Below the pieces are notes generated by a model. That model did no database searches, was not told where the DNA came from, and was given only the letters and a program-made list of their open reading frames with translations. From assembly GCA_026416715.1 (NCBI GenBank), contig JAOAEQ010000007.1, positions 1 to 64,000 on the forward strand: 64,000 nucleotides of DNA, in the 5' to 3' direction. The position numbers and the translations under genes were made by a program. Within the stretch, counting starts at the first letter, position 1. Every line of letters begins with the position of its first letter. Of this stretch, positions 1-64,000 are shown piece by piece. Source of the DNA: a bacterium. GTDB lineage: Bacteria; UBP4; UBA4092; JAOAEQ01.

Positions 1-17
1 ATGTGTATAAGAGACAG
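1..17 (+). other. Tn5/Nextera mosaic-end adapter remnant
   Basis: The first 17 bases equal the last 17 of the 19-base Tn5 mosaic end used in Nextera libraries. Genuine 23S rRNA sequence starts at base 18. This is seen directly and indicates an untrimmed adapter at a contig end, not genomic sequence. Confidence 0.95.
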
Positions 18-411
<394 letters not shown>

Positions 412-456
412 TATTATTTGCTCTGGCTTCAATAACGAATGAAACGAAATCCATTT

Positions 457-574
<118 letters not shown>

Positions 575-585
575 TTTTATTGATC

Positions 586-620
586 AACGCCATTAGAAAT
601 TATGCTAATGGCGTTTTTTA
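586..620 (+). terminator. Rho-independent terminator of the rRNA operon
   Basis: Perfect 11-bp stem, 586-596 (AACGCCATTAG) with 605-615 (CTAATGGCGTT), an 8-nt loop, and a run of T that begins inside the 3' arm. It lies 12 bp after 5S. Confidence 0.93.
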
Positions 621-734
621 TTTATCTTTTCGGCTGTGGAACTCGGTTTTCATCTAATATTTCTAAAAATGATGCACCCTTAACTTGGTTTCATTATTCG
701 TCAATTACTATTGTGGCTAAATTCTATGTCTTTG

Positions 735-743
735 TGATATACT
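735..743 (+). promoter_or_regulatory. Putative extended -10 promoter for the GH18-like gene
   Basis: TGA followed by TATACT (738-743) has the TGnTATAAT-type extended -10 layout. No good -35 is at 17 bp. It lies about 90 bp before the start codon at 837. The rest of the 621-836 gap is AT-rich with nothing else recognised. Confidence 0.4.
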
Positions 744-836
744 AATAAAAATATACAATGGAATGAGGTATGATGAATAAGCCTTTTAATAGATTATGAT
801 CAATCCATTGACTTCTTTTATCACCGGAGAAATATA

Positions 837-3800
837 ATGAAGAGAATCTTATTCCTGATATTAGGTATAAGTTTTGTAGTATTGTTTATTCCTAGTTATG
901 CTCAAGAATTTATGATACAATCCACCCAAACAGATGGTGCGGTTATCCAAACGCATTCTATCCATGGTGAACACTATGATATGACTAAAGGACTCAAAAT
1001 CGAATTAGAACCAGAAATTCAGGAAGCTTTAAAACAACCGAGACCAGAATTTGTTCCGCCAATAGTGAGTGCCGGTGCTCCAAGTACGGATACGAATTGT
1101 ATTGTCTTCGGATATCAGCAGGTCGATGGTTATGAATATCATTATCGCTGGCATGCGTTAACTCATATCGGATATACATTTATTGATTTTGATTCAACTG
1201 GAAATATCAATTTAACTTCATGGGATAATCGTCCAACAGCATTTAAATCTGGTGGTGCAGCGCAGCTCAACGGTGTAAAAGTAGTAATGGTGGTGCGTAA
1301 TAAAAATTTTGATGATGATACGACACTACCTATTGTAATGCAGAATTCAACATTACGCCGAACTCTGATTAACAATATTATGGCGGAAGTTACCACTGAT
1401 TCCTATTGTGCTGGGGTTAGTCTTGATTTAGAATTTAGTTGGAATACAACGACAAGAAATGGGATAACCCAGTTTATTAAAGACCTCTACACAGCATTAA
1501 AATCGGTGAATCCACCGAAAGAGTTGAGTGTTTATACGCATGCGATTTATAGTTCTACTTATTGGGATATTCCTGCAATAAAAGATTATATAGATTATAT
1601 GCTATATAGTTGTTACGATTGGGGTTCAGGGTTAACCGCACATGCAATTTCTGATTGCGATAATTTTGTACCCCAAGTGAATAATTATCTTGATGCTGGA
1701 TTACCTGCTGATAAGTGTGTTCTAGTTATTTCACTATATGGTCGAGATTGGACAGGAACCAATGTATATAATGGTACCGGAACGAGCGCAACTTCAATTG
1801 GGTTTTCAGATGGATTATATGATACCACATTAGAGCCGACTTATGGCGGACCATACATCAATAATTATCGACGCGGTGATGAAGTAGCTTGGTATACTTA
1901 TACGAGCAGTACCACGCATTGTGTTACTTGGGATGATATGGAATCGTTAGAATATAAAATTCGCCTAACGAAAAGTTGGCAAGATTCTAGTGGAATTCAT
2001 AATGGAAAACGTCTACGTGGAGTAGGGTTTTGGTCATTATACTGGTTATGTGAAGGGACATCGTATGACCCGATAACAAAATCGGTTGTCTCTCGAACAA
2101 GAACGTATGGTCAACCATATCAACTCTGTGAGGAAATTTTTACGCCACCAGGTGAACGAAACTATTTATTTGAAAAATTTGAAGCGCAGAATGGTTTGGT
2201 AGATTTAGATTTACGATGGCGTGACCCGAACGAATCGCCGGATACTATCGGTGATACTGATAGCGATTCCGCCCGTGCTATTGCAGCTGCTCCAGCAGGA
2301 ACAGGTAAACCAGCTAATTCGGATAAAGCAATGCAAGTAACCTTTGATTTTGAAAATGCTTCCGGTAACAAACTATTTTTCCGACATGAGATACTCAATG
2401 ATGGGTCTGATACTACGGTAACAGATATCAATTCGGCTAAAGCATATACGGATAGAAACTCTAAATTTCGTGCGTATCTTTATATACCCAGCGTATATTC
2501 TGGTCGGTCAGTTGCAATGATTCTGATGGATAACCAGCGTGAATTAGAAAAATCAAATCCGATTTCACTCACCACAGTTGGTTGGCAATTAATGGAATGG
2601 GATTTAACCGACCCGACACAGATTCATGCTTATAATACTAATGAACCAGCGTTTATTGACGGGGACGGAATTCTTGATTCATCTACTACTGGTACAAAAG
2701 ATATCGCGTTTATCGGATTCCTGATAGAAGGAGGCGGTGCAGGTTCTGGTTCAGTTTATTTTGATGAATTGTCTTATCTCCATACGAATCCTAGTGGAAA
2801 GAACTATGTAATCAACGAATTCCGATATGCCAATCCTGCACAAGAGTTTATTGAAATTTATGGACCAGCAGGTCCATTTCCGAACGGAATGCAACTTCGC
2901 ATTTTCGAACGAACCCAAGGTGCGGTTACTGCATCGTTTAATTTAACCGGATATTCAATTCCCGATGATGGTGCTGGATACGGTTATTTCGTCATTGGTG
3001 ATCCTGGTACACCTAATGTCGATTATACATCCGGATTTAGCACCTCCGTAGATAACATTCCAAATGATGACCCAACCGGACTCCAGCTTTACAATGTGGC
3101 TAATGGTTGTGTATATGATTCAGTCGTATATGAAGCGTTTGGTGGTCTGGATGATTTAATTCGAAAGCAAACACTCGGGGTTACACAGAATGGATATCCG
3201 TGGTTAGGTGAAATTGCTACTGGAACTAATAGTTTAGGTAGTACTTATACTATGGGTCGGTATCCTGATGGGAAAGATACTTACATCAATGGAAACGATT
3301 TTTCCGTTATGCCGGCAACACCGGGTGCTCCAAATGGTAACTCGGTTCCATTAGGTAGCAATTATGATTTTTCATCGGCACCATTTTCGTTATATCAAAC
3401 TTACGATACAATTCATTTAACCAATCCGACTTCAGCTGGATTACCAGCATCGCCAAGTGGCGGCAATGCATATCGTTGCGTTGATACTGCTGGCGGAGGG
3501 GTAATAGGATTCATCGGCGATGCCGCTCTTGGACAAAATAGTACCGGATATACTGTTACCGGGGAAATCTATATTCCTGCATCAACGGCAACAACGCAGG
3601 CGATAGCGGTCGGAATTTGTGGAAGACAAGGTAGCACTTTCTTTACTAGCGATACCTATGATGATTATAGCGGATATGAAACCGGGTATTGGTTAATTTA
3701 TGAGAACCGCAATGGGGTGGGATTGAACGATGGACGACCTGACCATCCAGGAATATTTGAATTTGTTTATGCAACCAATGACAATATGGATACCGAAAAG

Positions 3801-4736
3801 GTGGTGCTGTTAGGTTCGTTGAGTCGAGCATCAACTGGTGCACCTGATGGCGGCTGGACAACATTTGCGTTATCAATCAATCCAGCAAGTAATCAACTTA
3901 TTGCAAAAATAAATAATATTTCTATTTACACCGGGGCAATCCCTGCTGGAGGACCGATTTCCGGAGCATTCCAAATCGGGTTTCGCGAAAATCATGCTGG
4001 GAACCCAACGTCATCGGAAGGAACTTGGATAGATAATGTTACTATCAGCGCTATTTCAGCAGCACCGAGTTTGCGCATTCTGCCGACAACCATGAGTTTC
4101 ACGACTCAACAAGGCACTTCTAATCCCGCGACGAAACCGCTCCAGATATTTAATGATGGTTCACCAAGTTTCACTTGGTCAGCGAGTTGGAATCGATCGT
4201 GGTTATATATCAGTTCAACTTCTGGGATTGTAAATGCTTACGCAGTACAAACAGTCCAAATTGGGGTAACCCTGGGCAGTTTAACTTATGGGAACTATAC
4301 TGGCCAGGTTATTATCACAGCCTCGGGAGCGTTGTATAGCCCGCAGACTGTAACAGTAATTTTTGTAGTTACTCCGCCGCAAGCGAGTTTGCGAATTCTG
4401 CCAACTTCAATGAGCTTTACCACATCACAAGGTGGTTCTGATCCAGCACCGAAAACGATTCAGATATTTAATGACGGTTCGCCAAGTTTCACTTGGTCAG
4501 CAACAACAAATGCGACGTGGTTATATATCAATCCTACTTCAGGCTCAGTAGATGCATTCGGTGTACAAACTGCTCAAGTAGGTGTTAAAGTTGGGGCATT
4601 AACCCAAGATATATATAATGGTCAAATTACTATTACCGCTAATGGTGCATTAAATAGTCCGCAGTATTTACCAGTAACTTTTGTGGTTACTCCGGCAGCA
4701 ACAGAAGTCAATCGATTCTGGTGGCTATTTGAGTAA
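837..4736 (+). CDS. Secreted multidomain GH18-like protein with lamin-tail and BACON-like repeats
   Basis: 1299 residues. Residues 1-22 form a signal peptide with a Ser-Tyr-Ala cleavage site. Residues about 80-420 look like a GH18 TIM barrel: the beta-4 signature reads AGVSLDLEF, keeping Asp197 and the acid Glu199 of DxxDxDxE but with Ala/Ser at the first two Asp positions. YMLYSCYDW resembles the later MxYD motif. A beta-rich carbohydrate-binding-like region follows (about 440-650), then a lamin-tail (LTD) opening VINEFRYANPAQEFIEIY near 659, another beta-sandwich, and two tandem repeats of about 106 residues (1078-1183 and 1185-1290) resembling BACON/Ig-like modules. The start is supported by GGAGA 6 bp upstream. 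Likely an extracellular or surface glycan-binding or glycan-hydrolysing protein; the substrate is unknown. No sorting signal is obvious at the C-terminus. Confidence 0.75.
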   Translation: MKRILFLILGISFVVLFIPSYAQEFMIQSTQTDGAVIQTHSIHGEHYDMTKGLKIELEPEIQEALKQPRPEFVPPIVSAGAPSTDTNCIVFGYQQVDGYEYHYRWHALTHIGYTFIDFDSTGNINLTSWDNRPTAFKSGGAAQLNGVKVVMVVRNKNFDDDTTLPIVMQNSTLRRTLINNIMAEVTTDSYCAGVSLDLEFSWNTTTRNGITQFIKDLYTALKSVNPPKELSVYTHAIYSSTYWDIPAIKDYIDYMLYSCYDWGSGLTAHAISDCDNFVPQVNNYLDAGLPADKCVLVISLYGRDWTGTNVYNGTGTSATSIGFSDGLYDTTLEPTYGGPYINNYRRGDEVAWYTYTSSTTHCVTWDDMESLEYKIRLTKSWQDSSGIHNGKRLRGVGFWSLYWLCEGTSYDPITKSVVSRTRTYGQPYQLCEEIFTPPGERNYLFEKFEAQNGLVDLDLRWRDPNESPDTIGDTDSDSARAIAAAPAGTGKPANSDKAMQVTFDFENASGNKLFFRHEILNDGSDTTVTDINSAKAYTDRNSKFRAYLYIPSVYSGRSVAMILMDNQRELEKSNPISLTTVGWQLMEWDLTDPTQIHAYNTNEPAFIDGDGILDSSTTGTKDIAFIGFLIEGGGAGSGSVYFDELSYLHTNPSGKNYVINEFRYANPAQEFIEIYGPAGPFPNGMQLRIFERTQGAVTASFNLTGYSIPDDGAGYGYFVIGDPGTPNVDYTSGFSTSVDNIPNDDPTGLQLYNVANGCVYDSVVYEAFGGLDDLIRKQTLGVTQNGYPWLGEIATGTNSLGSTYTMGRYPDGKDTYINGNDFSVMPATPGAPNGNSVPLGSNYDFSSAPFSLYQTYDTIHLTNPTSAGLPASPSGGNAYRCVDTAGGGVIGFIGDAALGQNSTGYTVTGEIYIPASTATTQAIAVGICGRQGSTFFTSDTYDDYSGYETGYWLIYENRNGVGLNDGRPDHPGIFEFVYATNDNMDTEKVVLLGSLSRASTGAPDGGWTTFALSINPASNQLIAKINNISIYTGAIPAGGPISGAFQIGFRENHAGNPTSSEGTWIDNVTISAISAAPSLRILPTTMSFTTQQGTSNPATKPLQIFNDGSPSFTWSASWNRSWLYISSTSGIVNAYAVQTVQIGVTLGSLTYGNYTGQVIITASGALYSPQTVTVIFVVTPPQASLRILPTSMSFTTSQGGSDPAPKTIQIFNDGSPSFTWSATTNATWLYINPTSGSVDAFGVQTAQVGVKVGALTQDIYNGQITITANGALNSPQYLPVTFVVTPAATEVNRFWWLFE

Positions 4737-4776
4737 AAGATAACGTTATCTGCTCAGATTTCTCTCTAATAAGAAC

Positions 4777-5493
4777 TTATTTTCCATGTACCATAGGAAC
4801 AAAGAGTACCGGGATAATACCTTTTCGTACAACTGTACCTTTTCGTTTCTCGACTAAATAAAGCATCTGGTTTGGAATTTCTCCAACCGGGATAACCATT
4901 CGTCCGCCATCTTTTAATTGATCAACCAACGCTTTTGGGATATCTTCAGGTGCACAGGTGACAATAATCGCATCAAACGGTGCGTATTCTTTCCATCCCT
5001 GATATCCGTCTCCACATTTTACTTTAACGGAAGTATATCCAAGTTCGGTCAACCGTTTCGCTGCAGTAGTTGCTAATGACGGTAAGATTTCAATAGTGTA
5101 AACATTTTTCGTTATTTCAGCTAATACTGCTGCTTGATATCCTGAGCCGGTACCAATTTCGAGTACTTTTTCTTGTGGCTTTAATTTCAGTGATTCTGTC
5201 ATCAACGCAACGATATATGGTTGGGAAATAGTTTGTCCTTCTCCAATTGGAAGAGGATAATCATTATAAGCTTCGGCGCGATATTTTTCAGGAACGAAAA
5301 GATGTCGAGGAACTTTTCGCATGACTGCAAGAACAGTTGTATCCTGGATTCCACGTGCGATAAGCTGCTGTTGAACCATTTGTTCCCGTAATTTAGGATA
5401 ATCAATCTTGCCTGTAGATTGTTTTTCTTGTCCGCAGGATTGACAATAAAAAATGACACAGATTGTTGTTAATAAAATAGGATATCTATTCAT
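4777..5493 (-). CDS. pcm: Protein-L-isoaspartate O-methyltransferase with N-terminal export-like segment
   Basis: The Pcm core is clear: GEGQTISQPYIVALMTE substrate loop, SAM motif I VLEIGTGSGYQAAVL, FDAIIVTCAPEDIP, and the closing LFVPMVHGK. Pcm repairs isoaspartyl residues by SAM-dependent methylation. Compared with E. coli Pcm there is about 35 residues of extra N-terminus, hydrophobic (positions 5-17) with Cys17 and Cys20, resembling a signal peptide or a poor lipobox. No good ribosome-binding site precedes the annotated ATG. An internal ATG (codon 39, base 5379) has a GGGA 5-6 bp upstream and would give an ordinary cytosolic enzyme, so the start is uncertain. It converges on the GH18-like gene. 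Confidence 0.88.
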   Translation of the reverse strand: MNRYPILLTTICVIFYCQSCGQEKQSTGKIDYPKLREQMVQQQLIARGIQDTTVLAVMRKVPRHLFVPEKYRAEAYNDYPLPIGEGQTISQPYIVALMTESLKLKPQEKVLEIGTGSGYQAAVLAEITKNVYTIEILPSLATTAAKRLTELGYTSVKVKCGDGYQGWKEYAPFDAIIVTCAPEDIPKALVDQLKDGGRMVIPVGEIPNQMLYLVEKRKGTVVRKGIIPVLFVPMVHGK

Positions 5494-5672
5494 TGGATTT
5501 AAAAAATGTTAAACATATACTATTCCTTTTGTAAATAGTTAATTTCATTTTAGCATAGAATTATTTATTGAAAAATAATAAAATCGTTCAAAGATAATGC
5601 GAGAAAATTCTGAGAAATAAAAATTGGTATAAATTTTGCATTTTATAAAAGAAAAAAATCTTAATTTCCCTA

Positions 5673-5701
5673 TTGAAAAAAAAGGTATTAGATAGTATAC
5701 T
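5673..5701 (+). promoter_or_regulatory. Sigma-70-type promoter of the W-rich secreted protein
   Basis: TTGAAA (5673-5678), a 17-bp spacer, then TATACT (5696-5701): five of six consensus matches in each hexamer. It sits about 50 bp before the start codon at 5753 in an AT-rich gap. Confidence 0.75.
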
Positions 5702-5752
5702 TTATTCAGCCAATTAATTTAAATATAGTTTGAAATGAAAGGGGGGATAACG

Positions 5753-6322
5753 ATGAAGTTGCGTTTAAGTTTTTTAATGGCAGCAATTTTACTGTTTGGA
5801 ATATTCGCTCAGGTTTTTGCTCAGGAAGGACAACCACCATATCCACCTCCAGCTGGAAAAGTTTGGGTTTGGGAACCCGCGCATTGGGAACCAAAAGTAG
5901 CATGGCATCCAGGAGTACCACCACCTCCACCAGGTCCACCACCAGCGCCTCCTAAATTAAGAAGGTATTGGAAATGGGTTCCTGGGAAATGGGTATTGCG
6001 ACCAGCGCCTCCCGAAGGACCGTTTGAATGGAAACCAGGATATTGGGATCCGGTATTAAAAAAGTGGATTAAAGGAGCTTGGGTTAAAATAACAATCGTT
6101 CCTGAAGGGAAAGTTTGGGTACCGGGATTTTGGGATCCAGTAAAAAAGATTTGGGTTCCTGGTCATTGGGAAGTTAGAATAGTTACACCACCGCCACCAC
6201 CGCCTGGCGTTAAGCCACCTCCTCCGGAACCGATTCCACCGAAACCGGCATTTGCTCCTAAACCAGGATATCATTGGGAATGGGATCCAGTAATCAAGAG
6301 ATGGGTGCAACGGCGGAATTAA
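5753..6322 (+). CDS. Small secreted WXXGXW-repeat, proline-rich protein
   Basis: 189 residues from the ATG at 5753, chosen over an upstream in-frame ATG at 5735 because a G-rich Shine-Dalgarno (5741-5746) lies between them. Residues 1-24 are a signal peptide ending VFAQ. The mature part consists of repeats such as WKWVPGKW, FEWKPGYW, VWVPGFWDP and IWVPGHWEV, separated by polyproline stretches (PPPPPGPPP, PPPPPPG). This matches the WXXGXW repeat family (Pfam PF12779 from memory), of unknown function, found in exported proteins. It ends EWDPVIKRWVQRRN, with a basic tail. The gene is monocistronic, with a strong promoter and its own terminator, so high expression is likely. Periplasmic or surface location is inferred. 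Confidence 0.8.
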   Translation: MKLRLSFLMAAILLFGIFAQVFAQEGQPPYPPPAGKVWVWEPAHWEPKVAWHPGVPPPPPGPPPAPPKLRRYWKWVPGKWVLRPAPPEGPFEWKPGYWDPVLKKWIKGAWVKITIVPEGKVWVPGFWDPVKKIWVPGHWEVRIVTPPPPPPGVKPPPPEPIPPKPAFAPKPGYHWEWDPVIKRWVQRRN

Positions 6323-6350
6323 ATAAATTTTTAATAGCCAAATATATTCA

Positions 6351-6393
6351 AGAGAGTAACGTCAATAAATATGTAGCGTTACTCTCTTTTTTA
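6351..6393 (+). terminator. Rho-independent terminator
   Basis: Perfect 11-bp stem, 6351-6361 (AGAGAGTAACG) with 6377-6387 (CGTTACTCTCT), a 15-nt loop and a T tract to 6392. It ends the W-rich protein transcript. Confidence 0.93.
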
Positions 6394-6448
6394 TTCACGT
6401 AGTGAGTTATAATAAAGTTGGTTTCCATACACAAATAATATACAATAA

Positions 6449-8275
6449 ATGGTTCATATCATTTTTCAACCAAATAATAAAAAAATTAAAGTAGCTAAAC
6501 ATACCAAACTAATTCAAGCTGCTGAACTGGCAGGCGTATATTTAGATACTCCCTGTGGTGGTCATGGGAGCTGCGGGAAATGTCGAGTCCATATTTTGCC
6601 CATCGATTATAATGATGCACCGATTGGGAAGGAATATTTTACAGAACAAGAATGGCAGGAAGGTTGGCGGCTAGCATGTCAGGTGTTTGTTAATCGCGAT
6701 ATTGAAGTTTTTATACCCGAACCGATTCGGGAATTACAACATAAAATATTACATACCGGGCTAGAAATTAATATTGTACCGGACCCAAATATTAAAAAAT
6801 ATTTTCTTATTTTAGACCCACCGAATCTCGCTCATCAAAAATCAGATTGGGAAATTCTATCGGAAAAGTTAGAGAATGCAACTTTGTCTTTTCAGCAGGA
6901 TAGAACCATTTTATCAAAAATATCTCGGGTAATGCGGGAATCGAATTATCGAATAACAGTCACCTTAACCGCAGATGGAAAACTCATTGATATCGAACCG
7001 GGAAATACTGTGAACCATTGTTATGGAATAGCATTTGATATCGGAACGACCACTGTTGTTGGAACCTTACTTGACTTGACTACCGGAAAAGAACTAGCAG
7101 TATCAGCTGAAATGAATGCGCAATCTATTTTCGGCGCAGATGTTGTTTCCCGTATCCAGTTTGCAATACAGGAAGTGAACGGAACTAATCAGCTTCATCA
7201 TAAAATCGTTGATGTGGTTAATCATATCATTCAGACACTATGTAAACAAGCCAAAATTAATCGAAATCATATCTATGAATTGACTGTGGTTGGCAATACT
7301 ACCATGCAGCATTTATTTTTAAATCTTTCTCCAGCGACATTAGGTACTTTACCCTATGTTCCGATATTTAAGTTTGGATTCGAAGTTTCAGCATCAGAGT
7401 TACGTATAAGATCGGTCAATCCGCGAGCAACTGTCTATATTTTACCAAATATTGCAGGATTTGTTGGAGCGGATACAGTAGGAGTTATTCTCGCAACAGA
7501 TAGTCATAATTCGACAAAAACAAGGTTAATCATTGATTTGGGGACGAATAGTGAAATTGTTTTAGGGAATAAAAATGAACTATTATGTTGTTCAGCAGCT
7601 GCAGGTCCTGCATTTGAAGCTGCCCATATTGAACAAGGAATGCGTGCTGCAAGCGGAGCTATTGACCATGTTTGGATTGAAAATGGAGATATTCGGATTA
7701 GCACCATTGAAAACCAGCCGCCGTGCGGAATTTGTGGGACTGGGATTATTGACGCGGTTGCAATCATGGTTAATCTTGGGATCATTGATGCTAGCGGACG
7801 GATTATTGGTAGAAATGAACTTAGAAAAAATATCAGTGAACGAATTAAAAACCGCATTATCGAAGAGAAAAAAGGAAATAAATTTGTTATCTGTACAACC
7901 AAGAATATCTATTTAACACAACAAGATATCCGTGAGGTTCAGCTAGCGAAAAGTGCAATTGCGACCGGTATCGAAATCTTAAAAAAGCAGCTTAATATCG
8001 GTGATGACCAAATTGATGAAGTGCTTCTCGCTGGCGCATTTGGTCATTATATTCTTCCGGAAAGTGTGCTCGCGATTGGATTGATTCCGAAATCATTATC
8101 TAAAAAGATTATCTCAATAGGGAATGCCGCAAGTTGCGGAGCGAAACTCGCGCTATTATCGTTAGCTAAAAGAAGAGAAACGCTTGAAATAGCTAAAAAA
8201 ACCCGCCATTTTGAACTTGCGTTACATCCGGAATTCGAATCTCGATTCGCTGATTCGCTATCTTTTCCTGCTTAA
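6449..8275 (+). CDS. [2Fe-2S] ferredoxin/ASKHA protein, RACo-type corrinoid reductive activator
   Basis: 608 residues. The N-terminal plant-type ferredoxin domain has Cys36, Cys42, Cys45 and Cys77 as cluster ligands (PCGGHGSCGKCRV and LACQ). A linker region leads to a C-terminal ASKHA ATPase-like half (DUF4445 group) with GIAFDIGTTTVVGTLLDL near 193, LIIDLGTNSEIVLG near 359 and AGAFGHY near 528. Proteins of this architecture (RACo, RamA-like) use ATP binding to re-reduce inactive cob(II)alamin of corrinoid methyltransferases. No corrinoid protein or methyltransferase gene is nearby, so the partner is unknown. No clear Shine-Dalgarno precedes the ATG. It follows a terminator and so starts its own transcript. 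Confidence 0.82.
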   Translation: MVHIIFQPNNKKIKVAKHTKLIQAAELAGVYLDTPCGGHGSCGKCRVHILPIDYNDAPIGKEYFTEQEWQEGWRLACQVFVNRDIEVFIPEPIRELQHKILHTGLEINIVPDPNIKKYFLILDPPNLAHQKSDWEILSEKLENATLSFQQDRTILSKISRVMRESNYRITVTLTADGKLIDIEPGNTVNHCYGIAFDIGTTTVVGTLLDLTTGKELAVSAEMNAQSIFGADVVSRIQFAIQEVNGTNQLHHKIVDVVNHIIQTLCKQAKINRNHIYELTVVGNTTMQHLFLNLSPATLGTLPYVPIFKFGFEVSASELRIRSVNPRATVYILPNIAGFVGADTVGVILATDSHNSTKTRLIIDLGTNSEIVLGNKNELLCCSAAAGPAFEAAHIEQGMRAASGAIDHVWIENGDIRISTIENQPPCGICGTGIIDAVAIMVNLGIIDASGRIIGRNELRKNISERIKNRIIEEKKGNKFVICTTKNIYLTQQDIREVQLAKSAIATGIEILKKQLNIGDDQIDEVLLAGAFGHYILPESVLAIGLIPKSLSKKIISIGNAASCGAKLALLSLAKRRETLEIAKKTRHFELALHPEFESRFADSLSFPA

Positions 8276-8333
8276 TCTTCTTCATTTTGGACTAACATTT
8301 ATTCGTCAACTGGATAACCCTTGCTCATTGATT

Positions 8334-8388
8334 TATACTGTATTTCGACCGAACAAGATATGAACTCGTTCGGTCTAACTCCAGTATA
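8334..8388. repeat. Imperfect inverted repeat, hairpin family copy 1
   Basis: Outer arms TATACTG (8334-8340) / CAGTATA (8382-8388) and inner arms GACCGAAC (8347-8354) / GTTCGGTC (8368-8375). No T tract follows, so it is not an ordinary terminator. Its core and 3' flank resemble the hairpin at 53610-53652 (CTCGTTCG, then ACTCC, GTATAT and CCATAA in the same order). It occupies part of the 366-bp gap 8276-8641, whose only other recognised content is the fur promoter region. Confidence 0.6.
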
Positions 8389-8556
8389 TAACCATAACTA
8401 ACCATAGCTTAGTCAAGTCTTCAATTTGAATAACACTATGGAAAAAACATGTATTGAGTGAGAGCGTTTCATAATCTCAACTCTTAAGCATTTACTATTG
8501 AATTGAGCTATGGGTCTTAGCGTTTGACATTATTTGATATTACGAGATAATAATAT

Positions 8557-8585
8557 TTGACAAAAATACTCATGTATTATAGAAT
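8557..8585 (+). promoter_or_regulatory. Sigma-70-type promoter of fur
   Basis: Perfect TTGACA (8557-8562), a 17-bp spacer and TAGAAT (8580-8585; one mismatch). It lies 57 bp before the fur start. A second TTGACA at 8524-8529 has only a weaker -10 partner (TAATAA, 18 bp). Confidence 0.75.
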
Positions 8586-8602
8586 TGAATATGAAATTCA
8601 AA
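8582..8602. promoter_or_regulatory. Operator-like palindrome over the fur transcription start
   Basis: Nested inverted repeats GAATT...AATTC (8582-8599) and TTGAA-N7-TTCAA (8585-8601) lie just downstream of the -10, where a repressor would block initiation. A half-matching Fur-box-like sequence (8545-8559, AGATAAT then A/T) also overlaps the -35. Autoregulation is inference. Confidence 0.35.
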
Positions 8603-8641
8603 ATCAAATAACAATAGTTAGGTTTTACTGGAGGATATCTG

Positions 8642-9145
8642 ATGAAACATAACCCTAATGTAAAAGCGCTGTTCATCAGTCATTTAGGAAATCAGCAGTT
8701 GAAAAAAACTAAACAGCGAGAAATTATATTGAATGCATTTTTAAAACGAGAACAGCATATCACCGCTGAAGAACTATATTTGCAGCTGAAGCCGAAGCAT
8801 CCGAGTATTGGTTATAGTACTGTCTATCGAACCTTAAAACTTTTAACTGATGCAGGATTAGCGCGAGAAATAAGTTTTAGCGACGGGATTACCCGGTTCG
8901 AACATCACTATGCACATCCGCATCATGACCATCTAATTTGTTTATCCTGTGGGAAATCAGTTGAGTTCGTTAATTCCGATATTGAATCGTTGCAAGAACT
9001 AATCGTTCGAGAACATGAATTTCAAGCAGAAAACCATAAATTGGAAATCTACGGCTACTGTAAACAATGTCAAATATCAACAAAATCCAAAAAAACAGTA
9101 AATGTCAAGACGCAAAAACCAAAAAAGCTCAGCTCGCGTGGCTAG
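8642..9145 (+). CDS. fur: Ferric uptake regulator family transcriptional repressor
   Basis: 167 residues with the Fur layout: an N-terminal winged helix (about 18-85, including GYSTVYRTLKLLTDAGLAREI), HHYAHPHHDHLIC as metal-site histidines, and a structural zinc site of two CxxC pairs, Cys100/Cys103 and Cys140/Cys143. A lysine-rich tail (about 148-167) extends past the usual end. TGGAGG lies 7 bp before the ATG. It stands first in a co-directional group with feoB and a dtxR-feoA fusion, which suggests iron as effector; PerR or Zur specificity cannot be excluded by eye. Confidence 0.88.
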   Translation: MKHNPNVKALFISHLGNQQLKKTKQREIILNAFLKREQHITAEELYLQLKPKHPSIGYSTVYRTLKLLTDAGLAREISFSDGITRFEHHYAHPHHDHLICLSCGKSVEFVNSDIESLQELIVREHEFQAENHKLEIYGYCKQCQISTKSKKTVNVKTQKPKKLSSRG

Positions 9146-9185
9146 CTTTAATTTAATAAATATTTAATATTTAACCGTATAGGTT

Positions 9186-11189
9186 ATGTTCCATCATCAG
9201 CAATCAATAGCAATTAACGATTTGTTACCGTCGGTTGTTCTGGTTGGAAATCCGAATGTCGGTAAAAGTGTTATCTTTCGGCATTTAACTGGGAAATATG
9301 TTACAGTATCAAATTATCCGGGGACCACGGTTGAAATTTCTGATGGCATAGGAAAATTTGGAGGAGAGAAATATCGGATTATTGATACTCCAGGAATAAA
9401 TAGTCTAATTCCGGAATCGGAAGACGAACGCGTTACTCGAAATATTTTGTTATCCCGTCCGGACATATATATTGTACAGGTTGGAGATAGCAAGAATCTG
9501 CAACGAACTCTAATCTTAACATTCCAATTACTGGAGTTAGGACTTCCTTTGGTGTTGGTCCTCAATATGGCCGATGAAGCGAAAGAACGTGGAATTCAGA
9601 TAAATGTTGCTGCGATTTCAACAAAACTCCAAATACCAGTTGTAGAAACGGTTGCGATTACCGCTGAGGGAATTAATGACCTAAAATCAACGATATCAAA
9701 TTTAAAATATAACCAAAGCACTCAACCTATAAGGGGGAATAGTAAATTTACTGTAAACTACGGTGAAAAGATTGAATCTGCGCTAAAAAAAATTCAATTA
9801 TTGCTACCACCGACAGTTCAAAATAAACGCGGTATCGCAATTATGTTGTTAAGCGGAGATGATACCATTTTAGAAAATAACCCTTCGATTATTTGCTTAA
9901 CTGAAGCGCAACAAGTTGAACTCCAAACTATTATTCATGAGATGCAGGAATCATTTACAAGACCTTTGTCCATCATAATAACTGAAAAACAGTCTAGCGT
10001 TGCAGAGGAGTTAGTCAATCAGGTAGCTAAATTTGTTAAACTAAAACGCACCGCTATTCGAGAAGCATTAAATCGATTAACACTACATCCGTTTTGGGGA
10101 ACTGGAATCGGTATCATGATTTTATATCTGATGTATCAATTTGTTGGTAAACTAGCTGCAGGCGTTGGAGTGGACTTTTTGCATAACACAGTATTCAACA
10201 AATATCTAAATCCATTTATATCGCAAGTAGTTTATCACAACATTCCGAGTTCGTTTATTCAGCGATTGTTAGTGGGCGAATACGGATTAGTTACTATGGC
10301 GTTAACCTATGCGTTTGCCATAATATTTCCGATTGTAACCGCATTTTTTATTTTTTTTGGGTTCCTAGAAGATTCCGGTTATTTACCGCGATTAGCTGTT
10401 ATGAGCCAGCGAATCCTGCGTCGTATAGGTCTCCATGGTAAAGCTGTGCTTCCACTAGTTTTAGGGCTCGGCTGTGGAACAATGGCAGTATTAACTACAC
10501 GAATTTTAGATACCAAAAAAGAACGGCTGCTTGCGATAATTCTATTAGGATTAGCGATACCGTGTTCCGCTCAACTTGGTGTGATATTAGCAATGTTAAG
10601 TGCTCTATCCTGGCAGGCAATGCTAGTTTGGTTGAGTTCAATTCTTGTTTCTCTATTAATCGTGGGCGCTGTTGCTGAGAAATTTATTCCCGGCAAACGA
10701 AGTAATTTTTTGATCGAACTACCGCCATTACGATTACCTCAATTCAAAAATATTTTTTTGAAGACTGGGACGAGAATTCTATGGTACATAAAAGAAGCAG
10801 TTCCATTATTTATCCTAGGTACACTAATCTTATTTTTCTTAGATACGATTCAGGTATTACGTTGGTTCGAACAGCTTACATCCCCAATTGTTGTTGGATT
10901 TCTCGAATTGCCGAAAAAAGTTACCCAAATATTTTTCATTGGATTTCTTCGGCGGGATTATGGCGCTGCCGGATTATTAATTATGGCGCAGCAAGGTCTG
11001 TTATCTAACCGGCAGATAGTAGTCAGTGCCGTTGCGATAACCTTATTTATTCCCTGTATTGCGCAGGTTTTCGTGACCATCAAAGAGCAGGGAATCAAGT
11101 GGGGGATGATAATATTTTGCAGTGTTATATTGTATGCAATTATTTTTAGCGGTTTATTAAATAGTATCTTAAAATCAATTGGATTTTAA
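9186..11189 (+). CDS. feoB: Ferrous iron transport protein B
   Basis: 667 residues. The N-terminal G domain has G1 GNPNVGKS (21-28), G2-like PGTTVE, G3 DTPG (67-70) and G4 NMAD (127-130). A helical spacer follows, then a polytopic membrane domain from about residue 300 with the two gate-type repeats (GFLEDSGYLPRLAV and the paired FIGFLRRDYGAAGL), and GLGCGTMAVLTTR. FeoB moves Fe(II) across the inner membrane. It lies 40 bp after fur and 22 bp before the DtxR-FeoA gene. No separate FeoA is present; the FeoA-like SH3 domain is fused to the next gene product. Confidence 0.95.
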   Translation: MFHHQQSIAINDLLPSVVLVGNPNVGKSVIFRHLTGKYVTVSNYPGTTVEISDGIGKFGGEKYRIIDTPGINSLIPESEDERVTRNILLSRPDIYIVQVGDSKNLQRTLILTFQLLELGLPLVLVLNMADEAKERGIQINVAAISTKLQIPVVETVAITAEGINDLKSTISNLKYNQSTQPIRGNSKFTVNYGEKIESALKKIQLLLPPTVQNKRGIAIMLLSGDDTILENNPSIICLTEAQQVELQTIIHEMQESFTRPLSIIITEKQSSVAEELVNQVAKFVKLKRTAIREALNRLTLHPFWGTGIGIMILYLMYQFVGKLAAGVGVDFLHNTVFNKYLNPFISQVVYHNIPSSFIQRLLVGEYGLVTMALTYAFAIIFPIVTAFFIFFGFLEDSGYLPRLAVMSQRILRRIGLHGKAVLPLVLGLGCGTMAVLTTRILDTKKERLLAIILLGLAIPCSAQLGVILAMLSALSWQAMLVWLSSILVSLLIVGAVAEKFIPGKRSNFLIELPPLRLPQFKNIFLKTGTRILWYIKEAVPLFILGTLILFFLDTIQVLRWFEQLTSPIVVGFLELPKKVTQIFFIGFLRRDYGAAGLLIMAQQGLLSNRQIVVSAVAITLFIPCIAQVFVTIKEQGIKWGMIIFCSVILYAIIFSGLLNSILKSIGF

Positions 11190-11211
11190 AGAACGAGGAG
11201 AGAATCGTTAT

Positions 11212-11874
11212 ATGGATAATAAATTGGTCGAAGAAGCATTAAGCATAATTTGGGAACAATTTGAATTGGTTAAATTGCATCCGGAAAAACATCCCGATCA
11301 ATTTGTTCCTATTTCAAAACAGATCAGTGAAGATGTAATTCGCTACATGGAACACGATGGTCTAATAAAAAAAAGTGGCACCAATATCCAGTTAACTCCG
11401 ATGGGAATTCAACAAGCAATAAGTATTATTCGGCGACAGCGATTAGCTGAACGGTTACTTGTAGATATTTTAGAACGTCCAAAAACAGAGGTAGATTCAG
11501 ATGCTTGTGAGTTTGAACATATAATTTCGCTCGAAGTAGAACAAAGCATCTGCACCTTGCTCGGTCATCCACAAGAATGTCCCCATGGTAGTCAGATTCC
11601 GATGGGTGATTGTTGTCGTCGCGCAGAAGTTCAAATAACCAGTATCATCGTTCCGTTATCGCGGTTGAGTACGGGTGAATCTGGACGAGTTGCTTATGTA
11701 TTAACTCAAAATCATCCCGAAATTCATCGGTTATTAACGGTAGGAATAGTTCCAGGCAGTAAAGTTAGGCTCCATCAAACGTATCCCGCCTACGTCATTC
11801 AAGTTGGAGAAATGCAATTAGCAATGGAACAGGAAATTGCTGAACATATTTATGTCCGCAGAACAGGTAAATAA
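11212..11874 (+). CDS. DtxR/MntR-family regulator with C-terminal FeoA/SH3 domain
   Basis: 220 residues from the ATG at 11212, preferred over an upstream in-frame start at 11179 that overlaps feoB, because GAGGAGAG lies 9-10 bp before it. An N-terminal winged helix (about 1-75) is followed by a dimerisation/metal region with Cys99-x2-Glu102-His103 and HPQECPHGSQIP, both DtxR hallmarks. A FeoA-like SH3 domain (about 145-220) contains LLTVGIVPGSKV. The family represses metal uptake or activates storage when Fe(II) or Mn(II) binds. Together with Fur this puts two iron regulators in one transcription unit; the fused SH3 might also serve FeoB, though that is speculation. Confidence 0.88.
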   Translation: MDNKLVEEALSIIWEQFELVKLHPEKHPDQFVPISKQISEDVIRYMEHDGLIKKSGTNIQLTPMGIQQAISIIRRQRLAERLLVDILERPKTEVDSDACEFEHIISLEVEQSICTLLGHPQECPHGSQIPMGDCCRRAEVQITSIIVPLSRLSTGESGRVAYVLTQNHPEIHRLLTVGIVPGSKVRLHQTYPAYVIQVGEMQLAMEQEIAEHIYVRRTGK

Positions 11875-11981
11875 AATTTAGAATCTAGAGATAAAAGTCA
11901 AAAGAAACATAAAACAAGAAAGGGAAGCCATGGTTTAGCCAATCTTATGTAGCGGCAGGCAGTGATTGGATGGTTAGATAA

Positions 11982-12001
11982 TTTGTGCCTCTGCGTTTTT
12001 G
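11982..12001 (+). repeat. Short intergenic phrase (TTTGTG-CTCTGCGT type)
   Basis: TTTGTGCCTCTGCGTTTTTG resembles, in reverse complement, the sequence at 55164-55185 (CTTTGTGGTCTCTGCGTCTC). Such phrases recur between genes of many environmental bacteria. They suggest a dispersed degenerate repeat of unknown function. Confidence 0.4.
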
Positions 12002-12072
12002 TTTTTATGGTCTGATATTTAGCCTATCATATGTAGAAATGATGGCGCAAAAAATTTTAATGGTAGAGTGGA

Positions 12073-12091
12073 GCGGGAGGAAAACTCCCGC
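12073..12091. terminator. Strong GC-rich hairpin between feoA/dtxR and rpoC
   Basis: Perfect 7-bp stem GCGGGAG (12073-12079) / CTCCCGC (12085-12091) with a GAAAA loop. It lies in the convergent gap after rpoC (minus) and the DtxR gene (plus). No T run directly follows on either strand, so it may be a 3'-end stabiliser or an atypical terminator. A perfect 14-bp palindrome, TGAATTCGAATTCA, follows at 12111-12124. Confidence 0.45.
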
Positions 12092-12138
12092 AAACCACGT
12101 AGTGTAATTTTGAATTCGAATTCAGGGTTAGATATCTA

Positions 12139-15100
12139 TTAAGATTTTGATACATCAACCTCTACTTCTCTTTCGGATTCAGATTGTATTGTTTCTGATA
12201 TTGTAGGGGATGGTGTGGGTGTTCTACGATCTAATTCCTTGAGTTTAGCTTCAAGGTATTTTGCTTTATCAGCAAGGGGAAGACCAGTTCCTGCAGGAAT
12301 AAGTCTTCCCATAATAACATTTTCTTTCAAACCGCGGAGAAAGTCAATTCGACCAGCAGAAGCTGCTTCTGTGAGGACACGTGTTGTCTCTTGGAAAGAA
12401 GCGGCAGATATAAACGATTCGGTTTCGAGCGACGCTTTGGTAATCCCGAGCAATTTTGGTTTAGCATCAGCCAGTTTTCCGCCGAGTTTAGCGACTCGTG
12501 CATTTTCTTCCCTGAACGTATATTTATCGACTTCATCCCCAAACTTAAACCGGGTATCTCCAATATCGTCAACCGTAACTTTTCGCATCATCTGTCGGAT
12601 GATAATTTCGATATGTTTATCATTGATAGAAACTCCTTGGACACGATAAACTTCTTGAATTTCATTTAACAAAAATTGTTGTACTTCTTTTTCTCCTTGG
12701 ATACGAAGCACATCGTGAGGGTCAACCGACCCATCAGTCAGACGTTCTCCTGCAGTAACATGTTCTCCAGAGCGAACGTTTACGTGCCGATTGAGAGCAA
12801 TGTTATAAGCATATTCAAGTCCATTATCTGCCTTGATAATAATGCGTCTGGTTCCTTTAGAAATACCCGCAAGTTCAACCACGCCATCAACTTCAGCAAT
12901 AAGTGCACATTCTTTCGGGCGTCGTGCTTCAAAAAGTTCTGCGACTCGGGGTAGACCACCGGTGATATCTCGGGAAACAGTTTTTGCTTTGCGAATACGA
13001 GCTAAAACTTGTCCGGCATAAACTCGTTTTCCATCATCTACCTCGGATTCATGTGCAAGATAACATCCGCTTGGTAATGGATACGAATTGAGTATTTCTT
13101 TTGGATTAGCTGGATTAAGAATTTGTATTTCTGGATGTAATTCCGCTTTATGTTCAATAATAACCCGATTGCTTACCCCGGTAGATTCGTCAAATTCCTT
13201 TTTCATGGTTTTATCTTCAATAATATCTTTGAATCTAACGATTCCTTCTACATCAGTAAAAATAGGTATATTGTGTGGGTCCCAGACGACAACACGTTCA
13301 CCACTATTAACCTTTTCACCATCAGCAACAGAAATCGTTGCCCCATAACTAATATCACGAAACTCCTGAATAACCTTGTTGTCAGAATCAAGGATAACTA
13401 TCGATCCACCACGATTGAGCACAACATGTTTATTTTGTGGATTGGTAACTGTTTGCAAGTTCCGATATTTGACAATTCCGGGAGCACTAGCTTCATACCA
13501 TCCTTCCAATTTCCGAGCAGCAGTACCTCCAATATGGAATGTCCGCAAGGTTAATTGTGTTCCTGGTTCGCCAATAGACTGGGCAGCAATAATTCCAACC
13601 GCTTCTCCAATTGCAATTAATTTTCCAGTAGATAAATCAGCACCGTAGCATTTTTGACATACTCCCCGTAAGGTCTCACAAGTTAATACTGAACGAATAG
13701 TTACCGCTTCAATATTTGCTTCTTCAATAGCTTGCGCTAGGTTTTCATCAATTAGCGTATCCGCTTTAACAATTATATTGCCGCTAATAGGATCAATAAC
13801 ATCTTCTAGAGTAACTCGACCAAGAACCCGGTCTGCAAGAGTTTCTAAAACCCGAACCCCTTTTGGTGTGGACTCTTTAATTGCCTGAACTACAATACCT
13901 TTGATGGTATGGCAATCTTCTTCAATAATTGTTACGTCTTGTGCGACATCAACCAGTCGTCGGGTTAAATATCCAGCATCAGCAGTTTTTAACGCGGTAT
14001 CGGCAAGTCCTTTTCGGGCACCGTGGGTCGAAATAAAATATTCAAGCACTGTTAATCCTTCTCGGAAGTTCCGTTCGATAGGTTGTTCGATAATTTCACC
14101 CACACCACCAGTAAGTTTTTTCATTGGTTTTGCCATTAACCCACGCATTCCTGCTAACTGACGAACTTGTAAATGTGATCCCCGTGCGCCACTATCTGCC
14201 ATCATAAAAACAGAATTAAATCCGTCATTAACTTTTTCTAATTCAGCTAACATTGCTGTAGCTACATCTTCAGTAGCGTGTGACCAAATATCAATAATCT
14301 TATTATATCGTTCAGTATTCGTCACCAGACCTCGGGTATAGTCTTGTGTAACTTTATCAACTTCTTTTTTAGCTCGTTCTAATATCTCATTTTTTTTCGG
14401 CGGAACTTTTAAATCATCAATGTTAATACTAATTCCAGCACGAGTCGCATATTTAAATCCCAGGCTCTTCAATTCATCTAGTAAAATAGCTGTTTTCTGA
14501 TTTCCATATTGCTTGCAATAATCGCCCACCATCATACTTAATTTCTTTTTATTTAATAAGCAATTTGCATACGGTTTATCGCTAAAGAAAGAAATTCCTT
14601 CAGGTAGTGAGAGATGAAACAATATCCGACCCACAGTGGTTATCCATTCTTTTCTTTGGGTAGGATTATTTTCATCGGGTAGCCGTACTTTAATTTTTGC
14701 GTGTAAATCGACCAGTTTATGCTCATACGCATAAACTGCTTCATCAAATGATGAAAATATTTTACCCTCACCTTTAGCTCCCGGTCTTTCTTTAGTTAGA
14801 TAATAGCAACCGAGAACAATATCCTGAGTTGGCGAAGCAATTGGTTTTCCATCTCGCGGGGAGAGAATATGATACGTTGAAAGCATGATATCCCGTGCTT
14901 CGATTTGCGCTTCTTTCGATAGGGGAACGTGGACAGCCATCTGGTCACCATCGAAATCAGCATTAAATGCAGTGCAGACCATTGGATGAAGCTTGATAGC
15001 TTTTCCTTCAACAAGCACCGGTTCAAAAGCTTGCACGCCTAACCGATGCAACGTAGGTGCACGGTTTAGTAGTACAGGATGTTTTTTTGTAACTTCTTCT

Positions 15101-16455
15101 AACACATCGAAGACAACAGGATCTTCGCGTTCAATGAGTTTTTTTGCACTTTTTATCGTATTTGCTTTCCCTATTTTTTCAAGTTGTTTAATAATGAATG
15201 GTTCAAATAGTTCAAGCGCCATTTTCTTTGGTAATCCGCACTGATTGAATTTGAGTTCTGGTCCGACAACGATAACGGAACGACCTGAATAATCAACCCG
15301 CTTTCCAAGTAAATTCTGCCGAAACCGGCCTTGTTTACCTTTCAACATATCAGAAAGTGATTTTAATGGTCGATTGTTTTGTCCTTTAATCGGTTTTCCG
15401 CGACGACCATTATCAAATAAGGCATCTACGGCTTCTTGTAGCATCCGTTTTTCATTTCGCAAAATTACTTCCGGCGCATTGATTTCCATTAACCGACGCA
15501 ACCGATTATTCCGATTAATCACTCGACGATAAAGGTCATTTAAATCGGAGGTAGCAAATCGTCCCCCATCAAGGGCTACCAGTGGCCGTAAATCAGGGGG
15601 AATGACGGGAATAACGTCTAATATCATCCATTCAGGACGATTGCCGCTATCTCGAAACGATTCAACTACCCGAAGCCGTTTAATAATCTTTTTTTGTTTT
15701 TGCGTTGAAGTAGTCTCCTTCATTTGCGCAAATAATTCTTTTGCTAATGCTGTACAATCTATTTCTGATAGCAAAATTTTAATTGCTTCGGCTCCCATCA
15801 TAGCTACAAAAGCATCTTTACCAAATTTGTCAACATTTGCTTGGTATTCATCTTCGGTGAGCAATTGTTTTTTCTGGAGAGGAGTATTTTTCGGATCGAT
15901 AACAATATATTCTTGAAAATACAATACCCGAGTTAAACTTGCGAGCGTTAAATCTAATAAATTACCAATTCGACTCGGAGTCCCCTTGAAAAACCAGATA
16001 TGGGATACAGGCGCCGCCAGTTTAATGTATCCCATTCGTTGCCGACGCACTTTTGATAACGCAACTTCGACTCCACATTTTTCGCAGACTATTCCCCGAT
16101 ATTTAATCCGTTTATACTTTCCACAAGAACACTCCCAATCTTTAACCGGACCAAAAATCCGTTCACAGAATAATCCATCTCGTTCCGGTTTAAACGTTCG
16201 GTAATTTATAGTCTCAGGCTTTTTAACTTCTCCAAAAGAACAAAGCTGTTGATCTTTTTTCGATTTAATACAACGACAAAAACCTTCTTTATCAGTTTGA
16301 CGACATTGTCTTCGGACCCACTGAATTATTTGTTCCGGACTAGCGATACTAATTCTAATTGCATCAATTTCATTAATGGTATTCCCTGCAGCAATAAACC
16401 GATGAAAATCGTTTACTTGGTATGAACCAGCTTCAAGTTTTATATTTGATTGCAT
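12139..16455 (-). CDS. rpoC: DNA-directed RNA polymerase subunit beta'
   Basis: 1438 residues. Seen: zinc-ribbon [20 protein letters not shown], the active-centre NADFDGDQM with Mg-binding Asp500, Asp502 and Asp504, the second zinc site ([13 protein letters not shown]), trigger-loop region [16 protein letters not shown], and the C-terminal ILTEAA-type segment. Between [12 protein letters not shown] and [13 protein letters not shown], normally almost adjacent, sits an extra 26 residues (47-72) containing Cys51, Cys60, Cys62 and Cys72. The C-terminus has an acidic serine/threonine-rich tail. The start lies 85 bp after rpoB, so the two are co-transcribed. No ribosomal protein gene follows; the operon ends facing the DtxR gene. 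Confidence 0.98.
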
Positions 16456-16540
16456 AGGTTACCTCACTCATTATAAAATAAATTTTATGGTGTGATTGGG
16501 TTATGTTTTTATCTAGGCAAATTGAGAAGTCCCATTTATT

Positions 16541-19500
16541 TTATTTTTTTATTCCAGGTACTGGCTGTGGTTTTGATTCATCCACAAACATTTCGGTTCC
16601 AGATATAGCTGAGTCGCTTATATTCGTCGATATTTCTGATTTCAATTCTGTTCCGCCCGTTTCTCCGCGTTTTTTTGATAACACGTCTATCTGAAGTCCC
16701 AATCCTTGCAATTCTTTGACCAATACATTGAACGATTCTGGAATACCCGGGGCTGCAGTATGTTCACCTTTAACTATCGATTCGTAAACTTTGGTTCTTC
16801 CTTGCACATCATCTGATTTCACGGTAAGTAATTCTTGTAAAGTATACGCAGCGCCATAAGCTTCAAGTGCCCAAACTTCCATTTCACCAAAACGTTGTCC
16901 ACCAAATTGCGCTTTTCCACCTAACGGCTGCTGGGTAACTAAAGAATATGGGCCAATAGAACGAGCATGGATTTTATCATCAACTAAATGTGCTAACTTC
17001 ATGATATAGGTATATCCAACAGCAATCTCATTATCAAAAGGTTCGCCTGTTAATCCGTCATAAAGTATCGTTTTACCGGATTCGGGAAGCCCAACTTTTT
17101 TAAGCCAATCTTTAATGGAGTCATGTTTTTTCAAATGCTTACCCGATTCCAATTCTGTTTCTCGAGCTCCATCGAAAACCGGACTGGCCACATGTAATCC
17201 ACCACATTCGGTACATCGTGGAGAAATCGATTCAGCTGTTTCTGCTTTTTCTTTATGTTTTGCATTTGCTTTAGGACATTCGGGGTCGTGCATTTTTGCT
17301 GCGGCCCAGCCAAGATGCAATTCTAAAATTTGGCCCACATTCATACGTGAAGGTACTCCCAATGGATTGAGAATAATATCCACCGGCGTTCCATCAGCTA
17401 AATATGGCATATCCTCTTCAGGTACAATTTTAGCAACCACCCCTTTATTTCCGTGTCGGCCGGCAAGTTTATCTCCAACGGTTAATTTTCGCTTCTTGGC
17501 AACATACACTTTAACAAGTTTTGCTACTCCAGGAGGTAACTCATCACCATTACGGATTTGGTCTAACTTTTTCTGAAATTGTTGTTCAGCTTCTGCAATT
17601 TGTTTCTCTTCAAACTCCCAGTTTTCGCGAAGCGCTTCTATTACGGTGGCCGGAAGTTTTAATATTCCCTGGTTAAATTTTTCACGCAGTAAATCAACAA
17701 ACTCAGCGTTAATTTCATCTCCTGGTTTGTACAAAGCTTTGCGTTGTCCTGGAATATAAATCGGCGATTTAATTTTTTGACCAAACAATTTACGAATCCG
17801 TTTTTTAGTTTCTTCCCGAATATGTTTAACCTGTTTATCTCGAGCTTTTTTTGCTTCATCAATCAATCGAGCTTCTTCATTTTTCTCAGCAACAGTGGTT
17901 CGTTCCCGACGAGAAAATACTTTTGTATCGATAACAATTCCTTCATTTCCTGGCGGTAAGCGTAAAGAAGCATCGAGAACATCCCCAGCTTTTTCACCAA
18001 AAATGGCTCGCAATAATTTTTCTTCACTCGATAATTCCGTTTCACCCTTCGGGGTAACTTTACCGACCAAAATGTCATTCGGGCGGACTTCAGCTCCTAT
18101 CCGAATAATCCCATTTTCATCCAGATTCCGTAACGCTTCTTCGCCTAAATTAGGAATATCTCGGGTAATTTCTTCTTTACCGAGTTTAGTATCCCGCGCT
18201 TCTAACTCAAATTCTTCAATATGGACACTACTAAAAATATCATCTTTAACTAAACGTTCCGAGACAATAATGGCATCTTCAAAATTATATCCGTACCACG
18301 GCATATATGCAGCTAGAACATTTCTACCAAGCGCCAATTCGCCATGGTCAATTGCGGGACCATCAGCAATAATCTGACCTTTTTTAACCTTATCGCCAGG
18401 TTTCACTACCGCCCGTTGATTAATGCACGTACTCTGATTACTTCGGTTATACTTTCGCAATTGGTAAACTTGATGTTTGGCAGGAAGATATGGAGCACGA
18501 CTTGGTTCAGTGTTTTCTTCGATAACAATCATATCACTGGAAACATAAGTTACAATTCCATCGGATTTTGCGGTTATGCAAGAACCAGAATCTACCGCAA
18601 CTTTATGTTCAATTCCTGTACCTATTAATGGTGCTTCGGTGCGAAGAAGAGGAACAGCTTGCCGTTGCATATTGCTACCCATCAGTGCACGGTTTGCATC
18701 ATCATGTTCAAGGAACGGAATTAATGCTGCGGAAACACTAACCAATTGTTTCGGTGAAATATCCATAAAATTTACCTTATCTCGGGTAACTCGAGTGAAT
18801 TCACCTCGGTGTCGAACATAAATCATTTCGTTCTGGAACCGACCATCTTCTTTCAGAGGTTCATTAGCTTGAGCGATAAAATATTTTTCTTCTTGATCGG
18901 CGGTGAGATGTTCGATTTCATTTGTCACTCGACCTTTAATAACTTTACGATAGGGCGTTTCTATGAATCCAAATTCGTCAATTCGCGCAAATGTTGCAAG
19001 TGAAGAAATTAAACCGATATTTGGCCCTTCTGGGGTTTCAATAGGACAAATGCGACCATAGTGAGTATAATGAACGTCACGCACTTCAAACCCAGCGCGT
19101 TCGCGGTTTAATCCACCGGGTCCTAACGCACTTAACCGACGTTTATTTGTCAATTCCGCTAGTGGGTTCGTTTGGTCCATAAACTGGGATAATTGACTTC
19201 GTCCGAAGAAATCTCGAATAGCTGCAAAAACAGGTTTCGGATTTATTAGATTATGGGGCATCGCACTATCCAAATCAAGAATACTTAATCGTTCACGAAT
19301 CCCCCGTTCCATAGCTGCTAATCCCATTCGAATCTGATTCTCTAATAATTCTCCTACGGAGCGTATTCGCCGATTGCCTAGATGGTCTATGTCATCGATA
19401 ATATCTTCACCATCTTTAAGGCGAAGAAGATGTTTTAGAATTTCAACAATATCTTCTTTATGCAGAATTCGATCATCACTGTCGCCGGTTAATCCCAATT

Positions 19501-20602
19501 TTCGGTTTAAGCGCACACGACCTACTTTTCCTAAATCATATCGTTTAGAATTACTAAACATTGTCTCTAGAAGAAGCTGACCACTTTTCGGGGAAGGTGG
19601 GTTTCCAGGTCGTATCCTGCGATATAATTCGATCAAAGCATCGTTTTTCGTTTTATAGGGGTCTTTTTCTAATGTTTTTAAAAAACATTGATTAGATTTA
19701 CTAAAATCAATATCAATAATTTTTACTTTTTTAATACCAAGCTTACGGAGCTGATTAACCATTTCTTCAGATATTTTCTGCGGCGGTTCCGCAACAACTT
19801 CACCGGTTTCCATATCTACCACATCCTCTGCAATACGATATGGTTCTTTCATTGCGAAAATATCACGTAAATCAGTGTCTAGTTTAATTTCTCTGGTAGG
19901 GTATACCGCAGCAATAAGTTCTTCGTCTGAATTATACCCAAATGCGCGTAATAGCGTGGTAATATAAAATTTGCGCCTGCGGTCAATCGATACAGTAATT
20001 AAATCTGCGGCATCTAGTTCCATTTCTAACCAGGCACCTCGGGTCGGAATTAATCTCGCGGTTAATATTGGGCGTCCACTTGGATGTTGTTCTGTTCCAA
20101 AAGATACACCTGGAGAACGATGGAGTTGACTTACAATAACCCGTTCTGCTCCATTAATAACAAATGTTCCGGTAGGTGTCATTAACGGGATTTCGCCTAA
20201 GTATAGCTCCTGCTCTTTAATATCCTTAATATATTGGGTTCCGGTGGCCTTATCCATTTTTCGGACAATAAGCTGAAATTTTACTTTCACTGGTGCTGCA
20301 TAGGTCATGCCCCGATCCATACATTCTTCAATAGTATATTTTGGGTCTCCAATTGAATAGCTGGTAAAATCAAGCGTGGTTTTATCACCGCTAGCTGATA
20401 TGGCTTCAATTGGGAATATCGAACGAAATGCAGCTTGGAGACCAATATCCTTCCGTTTTTCTGGTGGCACTGTTTGCTGTAAAAATTCTTCATACGATTT
20501 CTGTTGAATTTCAATTAAATTCGGCATGTCGATCACATCTTCTAATCGGGCAAAACTATACCGGCTCCGGCTACGAATGGGAAGGGTATCCTCTTTTTTC
20601 AT
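16541..20602 (-). CDS. rpoB: DNA-directed RNA polymerase subunit beta
   Basis: 1353 residues. Motifs include the rifampicin region [37 protein letters not shown], and [20 protein letters not shown] near the C-terminus. Between LHLGWAAAK and ASPVFDGA is an insert of about 37 residues (1103-1139) with His1105, Cys1109, Cys1130 and Cys1133, resembling a small metal knuckle; E. coli carries an unrelated insert in the same place. AGGAGG lies 11 bp before the ATG. Unlike the usual rplKAJL-rpoBC order, 440 bp of non-coding DNA and divergent hemB lie upstream. Confidence 0.98.
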
Positions 20603-20838
20603 TGATATATAAACCTCCTAGTTGGGGATATGAATTTTACGGCTTTAATTGATAAGTACATTAAGTTAGAGATGTTTTTAGTAATACGAGATCGGGGTAT
20701 TAGCATCATCCCGTCCATTGTGGTAAAATTTACCTAATTGAACATCAGCGAGGGGAAAAAAGTTTGACAATAAGCGCGGTTTTTTGAAGACAGTAAAGTA
20801 TTTTACCAATGACTTTTGCATATTATAGACAAATATAT

Positions 20839-20868
20839 ATTTTAACAAAAATATTTATAAAATGTCAA
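20839..20868 (-). promoter_or_regulatory. Putative promoter of rpoBC
   Basis: On the minus strand, TTGACA (20868-20863), an 18-bp spacer and TAAAAT (20844-20839). The predicted start leaves a leader of about 230 nt before rpoB. Function is inferred from motif match and position. Confidence 0.55.
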
Positions 20869-20927
20869 ATTTTAATTATACTTTAAATGTCATAATATGT
20901 ATATTTTAATGTTTATTTTTAATGTCA
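20861..20927. promoter_or_regulatory. Three AATGTCA repeats in the rpoB-hemB intergenic region
   Basis: AATGTCA occurs at 20861, 20886 and 20921 (minus strand TGACATT), spaced 25 and 35 bp. The first overlaps the rpoB -35. The others could be alternative -35 elements or a regulator site. The rest of the 440-bp gap (20603-21042) is very AT-rich. It holds the hemB promoter and a 13-bp near-palindrome, GGTAAAATTTACC (20722-20734). Confidence 0.35.
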
Positions 20928-20997
20928 TTATGGATTATTTTATAAAAATCATTGAAATCTATATGGTTACGTCTGATGCTTATATAGTTCTTTATTA

Positions 20998-21006
20998 TGC
21001 TATAAT
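20998..21006 (+). promoter_or_regulatory. Extended -10 promoter of hemB
   Basis: TGCTATAAT gives a perfect -10 (21001-21006) with a TGn extension, 36 bp before the hemB ATG. The -35 region is poor, as is common for extended -10 promoters. Confidence 0.65.
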
Positions 21007-21042
21007 ACTTGCGATAATTTATTGAAAGGAAAATAAATATAT

Positions 21043-22011
21043 ATGCCATTTCCAGTACAACGATTACGGCGTTTGCGGAAAACTCCACAACTTCGCAAAT
21101 TTATTCAGGAAACGAAATTATCTATTGACCATTTCGTTATGCCATATTTTGTTTGTCCTGGGAAAAAAATTAAGCTGCCGATTGAATCTATGCCGGGCAA
21201 TTTCCGCCTTTCAATTGATGAATTGGTTACCGCCGCTCAACAAACATATTCGCTGGGGATTCCGGCAATTCTATTATTTGGTCTTCCAGCAAAAAAAGAC
21301 GAAAAAGCATCCAGTGCATATGCTGATGATGGAATTGTTCAACAAGCAGTTCGTGCGATTAAATCTGCGGTACCAGAACTTATCGTTATTACCGATGTGT
21401 GTTTATGCGAATATACCAGCCATGGGCATTGCGGTATACTCAAGGATAGACAGGTGGATAACGATACGACGCTTGCTATCCTTGCACAAACCGCATTATC
21501 CCATGCGAATGCTGGTGCGGATATTGTTGCCCCATCAGATATGATGGACGGACGTGTTGCTGCTATCCGAAAGATATTAGATGAACATAATTATTCTGAT
21601 ATTCCGATACTAGCATATTCCGCGAAGTTTGCGTCTGCATTTTATGCGCCATTCCGGGAAGCAGTAGATTCTGCGCCGCAATTCGGTGACCGCAAAAGTT
21701 ACCAGTTGAATTCAGCAAACGCAAGAGAAGCATTACGTGAAATTGCGCTCGATATCGAAGAAGGAGCAGATATCGTTATGGTAAAGCCTGCGCTCGCGTA
21801 TTTGGATATTATTACTCGTGCAAAACAGACATTTAATATTCCAATTGCTGCATATAATGTTAGCGGCGAATTTTCGTTGGTTAAAGCAGCGGCAGAAAAA
21901 GGTTGGATTGATGAATCACAGGTGGTACTCGAAATTCTCACTAGTATTAAACGAGCAGGTGCGGATATTATTATCAGCTATTGGGCAAATGAAGTTGCGA
22001 AATTAATTTGA
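21043..22011 (+). CDS. hemB: Delta-aminolevulinic acid dehydratase (porphobilinogen synthase)
   Basis: 322 residues. HemB joins two 5-aminolevulinate molecules into porphobilinogen in tetrapyrrole synthesis. Zinc-type active site: Cys120, Cys122 and Cys130 in DVCLCEYTSHGHCG. The two active-site lysines are Lys195 (YSAKFAS) and Lys248 (MVKPALAYLD), the latter forming the Schiff base. AAGGA lies about 12 bp before the ATG. The gene is alone on the plus strand, divergent from rpoB, with its own promoter and terminator; other heme genes are not in the window. Confidence 0.97.
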   Translation: MPFPVQRLRRLRKTPQLRKFIQETKLSIDHFVMPYFVCPGKKIKLPIESMPGNFRLSIDELVTAAQQTYSLGIPAILLFGLPAKKDEKASSAYADDGIVQQAVRAIKSAVPELIVITDVCLCEYTSHGHCGILKDRQVDNDTTLAILAQTALSHANAGADIVAPSDMMDGRVAAIRKILDEHNYSDIPILAYSAKFASAFYAPFREAVDSAPQFGDRKSYQLNSANAREALREIALDIEEGADIVMVKPALAYLDIITRAKQTFNIPIAAYNVSGEFSLVKAAAEKGWIDESQVVLEILTSIKRAGADIIISYWANEVAKLI

Positions 22012-22066
22012 TAGAAAAATTTATTTTCCAACAATTTCATTTAAATGAAAACAAGAATATTATAAC

Positions 22067-22100
22067 AAGCAAACTCACCATTGATAAGTTTGCTTTTTTA
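22067..22100 (+). terminator. Rho-independent terminator of hemB
   Basis: Perfect 9-bp stem AAGCAAACT (22067-22075) / AGTTTGCTT (22087-22095), 11-nt loop, then TTTTTA. Confidence 0.9.
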
Positions 22101-22192
22101 TTCTTTATAAACTGAAATTGATCGGCAGTTAATAGATTTCTTAACTATCAAATCTACCACAAAATTGATACAACTGACTTTTATGTGGAGTC

Positions 22193-24820
22193 CTATTCTG
22201 AAGTTTGTCCGTTTAAGATAGCGTGATTTTTTGATTTGGGTTTAACTACGACCAATGCATAAGCATTCGGTTTAAAAAGATCGTTAGCTAATTTACGGAT
22301 ATCATCTTTTGTTACCGCATTAATCCGCATAGCGTATTGGTCAAGATTGTCATAACCAAGTCCGTACAGTTCATCGAGAGCAGATTCGAACGCTTGTGCA
22401 GAATTCGTTTGTGTATCAATCGCCTTATTTCCAATAAGTTCCTTTTTTGCGCGAATCAATTCTTCATCGGTCACATCCTCAGATTTAATTCGTTCGATTT
22501 CAGCGAGTATACTTTTAATTGCAATTTCAATTTTATCCGTTTCAGTACCAACATAGAAAATGTACATTCCGGGATCTAGACCAAGAACCGGTATCATACC
22601 AACATAATATGCTAACCCTTGTTTTTCACGAATAGTATCAAATAACCGGGATCCTTGTCCGGATAGGATTGCATTCATAACTTCACTAGTATATCTTCGA
22701 GGATCAGTAATTTTTATTCCATGGTAGCCGATGAGAATAACTGTTTGCTGTTTTTCTTTGGTTTTTGTAGTTGTGCGGATAGCAGTAATCGGTGATTCGG
22801 TTATTTCTTCCCGGTAGGGAATTATTGGGGTATCAAAGGACTCAAATACTTTTTGGATTTGATTGAGAACCGTTTCTGTACTTATATCACCGAAAATCGC
22901 AAGTACCGCATTTTTCGGAACGCAAAGTTGTTTGTAGAATTGGATGATATCATTCCGGGTAATAGTGGCAACAGTTGATTCCGTTCCAATAGTTAAACGA
23001 CGGTAGGGGTGGACTGTGAACAAAGTTTCGCGGAGTAATTTCATTGCAGCTGGGAAAACGTCATCTTCCTGACTGCGGATAGCCGCAAGAACATGCTGGC
23101 GTTCAATTTCCAACGCTGATTCTGGGAAAATCGGGTTTAAGACAATATCAGATAGGATATCTAATCCAAGAGATAAATCATCTTTTAAAATATCAATGGT
23201 TACGCCAAACGAATTATTTCCACTATAGGTATCAATCTTACCGCCAACCTGTGCGATTGATTCTGCAATTTGTTCTGCGGTTCGGTTTTTTGTGCCTTTT
23301 AATAACATTCGTTGGAGCAAATTGCAAATTCCGTTATTTTGGTCAGTTTCATACACCACTCCACCTTTAAAAACAAGACGAATACTAACTAACGGTAAAT
23401 CATGGTTCTCTTTAATTAGAACCGTTAAGCCACTTGGAAGTATAACCTTTTTAATTTTTTTTCTTTCCGTTTCTTGCTGACTTCTCACTTCTGTCTTCTG
23501 AATCTCAGATTCAGTTTTAGGTTTTAACACTGCAATTGTGAGATTCTCTGGTCGCAGATATTTTATCGCTACTCGTTGAACATCTTCTGCAGTTACCTGC
23601 CGAATTTTATCGAGATAAGTTTCAGAATAATGAATGTTATTCATCGTTACCGCATCATTTCCCAATTGTCCTGCTTGTCCTTGAACTGTTTCTTGTCGGA
23701 AAATAAACGAACTTGCGATCATTTTTTTCGCTTTAAGTAATTCTGTATCCGGAATAGGATGAGTTTGAATTTTTTTGATTTCATCAAAAATCGCTGATTC
23801 TGCGTGAATCCGTTTTTCTTCATTCAGCGTTGCAGAGATACCAAATATTCCTGGATAAGTCGGCGTTAATGACCAAACATTAATCGAATGAACTAGTCCT
23901 AATTTCTCCTTAATCTGTTGATACAATCGAGAACTGTTCCCTTCACCGAGAAGAACGGCAAGAACATCCAGCGGATATACGTCGTCACTATAAATGCTCG
24001 GGATATGATATCCCATTTCTAAATAAGTCTGATTAACCTCTTTTTCAACTTCAGCGCGCCGTAACCCGATCTGTGGTGGCTCTTCAGGAATATAGATTGG
24101 TGCTAGCTCTTTCCGAGTGAACTCTTTAAATGCAGATTCGATTTTCGGTTTTACCTCTTCCATTTTGAAGTCGCCTACGATAACCAATGTTAGATTGTTT
24201 GGAACGAATGTCCGCTGATAATATTTAACCAAATCATCCCGTGTAACTTGCGTAAACAGTTCACGATATCCGATGACCGGATGCCGATAGGGATGAACAG
24301 AATACGCTGTGCTCCAAAATAATCGGCTAACAATTCGGTCCGGTGCGTCAAGATTCATATTAATTTCTTTTAGAATAACTTGTTTTTCCTTTTCAAATTC
24401 TGCGGGTTCAAACGTTGAGTGCATGGTTACATCAGCAATAATATCAAGTCCAGTATCAAAGTGGTTACTGCCGATAACAATATGGAATACCAACCGGTCG
24501 ATTGAGGTATACGCGTTCAATTCACCGCCAGCTTCCCGAATTTCTTGCGCGATTTGGTTCACCTTCCGTTTTTCTGTTCCTTTGAACAGCATATGTTCCA
24601 TAAAATGCGATATCCCATACCCAAGATATTCATTTTCATGGATGCTCCCGCGATTACACCACATCTGCATCGCAATCACCGGCGCGGTATGTACTTCTTT
24701 CAACACGACTGTCATTCCATTATCCAAAGTATAACTGATAGCTGCGGGTTCTGCCTGAACGGTAATAGCGATTATGAAGCTGGAAATAATGAATAAGCTT
24801 AATCCAAGATTTTGAGACAT
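22193..24820 (-). CDS. Secreted two-domain M16 zinc metallopeptidase
   Basis: 875 residues with a signal peptide (1-23, ending VQA). The first M16 unit has the inverted zinc motif His72-Phe-Met-Glu75-His76 and the third ligand Glu152, 75 residues after the motif, so it should be active. The second unit (from about 435, after a polar linker near 420-430) has NLLQRMLLKGT where HxxEH should be, so it is the non-catalytic partner half, as in mitochondrial-processing and pitrilysin relatives. It probably degrades peptides in the periplasm. It converges with hemB and diverges from the DUF1189 gene. Confidence 0.92.
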   Translation of the reverse strand: MSQNLGLSLFIISSFIIAITVQAEPAAISYTLDNGMTVVLKEVHTAPVIAMQMWCNRGSIHENEYLGYGISHFMEHMLFKGTEKRKVNQIAQEIREAGGELNAYTSIDRLVFHIVIGSNHFDTGLDIIADVTMHSTFEPAEFEKEKQVILKEINMNLDAPDRIVSRLFWSTAYSVHPYRHPVIGYRELFTQVTRDDLVKYYQRTFVPNNLTLVIVGDFKMEEVKPKIESAFKEFTRKELAPIYIPEEPPQIGLRRAEVEKEVNQTYLEMGYHIPSIYSDDVYPLDVLAVLLGEGNSSRLYQQIKEKLGLVHSINVWSLTPTYPGIFGISATLNEEKRIHAESAIFDEIKKIQTHPIPDTELLKAKKMIASSFIFRQETVQGQAGQLGNDAVTMNNIHYSETYLDKIRQVTAEDVQRVAIKYLRPENLTIAVLKPKTESEIQKTEVRSQQETERKKIKKVILPSGLTVLIKENHDLPLVSIRLVFKGGVVYETDQNNGICNLLQRMLLKGTKNRTAEQIAESIAQVGGKIDTYSGNNSFGVTIDILKDDLSLGLDILSDIVLNPIFPESALEIERQHVLAAIRSQEDDVFPAAMKLLRETLFTVHPYRRLTIGTESTVATITRNDIIQFYKQLCVPKNAVLAIFGDISTETVLNQIQKVFESFDTPIIPYREEITESPITAIRTTTKTKEKQQTVILIGYHGIKITDPRRYTSEVMNAILSGQGSRLFDTIREKQGLAYYVGMIPVLGLDPGMYIFYVGTETDKIEIAIKSILAEIERIKSEDVTDEELIRAKKELIGNKAIDTQTNSAQAFESALDELYGLGYDNLDQYAMRINAVTKDDIRKLANDLFKPNAYALVVVKPKSKNHAILNGQTSE

Positions 24821-24880
24821 ACCCCAACCCCCATAGATTAACAGGTATTAACAGCAGATTATACAGAAAAATCCTTAAAA

Positions 24881-24909
24881 ATTATAACACGAAAGAATAG
24901 GTTTATCAG
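24881..24909 (-). promoter_or_regulatory. Putative promoter of the M16 peptidase gene
   Basis: Minus strand CTGATA (24909-24904), 17-bp spacer, TATAAT (24886-24881). A second TATAAT lies at 24863-24858. The site is about 60 bp upstream of the start. Confidence 0.45.
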
Positions 24910-25029
24910 TTATTAGTTGTAGGTTTTTAGTTGTTAACCTTACAACCATCGAGATAAGGCATTGGAATATAGTGACTTTGTATTATAAAATTGTTACATA
25001 TCAAATTATTCGTTATAGGAGATAAACAT

Positions 25030-25830
25030 ATGGATGGTAAACCGCAGGGAATATTTAATTCGATTCCACAAAGTTGTTTTAATTTCAAGTTTTATCAGGA
25101 AATCGCTAAGCAAAAGGTTTGGAAATCGATTCTTTATCTTTCGCTATTACTCCTAATCGTTGCACTCATTCTCACGGTATATTATGGAACGAAACTGCAA
25201 CAGGTGATTTATGAAGGGAATAAAATCGCGAAACAATATCTGCCGGAAATTAGGATTGTTAATGGACAAGCGCAGGTTAACGTTCAGCAGCCATATATCG
25301 TCTATAAAGATGAAACCTTTATTATAATGATTGATACTACTGGCCAATATACCTCGATTGATACTATTTATCAGGGTGGGATGCTTTTAACCCAAAACAG
25401 TCTGATTGTTAAAGAAAGCGAACTGGTGAGTCGAATCTATGAATTATCACAGTTTCCAGATATGGTAATTAATAAACAAACCATTGAACAATGGACGAAA
25501 ATTGCAATTATTGTTCTTTGGATAGCATTACCAATTGGATTATATTTCTATCAGATTGTTGTTAAATGGTTGCAGATATTCATATTCAGTTTGTTCACCC
25601 TAAGTTTAAATAATACCATGAAAACCAACCTGAAATATTCACAACTGGTAAATATTGGGATTTATGCGCTTACCGCTCCGGTTATCCTCGATTTGATATA
25701 CGTGCTAGTCGGTCGACCAAATCCCCTCTTTATATGGCTCTATATAATCGTCTATGCGATGTATCTTTTTATGGCAATGAAGAACCTGAAAGCGCAAGAT
25801 AATGTTTCCCAGATTCCTTTTAACCTTTGA
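25030..25830 (+). CDS. DUF1189-family membrane protein
   Basis: 266 residues from the ATG at 25030, supported by AGGAGAT 7 bp upstream; an in-frame ATG at 24991 lacks one. The N-terminus PQGIFNSIPQSCFNFKFYQEIA followed by a membrane helix (about 35-55), an extracytoplasmic domain of about 110 residues and four or so C-terminal helices fits DUF1189, an uncharacterised membrane family. The soluble part contains alternating beta-rich sequence. Function unknown. It is followed by another small membrane protein gene on the same strand. Confidence 0.72.
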   Translation: MDGKPQGIFNSIPQSCFNFKFYQEIAKQKVWKSILYLSLLLLIVALILTVYYGTKLQQVIYEGNKIAKQYLPEIRIVNGQAQVNVQQPYIVYKDETFIIMIDTTGQYTSIDTIYQGGMLLTQNSLIVKESELVSRIYELSQFPDMVINKQTIEQWTKIAIIVLWIALPIGLYFYQIVVKWLQIFIFSLFTLSLNNTMKTNLKYSQLVNIGIYALTAPVILDLIYVLVGRPNPLFIWLYIIVYAMYLFMAMKNLKAQDNVSQIPFNL

Positions 25831-26059
25831 AACAAAAACACCTGGGATTTTCCTTATAACTCTATAATTATCAATCATTAGCGCAATATTTCTTGACCAA
25901 ATTTGATTTCTAGAGTTAAGGGAATAAGATATAGAAATAACAGACATCCATATATCTCACTTTAGTATCTTGTATCTTGCTAAGATTACATGATTCTTCT
26001 TTACAGGAAGAGAAATTCAGAGATAAAAACTGCGCAGATTAACCTAATCTGATTCAATT

Positions 26060-26368
26060 ATGCTGTTGATTAAAAAAAGAGCTAAATCAGAGTTTAATTC
26101 GCTGATGCATATTTTTTTCCGGTTTATCATCTCCGCAATATTCGGTGGATTCATTTCGTTTATTTTCCTCTATGTTTTTCTCGATTTGATTTTAATGGCT
26201 TCTGCTGCTAAGCAATGGAAGTTTATCAGCATCATTTTAATCCATGCGGTATGGATTCTTCCGACGATTTGGGGGATTCTCGGAATATTCTATTTCGAAA
26301 AAATGCTGTCCCTTGCCCAGAAATCATTCGAACGATTTATCAAAATCATCCTTTGGCCATTTTATTAG
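26060..26368 (+). CDS. Small predicted membrane protein
   Basis: 102 residues with two strongly hydrophobic segments, about 17-48 (FRFIISAIFGGFISFIFLYV) and 58-78 (IILIHAVWILPTIWGILGIF), and basic ends. No family is recognised and no good Shine-Dalgarno is visible; a later Met (codon 16) is an alternative start. It is called as a gene for its length and membrane-like composition in an otherwise empty 750-bp stretch. The surrounding gaps 25831-26059 and 26369-26577 are AT-rich without other features. Confidence 0.5.
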   Translation: MLLIKKRAKSEFNSLMHIFFRFIISAIFGGFISFIFLYVFLDLILMASAAKQWKFISIILIHAVWILPTIWGILGIFYFEKMLSLAQKSFERFIKIILWPFY

Positions 26369-26577
26369 TGATACTTTCAAAAAGAAGAATTTGAAAAAAC
26401 CAAAGTTAAGAATTTCTTGCCTCTTTTCAAAAAAGTTTGGGAATTTGTACAGAAAAAGCGAACTAATTCAGATAATCCTAATTTTAATTTTGCTACAGAT
26501 CAACGCAGAGTTTTCAACTTCGCAGATAGGTTTAATTCTAATCAGTTTTAATTCCGCTTCAGGTGGATTAGTCTGGG

Positions 26578-27852
26578 CTATAATAAGTTTTGGTAAGTAG
26601 TATAGTAAAGGTCTAAATATTTCTCCCAAGAAAGATGGTTGATAGCCGTAGTTCGGCAGCGGGAAGCGAGTGTTTCTCGGTCAGCGAGATGGACTAATAA
26701 TTTCTGTAACTGTAGGATAGTATAACTTTCATTGTGCAGGTCAATCACAATACCTACCTGTTCCTGTTCGATAATCGTCTGGGTATCTCCAATATTCGGA
26801 TATGCGATAACCGGCACCCCACATGCCAGATATTCCGCAAATTTCACTGGAGACGCGACTTTGCTAATTATCGAGGGGAACCGAACCAACAATGCGATAT
26901 CACATGCGCAGAGATAATCAGGCATCTCCTTGAATTCGGGAGTATACGACTTAATTAAATCCAAAATCCGTATATCGAAATCAGAAACTTTCTGTAAATA
27001 ATTTTGAATTTTGGCTTTATCAGGAGTTAATAAGAATAAAAGCGCATCAGTGCGCAGTTTTAGAATGTGCTGGAATAGTTGTATCCCGCCCTCAAGATAT
27101 TGATAGGGAACAAACGCACCTACGGTAAAAACAACTACCAGGTTATCTTCTACCCCTAACTTTTTTCGTAATGCTATCCGCTTTTCAGAATTATAACTAA
27201 AGTGGTTGATATCAACGCAACATGGCGTGATAAGCGGTTTTAAAGTTGGAATAATTTTCTGATAATGTTGGGCAAACGGTTCCGAGAGAACATAAACCCT
27301 ATCCGCATTCTTCAGCAGCCATTTTTCAATGTGTTTCCAAACTCGATATTTTCGGTGGGATTCCTGCCAACCTTGTGCTAACGCGAGTTCTTCTGGAATT
27401 AAGCCCCGCGGGTCGAAGATGAACTTCTTCCGCAGCAACTTTTTGCAGAATACGCCGATTATTCCTGGGATATAACTGCGGGTATGAATAATCTGGATCT
27501 GATATCGAAGAAGAGTATACAACGTAATCCAACCTAACAAGTTTAAATCAATAAGCAAAGCTAAGTTTGACCAAACTCGCTGCCAGAAAGATTTATTTGC
27601 GCTATCCATCCTTAGAGATTCAGAAAGAAAACGGGGAATAATGATAACTCGAATTCCGGATTGAGCTAGTTCTTTGCGAAATGTGGATTTCAATGCTTGG
27701 TTTAGAAATTCTTTCCACCGTTCGACGGTAATCAGAGTAAACTTCAAATCGTTCGGATATTTCGTAGAAAGCAGTTTTAGGAGGGTCTCAACCTGTGATC
27801 GTAATATACCGAGAGTCATTACGCTGTTATAAGTTAAATATAAAATATTCAT
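26578..27852 (-). CDS. Glycosyltransferase, GT4-like
   Basis: 424 residues, two Rossmann-like halves (GT-B). The acceptor half opens MNILYLTYNSVM and includes IIHTRSYIPGIIGVF; the donor half has TVGAFVPYQYLEGGIQLF and KFAEYLACGVPVIAYPNIGDTQTII, the family 4 nucleotide-sugar signature with a Glu in place of the usual E-x7-E pair. It is the last gene of a four-gene polysaccharide group (wzx and three GTs) read on the minus strand. Probably adds one sugar of a surface glycan; donor and acceptor unknown. Confidence 0.82.
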   Translation of the reverse strand: MNILYLTYNSVMTLGILRSQVETLLKLLSTKYPNDLKFTLITVERWKEFLNQALKSTFRKELAQSGIRVIIIPRFLSESLRMDSANKSFWQRVWSNLALLIDLNLLGWITLYTLLRYQIQIIHTRSYIPGIIGVFCKKLLRKKFIFDPRGLIPEELALAQGWQESHRKYRVWKHIEKWLLKNADRVYVLSEPFAQHYQKIIPTLKPLITPCCVDINHFSYNSEKRIALRKKLGVEDNLVVVFTVGAFVPYQYLEGGIQLFQHILKLRTDALLFLLTPDKAKIQNYLQKVSDFDIRILDLIKSYTPEFKEMPDYLCACDIALLVRFPSIISKVASPVKFAEYLACGVPVIAYPNIGDTQTIIEQEQVGIVIDLHNESYTILQLQKLLVHLADRETLASRCRTTAINHLSWEKYLDLYYTTYQNLL

Positions 27853-27989
27853 ATTTTATAAAATCCGAGTATCGACCACCGAAATCCGAAGCGAAAATAA
27901 AAACATAGAGACTAAAGACATACAAAGTAAAGCCAGACTTGTCAATAAAAACTTTGAAATAAGCATAATTTAATTTCGCATCGCTAAGT

Positions 27990-29153
27990 TTATATTTTAC
28001 ATATGCTTTTATAGATTCTTTCCGTTTCTTCCGCCATACGGTCAACAGTGAACATTGTTTCCGCTCGGGTACGTGCAGAATATCTCATCTGATTCCATTT
28101 CTCTTTATTCTGATATAATTCCCGAATCGCATTTGCTAGTTTATCAGTATCGCCTGCAGGAATACAAATTCCGACTTCTGGAGTAACCACTTCTGGTAAA
28201 GCACCGGTATTCGAGGCGATAACAGGTGTTCCACAAGCTAGCGCTTCTGCCGCAACGAGCCCGAACGCAGGTGCGGTTAGTTCTGGAATTATAAAAATAT
28301 CTGCTGCACTATACAAGTATGGTAATTCTGCTTCTGATACTTTTCCTAAAAATCGTACTTGTTGGGTAAGTTTTCTGGTTTTCGCTCTCTCTTTTAGCTT
28401 AATAAGATATGGTCCTTCTCCAGCAATAATAAGTTGATATGGGATATCTTTGAGATTGATAACTGCCTCAAGGAGAATCTGGAATCCTTTACTTTCAATT
28501 ATTCTTCCGAAAGCAAGTAAAGTTAAATCTGATGAGAATCCGAATTTCTGTTTTGCGTCCGATTTATTATGCGGCTGAAAATAAGCGGTATCTATCCCTA
28601 GATAAACAACCGATAATTTTGGTTTGATATGCTTTTGGTCTTTCAGAAGCAATTGTTTTGAAAAATAGCTATCTACTACAATCGCATCAGCCCGGGTTAA
28701 TAATTGATGATATAATGGGGTAACTCCTAACCGGTTACGATGTTTCCAGAGATGAGATAATGAAAACTTTTTAGTAAACAAAAGTGTTTCAGAAGTTAAT
28801 GTGCCATGGATGGTAACTACCAACGGTTTAGTTTTTTTAAACATATATCCGAACCCAGCGAATCCCTGTGCATGGATGATATCGAACGACTCTTGTTTAT
28901 CCAATTCATTTATTAATTTTGCTGATTCTCTAAAAAAGGACAAAGAATATCGTCCGGGTTTTGTCTTTGGAATATAAACAATATTAATTGCGGATGGCGG
29001 ATTGTTAATTGCGGATGGAGTGAATTGAGCAGAAGTAATTATAGTAATTTTATGCCCACGATGTTGTAATGCGTGCGCTAGAGTAAATGTATGCGTTTCT
29101 AGACCGCCATAGTGATGAATTGGTATAGCGCGCGATAATAAGCAAATATGCAT
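27990..29153 (-). CDS. Glycosyltransferase family 4 protein
   Basis: 387 residues. Typical GT4: N-terminal GGLETHTFTLAHALQHRGH, VVTIHGTL, and donor-site FGRIIESKGFQILLEAV and APAFGLVAAEALACGTPVIASNTGALPE, carrying the E-x7-E pattern. Residues about 46-59 hold a 7-residue tandem duplication (PSAINNP/PSAINIV) from a 21-bp direct repeat at 28984-29018. It lies between the other two glycosyltransferases, with gaps of 137 and 99 bp. The role in surface glycan assembly is inferred from the neighbours. Confidence 0.88.
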   Translation of the reverse strand: MHICLLSRAIPIHHYGGLETHTFTLAHALQHRGHKITIITSAQFTPSAINNPPSAINIVYIPKTKPGRYSLSFFRESAKLINELDKQESFDIIHAQGFAGFGYMFKKTKPLVVTIHGTLTSETLLFTKKFSLSHLWKHRNRLGVTPLYHQLLTRADAIVVDSYFSKQLLLKDQKHIKPKLSVVYLGIDTAYFQPHNKSDAKQKFGFSSDLTLLAFGRIIESKGFQILLEAVINLKDIPYQLIIAGEGPYLIKLKERAKTRKLTQQVRFLGKVSEAELPYLYSAADIFIIPELTAPAFGLVAAEALACGTPVIASNTGALPEVVTPEVGICIPAGDTDKLANAIRELYQNKEKWNQMRYSARTRAETMFTVDRMAEETERIYKSICKI

Positions 29154-29252
29154 AATTCAATGAATCCAAATATTGAAATTCGACACAAATTACGAATGTT
29201 TAAATCCTAAATAAAAGAAAAATTAGTATATTAGTTATCATCCAGTTTCATT

Positions 29253-30383
29253 TCATGAATGCTGATCTAAGGAGAGTATTTCTTCATAGACTTTCAAAAC
29301 TTCTTGCGCATGCCGGTCGCTGCTAAATTCAGCTATTGCACGGTTGCGACCAGCGTATCCCATTTGTTTTGCTTTCTCAGGATGGTTTAATAATGTTAAA
29401 CATGCATCCGCTAATCTCTGTGCATTGGCTGGGGGAACTAGGATTCCCGTTACTCCATCTATCACCGCTTCGGGTATCCCATCGACATTACTGGCAACGA
29501 CAGGTATCCCCGCTGCCATTGCTTCCAATACTATTCGAGGTAGCGGATCCCAGAGCGAAGGTACTACGCAAATATCTATACTCTGCAGAATATCAAAAAT
29601 ATTGTGTTGCCAGCCGACAAAATGAACATCCGATTGTATCCCAAGTTGCTGGGTCAATACTTCCAAATATTTACGAATTGTCCCATCACCAATAATGAGA
29701 AATTGTGGTTTCGGGTTCTGTTTTAAAATTAGTTTTGCTGCCTGGAGAAAATAGGTATGTCCTTTTTGTTTCGGAATAAGCCGTGAGATTAACGCGATTA
29801 CCGGTTTGTTTGGGAGTAATCCGAGATTTCGTAAAATGGAAGGTTTATCCAGCGCGGGATTAAGTTCTAATATTTTCGTACCATTTCGAATGGTAATCAC
29901 TTTATCGCCAGGAATTTTTAATTTATCAATCGTATTGTGTCGGACAGCGTCAGAGACCGCAATAATTTTGTTCTGACGAGTAGCAATGAGCCGAGTTAAA
30001 CATATATAAACGTATTTTTTCCAATTAGGAAGCGGTCCCTTATTAATCATATTATGTATTGTGGTAATTAACGGACGTCGAGTTTTCCATGCAAGGATGA
30101 AACCAATAAAATCTGCTTTCAATTCGTGCGTATGAATTATATCAATCTGTTTCTGTAAAATCATTTGTGATAACTGGTTATATAAGGAAATCCGGAATGG
30201 TGCGTTTAAATCCATCGGAATCCATTCAATACCACTTTTTTTTATTTCCGATTCGAAGGAACCGTTTTGTGGAGAAATAATTAAGGTTTTACATCCGAGT
30301 TTTTCTAATTCCTGGCAGAGCAGTAGAGTATGTATAGGCGACCCGCCAATATTCGATGAACTAATCAAATGTAAAATTCGCAT
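29253..30383 (-). CDS. Glycosyltransferase family 4 protein
   Basis: 376 residues. GT4 signatures: SSSNIGGSPIHTLLLCQEL at the N-terminus, IIHTHELKADFIG, ITTIHN, donor-site LISRLIPKQKGHTYFLQAA, and WDPLPRIVLEAMAAGIPVVA with E-x7-E-like spacing and DGVTGILVPP. It starts 11 bp after the flippase gene ends, so it is almost certainly co-transcribed with it. Confidence 0.9.
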   Translation of the reverse strand: MRILHLISSSNIGGSPIHTLLLCQELEKLGCKTLIISPQNGSFESEIKKSGIEWIPMDLNAPFRISLYNQLSQMILQKQIDIIHTHELKADFIGFILAWKTRRPLITTIHNMINKGPLPNWKKYVYICLTRLIATRQNKIIAVSDAVRHNTIDKLKIPGDKVITIRNGTKILELNPALDKPSILRNLGLLPNKPVIALISRLIPKQKGHTYFLQAAKLILKQNPKPQFLIIGDGTIRKYLEVLTQQLGIQSDVHFVGWQHNIFDILQSIDICVVPSLWDPLPRIVLEAMAAGIPVVASNVDGIPEAVIDGVTGILVPPANAQRLADACLTLLNHPEKAKQMGYAGRNRAIAEFSSDRHAQEVLKVYEEILSLDQHS

Positions 30384-30394
30384 TGTACCGATTT

Positions 30395-31942
30395 TTACGT
30401 TACCATTCGACGTAAGATGAGAAACAACCGATTCGGTATATAAGGTTGTATCAATTCAACATCATATAATTCAATATATTTACACCAGAATAAAAGAAAA
30501 GAATAGCCAATAAAAGTAACAAAAATAATCGGAATAAAAAAGCTTAATTGCATTGGTAATAAACGATTTATAAAATAACATATACCAGTAACTATAATAA
30601 TTTGCAACGGATAATAAACTGTTGGTTTTATAGGTATGGCGCGTAAAGAAAATTTCATGGTCTGGAAGAAGTTATAATGTAATACAATTGCGCTCAATCC
30701 CCAAGAAAGAAAAACTGCGATAACCGCACCGGTATATTTTAAAAAATAGATTGCATATGGCGTGAGGAAAACCATCAAGATTAATGTCAATACTGCACTA
30801 TACATTCCGTATTTCGGTTTTCCTATTCCGTTTAGCAGGTATGCTGCAGGTATTACAGTGAGATTTAACCAGAAACACACAGCTAACCACCGCATGGTTG
30901 ATGCCGCTATAGTTATGTCAACTCCTGCTCCTAACCAGAAATGAACGAGTTCTCTCGCAAAAGCAAAGATGAAAGCAAATAACGGAAATCCCACAAGATA
31001 TAAATACCGTAACGATTGTTGAAATAGCCGTCGAATCATTGTATTTTCTTGCAATGCAAACAATTCCGATGCGGTTGGCATAATCGGACTAATTAATCGC
31101 ATCAATAATTTCCTGAGTATCGCCACTACTTTCAAGGCAACATCATAAATCCCAGTCGCTGCGGTGCCAAGATAATAACTGATAAATACTTTTGGTAAAT
31201 CAACTACCACTTGACTGGCAATTCCGGAAACCTGCAGTTGTAAACTATATTTTAATATCTTTTTTAATTCTACCAAATCAAATAGTGACAATCGTATCTG
31301 CAATGGTTTAAATAAATATTTTGCAAAAATGATATAGATTAAAATAGTTAAACTATCAACAACTACCATTAATCCGACTAACCCAAACAATCCCCAACCG
31401 AGATATAATACGATTAATGATAGGATAACTTCAGCAATATTAGATACCATACTGATTTTTGAAACGATATCCATCCGTTGAAGTCCGTTTAGCAGTGAGG
31501 GAAATATACCAAAAATCTGGTTTCCGATAAAAACAAGGACAGCTCCCCAGAAAACAAAAGTATAATAACCATATTGGGTTGAAGAAATATGAAATAAATC
31601 AGTATATATCCAGGTCTGGGCGATGATTGCGATACCGAAAACTATCAATCCTAGGAGGAAATAAAGAATAACAGCAGAAGACAGTAACTGATTGATTCTA
31701 GCGTATTGTTTTTTAGCATAGTATTCCGGAACATACTTTATTATTCCTTGCGGAACACTTAACGACATCTGGGCGATTTGCCCGCCAAGAACACCGAGTA
31801 ACGACCAAATACCGTATTCGGCTAATCCGAGTTGCCGAATCATATAACTGATTAAAATCAGTTTTAGCGGGATATTAATAATGTCGTTTAGCACCGTATA
31901 AAATGAATTACGAACGATAATTCGTTTAGTATCTAAAACCAT
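30395..31942 (-). CDS. Polysaccharide flippase (Wzx/MATE-like)
   Basis: 515 residues with about 12-14 hydrophobic helices. The N-terminal region (SYMIRQLGLAEYGIWSLLGVLGGQIAQ) matches the polysaccharide biosynthesis flippase family, which moves lipid-linked oligosaccharide across the inner membrane. It is first in the operon with three GT4 genes. No Wzy polymerase or chain-length protein is seen, so this may be a partial locus or an oligosaccharide pathway. No clear Shine-Dalgarno; a TATACT hexamer lies about 12 bp before the ATG. Confidence 0.9.
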   Translation of the reverse strand: MVLDTKRIIVRNSFYTVLNDIINIPLKLILISYMIRQLGLAEYGIWSLLGVLGGQIAQMSLSVPQGIIKYVPEYYAKKQYARINQLLSSAVILYFLLGLIVFGIAIIAQTWIYTDLFHISSTQYGYYTFVFWGAVLVFIGNQIFGIFPSLLNGLQRMDIVSKISMVSNIAEVILSLIVLYLGWGLFGLVGLMVVVDSLTILIYIIFAKYLFKPLQIRLSLFDLVELKKILKYSLQLQVSGIASQVVVDLPKVFISYYLGTAATGIYDVALKVVAILRKLLMRLISPIMPTASELFALQENTMIRRLFQQSLRYLYLVGFPLFAFIFAFARELVHFWLGAGVDITIAASTMRWLAVCFWLNLTVIPAAYLLNGIGKPKYGMYSAVLTLILMVFLTPYAIYFLKYTGAVIAVFLSWGLSAIVLHYNFFQTMKFSLRAIPIKPTVYYPLQIIIVTGICYFINRLLPMQLSFFIPIIFVTFIGYSFLLFWCKYIELYDVELIQPYIPNRLFLILRRMVT

Positions 31943-32100
31943 AATAGACGATAGTATAATTAAATTGTATTAATGGTAATTTTACCCTAAATTAGTAATA
32001 ATAAAATAGAGTAATGGAATATTCTTATGCGGTTGATAATCTTTTGGGAATCAGTGTATGGGAAATTGATTAGGTAGAAATTTATGATAATTGAAGCAAA

Positions 32101-33318
32101 TTAAATAGCGGTAAATCCGGTATAATAATAAATTTTGCACCGTACCTCAACTTTTCCTTCTTCTTTCGCTTGAACTTCGATTTCCTTCAGTTCAGCTAAT
32201 GCTGGAATATTTGATACTGCATAGAGAAATTTATTAAATGCTAGATTATTCGCTTTTAACTTAATTTCAATGGGCCATGCAGTAGCTATCGGTTTAGCTT
32301 GAGGAGTTGTTGGTTGTTGTGGTTGTTGTGGAGCATATCCAGGAAAACCCCCAGGGAATCGTCCACGAGCACCAGCTGGTCCCATACCGGGAGCACCAGG
32401 TCCGGCTAATTCTGGCGGTAACGCTGGTCCTTCAATGCCTGCTGGTCCGCCAGGAAACCCGGGGAATACTCCTGGTTGCGGTTGCGTTGGCGCTGGTGCA
32501 GCTGGTTTCTCCGATTCGCGATATATAGGTTCTTCATTATATAAATTGATTGCCATTACATTCTCTACTTCTGAGTCAATAGCGAGTTTTAATAGTTCAT
32601 TAGCATTATGTAAGATAAATAGATAGCTTTTAATATCTTTTTTATCCTCGGTTGATATTTCTAGTAAATCAAATAATTCTTTTTCTGAAATTTTATAATC
32701 GCCTAGATTAGATTTGATAAAATTAAAAATTTTTAATTGTTTAAGATAGGAAACTATCGGTGGCATTTGGTTCAATTCCACCATATTAAATCCTAATTTC
32801 CGTTTTATTTCGAAATATTTACTTGTAAACTCTTGTTTTAGTGTTGGGTCGAGATTGGGTAAGCGTAACACTGCTTTTTTGCTTTTTAAGTCATCGAGAT
32901 AGTCCGGAATACGTTTTGGGTCTAGTCCAGGAACATCATCAGTTATATTCCAATTCGCAAAAACTTTTACGGTAGTTTTTATTGCGCTTTTTTCGGTTTG
33001 TTTAAGGGTTTGTAATGCGTCTAAAATCGCTTGAATACCTCTAGTGGTATCAAAATTGTGATTGATATGAAGCAATTGTTTTGCGGAATCATAGTTATAT
33101 TCTAATCTATCAACTTCATCTTTAATGAGAGTTAATTCTTTTGGAGAAAGGTCATATTTGTAATATTCTTGATATTGTGCAGCGGCAGCTTGCCAATTTT
33201 TATTTACCTCGGATAGCGCATTTGATTGGGGACGATATAACAGAAAATGAATCAACGTTATGACCAATAGCATGCTGATTAAAATAATAACTATTTTTTC
33301 TCGTTTACCTATTTTCAT
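32101..33318 (-). CDS. PilO/GspM-like inner-membrane protein with Pro/Gly-rich insert
   Basis: 405 residues. A short basic N-terminus, one membrane helix (about 9-28) and a predicted coiled region (about 35-110) precede an extended helical middle. Residues about 272-342 are low-complexity Pro/Gly/Gln-rich (PGFPGGPAGIEGPALPPELAG and similar). The last 60 residues look like a small ferredoxin-like domain (KLKANNLAFNKFLYAVSNIP...). This topology resembles PilO or GspM, assembly proteins of type IV pili and type II secretion, but no pilMNPQ genes are near. The assignment is by architecture only. A TTGACA at 33404-33409 (minus) lies upstream with only a weak -10. Confidence 0.5.
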   Translation of the reverse strand: MKIGKREKIVIILISMLLVITLIHFLLYRPQSNALSEVNKNWQAAAAQYQEYYKYDLSPKELTLIKDEVDRLEYNYDSAKQLLHINHNFDTTRGIQAILDALQTLKQTEKSAIKTTVKVFANWNITDDVPGLDPKRIPDYLDDLKSKKAVLRLPNLDPTLKQEFTSKYFEIKRKLGFNMVELNQMPPIVSYLKQLKIFNFIKSNLGDYKISEKELFDLLEISTEDKKDIKSYLFILHNANELLKLAIDSEVENVMAINLYNEEPIYRESEKPAAPAPTQPQPGVFPGFPGGPAGIEGPALPPELAGPGAPGMGPAGARGRFPGGFPGYAPQQPQQPTTPQAKPIATAWPIEIKLKANNLAFNKFLYAVSNIPALAELKEIEVQAKEEGKVEVRCKIYYYTGFTAI

Positions 33319-33432
33319 AGAGTTTTGGAATTAGAACCAAGGAAAATATGATGTTCTGCTAAATACTTTATAGTAATAATAACTTACTCCAATCTAACCG
33401 ATTTGTCAACATTAAATTTAATTTTAATATTG

Positions 33433-33921
33433 TTAAACATCAAGTTTATTTTTATTTTTTATTTTTTGGTTCTCCTTTTTCGATAGGATGTTTAATAATG
33501 CCTGAAGTCCGAATAGGTAACTGTCCAATCCCAATCCTGATATTTGCCCAGCAGCAACCGGTGCTATATACGATTTATGTCGGAACGATTCCCGTGCATA
33601 AATATTCGATAAATGGATTTCTATGGTAGGTCGGTTTGTTGCGACTATTGCATCCCGAATAGCGATGCTGGTATGTGTATAAGCTGCCGGATTAATTAAT
33701 ATCCCATCTGCCCAATTAAGTCCAAGTGAATCAATGGTATCGACAATCGTTCCCTCATCATTTGCTTGAATAATTTTTAATTCTGCATGACTCTCACGCG
33801 CTAATTTTTTTAGTGCTTTATTTATTTCCGAAATTGTAACTGTGCCATATATCTGTTTTTCCCTGAGTCCTAATAACTGTAGATTTGGTCCGTGGATTAC
33901 TAAAATATTATATCGTTTCAT
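33433..33921 (-). CDS. aroQ: Type II 3-dehydroquinate dehydratase
   Basis: 162 residues. Third step of the shikimate pathway. Active-site elements are present: [16 protein letters not shown] (catalytic Tyr and Arg), [26 protein letters not shown] and FRHKSYIA. The C-terminus carries a short Lys/Asn-rich extension. It starts 13 bp after aroB ends, consistent with one transcript for two consecutive shikimate steps. Confidence 0.96.
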
Positions 33922-33934
33922 TGTATAAAAGATG

Positions 33935-35050
33935 TTATAACGGATGGATGATTTTTTTTAATTTGTTTTCGGAAATATTATCAACTAAAGTAACTAAACC
34001 AATTTTTTTCGGCAACACCATTCGTAATTTCTGGTTACGGACTTTTTTATCTCGATATATTGTATCTAAAAATTTGGATATTGCCAAGTGGGGAAGCTGA
34101 ATTGGTAGTCCAATATTAACTAATAAATCTTGTAATCGTTGGAGCTGATGTCTATCAAATAACGATAAATTGTGAGCCAATTTTCCGGCAGCAACCATTC
34201 CTATAGCCACTGCTTCTCCATGTCGATATTGCGTATAATTTGTTAACGTTTCTATTGCATGCCCTATTGTATGGCCGAAATTAAGAATAGCGCGTAATCC
34301 CTGTTCAGTTTCGTCTTGACTAATGACCTCGGCTTTAATTTGGCAACATCGCGTTATGAGATACGTTAGACATGATGCATCAAGTTTTTTTATGTTTGAG
34401 ATATTGCGTTCTAGCCATGCGAAAAAAACGGCATCGTAAATAACCCCATATTTAACAACTTCAGCTAACCCAGCCCGAAATTCGCGTTCAGGTAATGTAA
34501 ATAAAACGTTCGGATCGGTAAGAACTAACTTCGGTTGATAGAAACTGCCAATGAGATTTTTACCTAAAGGTAAATTTACCCCGACTTTCCCACCGACACT
34601 ACTATCAACTTGGGCAAGAAGTGTTGTTGGTATCTGAATAAAAGGTATTCCACGAAGATACGTTGCAGCAACAAATCCAGTTATATCGCCAATGACTCCT
34701 CCCCCCAGTGCAATAAGTGCTGAATTTCGGTCGAATTCATCGAGTACCAGTCGTGTATATATGTCACGGACAACGTCAAGATTTTTATATTCTTCACCAT
34801 CGGGAATTGAATAGAGTTTCGGCTTAAATCCTGCACGTAATAAAGAACATTCCACTGGTTCCACATAATATTTGCCAACAGTAGGATTAGTAACAATACC
34901 AATCCTTTTACTGAACCCAAATTGCAAAAGGTGTTCGCCGACTAGATTGATAATTCCCGGCTGTATCAGAATATAATAGCTACGTTTATCAAGTTTAACT
35001 TTAATCCGCCGGCATGCTAATTTATTTTTTTCTTTTGCTAACCGAGGCAT
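33935..35050 (-). CDS. aroB: 3-dehydroquinate synthase
   Basis: 371 residues. Converts DAHP to 3-dehydroquinate using NAD and a divalent metal. Seen: [51 protein letters not shown], and the metal ligands in [11 protein letters not shown] and [12 protein letters not shown] basic N-terminal extension of about 15 residues precedes the core. It is the upstream gene of an aroB-aroQ pair with its own extended -10 promoter. Confidence 0.97.
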
Positions 35051-35082
35051 TCTCTTATAAAATAGTTATAGGATAGTATTTT

Positions 35083-35091
35083 ATTATACCA
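35083..35091 (-). promoter_or_regulatory. Extended -10 promoter of aroB-aroQ
   Basis: Minus strand TGGTATAAT: a perfect -10 (35088-35083) with TGn extension, 33 bp upstream of the aroB start. No good -35. Confidence 0.55.
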
Positions 35092-35175
35092 AAGATTTAA
35101 TTGTGAGACTAGATATATCGATGATTGGTTAGCCCTCAGTTTATTATCGGTGAAAATTTTCGGAACTCATATATT

Positions 35176-36006
35176 ATGTTACGGCTTATTCAGGAGATGA
35201 TTGTATATCGTGAACTCTTATGGAGTTTAGTGCAACGCGACTTAAAAGCACGATATAAAGTCGCGACACTGGGTTTCCTCTGGTCTTTAATTCGTCCTTT
35301 GTTTACTATGGTCATACTCACCATCGTTTTTTCAAAGGTGTTCCGCTTTGAAATAGATATGAATGTTGTGTATCCACTCTATTTACTATGTGCATTATTA
35401 CCCTGGGGATTTCATGTAACCGGTATCAATAATGCTACGCACTCTTTAATTGCCAACGCAAATTTGATTAAAAAAGTTAAACTACCGCGAGAAGTATTTC
35501 CGTTATCTGCCATAATTGCAGAATTAATAAATTTATTATTATCGTTTATAATTCTCTTTATTTTCCTGATCATTTTTCGCGTTCCAATATCATGGTCTAT
35601 TTTTTGGCTTCCTTTACTTCTCCTGATTCACTTCATTTTTATTACTGGACTGGGTTTGATTACCGCGTCAATAAACGTTTTTTTTCGAGATACGGCAGCA
35701 ATTCTTGATGCCATAATGACCGCGTGGTTTTACTTAACCCCAATCTTTTACCCAATAAGTTTAGCTAAGCAGCATTTGTCTGAGCCATTCTACAACCTTT
35801 ATTTATTGAATCCGTTAGTTCCCCTAATCACTGGATATCGCAAAGCATTGCTGGGTAATGAATACAATACTATGGCAACTTTCGGGCCGAGCTTCAATGA
35901 ATGGGTTTGGTTTTTAGGAATAACTTTTGCAATCGCTTTGATAATATTATGGTTTGGTATCATTATATTCCGGTCGTTAGATAGTCGATTCGTTGATGAA
36001 CTATAG
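35176..36006 (+). CDS. ABC-2 type polysaccharide export permease (Wzm-like)
   Basis: 276 residues from the ATG at 35176; a TTG at 35125 would add 17 residues but neither start has a good Shine-Dalgarno. The LWSLVQRDLKARYKVATLGFLWSLIRP opening and six membrane helices match the O-antigen/teichoic acid exporter permeases (Wzm/TagG). ATNAT-like NNATHSLIANANLIKKVKLPREVFP is the cytoplasmic coupling region. Its ATPase partner (Wzt) is not adjacent; the nearest ATPase, LptB, belongs to another system. Divergent from aroB. Confidence 0.9.
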   Translation: MLRLIQEMIVYRELLWSLVQRDLKARYKVATLGFLWSLIRPLFTMVILTIVFSKVFRFEIDMNVVYPLYLLCALLPWGFHVTGINNATHSLIANANLIKKVKLPREVFPLSAIIAELINLLLSFIILFIFLIIFRVPISWSIFWLPLLLLIHFIFITGLGLITASINVFFRDTAAILDAIMTAWFYLTPIFYPISLAKQHLSEPFYNLYLLNPLVPLITGYRKALLGNEYNTMATFGPSFNEWVWFLGITFAIALIILWFGIIIFRSLDSRFVDEL

Positions 36007-36114
36007 AAAAAGATAAATTGCTGTTCTGAAAATCGGAGGAAAAGATTTTATTACCTATTCGTCCATTCACCAAGTTCTCGGTTCGGTTACCTTTTAGAAG
36101 GGAGGGAGAAATTA

Positions 36115-36360
36115 ATGGAATCATTAAGCGGGATGTTTTCAAAAATTTTTTTACGGGCAGCATTTGTTTCTATTTTACTCGGGATTATAGCGCGGTTATT
36201 CTACTTTGAGAGTGGTTCAGCCAATATTCCTTGGTTATTTGGGATCACTGCTAGTGCGTTTCTCCGTTTTACTGATACTTGTTTATTATTTACTATTGCA
36301 TTTGCGTTGATACACCTTATTGGGAAAAAAGAAAGTAAAGAAGAAGCGAGACCAGAATAA
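36115..36360 (+). CDS. Small membrane protein
   Basis: 81 residues with two hydrophobic segments (about 12-27 and 39-66) and a charged tail (KKESKEEARPE). A strong Shine-Dalgarno, GGGAGGGAG, ends 6-7 bp before the ATG, so translation is likely. No family recognised. It lies between the Wzm-like permease and a polysaccharide deacetylase; a role in envelope biology is possible but unproven. Confidence 0.62.
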   Translation: MESLSGMFSKIFLRAAFVSILLGIIARLFYFESGSANIPWLFGITASAFLRFTDTCLLFTIAFALIHLIGKKESKEEARPE

Positions 36361-36449
36361 AAAATTTGATAATGTAACATCAATGATAGTAATGCCTATC
36401 AGTTTCCCGCCCAGTACTTTGGAAGAAACATTGTTTTACTGGAGTTTGA

Positions 36450-37382
36450 ATGTTCGCTACGATACAAGTAGACCTTGATGGAATTTGGACAATATTTAAA
36501 TATCATCGAATTGAGGTCGCGCATTATCCAGATATAGTATTTAGCCAGAGTATATTTCGATTTCTGGAACTGTTTCATAGCTATAATATTCATGCGACTT
36601 TTTTTGTTGTCGGTAGCGATTTAGAAAATCCTGAGGTTGCCAACCAGGTGAAGCGATTGGTTGATGCTGGACATGAAATAGCTAATCATAGTTATTCGCA
36701 TCCTCTAAATTTTTCTTTACTATCGACAGCGGATAAGCGAAATGAGATTTTAAACGCGGATAGAATTCTCCGTAAGATAACTGGGAAAATAGTCAGGGGA
36801 TTTCGCTCACCCGCTTATGCAATTGATACCGAAACATTAATGGTATTAACAGAATTAGGCTATCAATATGATTCTTCGATTTTACCGACGCATTGGTCAT
36901 GGTTGATTCGGTGGGTTGAATCAGGAATGGCCTTACTCCATTTTTCACCTTCAGCTAGTTATGGTAAAATTAAATATGCTAGGGCTCCACAAACGATTTA
37001 TCATCCGGATTTAAATCGCTTTTGGAAAAAAGGAAACTCATCGCTATGGGAAGTACCAGTTAGTGTATATCCATATATTCGAACGCCAATACATAGTAGT
37101 TTTGCAAGTCGGATTGGATGGCGATATTTCGCTAGTGCAGTAAATCAGATATCACGATTAGGGTTGCCTTTAATTTATGTATTTCACGGAGTAGATTTGG
37201 TTGATGATTTTGTTGACGACCGTATCCCAAAAATTAAATGGGTTTGTAAACCGCTCAAAGTTAGGTTAATCTTATTTCATCAGATGCTTGAGTATATATC
37301 TACAAGATATCAGATAGTATCGACAAAGGAACTGATTGAAAATCAGTCTGCGATCCGAAATTTTACCTCCGAACATCCTTAG
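36450..37382 (+). CDS. Polysaccharide deacetylase family protein (NodB homology)
   Basis: 310 residues without a signal peptide, so cytoplasmic or inner-face. NodB signatures: Asp8 in VDLDG as metal/catalytic aspartate, the zinc motif His80-Ser-Tyr-Ser-His84, and GFRSPAYAID as motif 3. The HGVD segment near 248 supplies the late catalytic His. The family removes N-acetyl or related groups from sugars. Between a polysaccharide permease and lptB it may act on a glycan or lipid-linked precursor. It starts about 90 bp after the small membrane protein. Confidence 0.85.
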   Translation: MFATIQVDLDGIWTIFKYHRIEVAHYPDIVFSQSIFRFLELFHSYNIHATFFVVGSDLENPEVANQVKRLVDAGHEIANHSYSHPLNFSLLSTADKRNEILNADRILRKITGKIVRGFRSPAYAIDTETLMVLTELGYQYDSSILPTHWSWLIRWVESGMALLHFSPSASYGKIKYARAPQTIYHPDLNRFWKKGNSSLWEVPVSVYPYIRTPIHSSFASRIGWRYFASAVNQISRLGLPLIYVFHGVDLVDDFVDDRIPKIKWVCKPLKVRLILFHQMLEYISTRYQIVSTKELIENQSAIRNFTSEHP

Positions 37383-37422
37383 ATTTAACTTTGACTTGAG
37401 GCGTTAAGTCTGCATTTAAAAC

Positions 37423-38145
37423 ATGGCTGGTTTAACTGCGCAACAATTAGTGAAGTCATATCGGAATCGGCGAGTTGTTGATGGCGTTGATATAGAAGTT
37501 CAACCTGGTCAGATAGTTGGATTGCTTGGACCGAATGGCGCCGGAAAAACCACCACATTTCATATCATTATGGGTATAATAAGACCGGATTCTGGATTAG
37601 TTCGACTACAAGATGAAGATATAACGCATTTACCATTACATCGGCGAGCTCGGGCAGGGCTAGGGTTTTTATCACAAGAACCATCAATTTTTCGTAAATT
37701 AACCGTTGAACAGAATCTATTAGCAATTTTAGAATATACAAATTTAACCGTATCAGAACGGAAACAAAAAGTAAACGAGTCACTTGCAGAACTCGGATTA
37801 GAGCAAGTAGCGAAAAATAAAGCGGAAACATTATCTGGTGGAGAACGACGTCGTCTAGAAATTGCACGAGCTTTACTTGGTTCACCGAAATATTTTTTAT
37901 TAGATGAACCATTCCTAGGGGTTGATCCGATCACCGTTGCTGAAATTCAGACTTTGATTCAGGATTTAAAACAGCGAGGGATTGGGATTCTGATTACTGA
38001 CCATAACGTCCGAGATACGTTAGCTATAACCGACCGTGCATATATTATTCATCAGGGGAAAGTATTGGTTTCAGGCAGTGCGCAGGAGCTAATAAATGAT
38101 GAAAAAGCACGAGAAATATACCTTGGAGAAAAGTTTAATATTTAA
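37423..38145 (+). CDS. lptB: LPS export ABC transporter ATP-binding protein
   Basis: 240 residues. Walker A GPNGAGKTT, signature LSGGERRRLEIARALL, Walker B FLLDEPFLGVDPI and the LITDHNVRDTL switch region match LptB rather than amino-acid transporter ATPases. LptB powers extraction of lipopolysaccharide from the inner membrane with LptFG, so it supports a diderm envelope. It precedes hpf by 23 bp and hprK by about 0.7 kb; lptA, lptC, rpoN and ptsN, which often flank it, are absent here. Confidence 0.93.
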   Translation: MAGLTAQQLVKSYRNRRVVDGVDIEVQPGQIVGLLGPNGAGKTTTFHIIMGIIRPDSGLVRLQDEDITHLPLHRRARAGLGFLSQEPSIFRKLTVEQNLLAILEYTNLTVSERKQKVNESLAELGLEQVAKNKAETLSGGERRRLEIARALLGSPKYFLLDEPFLGVDPITVAEIQTLIQDLKQRGIGILITDHNVRDTLAITDRAYIIHQGKVLVSGSAQELINDEKAREIYLGEKFNI

Positions 38146-38168
38146 CTTAGGTAAGGAGCATAACCATT

Positions 38169-38714
38169 ATGCAGATTGTTATTACAGGCCGACATATTGA
38201 GATAACTGCACCAATTAAAGAATATGTTGAAAAGAAGATTAAACGATTAGAGAAATATTTTAATCATATTTTAGAAGTTCGAGTAACCTTAATTGGAGAA
38301 AAACATCGACAGATAGCCGAAGTTAATATCGATGCAAATGGATTGAACATCGCGAGTAGTGATGAAACATCAGATATTTATGCTTCAATAGATAATGTTG
38401 TTGATAAACTTGAGCGGAAACTCCAGAAATATAAAGAGCGATTGACACGGCATCGTAAGAGAACTTATGATAAGAAAGAGGTTGGCTTTGTTTATAGTTA
38501 TATCACGCCCGAAGAATTAGAACCAGAAAAAACCGAACCGCAAATAATTAAATCAAGCCGGCTGGCGTCAAAACCAATGTCTATTGATGAAGCAGCTATG
38601 CAATTAGATTTAACCAACCAAATATTTTTGGTTTTTGTCAATGATAAAACGAACGAACTCAATGTTATTTATCGTCGGAAAGACGGTAATTTTGGATTAA
38701 TTGAACGAGAATAA
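38169..38714 (+). CDS. hpf: Ribosome hibernation promoting factor, long form
   Basis: 181 residues. The N-terminal S30AE domain (about 1-98: ITGRHIEITAPIKEYVEKKI...) binds the decoding region of idle ribosomes; the C-terminal domain (about 120-181: SSRLASKPMSIDEAAMQLD... FVNDKTNELNVIYRRKDGNFGLIE) mediates ribosome dimerisation, marking the long form. AAGGAG lies about 10 bp before the ATG. It is co-directional with lptB and hprK. Confidence 0.95.
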   Translation: MQIVITGRHIEITAPIKEYVEKKIKRLEKYFNHILEVRVTLIGEKHRQIAEVNIDANGLNIASSDETSDIYASIDNVVDKLERKLQKYKERLTRHRKRTYDKKEVGFVYSYITPEELEPEKTEPQIIKSSRLASKPMSIDEAAMQLDLTNQIFLVFVNDKTNELNVIYRRKDGNFGLIERE

Positions 38715-38851
38715 TTTTTCAGTAAATTCGAATCTCGGAACGAAAATCAACGATGGGATAAACAGAAAATTAGAGTATTATTTTATGTTCTGATTTGAGT
38801 TTTAGTTGGTAGTTTCGTATTTCGATATTCGAATTTCTGATTTTGTGAATT

Positions 38852-39793
38852 ATGCCTGAGATAACCGTTCGGGATTTGTTAGATGAAGAAGGAAAAGAAT
38901 TACAATTAGAACTGGTTGCTGGAGAAGCCGGATTAAATAAAAAAATCACATCTTCAGATTTACACCGACCACAATTAGGTTTATCCGGTTTTCTCGAATA
39001 TTTCGCCTATGAACGCATTCAAGTTATTGGACTAACTGAGCTTACCTATATCAATACCATACCCGAACAAGACCGATGGGATAGATTTGAACATTTATTT
39101 AATGAGAAAACACCATGTTTTGTTGTAACTACCGGATTGGCGCCACCATCAGAATTGATCGAATTAGGAAATCGGAAACAAACTTGTATTTTTCGAACCC
39201 AGTTGCAAACAACTCGGTTTATTAGTTTACTTTCAAACTATTTGGAAGTAAAATTTGCTCCGCATACAACCGTGCATGGGGTACTAGTAGATATTTATGG
39301 GGTTGGCGTATTAATACTAGGCCCATCTGGGATCGGAAAAAGTGAAACGGCATTGGAGTTAATCCATCGCGGACATAGATTAGTTGCAGATGATGTTGTA
39401 CATATTGACCGTATTGCTGGAAATGTGCTGATGGGTTATGGTTCCGATATTATTAAGTATCATATGGAAATTCGCGGATTAGGGATAATTAATATCCGAA
39501 ATCTTTTCGGAGTGAGTGCAGTTCGAACGCGAAAACGTGTTTCTTTAGTTATCCAGTTGGAAGAGTGGTCTGACCACAAAGAATACGATCGAACAGGGTT
39601 ATCTGAGAAAACTATTGAAATCCTGAATGTTGAGTTACCATTATTGACGATTCCGGTTCGGCCGAGTCGAAATATCTCAATTCTGATTGAGGTTGGAGCG
39701 ATGGATCAACGATTAAAACGTATGGGATATAATGCTGCCAAAGACCTTGATCGAATGCTGATAGATAATATTACGAAGCATAAAGACGAATAG
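38852..39793 (+). CDS. hprK: HPr kinase/phosphorylase
   Basis: 313 residues. The C-terminal catalytic part has the P-loop GPSGIGKS (157-164), HRLVADDVVHI, the HprK signature EIRGLGIINIRNLFG, and RPSRNISILIEVGAMDQRLK. It phosphorylates Ser46 of HPr in response to glycolytic state and reverses this with phosphate. Neither HPr nor PTS genes are in the window. The 137-bp gap before it contains an AT-rich TTCGAA-type phrase (38808-38835). A hairpin terminator follows. Confidence 0.95.
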   Translation: MPEITVRDLLDEEGKELQLELVAGEAGLNKKITSSDLHRPQLGLSGFLEYFAYERIQVIGLTELTYINTIPEQDRWDRFEHLFNEKTPCFVVTTGLAPPSELIELGNRKQTCIFRTQLQTTRFISLLSNYLEVKFAPHTTVHGVLVDIYGVGVLILGPSGIGKSETALELIHRGHRLVADDVVHIDRIAGNVLMGYGSDIIKYHMEIRGLGIINIRNLFGVSAVRTRKRVSLVIQLEEWSDHKEYDRTGLSEKTIEILNVELPLLTIPVRPSRNISILIEVGAMDQRLKRMGYNAAKDLDRMLIDNITKHKDE

Positions 39794-39839
39794 CCTATTT
39801 GTTTGGAATTTGATTTGTAGTTTGGAATGACAATATAAT

Positions 39840-39866
39840 AGCGGGTCTGATTATGCCCGCTGTTTT
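39840..39866 (+). terminator. Rho-independent terminator of hprK
   Basis: Stem AGCGGG (39840-39845) / CCCGCT (39856-39861) with a 10-nt loop, then GTTTTTAT. It lies 47 bp after the hprK stop and 30 bp before the next start codon. Confidence 0.75.
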
Positions 39867-39896
39867 TATATCCGCTTAATTCGCACGTTCGTTGAT

Positions 39897-41444
39897 ATGA
39901 AAAGATATAAACCAATAGTTCTAATTATCTGTAGTGGGTGGGGAATGGGTAGGAATAAGCCTAATAATGCGATTGCGAGCGCTGCTATTCCCAATTTCAA
40001 TGCGTTTTTGAAGAGTTATCCCGCAACACAAATAACTAATCCTGCTGAACCTGTTCTGAGAACACCAGAATGGGCATATGTCAATGTAGGTGCTGGTAGA
40101 TTTATCGCTTCTGAATTGGTTAGAATCAATAATGCTATTCATGAGAGAAGTTTTTATACTAATCCGATATTAATTTCAGCGTTTAAGCGTGTTAAACAGG
40201 AAAACACCCGACTCCATTGTATTGGGTTAATATCAGATGCCGGAATTCATAGTCATCTAGACCATCTTTATGCGATATTAACGTTAGCGAAAGAAATAGG
40301 AGTGAAAAGTGTATATATCCATGCTATTCTTGATGGTAGAGATACTGTGGGTAAAACCGGAAAAGAGTATTTATCTGAGGTTGAGATGAAATTGAAAGAA
40401 TTACGGATAGGACAAATCGTAAGTCTAATAGGTCGGTATTATGCGATGGATAGGAACCAGCAGTGGGAACGTACACAGTTAGCGTATCAACTTTTTGTTG
40501 AACGGAAAGGATTAGCGTTTCCAAGTGCATCGAGAGCTATCAGTTATGCATATAAGCAGCAAGAGAATGATGAATTTATGTTACCAAAGGTGATAAACGA
40601 GCGATTTCAAAACCGACCTAGAAACTCGAATGATTCGAATTCTGGATCTGGAATACGAGATGGGGATACGGTGATAATGTTCAATTTTCGAGGAGATCGA
40701 CTGATTCAACTATTAACCAGTTTAACTGCAGATGAGTTTCCGTATTTTGCGCGGGGAAAAGTTCCGCAAGCAGAGTATATAACCTTAGCCCATTATGATA
40801 CTATAGATTTGGTTCCAGCGGTTTTCCCGAAACAAGAGATATGTAACTCGCTCGGTGAAGTTATTAGTAACCATGGATTAAGCCAGCTCCGACTCGGTGA
40901 GACCGAACGGTTTGCGCATCTAACCTATTTTTTTAATGGATTGCGACCGACTAAATTCGCTGGTGAAGATCGGATTCTGATACATTCGCCGAAAACCGAA
41001 ACGTATGCTTTAAAACCGGAAATGAGCGCGCGTAAAATTACGGAATCGGCATTAGTTCAGATACAGTCGGGGAAGTATGATTTTATTGTAATCAATTATG
41101 CGAATCTGGCGTTGGTTGCGAATACCGGTGATTTATCTGCAACTAAAAGAGCAGTTGAAACGGTTGATGAACAAATTGGTATAGTTGTTAATTCTGTTTT
41201 ATCGCAATATGGAGTTGTTATCATAACCAGTGAACTAGGAGGTGCTGAAGAAATTTCCGCTATTCGCCAACCACCGAATCATGCATTAAATTCTCCGTTG
41301 CCTTTTATCATTATCGGATTACAAGAACCAATTCAACTCCGTAATGATGGAACCATAGCGGATATTGCACCGACAATATTAGAACTCCTACAACTTCCAC
41401 AACCTGAGGAAATGACTGGAAAATCTCTGATGATTACCGCATAG
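39897..41444 (+). CDS. GpmI-family protein lacking catalytic residues (probable pseudoenzyme)
   Basis: 515 residues, full length for 2,3-bisphosphoglycerate-independent phosphoglycerate mutase and alignable throughout. The substrate-binding residues are kept: SDAGIHSHLDH, LDGRD, GRYYAMDRN and FNFRGDR. The catalytic side is not. Against the Bacillus enzyme: Asp12 is Ser13 (IICSGWG); the GNSEVGH loop with nucleophile Ser62 is replaced by a shorter TPEWAYVNVG; Asp403 and His407 are Ala405 and Asn409 (NYANLALVAN); Asp444-His445 are Glu446-Leu447; Lys336 is Arg. Only His462 of seven metal ligands remains. The frame is open and codon use normal, so it is probably expressed. A regulatory or phosphoglycerate-binding role is inference; a true GpmI is expected elsewhere. 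Confidence 0.85.
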   Translation: MKRYKPIVLIICSGWGMGRNKPNNAIASAAIPNFNAFLKSYPATQITNPAEPVLRTPEWAYVNVGAGRFIASELVRINNAIHERSFYTNPILISAFKRVKQENTRLHCIGLISDAGIHSHLDHLYAILTLAKEIGVKSVYIHAILDGRDTVGKTGKEYLSEVEMKLKELRIGQIVSLIGRYYAMDRNQQWERTQLAYQLFVERKGLAFPSASRAISYAYKQQENDEFMLPKVINERFQNRPRNSNDSNSGSGIRDGDTVIMFNFRGDRLIQLLTSLTADEFPYFARGKVPQAEYITLAHYDTIDLVPAVFPKQEICNSLGEVISNHGLSQLRLGETERFAHLTYFFNGLRPTKFAGEDRILIHSPKTETYALKPEMSARKITESALVQIQSGKYDFIVINYANLALVANTGDLSATKRAVETVDEQIGIVVNSVLSQYGVVIITSELGGAEEISAIRQPPNHALNSPLPFIIIGLQEPIQLRNDGTIADIAPTILELLQLPQPEEMTGKSLMITA

Positions 41445-41549
41445 TATTTGACTTCGTGTTTGAGTGCATTCTAGAAATTAAGTTTAAGGATAGAGTAAGT
41501 TATTAACTTTGGGCAGATATTATATCGTCTGGACTTGATAAATCGAGCT

Positions 41550-43241
41550 CTAACATTTAGGTTTGATTGTACTGAACAGGATAATTGCAACTAGGAAGAA
41601 AGTTATGAGGGAAAATATACTTACGCAATGGCTAATTTTTCGTATTGAAGTTTGAGTGAAAACTTGATTGATTTGATGGTTTCCAGATGAAATTGCGATA
41701 AGCATTAATCCATAACTATCAGTTTCAAAAGCATATTTAGTCCCATCAAGTTCAACCTGCCATCCCGGAAAATAAAATGTATTTAATCGAACCACGCTCG
41801 GTGATTCCGCGATAATAAACCAGGAACGATTTGTTCCGGTAATCGTTTGCGGTTGAATAACCATTTTCCCAGCAATAGTTGAAATCGGACTATCCGCAAA
41901 ACTATTCGGCATCCGATTGACAGTTTGCGGAAGATATTCATTGCTCATTGTCGTCCCGTAACTTTTTTGAACTGATTCGCAAGTCCAGATAAATTCCGGA
42001 GTTAACTCTGTTTCACGAACCGGGATACTACGGTGGTGTAAATAAATTGACGAAAGTAATATCGTTATAATTAGTGCTATCATAGCACTCAATTTTGGCG
42101 ATATATATTTCGTCCGGATTATATCGATAGTAGCACCACTTAATAATGTTAATGGTAAAGCGGTTAAGGCTAATAATCGCCAAGGATATAAAATATATTT
42201 CATCAAGGGAATGACCGCCCAAATGAATTTGCTTATCGGTAACATTAAAAAGATTAATCCGAGTAGTGATATCCAAGAGAACCAATACCATTGTTTCTTG
42301 ACAAGCGATAAATCCAACTTAGCGTTATTCAATATAAAAAATAATGAGATACATGAAAGTAGTATCGGGGCTAGTCCGAGTTGGAGCGACATTCGATTAA
42401 TTGCACCGGGTTCGCTGCCTCCCCATCCCCAACGGGGATTGACTAGGTCAACTAACGAAACAAAGTGGTTGCGATAATCCGCAGCGGTAACCAGATTTTC
42501 AACTGAAACGAATTGTTTTTCTGCTAATGCTGGAAGCCAGAAATAGGCGCTAAAACCTAAACCAAATAATAACCCTAGTAAGCAGTAAGTAGTAGGTGTT
42601 AGGAATTTTTTTCCCTTTGTAAAAATGAGAAAAATAATATAAACGAGCAGAAATGCAGTAAAGACCATAGCCATAATGTTATGGCTTAGGATGACTGCTG
42701 CATAAGATAAACTTGCACTAAGCAGATACCACGGAGTGAACTTTGTGTTCCCTTGCCATAATTTATAAAAGAAGAATAAGACCCAAGGGAAAAATGCAGT
42801 CGCAATGAATTCAGAAATATCTCCACGGACATAAACCTGTACCAGATGATAAGGGAAATAAACATAAACGATAGCAGCAACTAATCCAGCAAGGTTATTG
42901 TGGAGAATTTCTTTCACCCAGAAATAAACGCCAATACCGCCAAGCAGAAATCCGAGTATAACAGTTGCATGGATCGAATACACATAGCCCAATCCCGCGA
43001 GATAGAGTAAATAAGCTATGTAATATGCAAGTGGAGCATAAAAATTAAAAAACGGATAACCATATCCAAGTGCAAATGAAGAAACCCAGCGCGGTGGAAT
43101 TTGTCCTTCGTTAAAACATTGTTCTATTCCATAGAGCCGAAATAACGGAAAATACATATCATGAGTCAAGATAAATCCAGGAAGTAGTAATGGGATAATA
43201 ACGACGAAGCTAAATCCGATAATGATAAGAACCCACCGCAT
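41550..43241 (-). CDS. Polytopic membrane protein, PTPS-related/GT-C-like
   Basis: 563 residues with about 12 membrane helices and a C-terminal extracytoplasmic domain. The N-terminus has an HDMYFP segment after the first helix and GYPFFNFYAPLAYY, as in the 6-pyruvoyl-tetrahydropterin synthase-related membrane family (Pfam PTPS_related, from memory), which resembles GT-C lipid-linked sugar transferases. The aspartate in the first loop fits the GT-C catalytic position. The C-terminal part (PGWQVELDGTKYAFETDSYG) resembles YfhO-type domains. Probably a glycan-modifying enzyme; substrate unknown. It is downstream of the LivJ-type gene and separated from it by a long hairpin. Confidence 0.65.
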   Translation of the reverse strand: MRWVLIIIGFSFVVIIPLLLPGFILTHDMYFPLFRLYGIEQCFNEGQIPPRWVSSFALGYGYPFFNFYAPLAYYIAYLLYLAGLGYVYSIHATVILGFLLGGIGVYFWVKEILHNNLAGLVAAIVYVYFPYHLVQVYVRGDISEFIATAFFPWVLFFFYKLWQGNTKFTPWYLLSASLSYAAVILSHNIMAMVFTAFLLVYIIFLIFTKGKKFLTPTTYCLLGLLFGLGFSAYFWLPALAEKQFVSVENLVTAADYRNHFVSLVDLVNPRWGWGGSEPGAINRMSLQLGLAPILLSCISLFFILNNAKLDLSLVKKQWYWFSWISLLGLIFLMLPISKFIWAVIPLMKYILYPWRLLALTALPLTLLSGATIDIIRTKYISPKLSAMIALIITILLSSIYLHHRSIPVRETELTPEFIWTCESVQKSYGTTMSNEYLPQTVNRMPNSFADSPISTIAGKMVIQPQTITGTNRSWFIIAESPSVVRLNTFYFPGWQVELDGTKYAFETDSYGLMLIAISSGNHQINQVFTQTSIRKISHCVSIFSLITFFLVAIILFSTIKPKC

Positions 43242-43260
43242 TGTTTTATCCTAGAAATAA

Positions 43261-43334
43261 AAACCACAGATTGCCCAGAATTTGCCCATTTATTTGGATA
43301 CTGTGTAGGTCGTGCTCTGAGTCATCTGTGGTTT
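43261..43334 (-). terminator. Long-loop inverted repeat, likely terminator of the LivJ-type gene
   Basis: AAACCACAGAT (43261-43271) pairs perfectly with ATCTGTGGTTT (43324-43334) across a 52-nt loop. On the minus strand the 3' arm runs into TTTTTATTT, so it can act as a terminator. The ACCACAGA arms resemble the dispersed phrase at 55161. Confidence 0.6.
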
Positions 43335-43339
43335 ATTTT

Positions 43340-44461
43340 TTATTTAATTTGGACGAATTTCCCTTCTTTTACGATATAAACATACATAGCTTTATTGGTG
43401 GTATCACCATGTTCATCGAAATTAGTTATTCCGACTACGCCATTGAAATCTTTCGTTTCACGAATTGCTTTAACTACCGCTGCTCGGTCGGTTGTTCCAG
43501 CGCGTTTTATTGCGTCAATAATGATATTCGCTGCATCGTATGCAAAGGGTGCGTAGGTTTTTATGGCACCATATTTAGCAGTAAATTTATTGATAAACTG
43601 TTTTGCCGTTTCGACTTTATCCCAAGATGGAACTGAAAACGTTATAATTGTTCCTTCTGCTGCTTTTCCAGCGATATCAAGAAATCCAGGAACATATAAT
43701 CCATCGCCGCCCATAAATTGGGTTTGCATACCAAGTTCTTTCATTTGTTTTGCAAGTAATCCCGCTTCCGGATACATGCCACCAAAATAAACCAGATCCG
43801 GATTTTTGGATTTAATCTTGGTTAATATTGCCGTAAAATCACGGTCTCCTTGCGTTATTCCTTCAAATAAGATTTCTTTTAATCCTAATTGATGAACTCC
43901 TTTACGGAATTCTTCAGCTAACCCCTGACCATACTGACTTTTATCATGCAGGATAGCAATTCTCTTTTTCCCGAGTTCTTTAATTGCGAATTCCGCACCG
44001 AACGGACCTTGGAATGAATCCGTTGCACACATGCGAAATATTTCAGGGTATCCCTGTAACGTCAATTCCGGATTCGTTGATGATGGCGTTATCATTGCCA
44101 GTTGCGCTTCATGATACTTTTTCGACGCAGGAATAGAACAGTTACTGTTTAAATGGCCAACAACCGCTACCACTGTTGGGTCAGTGATGAGTTTTTGCGC
44201 AACGGCAACTGCTTCTTTCGGGTCATGTTTATCATCCATCGGAACAAGTTCGAGTTTTTTCCCCAGAACACCACCAGCAGCATTCGCTTCTTCTATCGCC
44301 ATTAATACTCCATTTTTCATATCAATCCCAATTTCTGCTTGGTCACCAGTTAAGGGTGCAGCGAATCCAATTCGAATAACATTTGTTTGCTGCTGTGCGC
44401 AACTGAAAAAGAATAATCCGATAAGAACAATGAAACCTATTACAATAATATTATTTTTCAC
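43340..44461 (-). CDS. Branched-chain amino acid-type ABC transporter substrate-binding lipoprotein
   Basis: 373 residues from a GTG at 44461, chosen because AAGGAGG ends 8 bp before it; the longer in-frame GTG at 44470 overlaps that Shine-Dalgarno. Residues 1-20 are a hydrophobic signal ending FFFSCAQQQ, a plausible lipobox. The mature protein is a type I periplasmic-binding fold of the LivJ class (IRIGFAAPLTGDQAEIGIDMKNG, VAVVGHLNSNCSIPASKKY, MITPSSTNPELT). No LivHMGF genes are adjacent, so its permease is elsewhere or it serves as a sensor. The ligand cannot be read from sequence. Confidence 0.9.
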   Translation of the reverse strand: MKNNIIVIGFIVLIGLFFFSCAQQQTNVIRIGFAAPLTGDQAEIGIDMKNGVLMAIEEANAAGGVLGKKLELVPMDDKHDPKEAVAVAQKLITDPTVVAVVGHLNSNCSIPASKKYHEAQLAMITPSSTNPELTLQGYPEIFRMCATDSFQGPFGAEFAIKELGKKRIAILHDKSQYGQGLAEEFRKGVHQLGLKEILFEGITQGDRDFTAILTKIKSKNPDLVYFGGMYPEAGLLAKQMKELGMQTQFMGGDGLYVPGFLDIAGKAAEGTIITFSVPSWDKVETAKQFINKFTAKYGAIKTYAPFAYDAANIIIDAIKRAGTTDRAAVVKAIRETKDFNGVVGITNFDEHGDTTNKAMYVYIVKEGKFVQIK

Positions 44462-44569
44462 ATTTTTCACCTCCTTGAGTGAATTTTAGGGTTATATGCA
44501 ACTGTAGAAAATTATATCATTATTTTCTTAATTTGCTCTAATTTCCTTTTCCCTTAGCTTATTTATTTC

Positions 44570-46318
44570 CTAGAATATTGGGCTTAATCTATATTGTAGA
44601 TTATAGAGTCTCGAATAGATACCGTTTGCATCGAGAAGTTCTTGATGGGTTCCTATTTCCGCAACTGTCCCATCTTCAAGTACAATAATCTTATCCGCAT
44701 GCTGGATGGTTGATAACCGATGCGCAATAATGATACTAGTTCGATTTGCGGTAAGATTTTTTAACGCATCTTGGATTAATAGTTCCGTTTCAGAATCAAC
44801 CGATGACGTCGCTTCGTCGAGTATCAGAATCGGCGCATTTTTTAGAATAGCACGCGCAATCGAAATCCGCTGTTTCTGCCCACCGGAAAGTTTAACTCCA
44901 CGTTCACCAATTACCGTATCATATTGCTGGGGTAACTCTAAAATGAATTCATGTGCATGCGCTGCTTTCGCAGCGGCGATGATTTCTGCTTCAGTGGCTT
45001 TTAAATTACCATATGCAATATTTTCTTTAACCGTTCCAGTGAATAGAAATACCTCCTGCAAGACCAGAGCGATTTTTGACCGCAGATAACTAACTGATAA
45101 ATCCCGTAAATCATAACCGGATAATGTGATTTTTCCTTCATTCGGGTCGTAGAATCGTGGGATAAGATTGATAATGGTAGTTTTTCCAGCACCGCTAGAA
45201 CCAACCAGCGCTACGGTCTCTCCGTCTTCAATTCGAAACGATGCATGCAAAAGGACCGGAAATCCGGGTTTATAAGCAAAGGTGACGTTATGGAATTCGA
45301 TATCATGTTTGGTCAATTTCGGTTTTTGTGCATGTTTAGTATCCTTAATATCAGGTTCAGTATCAATGATTTCATAGATTCGTTTTCCACCAACTGCCGC
45401 TCGTTGGACCGTGTCAACTACTCGCCCAAGTTGGAGTATTGGCCGATAAAAATATTGCAGGTATAAAAAGAAGGCAACCAGATTGGCAATAGATAATTGT
45501 CCGAGTAACGCGAGTTTTCCACCGTACCAAATAACGAGAATCATACCAATACTTCCAGTAAGTTCAACCAGCGGGAATCGAGTGGCAAGAAACCAAATCG
45601 TTTTCATCGTTGACTGATAATGGGCAATGCTTTTCTCTTCGAACCGTTCTAATTCGTATTCCTCCCGATTAAACGATTGGATAACCGAAATGCCGGAGAG
45701 ATTATCCTGCATTTTTGCGCCGATTTCAGCAAGTTTCTGTTGAGCAGCATGATATGCGGTATGGACTTTTTTCCCATAATTTCGAACCAGATATACAAGG
45801 ATCGGTATTGGAATCAAGGTGACTAATGCTAGTCGCCAATCAAGCCAGAATAGTATTGATGTCGCTCCGATGAAGAGAATAATTGAAGTAATGATATCCG
45901 GAATCGCATGGGAGATTAGCTCTTCAATCATTGCAAGGTCGCTAATCATTCGCGTAGTAATTTGTCCTGTCTGTCGGTCATGATAATATCGTAACGAAAG
46001 TTTTTGCAAATGTTCATATAGTTGAACGCGAATATCGGATAACGTGCCCCAACCAACCTGATGCGCTAGAAAAACGTTACCGAAACTGGCAAGCGCCCGC
46101 AGGATATATAATCCGAGTGCGAGCAAAGCGAGTTGATTTATCATTCCCCAGCCGGATTGACCGAGCGATTCCAGTTTCTGAATTATCGCAACAAGTTGTC
46201 GAACGACTAACGGTGCCACTAATTCCGCTGCGGTTAATATCAGCATACTTAATATCGCTAAAATCATTTTATGCTGATATTTACGCGCTTGATTGAGGAT
46301 ACGGAGGATATATGTCAT
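44570..46318 (-). CDS. ABC transporter, fused permease/ATPase (MsbA-like)
   Basis: 582 residues: six-helix exporter domain (about 15-310, with EX-loop sequence RYYHDRQTGQITTRMISD) and an ATPase with Walker A GSSGAGKTT, signature LSGGQKQRISIARAIL and Walker B ILDEATSSVDSE. Homodimeric exporters of this type move lipid A, lipids or drugs; near envelope genes, lipid export is plausible but not shown. Transcribed in the same direction as the flanking Eis-like and LivJ-type genes. Confidence 0.92.
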   Translation of the reverse strand: MTYILRILNQARKYQHKMILAILSMLILTAAELVAPLVVRQLVAIIQKLESLGQSGWGMINQLALLALGLYILRALASFGNVFLAHQVGWGTLSDIRVQLYEHLQKLSLRYYHDRQTGQITTRMISDLAMIEELISHAIPDIITSIILFIGATSILFWLDWRLALVTLIPIPILVYLVRNYGKKVHTAYHAAQQKLAEIGAKMQDNLSGISVIQSFNREEYELERFEEKSIAHYQSTMKTIWFLATRFPLVELTGSIGMILVIWYGGKLALLGQLSIANLVAFFLYLQYFYRPILQLGRVVDTVQRAAVGGKRIYEIIDTEPDIKDTKHAQKPKLTKHDIEFHNVTFAYKPGFPVLLHASFRIEDGETVALVGSSGAGKTTIINLIPRFYDPNEGKITLSGYDLRDLSVSYLRSKIALVLQEVFLFTGTVKENIAYGNLKATEAEIIAAAKAAHAHEFILELPQQYDTVIGERGVKLSGGQKQRISIARAILKNAPILILDEATSSVDSETELLIQDALKNLTANRTSIIIAHRLSTIQHADKIIVLEDGTVAEIGTHQELLDANGIYSRLYNLQYRLSPIF

Positions 46319-46391
46319 ATTCGAGAAAATTCAAAATTCCAATTTGGTGTGTACTGTATCCGTCGCACAAAGATTAAAACTTTCAATTTTT

Positions 46392-47576
46392 TTAGAAGTA
46401 ATCTAGAATATGGGTTGGTTTATCGAAGAATGCGGTGTTTAAGAACGACAATTTAGCAGGTCTCTTGATTTCCAATTTTCCATCAATCGCTAACTCTTCC
46501 GCTGACCGATAGCCGGAATAAAGCTCTGAAAATGTTTGTATGGTGCAACAGAACTCCGGCGTTTTTGTCGTTCTATGAATTGCTGCTTTACCCGCTTCAA
46601 TATCAAGTTCCCACGGACCGATATTCCAATCTCCGCAATCGTCTTGAATTGAAAAAATGACCTTGCCTTGTGCTTGTGGGGGATATCCACGGAGTTCAAC
46701 CGCTTTCTGAACATCAACTACCCGGAATTGAAAAACTGGTTCCATAGCGATTTTTGCGGAAAACGGTTCGCGAAAATGTTTCCAGAGTATTGGATAGTAT
46801 GGAGTAAATAATTGAAATCGGGAAATATTATTTGGCAACTGCTGCATGAATCCGAATAACGCTTTATACGCCGTTAAATTCAAACAAGCGAATTCTTTAA
46901 TGATACATTCGTGGCCGAATTCTACTCGATTATGGGTGCACAGGAGATATCCAATCGGTTCGCCGTTATCTTCAATAATATATCCTTGCCCTTTTTCTTT
47001 CATAATCTGCTCGATTTTTTTTATCCATAACTCTTTCGTTCGTTGAACGCAAAGATTATATTTCATCGCGTATTGCGAATAGATTTTATCTAAAAGCGGT
47101 ATTTCTTTTTCCGGTTCGCAATATCGAACTAACTTCTTCTCATCAAACGGTCGAATTCCATCTTGTTTAAATTCACGATATACATACCGATGCCCGCAGA
47201 GTTCCCAACCAAATTTACGATAGTATGCATGCGAAAATGGATAAAGAATCGAAGTCCATTGTTTATGTTCTCGCATATCACGCACACTATCCCGCATAAG
47301 CGCTCCCGCATATCCTTTTCCCTGACAATCTGCTCGAGTTGCAACTCCTCCAATACCGCCCATCGAAATAACGTTTCCGCCAACCCAGATTTTATACGGG
47401 ATTATCTGGATTATACTAACAATATGTTTTCCTTCAAATATCGCACGGGTATTCGATAATACCGAATTCTGCGCCCATTGTTGACCGATTTCTAAACCGG
47501 TTTTGTAGCTATTATTGTATATTTCTGCTATTAACTGTCGTTCCGATTCTTTAACCTGGCGAATGGTTGGGGTCAT
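46392..47576 (-). CDS. GNAT acetyltransferase, Eis-like
   Basis: 394 residues. The N-terminal GNAT domain has the acetyl-CoA loop ATRADCQGKGYAGALMRDS. A second degenerate GNAT domain and a C-terminal sterol-carrier-like fold (about 285-385) ending ILDYF, whose terminal carboxylate usually completes the active site, match the Eis architecture. Eis proteins N-acetylate aminoglycosides or lysines; the natural substrate here is unknown. FSHAYYRKFGWELCG is a typical family segment. Confidence 0.9.
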   Translation of the reverse strand: MTPTIRQVKESERQLIAEIYNNSYKTGLEIGQQWAQNSVLSNTRAIFEGKHIVSIIQIIPYKIWVGGNVISMGGIGGVATRADCQGKGYAGALMRDSVRDMREHKQWTSILYPFSHAYYRKFGWELCGHRYVYREFKQDGIRPFDEKKLVRYCEPEKEIPLLDKIYSQYAMKYNLCVQRTKELWIKKIEQIMKEKGQGYIIEDNGEPIGYLLCTHNRVEFGHECIIKEFACLNLTAYKALFGFMQQLPNNISRFQLFTPYYPILWKHFREPFSAKIAMEPVFQFRVVDVQKAVELRGYPPQAQGKVIFSIQDDCGDWNIGPWELDIEAGKAAIHRTTKTPEFCCTIQTFSELYSGYRSAEELAIDGKLEIKRPAKLSFLNTAFFDKPTHILDYF

Positions 47577-47626
47577 ACTTTATTTCCTTTCTTTGCGATC
47601 GTGAATTACGTGAATTAAATGAATAT

Positions 47627-48580
47627 TTATTTATCTAAAATACTTGGTAACGAAGTCTGTGCGATATATTTTCCCATCGTATAGAAATGGTTCATATGGT
47701 CTTGTCCGGTTTCACCAGCAAACTCGCGAACGTGGAAATTCCCTTGATCAACTGTAGATAATAACCGCATTGTTTTCCACGGTTCATCCAGAGATAGAGA
47801 AGAGGTGTCCTCGTGCTTCACGACACGTTGTAATCCAAGTTTTTTAATCAGAAAATCAGCGGTTTTTGTTGTGCTGGCATAGGTTTTCGGGTCAATCTGT
47901 GAATGGGTGATCCACATTGTTTTCTTACCTCGCACTGCATCTTGCGCGAACTGGAGAAACATTTGCATTTGTTCCGCTGGCGGGGTATGAGTTGTAGTAT
48001 CTAAACCTGCATGGATGGAATCGAGAAAAACCGTATCTGTTATTTTCTTATAATACGCCGGGACTTGCAGGATTTCTCGCATTGCGCCGAATCCTGCACT
48101 GAACGAGGTTAAACAGAGTCTGCCTAATCGTGGACGATGAACGATACTATTTTTATCCAACGTTTCCATAATTTCGGTCAACAACCGACCGAACTCTTTT
48201 TTATCTTTATATTTCGCTGTATATACTCCAGAGAGTCCGCGTAGCGGTATCGTTACCACCACTGCATTCTTACCGGTTGGATAAAAACTCTGTTCCACAA
48301 CCCAAGAGGCACCATGGAAATGAATTAGAAGATTAACGTTCTTCTTTTTCGCATGAAAATAAGGTGGAACATACATAACCCCGGTTGATAACGCAAAATG
48401 CTGACCGGGTAACTCGATTTGTTGTGGAGCGATTATGAGCGGTGCTAACGGAGTAGAGGTTGTCGTCATTATTGATTGCGTGGTACCATTCGACATCGCT
48501 TGACTAGTAGTAACATCAATTATTACGATGAAAAACCAGATTACAACAAAATTAAGTTGGGTAATTTTTCTTATTATCAT
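47627..48580 (-). CDS. Exported alpha/beta-hydrolase-like protein
   Basis: 317 residues with an N-terminal hydrophobic signal (about 9-28, ending SQA). LLIHFHGASWVVEQSF resembles the oxyanion HGG-type segment, and LTSFSAGFGAMREIL provides the nucleophile elbow Ser in F-S-A-G. DSIHAGLD and GQDHMNHFYTM are candidate acid and histidine sites. Probably a periplasmic esterase or similar; the substrate is unknown. It is upstream of the Eis-like gene by 50 bp. Confidence 0.65.
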   Translation of the reverse strand: MIIRKITQLNFVVIWFFIVIIDVTTSQAMSNGTTQSIMTTTSTPLAPLIIAPQQIELPGQHFALSTGVMYVPPYFHAKKKNVNLLIHFHGASWVVEQSFYPTGKNAVVVTIPLRGLSGVYTAKYKDKKEFGRLLTEIMETLDKNSIVHRPRLGRLCLTSFSAGFGAMREILQVPAYYKKITDTVFLDSIHAGLDTTTHTPPAEQMQMFLQFAQDAVRGKKTMWITHSQIDPKTYASTTKTADFLIKKLGLQRVVKHEDTSSLSLDEPWKTMRLLSTVDQGNFHVREFAGETGQDHMNHFYTMGKYIAQTSLPSILDK

Positions 48581-48607
48581 CTAAGTAATTATGATTACTA
48601 AAATAAA

Positions 48608-48684
48608 TGGCGTGCCCAGAGGGAGTTGAACCCCCAACCTATAGATCCGTAGTCTATCGCTCTATCCAATTGAGCTATGGGCAC
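48608..48684 (-). tRNA. tRNA-Arg (anticodon ACG)
   Basis: Cloverleaf on the minus strand: acceptor GTGCCCA (48684-48678) with TGGGCAC, D arm AGCTCAATTGGATAGAGC, anticodon stem ATAGA/TCTAT with loop CTACGGA giving ACG, and T arm GGGGGTTCAACTCCC-like. G discriminator at 48611 and an encoded CCA at 48610-48608. ACG is expected to be edited to ICG to read CGN arginine codons. Confidence 0.96.
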
Positions 48685-48766
48685 GTAAAAGAAATAAACG
48701 AAACTAAATAAATCTACGAAAAAGTAACTTTATTCTTTCGTTTTTACGGTTCTAACTTTACAAAAT

Positions 48767-48795
48767 ATTATACCACTATTACATAGTGTGAGCAA
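48767..48795 (-). promoter_or_regulatory. Promoter of tRNA-Arg
   Basis: Minus strand TTGCTC (48795-48790), a 17-bp spacer and TATAAT (48772-48767) preceded by TGG, an extended -10. It lies about 80 bp upstream of the tRNA. Confidence 0.6.
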
Positions 48796-48819
48796 TGAGA
48801 TTTACTTGCTAAAAAATCA

Positions 48820-48838
48820 AATTATCGATATGATAATT
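48820..48838. promoter_or_regulatory. Inverted repeat just before the TrpF-like gene
   Basis: AATTATC-GATAT-GATAATT, perfect 7-bp arms with a 5-bp centre, ends 5 bp before the ATG at 48844. No Shine-Dalgarno is visible. It could be an operator or a small hairpin at the translation start. Confidence 0.5.
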
Positions 48839-48843
48839 AGCTA

Positions 48844-49545
48844 ATGCACAATATTATCCAGATTGCGGGAATTAAAGATTTTGCTGAAGCGCAGATGCTC
48901 ATTGCAAGGGGAGTGGATTATCTTGGTTTTCCATTACGACTAGATGTGCATGAAGAAGATTTATCTGAAGAAGAAGCTGGTCGAATTATTCGAACTTTGA
49001 AACCGCCAACGTTTGGAGTTTTGATCACTTACTTAAATAAAGCAATTGAAATCGTTGAATTCTGTGCGCAATTAGGAACGAAAATTGTTCAACTCCATGG
49101 CAAGATTGCGGGTGAAGAACTGGCTCGGGTGAAATCGCTCGACTCAGATCTGGTTATCATCAAGAGTCTTATTGTTACCGGAGATAATTTTTCTGAGCTT
49201 GCAGCAGAGATCGTTCGGTTTACTCCGTTCGTTGATGCATTTATAACTGATACCTACGACCCAAACACCGGCGCAACTGGAGCGACTGGGAAACCGCATG
49301 ATTGGACAATCAGCCGCCGGTTAGTTGAAATATCACCTCGTCCGATTATTCTTGCCGGCGGATTAACTCCGGAAAATGTCGCGCAAGCGATAGAGTTTGT
49401 TCGCCCAGCAGGTGTCGATGTTCATACCGGGGTTGAAGATGCTAACGGAAGGAAAGACCAAGATAAAGTTACCAGGTTTATTTCTAACGCGCGTAATGCA
49501 TTTAAACGAATTCCTATAACATTATTTTCAATCAGGAGATTGTAA
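48844..49545 (+). CDS. TrpF-like (phosphoribosylanthranilate isomerase fold) protein without the catalytic Cys
   Basis: 233 residues, TIM barrel aligning end to end with PRAI. Kept: VQLHG (83-87), DTYDPNTGATGATGK with general-acid Asp136, phosphate loop AGGLTPENVAQAI (171-183) and the VDV-TGVED phosphate site. Lost: the general-base Cys of KICG is Ala8 (IQIAGI), and the substrate-contacting basic residue of the SxR loop is missing (LRLDVHEED). So it probably binds a phosphorylated ligand but is not an ordinary PRAI. No trp gene is nearby. Its stop codon overlaps the start of the next gene (TAATG), so the two are translationally coupled. Confidence 0.75.
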   Translation: MHNIIQIAGIKDFAEAQMLIARGVDYLGFPLRLDVHEEDLSEEEAGRIIRTLKPPTFGVLITYLNKAIEIVEFCAQLGTKIVQLHGKIAGEELARVKSLDSDLVIIKSLIVTGDNFSELAAEIVRFTPFVDAFITDTYDPNTGATGATGKPHDWTISRRLVEISPRPIILAGGLTPENVAQAIEFVRPAGVDVHTGVEDANGRKDQDKVTRFISNARNAFKRIPITLFSIRRL

Positions 49546-51563
49546 TGCGTAACCAGTTTAACTATAAACTTCGGTATTTAGTGTTACCCGATACGAACGT
49601 AAAAGAACATTGTAAACAATTGGTTCAGTTCTGTCGTCGTCATCATGTAGAAGAAGTCATTTTGTTTATTGCACCCGAGGAATGGAATAACGGTTTACTA
49701 TCTCACCAAGAAGAAGATATTTGGTATCGTCATATAACCACCGTTACTCATATATTGCGCAAGCATGGGATAGATGTCAGTTTAAATCTATGGATGACTG
49801 TATTACATTGTGACCGGGGTAGAAAATTCCCAGAAGATTATCCATTTCGTCCGTTAGTTTCTCCCTTGGGAGAAAAGAGCAAAGCCTGTGCGTCATTTGC
49901 TGATCCGGTCTGGCAAAAGTATATTTCTCGTTTATATAGCCGATTTGCCGAACTCAAATTTCGAATCTTATGGATTGAAGATGATTTCAGATATCACAAT
50001 CACAATCCATTGACGTGGGGTGGAGGATTTGAACCGGAAGTTATCCAGCGATTCGAAAAGAAAATAGGTCGAACAACCAATCGGGATGAAATCGTGAAAA
50101 ATATTTTAAAACCAGGAACACCGCATCCTTGGAGAGCAATATGGATGGAAACCTGGCGAGAAATACAGCTTGAAGTAGCTACCATGATTACGCAGGCGGT
50201 ACTTGAAAAGGGGAAGAAAAAAATAAAACTAGGGTTGATGAGTTCACATCCTAGTCACCATGCAATTGAAGGAAGAGATTGGCAACAATTGTTGTCGGCA
50301 TTATCTATTAACCGACAGGTAGCGCATCGACCGCATTTTACTCCTTATATGGAACAATGCGGGAAAGAAAAACCATATGCAATCATGATGCTAGATTTAC
50401 AGAAAAATTTTCAACCATCATCCTGTGAAGTTACTCCGGAAATAGAAAATTTTCCTTATACTACCTGGAATAAGTCTGATACCCAGACTTGGTCAGAAAT
50501 GGCGTTATGTATGTTCTATGGTTCGGATAATATGCTACTCAATTTATTCCCGATGACCGGAACATCATTAACCTACCAGGAAAAAATTGGGAATTTGCTT
50601 GATCGCTCACGAGCGAGTTTAACTTGGATTCAAAATAAGTTCTCGAAATCGTTATCTACTACCGGTATCGGTTTTTTATGGAAACAAAATGCACCGGAAT
50701 ATATCCATACCCATACTGGAAAATATATGGATGAATTGTACATTGACCCGATGGAATCAGGATTTTACCTCATGCCATTCGGTGTCCCCTGTTCTGCGCG
50801 GATACAGAAAGTAAACGCGATTTTCGGGAGTAATATTTGGTCTTTCACCGATGATGAAGTGATGCAACTATTACAAAACGGGCTATTGCTAGATGGTCTA
50901 AGCGCTAGAATACTTTGTGAACGAGGATTTAGTAAATTTCTCGGTGTGCAATTTCGCGGAACTGTAGCCAGAGAAGAGAGTGTTTATTCAATCGAGCTGA
51001 TAACGGGCGTAGAATCGACTGGATTGAACCGAGGTTTTCCATTTAATATCAACAAAGCGCCACAAATATATCTATTTGATTTACATAAACCAGCGCAAGA
51101 ATGGACTACTATCACCGACCCGACTATGAAAAGAATTGCGCCTGGTATCATTGCATATACCAATGAACTTGGTGGGCGCGTTATAATTTACGCCGTTGCA
51201 AATCCAGCATTTTTACCTAGAAATAATCATCGACAAATATTAGTTCATCGGATGGTTTCATTTCTTGCGAACGGTGAATTTTATGCTGCTTTGGTTACAG
51301 GCGGTCCGTATCTCTTGCCAATACATTTTAAAAGTTCAACCCAAGAATACATCGTTATTCTCAATGGTTCAACGGATCCGGCAAAACCTATGATAACATT
51401 GAACCGAGATAACTATACAACGCTAAATTCTACTCTCTTGAAGCCATTATCTAAACCCCAGAAAATTGCTGCTCTCGTTAAACCGAAAAAAAATGGGTTA
51501 ACAATTACTACAAACCAGGATGTGCCATATTACGGATTTTGGGTGGTTGAGCTTATTCGATAG
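49545..51563 (+). CDS. Cytosolic glycoside-hydrolase-like protein
   Basis: 672 residues, no signal peptide. Residues about 1-400 look like a TIM barrel: LVLPDTNVKEH opening, LNLWMTVLHCDRG at a middle strand, and ILWIEDDFRYHNHNPLTWGGGF, where the Glu-Asp-Asp cluster is in the position of the acid/base strand of GH-A enzymes such as GH42. Cys/His residues (LHCDRG) may be structural. Residues about 450-672 are alpha/beta then beta-rich, reminiscent of beta-galactosidase trimerisation and C-terminal beta domains. I do not recognise the exact family. Its ATG overlaps the stop of the TrpF-like gene. A threonine dehydratase gene follows after 55 bp. Confidence 0.55.
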   Translation: MRNQFNYKLRYLVLPDTNVKEHCKQLVQFCRRHHVEEVILFIAPEEWNNGLLSHQEEDIWYRHITTVTHILRKHGIDVSLNLWMTVLHCDRGRKFPEDYPFRPLVSPLGEKSKACASFADPVWQKYISRLYSRFAELKFRILWIEDDFRYHNHNPLTWGGGFEPEVIQRFEKKIGRTTNRDEIVKNILKPGTPHPWRAIWMETWREIQLEVATMITQAVLEKGKKKIKLGLMSSHPSHHAIEGRDWQQLLSALSINRQVAHRPHFTPYMEQCGKEKPYAIMMLDLQKNFQPSSCEVTPEIENFPYTTWNKSDTQTWSEMALCMFYGSDNMLLNLFPMTGTSLTYQEKIGNLLDRSRASLTWIQNKFSKSLSTTGIGFLWKQNAPEYIHTHTGKYMDELYIDPMESGFYLMPFGVPCSARIQKVNAIFGSNIWSFTDDEVMQLLQNGLLLDGLSARILCERGFSKFLGVQFRGTVAREESVYSIELITGVESTGLNRGFPFNINKAPQIYLFDLHKPAQEWTTITDPTMKRIAPGIIAYTNELGGRVIIYAVANPAFLPRNNHRQILVHRMVSFLANGEFYAALVTGGPYLLPIHFKSSTQEYIVILNGSTDPAKPMITLNRDNYTTLNSTLLKPLSKPQKIAALVKPKKNGLTITTNQDVPYYGFWVVELIR

Positions 51564-51618
51564 AGGTTATAATATAATAGCAACCAACGCGAAATTTTTA
51601 TTTAGGTAGCATAATCCA

Positions 51619-52851
51619 ATGTTAACCTTATCAGATATTATTAATGCGAGAAATAGGCTGGGTAATGCGATTCAGCATACCCCATGTCCGTATTCTTATA
51701 CGCTATCCGAACTCACTGGCTGTCATACCTATCATAAACTAGAAAGTTTCCAGATGACCGGCAGTTTCAAAGAGCGTGGTGCGTTAAATCGTCTTTTATC
51801 GTTAAATAAGGAAGAGCAGCAGCAAGGGGTGGTTACTGCAAGTGCGGGAAACCATGCGTTTGCGATAGCATACCATTCGCGACGGCTGTCGATCCCAGCA
51901 ACTATCGTTATGCCAGTCGGGACACCGCTAATTAAAGTTTCTTCCGTTCGTCGGGAACAAGCTCGGGTTATTTTGCATGGAGAAAATTATGATGAAGCAT
52001 ATGCATATGCTCAAGAGATCGCTCGGCAGGAGAACCGGATTTTTATCCATGCGTTTGATGACCCGTTGGTTATCGCTGGTCAAGGGACAATTGGGCTTGA
52101 ACTCCTCGAAGAACCGATACCGCTTGATGCGGTCGTGGTTCCAGTCGGCGGCGGCGGATTGATTAGCGGGATTGCAATAGCAATTAAAGAGACTAATCCG
52201 AAAATTAAAATTTTCGGCGTTGAAGCTAATAATGCACCTTCTATGACGATTGCAATTGAGAAAAACCAAGTAACGGAAATTCCGATATCAAGCACGATAG
52301 CTGATGGAATTGCGGTTAAAAAGGTTGGTATCAATACTTTCCCACTGGTTAAACGATATGTGGATGATATGGTTACCGTTACCGACGAAGAAATAGCGAA
52401 TGCGATTCTGCTCCTGTTAGAAATCGAGAAAATCGTGGCTGAAGGTGCAGGAGCGACTCCATTAGCTGCATTAGTGAATCGGAAGATAGCCAATCTGGAA
52501 GGAAAAAAGGTAGTTTGTATATTAAGTGGCGGGAATATTGATGTTAATCTATTATCACGGATTATTGAAAAAGGATTGGTTAAAGATGGCCGGTTAGCGA
52601 AACTGCGGGTTCGACTTCCAGACCGTCCTGGATTCCTTGGCAAACTAGGCACATTAATCGGGAGTTGCAATGCGAATATCTTGGAAATCTCGCACAATCG
52701 CCAATTTCCAAGTGCACCGTTAGGTGAAAATGAGGTAGATTTCATTCTCGAAACGAGGGGGCAAGCGCATATCGAAGAAATAATTACGTTGTTGAGAAAG
52801 AATCAATATCAAGTCGAAAATTTAAGCCAATATACTTCTCCCAAAAACTGA
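51619..52851 (+). CDS. Threonine ammonia-lyase (PLP-dependent) with ACT domain
   Basis: 410 residues. PLP lysine Lys51 in GSFKERGALN; ASAGNHAFAIAYHSR, the glycine loop VPVGGGGLISG and SGGNIDVN are PLP-phosphate contacts. The C-terminal part (about 330-405) is an ACT-like domain (VRLPDRPGFLGKLGTLIGSCNANILEI), as in the TdcB/IlvA variants that convert threonine to 2-oxobutanoate. The length of about 400 with one ACT domain is typical of the TdcB-like form. It may be co-transcribed with the upstream TrpF-like/glycosidase-like pair. Confidence 0.93.
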   Translation: MLTLSDIINARNRLGNAIQHTPCPYSYTLSELTGCHTYHKLESFQMTGSFKERGALNRLLSLNKEEQQQGVVTASAGNHAFAIAYHSRRLSIPATIVMPVGTPLIKVSSVRREQARVILHGENYDEAYAYAQEIARQENRIFIHAFDDPLVIAGQGTIGLELLEEPIPLDAVVVPVGGGGLISGIAIAIKETNPKIKIFGVEANNAPSMTIAIEKNQVTEIPISSTIADGIAVKKVGINTFPLVKRYVDDMVTVTDEEIANAILLLLEIEKIVAEGAGATPLAALVNRKIANLEGKKVVCILSGGNIDVNLLSRIIEKGLVKDGRLAKLRVRLPDRPGFLGKLGTLIGSCNANILEISHNRQFPSAPLGENEVDFILETRGQAHIEEIITLLRKNQYQVENLSQYTSPKN

Positions 52852-53037
52852 AATAAACTTGACTCATCAAATCCATTGATTTAAGGTTACATAAATCACT
52901 CTATCCATTTTTGCTCAAAGAACCTGCATATTCGTCTGGTGGTTAAAATACAACTTCATAGAATTAACAGATTTCTATTGCATTTTGACTCAAATCGAAT
53001 TAAAATATCTATATACTCATATAGAATAAATATATTT

Positions 53038-53583
53038 ATGAAACGTCCATACCCTAATTATATTCAGGTAACAAAAAACTTTATACCAGTATTAGAGGAC
53101 GTAGCAGCGAGATTGTATAAGCAATTAACAAAAAAATCGGTTAAATCAGAAAAAGAGCTGCAGAAGATTGTTTATCAAGCGTTTGAACAGGTTTTGTTTC
53201 CGGTAGATTTATCTACGGCGACATTAAAATATAATGAACCGAAATTGCAACTTGTTAAATCCGGTCCGTTAGGAACCGCTTCCTATGCTGCGCCAAAAGA
53301 ACGACAGGATTATGCTCGGCGCAAACCAGCAAAACCATATATGCTAACTCCAGCGCGCCAACTCCAGCAGTCTCGCATGCGACAAGCAACTACTGCTTGG
53401 AAAACTACTCCTGAATCTATTCGAATCCAATGGAAACAAATTGCTGAAAAAGAGCATAACTATGCAGTAAGTCTCTTTTGCGGTATCTATATGCTACTTT
53501 TAGCTGATAACCGACCAATTCCAAACCCATTAATTCCGAATCCAGAATTACTCAAATATTATCATTGTCGGAAAACAAAATAA
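53038..53583 (+). CDS. Hypothetical protein with TP...W-x-TPE-x6-W motif
   Basis: 181 residues from the ATG at 53038; a longer in-frame start at 52939 has no support. The core TPARQLQQSRMRQATTAWK then TTPESIRIQWKQIA resembles a motif seen in small proteins of mixed phage-like and environmental origin (TP-QQ-R-F-AVAAW-L-PE-R-AW). The sequence is basic and soluble apart from one hydrophobic stretch near 150-162. No enzyme signature. Function unknown. It lies alone between the threonine dehydratase gene and the hairpin repeat at 53610. Confidence 0.6.
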   Translation: MKRPYPNYIQVTKNFIPVLEDVAARLYKQLTKKSVKSEKELQKIVYQAFEQVLFPVDLSTATLKYNEPKLQLVKSGPLGTASYAAPKERQDYARRKPAKPYMLTPARQLQQSRMRQATTAWKTTPESIRIQWKQIAEKEHNYAVSLFCGIYMLLLADNRPIPNPLIPNPELLKYYHCRKTK

Positions 53584-53609
53584 CCTACTATTATCTCCGA
53601 ACCCACACT

Positions 53610-53652
53610 GGAGCAACTACGAACGAGATATTATCTCGTTCGTAGTTACTCC
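53610..53652. repeat. Near-perfect 20-bp inverted repeat, hairpin family copy 2
   Basis: Arms 53610-53629 and 53633-53652 pair with one mismatch across a 3-nt loop (core ACTACGAACGAGAT-ATT-ATCTCGTTCGTAGT). No T tract follows, so it is not a classical terminator. Core and 3' flank resemble 8347-8398. It lies 27 bp after the hypothetical gene. Confidence 0.8.
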
Positions 53653-53762
53653 GTATATCATCCATAAGTTCTAACGGTTAAATTTTTACAGAAAACATTA
53701 TTGTTTTTTTGCAGTGTTCTGAATTGACAAGAATTAGCGAAACATTTTAAGATTTTTAACTT

Positions 53763-55160
53763 ATGTTAAATAAAATTTTGCTGGTAAACCCAAACCTAAT
53801 GAAACCGGTTGTATCGCCGGTAGCATTAGATTATCTTGGTGTTGCGCTAAAACATGCCGGGTTCGAAGTAAGTCTATTAGATTTATCGTTTTCTAAAGAT
53901 ATCGAATCCGATATTCGGTCAACGGTATCACACGATGAATTTATCTTAATTGGGGTAACCGTTCGAAATATCGATGATTCATATTATGCAAGTCAAGATT
54001 TTATTTTGGAGAAAACTAAAGGAATTATCAACCTGATTAAAAAATATAGTGATACTCCGTTAGTTCTCGGAGGCGTTGGGTTCTCGATTATGCCGGAATT
54101 AACGCTTGCTTATTGCGAGGTTGACCTTGGGATAATCGGAGATGGTGAATTAGCGTTGCCCATGTTAGCCGAACGAATATCGAAAGAGTATGATTATTCT
54201 GAAATCCCGAATCTGGTGTATAAAACTAAAAACGGATATCAGCGGAACCCGACAAAGTTTTATCCGATTGATTCAATTTCGTTATCGCACCGTGAGACTA
54301 TAGATAACCTTCGATATTATCGAGAAGGTGGAATGGTTGGATTTGAGACTACACGGGGATGTAATCAGCCGTGTTCATATTGTTGTGATCCGGTGAGTAA
54401 AGGTAGAAAGGTTCGGTGCCGAAACCCGAAAGATGTTGTTGCTGAGGTAGCATATCTTGTTTCCCAAGGGATAGATTATTTTCATACCTGCGATAGTGAG
54501 TTTAATGTTGATTATACCCATGCAGTTGCGGTTTGCAATGAATTGATTCATTCTGGGCTCGGGAATAAAATTACATGGTATACCTACTGTAATATCGTAC
54601 CGTTTGATGAACCGCTAGCAGCATTATTACGGAAATCTGGTTGCGTTGGCATAGATTTTGTTGCTGACCATTGCAATGAAAAGATGCTGAAAATACTTGG
54701 AAATCAATATACATTTGCTGATATCGAGAATGTAGCAAAATTATGCCATAAATATGGATTCGCGTTTATGTTTGATTTGTTACTTGGTGCTCCCGGAGAA
54801 ACCCGAGAAACGATTACAGAAACCATAACTAAACTGAAAATGCTTAATCCGAGCCGGGTAGGGGTAAGCCTAGGATTACGGATATATCCCCAAACGCCAA
54901 TGTTTGACCGATTTAAACAGTTGTTTGGAAAATCGGAATCGGAATTATTGCCACCGACATTTTATCTTGCCCCGGAGTTAGGTGATGATATAGAAGAATA
55001 TATTGAGCATTTGACTCGAGACGATCCAAGATTCTTATTCGGGAATCGCAAAAAAATTGACCGAAATTATAATTATAATGATAATAATAAACTCGTTCAA
55101 GCGATTGTTGAGCAGGGATATAAAGGTGCATTCTGGGATATTTTGAGAAAAATTAATTAA
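53763..55160 (+). CDS. B12-binding-domain radical SAM protein
   Basis: 465 residues. The N-terminal part (about 1-140) looks like a cobalamin-binding Rossmann domain (LLVNPNLMKPVVSPVALDYLG, LVLGGVGFSIMPE). The radical SAM core has Cys200, Cys204 and Cys207 (CNQPCSYC) for the [4Fe-4S] cluster, and a later LLGAPGETRETI SAM segment. A tract of Tyr/Asn near 437-446 is unusual. The reaction is unknown; such enzymes often do methylation or ring rearrangements. It precedes a sugar kinase, nucleotidyltransferase and epimerase on the same strand, so it may modify a sugar or lipid precursor, which is inference. Confidence 0.88.
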   Translation: MLNKILLVNPNLMKPVVSPVALDYLGVALKHAGFEVSLLDLSFSKDIESDIRSTVSHDEFILIGVTVRNIDDSYYASQDFILEKTKGIINLIKKYSDTPLVLGGVGFSIMPELTLAYCEVDLGIIGDGELALPMLAERISKEYDYSEIPNLVYKTKNGYQRNPTKFYPIDSISLSHRETIDNLRYYREGGMVGFETTRGCNQPCSYCCDPVSKGRKVRCRNPKDVVAEVAYLVSQGIDYFHTCDSEFNVDYTHAVAVCNELIHSGLGNKITWYTYCNIVPFDEPLAALLRKSGCVGIDFVADHCNEKMLKILGNQYTFADIENVAKLCHKYGFAFMFDLLLGAPGETRETITETITKLKMLNPSRVGVSLGLRIYPQTPMFDRFKQLFGKSESELLPPTFYLAPELGDDIEEYIEHLTRDDPRFLFGNRKKIDRNYNYNDNNKLVQAIVEQGYKGAFWDILRKIN

Positions 55161-55240
55161 CGACAGAGACGCAGAGACCACAAAGAATGTTTCGAATTGA
55201 AGTCGAAAGTCAGCTTGGTGAGCTTTGCGACCTCTGTCGT
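55160..55240. repeat. Inverted repeat with dispersed phrase before the GHMP kinase
   Basis: ACGACAGAG (55160-55168) pairs perfectly with CTCTGTCGT (55232-55240). The left arm begins the phrase at 55161-55185 (GACGCAGAGACCACAAAG), similar in reverse complement to 11982-12001. Inside, TTTCGA (55199-55204) pairs with TCGAAA at about 55213. The element fills the gap between the radical SAM stop and the kinase Shine-Dalgarno (GGAG, 55247). Confidence 0.55.
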
Positions 55241-55257
55241 GAAGTAGGAGATGATAC

Positions 55258-56310
55258 ATGCAAGAGTTTGATTTGTTTGTTCCGGGAAGAGTATGTTTAT
55301 TTGGCGAGCATTCTGATTGGGCAGGAGGATATCGTCGGCTCGATTCGAGTATCCCAATGGGATATTGTTTAATCGTGGGAACAAACCAAGGAATATATGC
55401 AAAGGTTAAACCTAATTCCGATGAGTTGATTATGACCTCGACGTTACCAGATGGGCAACGTATTCCCAATCGGATTAAAATGGATGAAAAAATTCTGTTC
55501 GATACCGCAAAACGAGGCGGGTTTTTTAGCTATATCGCAGGAGTAGCGTATTATGTCTTGCGGAATTATCATGTTAAAGGATTAACTATCGATAGTTATA
55601 AAATGGACTTACCAATTCGAAAAGGATTATCTTCATCAGCAGCGATAAATGTACTAACAGCACGAGCATTTAATTATATCTATGACCTTAAACTTACCAA
55701 ACGCGGTGAAATGGAACTAGCATATCTCGGTGAAATTTTAACTCCATCACGTTGCGGACGGATGGATCAGGCATGCGCATACGGTCGGGTTCCGGTATTT
55801 CTGACCTTTGATGGAGATAATATGGAAATAGAAGAATTACATCCACAACGTCCCATTTATATGGTCATAGTAGATTTAAAAAAAGGTAAGGATACGAAAC
55901 AAATTTTAGCGGATTTGAATGCTTGTTATCCGAATACAAAAGGGAAAATAGCTGAAGATGTTCGGTATTATCTCGGTCATATCAATCAGGAGATTTTAAT
56001 CCAAGCGAAACAAGCTATTATTGACGGAGATGCAGAAGAAGTAGGACGACTGATGACCGAAGCCCAACGGTTATTCGATGAATTTATGATTCCGGCAAGT
56101 CCGCGAGAATTAACCGCTCCGAAGCTTCATCAAGTATTATCTTATCCACCAATTCAAGACTTAATTTGGGGTGGCAAAGGAGTTGGGTCTCAAGGTGACG
56201 GTTGCGCGCAATTTGTGGTTCGAGGCCCGCAAGAACAAAAAGAACTGATAAAAAAATTACCAGAATCACTAGATGTCGAATGTTTTGAATTAACGATAGA
56301 ACCAAAATGA
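55258..56310 (+). CDS. GHMP-family sugar kinase (galactokinase-like)
   Basis: 350 residues. GHMP motif 1 PGRVCLFGEHSDWAGGY, motif 2 PIRKGLSSSAAINV (ATP phosphate loop), catalytic Asp in CGRMDQACAYG as in GalK, and motif 3 GGKGVGSQGDGCAQFVV. Galactokinase-type enzymes make sugar 1-phosphates. The adjacent nucleotidyltransferase could then make the NDP-sugar and the epimerase convert it. Substrate identity (galactose, L-fucose, arabinose, heptose) cannot be read by eye. GGAGATGATAC precedes the ATG with good spacing. Confidence 0.88.
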   Translation: MQEFDLFVPGRVCLFGEHSDWAGGYRRLDSSIPMGYCLIVGTNQGIYAKVKPNSDELIMTSTLPDGQRIPNRIKMDEKILFDTAKRGGFFSYIAGVAYYVLRNYHVKGLTIDSYKMDLPIRKGLSSSAAINVLTARAFNYIYDLKLTKRGEMELAYLGEILTPSRCGRMDQACAYGRVPVFLTFDGDNMEIEELHPQRPIYMVIVDLKKGKDTKQILADLNACYPNTKGKIAEDVRYYLGHINQEILIQAKQAIIDGDAEEVGRLMTEAQRLFDEFMIPASPRELTAPKLHQVLSYPPIQDLIWGGKGVGSQGDGCAQFVVRGPQEQKELIKKLPESLDVECFELTIEPK

Positions 56311-56408
56311 TAAAATAACCATAATCCTGTCCTGAAAACACGGGAACTCGAGGGAATTAAGTGGAGTGGTTCTCCGAGCGTTTCGTGGTTTTATGACAGA
56401 AATATCCG

Positions 56409-57347
56409 ATGGTAAAGAAAGCTGTTATCACTGCAGCAGGTTTGGGAACACGATTATATCCCGCAACGAAAATAGTAAAAAAAGAACTGTTTCCGGTAAT
56501 TGACCGTGATGGATTGGTTAAACCGATAATCCAGATTATTGTTGAAGAGCTAGTCCAATCCGGAATAGAACAGATTGGAATCGTTATCCAACCGGAAGAT
56601 AAACCAGTATTTCATCAATTTTTTCATCAACCATTGCCTTCAAATTTTGCTGAACAGATACAAAATAAACCGATTATAATTGAACAGACTAAACACATTT
56701 TAGAGTTAGGCAAACGAATATCGTTTGTTTATCAGGATAAGCAGGATGGATTTGGACATGCGGTATATTGCGCTCGTGAGTTTGTAGGACACGAACCGTT
56801 TATCTTGCTCCTTGGTGACCATGTTAGTCATTCGAAAATCGAGATATCCTGCGTGCAACAATTACTAAATGTATATCAACGGTATCAAAAGAGTGTAGTA
56901 GGAGTCTTACGAACGGCAGAATCGCTTATATATCGGTTCGGTACTGTCGGCGCAAAACCGATTTGTTCGGATCCGGGCGTATTTGAAATAACGGAATTTA
57001 AAGAAAAACCGACTATTGAATATGCACAGAAATATCTTCGTGTTGAAGGTTTAGGTACGAACCAATATCTTTGCCTTTTTGGTCAATATATTTTAACCCC
57101 AAGAATTTTCGAACATTTACAATATCATATTGACCATAATCTGCGGGAACAAAATGAAATCCAATTAACTTCTGCTTTGGAAAAGCTGCGGAAACAAGAA
57201 GGATTTTTTGCTTACGAAATCCAAGGAGAACGATATGATATTGGTGTTCCGGAAGGGTATCTTGAAACGATACTAGCATTGGGAAAAGCTAACTATAGAA
57301 GTCGTAACATTGTACCCTCAAGTTTGCAAGCGAAAAACAATTGGTAA
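56409..57347 (+). CDS. GalU-type nucleotidyltransferase (UTP-glucose-1-phosphate uridylyltransferase-like)
   Basis: 312 residues. Nucleotide-binding AAGLGTRLYPATKIVKKELFPV, GFGHAVYCAREFVG, FILLLGDHVSH (one Asp where GalU usually has Asp-Asp), EITEFKEKP and ERYDIGVPEGYLET. GalU makes UDP-glucose from UTP and glucose 1-phosphate. As the middle gene between a sugar kinase and a sugar epimerase it may instead use the 1-phosphate made by the neighbour. Confidence 0.88.
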   Translation: MVKKAVITAAGLGTRLYPATKIVKKELFPVIDRDGLVKPIIQIIVEELVQSGIEQIGIVIQPEDKPVFHQFFHQPLPSNFAEQIQNKPIIIEQTKHILELGKRISFVYQDKQDGFGHAVYCAREFVGHEPFILLLGDHVSHSKIEISCVQQLLNVYQRYQKSVVGVLRTAESLIYRFGTVGAKPICSDPGVFEITEFKEKPTIEYAQKYLRVEGLGTNQYLCLFGQYILTPRIFEHLQYHIDHNLREQNEIQLTSALEKLRKQEGFFAYEIQGERYDIGVPEGYLETILALGKANYRSRNIVPSSLQAKNNW

Positions 57348-57433
57348 TTTTGGATTTTTTATTCCGAACCGAAGCATAGAAATTTATGATAAGATAATAA
57401 GTCTTTTTATATATTTGAGGAGGTAAATTATCC

Positions 57434-58456
57434 GTGAGCAAGAAAATACTGGTTACTGGTGGCGCAGGATTTATCGGTAGTAATCTGGTGTATCGTCTGG
57501 TTGAACAAGGTGAAGACGTAACCATACTCGATAATCTTTCGCGTAAAGGAACGGAAAAAAATGTTGAATGGCTTAAAGCAAAATTTGGTGATCAATGTAA
57601 GCTCATAGTAGGTGATATTCGAAATAAAGAAGTGGTTAATCAAGCGGTGCAAGGACAAGAGGTGATATTTCATCTTGCGGCACAGGTTGCAGTAACCACA
57701 TCGATTCTGAACCCACGAGAAGATTTTGAAATTAATGCACTTGGGACATTGAATATTCTTGAAGCGGCACGGATGAGTAATTGTAATCCGATACTCGTTT
57801 TTACTTCAACGAATAAGGTGTACGGTGGATTGGAAGATATTAAAGTAATTGAACAGCAAAAACGATATAGTTTTAGAGATTATCCATTTGGAATTGCCGA
57901 ATCGCGTGGGTTGGATTTTCATTCACCATATGGATGTTCAAAGGGTGCGGCGGATCAGTATGTTCGCGACTATGCACGAATGTATGGATTGCGAACCGTA
58001 GTATTTCGTATGTCTTGTATATATGGTCCACGTCAATTCGGAAACGAAGACCAGGGATGGGTTGCACATTTTATTATCTCATCGATACTGGGTAAACCGA
58101 TAACTATTTATGGCGATGGGAAACAGGTCCGGGATATTCTTTTTATCGAAGATTTAATTCGAGCATTTCAGCTTGCAGTAGCGAACATTGATATCACTGC
58201 TGGGCAGATTTATAATATCGGTGGTGGGCCAAATAACACCGTATCCGCTTGGCTCGAATTTCGTGAATATCTAGCAAAACTTCTCTGTCGGGAAATCCCC
58301 GCGAATTTTAGTGATTGGCGACCAGGTGACCAAAAAGTATATGTTAGCGATATTCGAAAAGCCCAACATGATTTGAATTGGCATCCACGAATTGAAGTTG
58401 GAGAAGGTATCGAACGGCTATACTGCTGGGTAATCGAGAATTCACATCTTTTTTAA
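57434..58456 (+). CDS. NAD-dependent epimerase/dehydratase, CDP-paratose 2-epimerase-like
   Basis: 340 residues from a GTG codon with GAGGAGGT about 10 bp upstream. Extended SDR: GGAGFIG (9-15) binds NAD, Tyr166 and Lys170 in SPYGCSK are catalytic, and STNKVYGG plus GDGKQVRDILFIEDLI closely resemble CDP-paratose/CDP-tyvelose 2-epimerase relatives. These epimerise NDP-hexoses. It ends the kinase-nucleotidyltransferase-epimerase run, so it probably makes the final activated sugar. Confidence 0.88.
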   Translation: MSKKILVTGGAGFIGSNLVYRLVEQGEDVTILDNLSRKGTEKNVEWLKAKFGDQCKLIVGDIRNKEVVNQAVQGQEVIFHLAAQVAVTTSILNPREDFEINALGTLNILEAARMSNCNPILVFTSTNKVYGGLEDIKVIEQQKRYSFRDYPFGIAESRGLDFHSPYGCSKGAADQYVRDYARMYGLRTVVFRMSCIYGPRQFGNEDQGWVAHFIISSILGKPITIYGDGKQVRDILFIEDLIRAFQLAVANIDITAGQIYNIGGGPNNTVSAWLEFREYLAKLLCREIPANFSDWRPGDQKVYVSDIRKAQHDLNWHPRIEVGEGIERLYCWVIENSHLF

Positions 58457-58527
58457 TAACAATTAACGAATATCACAACCTAAAAACCGATTGCAATAAG
58501 TCAATAAATTAAATTTGTATGTAAATT

Positions 58528-61500
58528 ATGCCGAAAAGAACCGATATTAAAAAAATTCTCATCATTGGGTCAGGGCCAATCGTTATTGGTCAAGCCTGCG
58601 AATTTGATTATTCCGGTACCCAAGGATGTAAAGCTTTGCGGGAAGAAGGATATGAAGTTGTACTGGTGAATAGCAATCCCGCAACGATTATGACTGACCC
58701 GCAAATGGGTGACCGAACCTATATTGAGCCGATAACCGCAGACATTATAGCGAAAATTATTGAACGAGAACGACCACATGCATTATTACCAACACTCGGT
58801 GGGCAAACAGGATTAAATGTCTCACTCGAACTCTATGAAAACGGAATCCTAGAACAATTCAATGTTGAGTTAATCGGGGCGAAAGCGGAAGCAATTAAAA
58901 AAGCCGAAGATCGAAGTCTCTTTAAAAAATGTATGGAAAATATTGGGTTGAAAGTACCAAAAAGTGGATTGGCATACACGGTAGAAGATGCGCTTCAGTT
59001 AGTGAAAGATATTGGATATCCAAATATTATTCGGCCAGCGTTTACTCTTGGGGGTTCTGGCGGTAGTATTGCGTATGATGAAACCGACTTCTTGGAAAAA
59101 GTCCAATGGGGATTGGCAACCAGTCCGATACATCAGGTGTTAATTGAACAATCCGTTATTGGGTGGAAGGAATTCGAACTAGAAGTTATGCGAGATATAG
59201 CGGATAACGTGGTAATTATCTGTTCGATAGAGAATTTTGACCCGATGGGAATTCACACCGGTGATAGTATCACAGTGGCTCCAGCGCAAACTTTGTCAGA
59301 TAAAGAATATCAACAGATGCGAGATGCGGCGATAGCGATTATTCGCGAAATTGGAGTAGAAACTGGTGGGTCGAATATCCAGTTTGCAGTAAATCCGGTT
59401 AACGGGGATATGGTAGCAATTGAAATGAATCCGCGTGTTTCTCGGAGTTCTGCATTAGCTTCAAAAGCTACCGGATTTCCCATTGCGAAAATAGCAGCAA
59501 AACTTGCTGTTGGTTATCGACTTGATGAGATTCCGAACGATATAACTAAGAAAACCCCAGCTTGTTTCGAGCCGACAATAGATTATTGCGTGGTGAAAAT
59601 ACCGAGGTTCGCTTTTGAAAAATTTCCAGGTGCTGAACCGATTTTGAATACACAAATGAAATCGGTCGGTGAAACCATGAGCATCGGTCGGACATTTAAA
59701 GAAGCATTACAGAAAGGAATTCGATCATTAGAAATTGGTAGATTTGGGTTCGGTGGCGATGGGCGTGGGACAATCGAGATTGAAAAAATAGTTGATAAGC
59801 TACGTATTCCTAATCCAGAACGTCTATTTTATATCCATTATGCGTTATCGCAGCGAATGAGTATCGAGAAGATACATAAATTTACGAATATTGACCCTTG
59901 GTTTCTGGCGAATCTAAAACAAATCGTTGAAATGGAACGCAAACTAGCGAAATATCGATTACCGAATAACTCGAACTCTGCGCAGGAGATTAAAGAACAA
60001 AAGGTTCCGATTATCAGCAGCGAACTATTACGAGAAGCAAAACGATATGGATTTAGCGATGTTCAACTTGCCTATTTACTGCGGAGTGATGAAGAGACTA
60101 TTCGGCAGTTTCGGAAGAAAAAACGGATTGTTCCAACTTTTAAAGTCGTAGACACCTGTGCTGCGGAATTTGAAGCTTATACACCATATTATTATTCAAC
60201 GTATGAAACAGAATCAGAAGTGAAAAAATCGGATAAGAAAAAGGTTATCATCATCGGTGGTGGTCCAAATCGAATCGGGCAGGGGATTGAGTTTGATTAT
60301 TGCTGTGTTCATGGAGTTCAGGCACTCCGTGAAGAAGGTTACGAAGCAATTATGGTCAATAGTAATCCGGAAACCGTCAGTACAGATTACGATATATCCG
60401 ACCGATTATATTTTGAACCATTAACTCGAGAAGATGTATTGAATATTATTGAAGCTGAACAACCGGAAGGAGTTATTGTTCAGTTTGGTGGGCAAACTCC
60501 TTTAAATCTCGCAATACCATTAGCCAAGGCTGGGGTGAATATACTCGGTACCTCTCCAGATAGTATCGATTTAGCTGAAGACCGGAAACGTTTTGGTGCT
60601 TTATTAACAGCATTGGATATTCCTACCCCCGAAAATGGGACTGCTCGCTCAATTGACGAAGCAATTGCGGTAGCAACCCGTATTGGATACCCCGTTATCG
60701 TTCGGCCATCCTATGTGCTTGGTGGTCGAGCAATGGAAATAGTTTACGAAGAAATCGCGTTACGAAAATATATCGAACGAGCGGTTATGGCTTCGGAAGA
60801 ACACCCGGTATTAATTGATCGATTCCTAGAAAATGCGGTGGAAATAGATGTTGATGCAATTAGTGATGGAAATCGAACGGTTATCGGTGCGATTATGGAA
60901 CATATTGAAGAAGCGGGTATCCATTCCGGAGATAGCGCGTGTGTTATTCCACCGCGATCGTTAAATTCGCTAATAATCGATACAGTTAAAGAATATACCT
61001 ATAAACTGGCAAAAGCGTTAAAGGTTGTTGGGTTAATGAATATCCAATATGCTCTTAAAGATGGGAAGGTGTATGTCCTTGAAGTCAATCCACGCGCATC
61101 GAGAACGATTCCTTATGTCAGCAAAGCTATCGGTATCCCGTTAGCCAAATATGCTACGAAAATCATGGTCGGGAAAACGCTTGAAGAACTTGGATTTACC
61201 CAGGAGAAACATTTAGATTATTTTGCTGTCAAAGAAGTCGTATTGCCATTCATTAAATTCCCGGGAGTTGATATTATTCTTGGACCAGAAATGAAATCTA
61301 CCGGTGAAGTAATGGGACTCGATACTCGATTTGGCGCTGCATTTGCAAAATCACAGATTGCAGCGGGTTCGTCGCTTCCGAAATCAGGAACCGTATTTAT
61401 TAGTGTAAATGACCCGGATAAACCGGCAATTGTTCCGATAGCGAGGAAATTAGTTGAACTTGGATTCTATCTCCGAGCAACTCGGGGTACTTATCACTAC

Positions 61501-61782
61501 CTCCAAGCGCAGGGTATACCAGTTGATTTTGTTTATAAAGTTAACGAAGGCAGCCCGAATGTAGTTGACCTCATTCATGAAGGGAAAATTAACCTGATTA
61601 TTAATACCCCGCTAGGAAAGATTTCTAAATATGACGAATTCGCAATTCGAAGAACTGCGATAACTAATCGTATTCCGGTTATTACCACTATTCCTGCAGC
61701 ATTCGCTGCAGTTGAGGGAATCCAAGCGTTACAACAGGAAGAACTTTATGTTCGATCTCTCCAAGAATACCATAGTACCTAA
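58528..61782 (+). CDS. carB: Carbamoyl-phosphate synthase large subunit
   Basis: 1084 residues (E. coli 1073). Two homologous ATP-grasp halves: the first with [17 protein letters not shown] and [10 protein letters not shown], the second with [17 protein letters not shown] and [12 protein letters not shown]. The MGS-like allosteric domain (about 940-1080) ends the protein. CarB makes carbamoyl phosphate from glutamine-derived ammonia, bicarbonate and 2 ATP for pyrimidines and arginine. The glutaminase partner carA is not adjacent. It stands alone on the plus strand. Confidence 0.97.
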
Positions 61783-61977
61783 AAAGTGAGCAGAAATTCG
61801 TTACCGTTATCGCTTATACTTTGCATATTGCTGCTACTATGTGCAAAAAAATTTTAACCCTAAAACCAAAGCGTCACCAACTTTTTAGGAAATCTTAATG
61901 TCAAAATCCAAAGTTCAAAGTTTAGATTCCGTCGGTATGACTTGCAGTTTTCGTTAAATAGAAGTATATTAATTATA

Positions 61978-62871
61978 ATGAAAAATTGTAGGGGATTTTT
62001 TATAAAGAGTTATATCATATCTATATGTATTATCGGTCTCTGGGGATTAAGCGTTATAACTTATGCGGTAAATGAACCGACCAAAACCGAGATGAATCCG
62101 GCGGCAACAGACCGAGTGTTGCAGTCGTATGGCAAATTGCCAATATCGTTTATAGAAAATAAGGGTCAAATAGATACAACTGTAATATATTATGTTTCCA
62201 ACGCTTCCGGAACAATGTTTTTCACAAAAGATGCGATAGTTATGGAATTTATTAAACGAGAAAAACCACCAGAACTACCATCATCTGATACGACGATACT
62301 AATTCCGCTAGACAGGTTTGAGAGAAAACCCCCGTCATTTTCCTCATCAACTGTTCCCATAAAAGAGACCCGGTTAGTTCTCAAGAAACGGTTTCTCGGT
62401 GTTGATCAGAAATGTGAAGTAGTAGGAGAAGAAGAGTTACCTGGGAAAGTGAATATTCTTCGAGGTAGCGACCCTTCAAAGTGGAAACAGAATCTTGCTA
62501 CGTTTAGACAAATTCGATACAAGAATCTCTATTCCGGAATTGATGTTGTATATCGAGGTTCAGAGGGGAAGTTAGAGTATATCATGTATATCGCATGCGG
62601 AAAGAACCCTAACCAGATTAAATTTATTTTTGAAGGCGCAGATAATATCGAATTAAGCGAATCGGGAGATTTAATTATTAAAACCAAATTAACTGATTTT
62701 ATCGAAAAGAAACCGAATGCGTATCAGGAAAAAGATGGAAAGAAAGTTAATGTCATTAGTAAATTTATACTAGAAAAGAACCCTTTTCTCCGAAATTGTG
62801 GAATAAACGGGTATATTATTCGTGTCAAAATCGATAACTACGATAAGAACCTCCCATTAATAATTGAATAG
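61978..62871 (+). CDS. Secreted DUF7948-type protein, truncated (no SBBP repeats)
   Basis: 298 residues from ATG 61978 (an upstream ATG at 61942 is possible). A signal segment (about 9-30) precedes a domain with SFIENKGQIDTTVIYYV, FFTKDAIVMEF, YKNLYSGIDVVYRGSEGKLEY and KNPNQIKFIFEGADNIELSESGDLIIKT. This is the N-terminal domain found before SBBP/beta-propeller repeats in large surface proteins. In those, the text continues after YDxxxPLxIDP into repeats; here it stops at DNYDKNLPLIIE, 18 bp before fba. So it looks like a truncated relic or a domain used alone. No Shine-Dalgarno seen. Confidence 0.7.
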   Translation: MKNCRGFFIKSYIISICIIGLWGLSVITYAVNEPTKTEMNPAATDRVLQSYGKLPISFIENKGQIDTTVIYYVSNASGTMFFTKDAIVMEFIKREKPPELPSSDTTILIPLDRFERKPPSFSSSTVPIKETRLVLKKRFLGVDQKCEVVGEEELPGKVNILRGSDPSKWKQNLATFRQIRYKNLYSGIDVVYRGSEGKLEYIMYIACGKNPNQIKFIFEGADNIELSESGDLIIKTKLTDFIEKKPNAYQEKDGKKVNVISKFILEKNPFLRNCGINGYIIRVKIDNYDKNLPLIIE

Positions 62872-62888
62872 TTGTTTGTATTAGCTTT

Positions 62889-63923
62889 ATGAGTCTAGTA
62901 AATCTAGCAGCGATATTACAGGATGCACAACGGAATCATTATGCGGTCGGATCGTTTAATGTTGTTAATTTAGAATTTCTGCAAGCGATATTAACCGCAG
63001 CGGAACGTAAAAGGTCACCAGTCATTTTAAGTATCGCGGAAGTCCATTTTAAGTATCTGGAAAACGGATTGGCAACGCAAACGAACAAGTATGTAATTGA
63101 TTTGGAAACTATTCTGCCATTAATTCGACATGCAGCAACGCAAGCAACAGTGCCTGTAGCAATTCATCTTGACCATGGATTGAAGTTTGAGACGATAGTT
63201 CGTGCGATTCGTTGTGGATTTACATCAGTGATGTTTGATGGTTCATTATTACCTTTTGAAGAAAATATCAGACAAACCCAAGAAGTTGTAAAAATGGCGC
63301 ATGCGGTTGGGGTAACTGTAGAAGCGGAACTCGGTCATGTTGGTGGTGCGGAAGGTGGTCCCGGCGGCGAAGAAGCAGCGAAAGAGTGGTATACCAACCC
63401 AGCAGATGCTCAGCAGTTTGTTGAGCGAACTCAAGTTGATGCGTTAGCGATTGCTATTGGGAATGCGCATGGTTTATATAAACAGACTCCAAAACTTGAT
63501 TTCGACCGATTATCCGAAATCCGAAAACGAGTAACAGTTCCATTAGTATTGCACGGTGGCTCAGGGATCCCTGCAGAGGATTTTAAAAAATCAATTCAAC
63601 TTGGAATAAGTAAAATTAATTTCTATACTGAAATGTCGCGTGCTGCAGTGGATAAAACCAAGCAAATTATCAAGGAACATCCCAATATCATTAGTTTCCC
63701 GGATATTTTAATGGCGGTAAAATCAGCAGTACAAGAAGTGGTTGCAGAAAATCTTGATATTTATGGTTCGGCAGGAGTCTGCGAAAGGAGCAATACACTC
63801 TGTGCTGTTTGTGGTGCTTCATGCGGTCAATTGGGTACGAATGGTAAAATAACAGTTGACGTAAAGGAATTAACGAAACTTGTTGCTCGGGTTACAGAGG
63901 AAATTTTAAATACAAAGTCGTAA
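62889..63923 (+). CDS. fba: Class II fructose-bisphosphate aldolase
   Basis: 344 residues. Zinc ligands and active site: HLDHG (His93, Asp95, His96), VEAELGHVGG, AIAIGNAHGLYK and VLHGGSGIP. It splits fructose 1,6-bisphosphate (or a related ketose bisphosphate, since KbaY/GatY share these motifs). The C-terminus is about 50 residues longer than the short aldolases and holds Cys298, Cys305, Cys308 and Cys312 (CAVCGASCGQ), a possible metal or redox site. No good Shine-Dalgarno precedes the ATG. Confidence 0.92.
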   Translation: MSLVNLAAILQDAQRNHYAVGSFNVVNLEFLQAILTAAERKRSPVILSIAEVHFKYLENGLATQTNKYVIDLETILPLIRHAATQATVPVAIHLDHGLKFETIVRAIRCGFTSVMFDGSLLPFEENIRQTQEVVKMAHAVGVTVEAELGHVGGAEGGPGGEEAAKEWYTNPADAQQFVERTQVDALAIAIGNAHGLYKQTPKLDFDRLSEIRKRVTVPLVLHGGSGIPAEDFKKSIQLGISKINFYTEMSRAAVDKTKQIIKEHPNIISFPDILMAVKSAVQEVVAENLDIYGSAGVCERSNTLCAVCGASCGQLGTNGKITVDVKELTKLVARVTEEILNTKS

Positions 63924-63973
63924 TAATAAAAAAACTGAATTTACATGAGAGTTATAATATTGTCGTAACATTT

Positions 63974-64000
63974 ATGGCAAAAATATCTTTTGGAACATCT
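63974..64000 (+). CDS. Phosphoglucomutase/phosphomannomutase, N-terminal start only
   Basis: Nine codons, MAKISFGTS, run off the right edge. The opening KISFGTSG(W)R is typical of alpha-D-phosphohexomutases. Too short for certainty, but no other family commonly begins this way. Confidence 0.5.

Follow-up and report, generated by a model that had tools for sequence, protein, structure and literature searches.

The gene at positions 39,897-41,444 of the window (the whole 64,000-nucleotide stretch of bacterial DNA analysed here) raises the question of what purpose a cofactor-independent phosphoglycerate mutase (GpmI, or iPGM) might serve when its catalytic residues are missing. The 515-codon frame (+ strand) contained no internal stop codons. 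Its product scored 488 bits against TIGR01307 (cut-off 330.65), with residues 5-512 matching all 504 model positions, and 422.5 against the stricter NF003897, which is below the cut-off of 862. In Pfam, iPGM_N was assigned to residues 77-301 and Metalloenzyme to the flanking parts. PDB entries 1ejj and 1o99 were aligned by phmmer across residues 5-513, and the best solved relatives were all iPGMs. The protein is thus a full-length member of the family above the curated TIGR01307 cut-off, and the preliminary description of this DNA, in which the frame was taken for a GpmI homologue throughout, was borne out.

Residues were numbered according to the sequence of 1ejj (Geobacillus stearothermophilus, “Bacillus” numbering) in an alignment of 111 rows. 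The metal ligands seen in the Caenorhabditis elegans crystal structure are D426, H430, and H485 at site 1 and D37, S86, D467, and H468 at site 2 (PMC5382265). These correspond to Bacillus D403, H407, and H462 (site 1) and D12, S62, D444, and H445 (site 2). All seven positions are replaced in the window protein. The nucleophile Ser62 of working enzymes is Pro57, and its loop is six residues shorter; site 1 reads A405, N409, and A463 (from D403, H407, and H462), and site 2 reads S13, P57, E446, and L447 (from D12, S62, D444, and H445). In sequence order, the site is therefore S, P, A, N, E, L, A, compared to the canonical D, S, D, H, D, H, H. Further landmarks of the site were also lost (G60R, V64W, G65A, H66Y, G406A, N447G, and T460N). 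The shortened nucleophile loop had been noted in the preliminary description, as had the absence of six of the ligands; the seventh, H462, had been regarded as retained. That part did not hold. The alignment has no gap between this segment and the conserved N-P-V-P motif, and in it the window's own His462 falls opposite Bacillus Ala461, with window Ala463 opposite Bacillus His462. Phmmer likewise left the two histidines unpaired. Because they are one column out of register, the count of replaced ligands is seven of seven. The protein is a homologue whose catalytic residues are lost, i.e. a pseudoenzyme by sequence.

The substrate side was found to be intact, as had been claimed. Bacillus H123, R153, D154, R185, R191, R261, and R264 are all identical in the window protein, and K336 is replaced by arginine (R338). 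For a wider view, invariant positions were defined as those at least 99% identical among canonical GpmI rows (n = 76; 25 in the transferase domain and 51 in the phosphatase domain). All 25 transferase-domain invariants were kept, compared to 29 of the 51 in the phosphatase domain (22 lost; Fisher p = 2.7e-5). Apart from V340L and L484I, the lost positions (20 of 22) fall within the metal-site motifs and the S62 loop or next to them. When canonical sequences were left out one at a time as a control, the most deviant of them had lost eight phosphatase-domain and four transferase-domain positions. As judged from the aligned residues, the loss in the window protein is targeted, not general. The features are collected in Table 1.

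Table 1. Positions of the features discussed; entries beginning with G000 are given as genome, contig, and positions in the genome of the window, and all others are window positions.
Feature	Position	Strand	Remarks
hprK (HPr kinase/phosphorylase), upstream neighbour	38852..39793	+	
Promoter-like site TTGATT-18-TATAAT	39810..39839	+	10 of 12; overlaps hairpin
Intrinsic terminator-like hairpin between hprK and the gpmI-derived gene	39837..39864	+	10 pairs, T tail
gpmI-derived pseudoenzyme gene	39897..41444	+	515 aa, ATG start, TAG stop
Ser13 replacing metal ligand Asp12	39933..39935	+	
LRTPEWAY (residues 54-61) replacing MGNSEVGH (nucleophile Ser62 to Pro57)	40056..40079	+	Directly after six-residue GLPxGQ-loop deletion
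Transferase (substrate-binding) domain, iPGM_N	40125..40826	+	Residues about 77-310; 25/25 invariant positions retained
Arg338 at the Lys336 position	40908..40910	+	Conservative change
ALVAN (residues 405-409) replacing metal motif DMVGH (D403A, H407N)	41109..41123	+	
ELGG (residues 446-449) replacing metal motif DHGN (D444E, H445L, N447G)	41232..41243	+	
NHAL (residues 461-464) replacing metal motif TAHT (T460N, H462A)	41277..41288	+	His462 one column off
HPr gene (L245)	G000:C8:11284-11526		GLHLRPAG and SIMGVMML sites (His, Ser) intact; adjoins PTS enzyme I and an EIID-like membrane protein
ApgM-type proteins	G000:C18:23405-24535 and G000:C12:20159-21244		

The rarity of this state was examined in 228 homologous loci drawn from named genomes and a broad genome sample (a few hundred of 97,973 genomes searched; not exhaustive). 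The complete DSDHDHH set was present in 224 of them, and the 1ejj reference constituted a separate, 225th such row. In the other four, true ligand loss was considered and rejected: two (L017 and L227) lie at contig edges, and two (L242 and L243) are split between frames. Among these sampled loci, the window protein was the only full-length frame with a missing site. Among the matches listed in a genome-contig scan, the best were 44-45% identical, and all sampled relatives were canonical. No second pseudo-GpmI appeared among those matches or in overlapping samples of 98, 386, and 192 genomes, and no close relative was found in the viral contigs searched. In the tree, the window protein joined locus L117 (genome G003), a grouping that was flagged as the meeting of two long branches. 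At G043:C1:1757-3379 and G041:C90:48326-49885, gpmI matches were broken across two frames, one of them containing in-frame stops; these are probably frameshifts or assembly errors.

Neutral decay was simulated by replacing 18 invariant residues. The runs accumulated a mean of 7.8 stops, and only 0.2% of them had none (P = 0.002); the real frame has zero, compared to about eight expected under neutral decay of equal degree. With the motifs removed, the phosphatase domain had a mean patristic rank of 75 of 120, and the transferase domain had one of 21 of 120; apart from its metal motifs, the protein is not unusually divergent. The codon adaptation index was 0.701 (window mean 0.698, sd 0.026), and the GC3 of 0.30 matched that of the window's other genes. 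Taken together, the pattern of loss, the open frame, and the divergence lend indirect support to maintenance of the gene by selection.

The genome (2.96 Mb in 64 contigs, estimated completeness 100%) was searched for other mutases. Four full-length Metalloenzyme proteins were found: the window protein, two of ApgM type, and DeoB. One ApgM scored 612.8 bits with the mutase model NF003160, above its curated cut-off of 468, and the other ApgM-type protein matched NF003242 and a proposed homoserine kinase model. The ApgM on contig C18 has a glutamate in place of a metal-ligand histidine (the H407 equivalent, in the motif GEDG); this is probably a subfamily trait, because one protein of a class relative shares the motif. 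Family searches of the genome revealed no second GpmI, and its sole histidine-phosphatase protein (203 aa) reached no dPGM cut-off. Thus, neither a second canonical GpmI nor a GpmA, the two candidates named in the preliminary description, was found, but another mutase family was. ApgM, an archaeal-type mutase, is likely the working mutase of this genome. Enolase is also present; lower glycolysis is thus provided with a mutase even without GpmI, whose catalysis would be dispensable. The one other genome of the phylum that was compared, from the same class, encodes Metalloenzyme proteins including an ApgM-like one; it has neither gpmI nor hprK. The earlier designation of the window protein as a likely pseudoenzyme is strongly supported by the loss of every ligand, the intact frame, the full set of transferase invariants, and the presence of a different mutase family.

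A model of the window protein was calculated with AlphaFold2 using 42 sequences (pLDDT 87.6, pTM 0.86); the fold is partly imposed on it, because the input alignment consisted of canonical relatives. The segments of low confidence were 52-54 and 457-462 (the former nucleophile loop and one metal loop), as well as 237-239 and 241-248. When the model was compared with the PDB in Foldseek, the best matches were all iPGMs (TM 0.83-0.87), including 1o99 and 4nwj, the latter being Staphylococcus aureus iPGM with 3-phosphoglycerate. Retention of the canonical two-domain iPGM fold is supported by this prediction.

Upstream of the gene lie an lptB-like ABC ATPase and then hpf and hprK, the last two occupying 38169-39793. 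The terminator that had been placed between hprK and the gpmI homologue was recovered as a hairpin stem. Along with the promoter-like site, it suggests a separate transcript for the gpmI-derived gene, although such matches are common by chance; that this site might serve the gene alone is a weak proposition, resting on a start point that would fall inside the hairpin. In the flanks of the other gpmI loci searched (as much as 6 kb at loci from named genomes and less elsewhere), no hprK was found. Because of these intervening elements and the lack of hprK at the other gpmI loci, the link to hprK is one of proximity, and with both genes missing from the class relative, the relevance that had been attached to this neighbour is weak. 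HprK itself does have a plausible target: the genome encodes PTS enzyme I and an HPr in which both the His and the Ser site are intact; the class relative also has HPr despite lacking hprK. Elsewhere in the window, a 563-aa membrane protein matching PTPS_related (PF10131) is encoded at 41550-43241 (- strand), and a 394-aa GNAT acetyltransferase with an SCP2-like C-terminal domain is encoded at 46392-47576 (- strand).

Any mutase or phosphatase chemistry in the window protein is almost certainly gone. That it is still an active phosphoglycerate mutase, disguised by a sequence or alignment error, is scarcely credible: it passes the TIGR01307 equivalog cut-off, but 18 replaced invariants and a six-residue deletion are spread over separate motifs in a frame intact throughout, which excludes a base-call error, and two alignment methods agree. 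It is very improbable that a remodelled cleft supports a new enzymatic chemistry that needs no metal, using e.g. Arg338, His341, Glu446, or His462. In favor of this, the former site is lined by several polar residues and the substrate side is preserved; however, a candidate nucleophile is absent, and the low confidence of loops 52-54 and 457-462 in the model does not speak for a newly formed site. We know of no precedent for such chemistry in the iPGM family. Only slightly less improbable is a decaying pseudogene, redundant with ApgM, in which the metal site was lost first and the frame has stayed open by chance. The redundant mutase would fit this, as would the status of the gene as a single-copy orphan missing from the class relative. 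Against it stand the simulated stops (no stop or frameshift was found), the confinement of the losses to one domain, the normal codon usage, and the ordinary divergence outside the motifs.

Because the nucleophile and all metal ligands are lost while the substrate-half invariants are all kept, the protein is probably a phosphoglycerate-binding regulator or scaffold rather than an enzyme. With moderate confidence, we favor a GpmI-derived pseudoenzyme that is selectively maintained because its transferase domain still binds 3- or 2-phosphoglycerate, or a similar small acid, in a conformational or interaction role. A purely structural or protein-protein role (scaffold, decoy, or partner inhibitor) that needs no small-molecule binding is unlikely. 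The whole fold is predicted to be retained, and canonical iPGMs are targets of regulatory proteins such as cyanobacterial PirC, predicted to bind in the interdomain cleft (PMC12077085), yet the charged substrate residues are conserved completely, beyond the needs of a surface role.

Under the favored reading of a ligand-binding pseudoenzyme, no phosphoserine intermediate would form and neither of the two metal ions would be bound, the canonical two-domain fold would be kept, and glycolytic flux would pass through the separate ApgM enzyme. Canonical enzymes hold phosphoglycerate at the transferase domain (PMC8113725), and their two-domain clamp closes upon substrate binding (PMC12077085). From the full conservation of the phosphoglycerate-holding residues, the ligand would be expected to be held by H118, R148, D149, R180, R186, R265, and R268; it may then close or open the clamp, a movement that might be read by a partner protein. 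The preserved substrate side is compatible with a possible role as a phosphoglycerate sensor or regulator. The metal site of canonical enzymes is also touched by the phosphate, and the affinity of the window protein for phosphoglycerate may therefore be low. A more specific proposal is tentative and rather doubtful: a metal-free receptor whose transferase domain would sense 3PG/2PG and whose clamp would control a partner protein, perhaps one belonging to the HprK/HPr carbon-control pathway.

A GpmI with its catalytic half-site erased and its substrate half-site kept would amount to a natural test of the transferase domain alone, and the protein is a candidate intracellular phosphoglycerate sensor. 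Equivalog annotation by TIGR01307 would label it a working mutase, and lower glycolysis would consequently be mis-assigned in this lineage. The host phylum is sparsely sampled, and no description of a naturally inactive GpmI, a pseudoenzyme of a central metabolic family, was found in the literature searched (open-access papers only).

With canonical GpmI (TIGR01307; PDB 1ejj, 1o98, and 4nwj), the window protein shares its full length, both domains, at most 45% identity, the transferase invariants, and the predicted fold; the other sampled members keep the metal and nucleophile residues and the S62 loop, whereas here all seven residues and that loop are lost. ApgM (TIGR00306/NF003160), encoded in the same genome, belongs to the same alkaline phosphatase superfamily and carries out the reaction of canonical GpmI, but it is a distinct family of about 400 aa with its catalytic motifs present. 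The cyanobacterial iPGM targeted by PirC is a point at which carbon flow is regulated, a parallel to the regulatory role proposed here; unlike the window protein, it is active and has an extra loop and C-terminal segments (PMC12077085). A precedent for a dead protein holding its ligand is PDB 1o99, the nucleophile-dead S62A form of Bacillus stearothermophilus iPGM crystallised with 2-phosphoglycerate, although it carries one designed change and has its metal ligands present.
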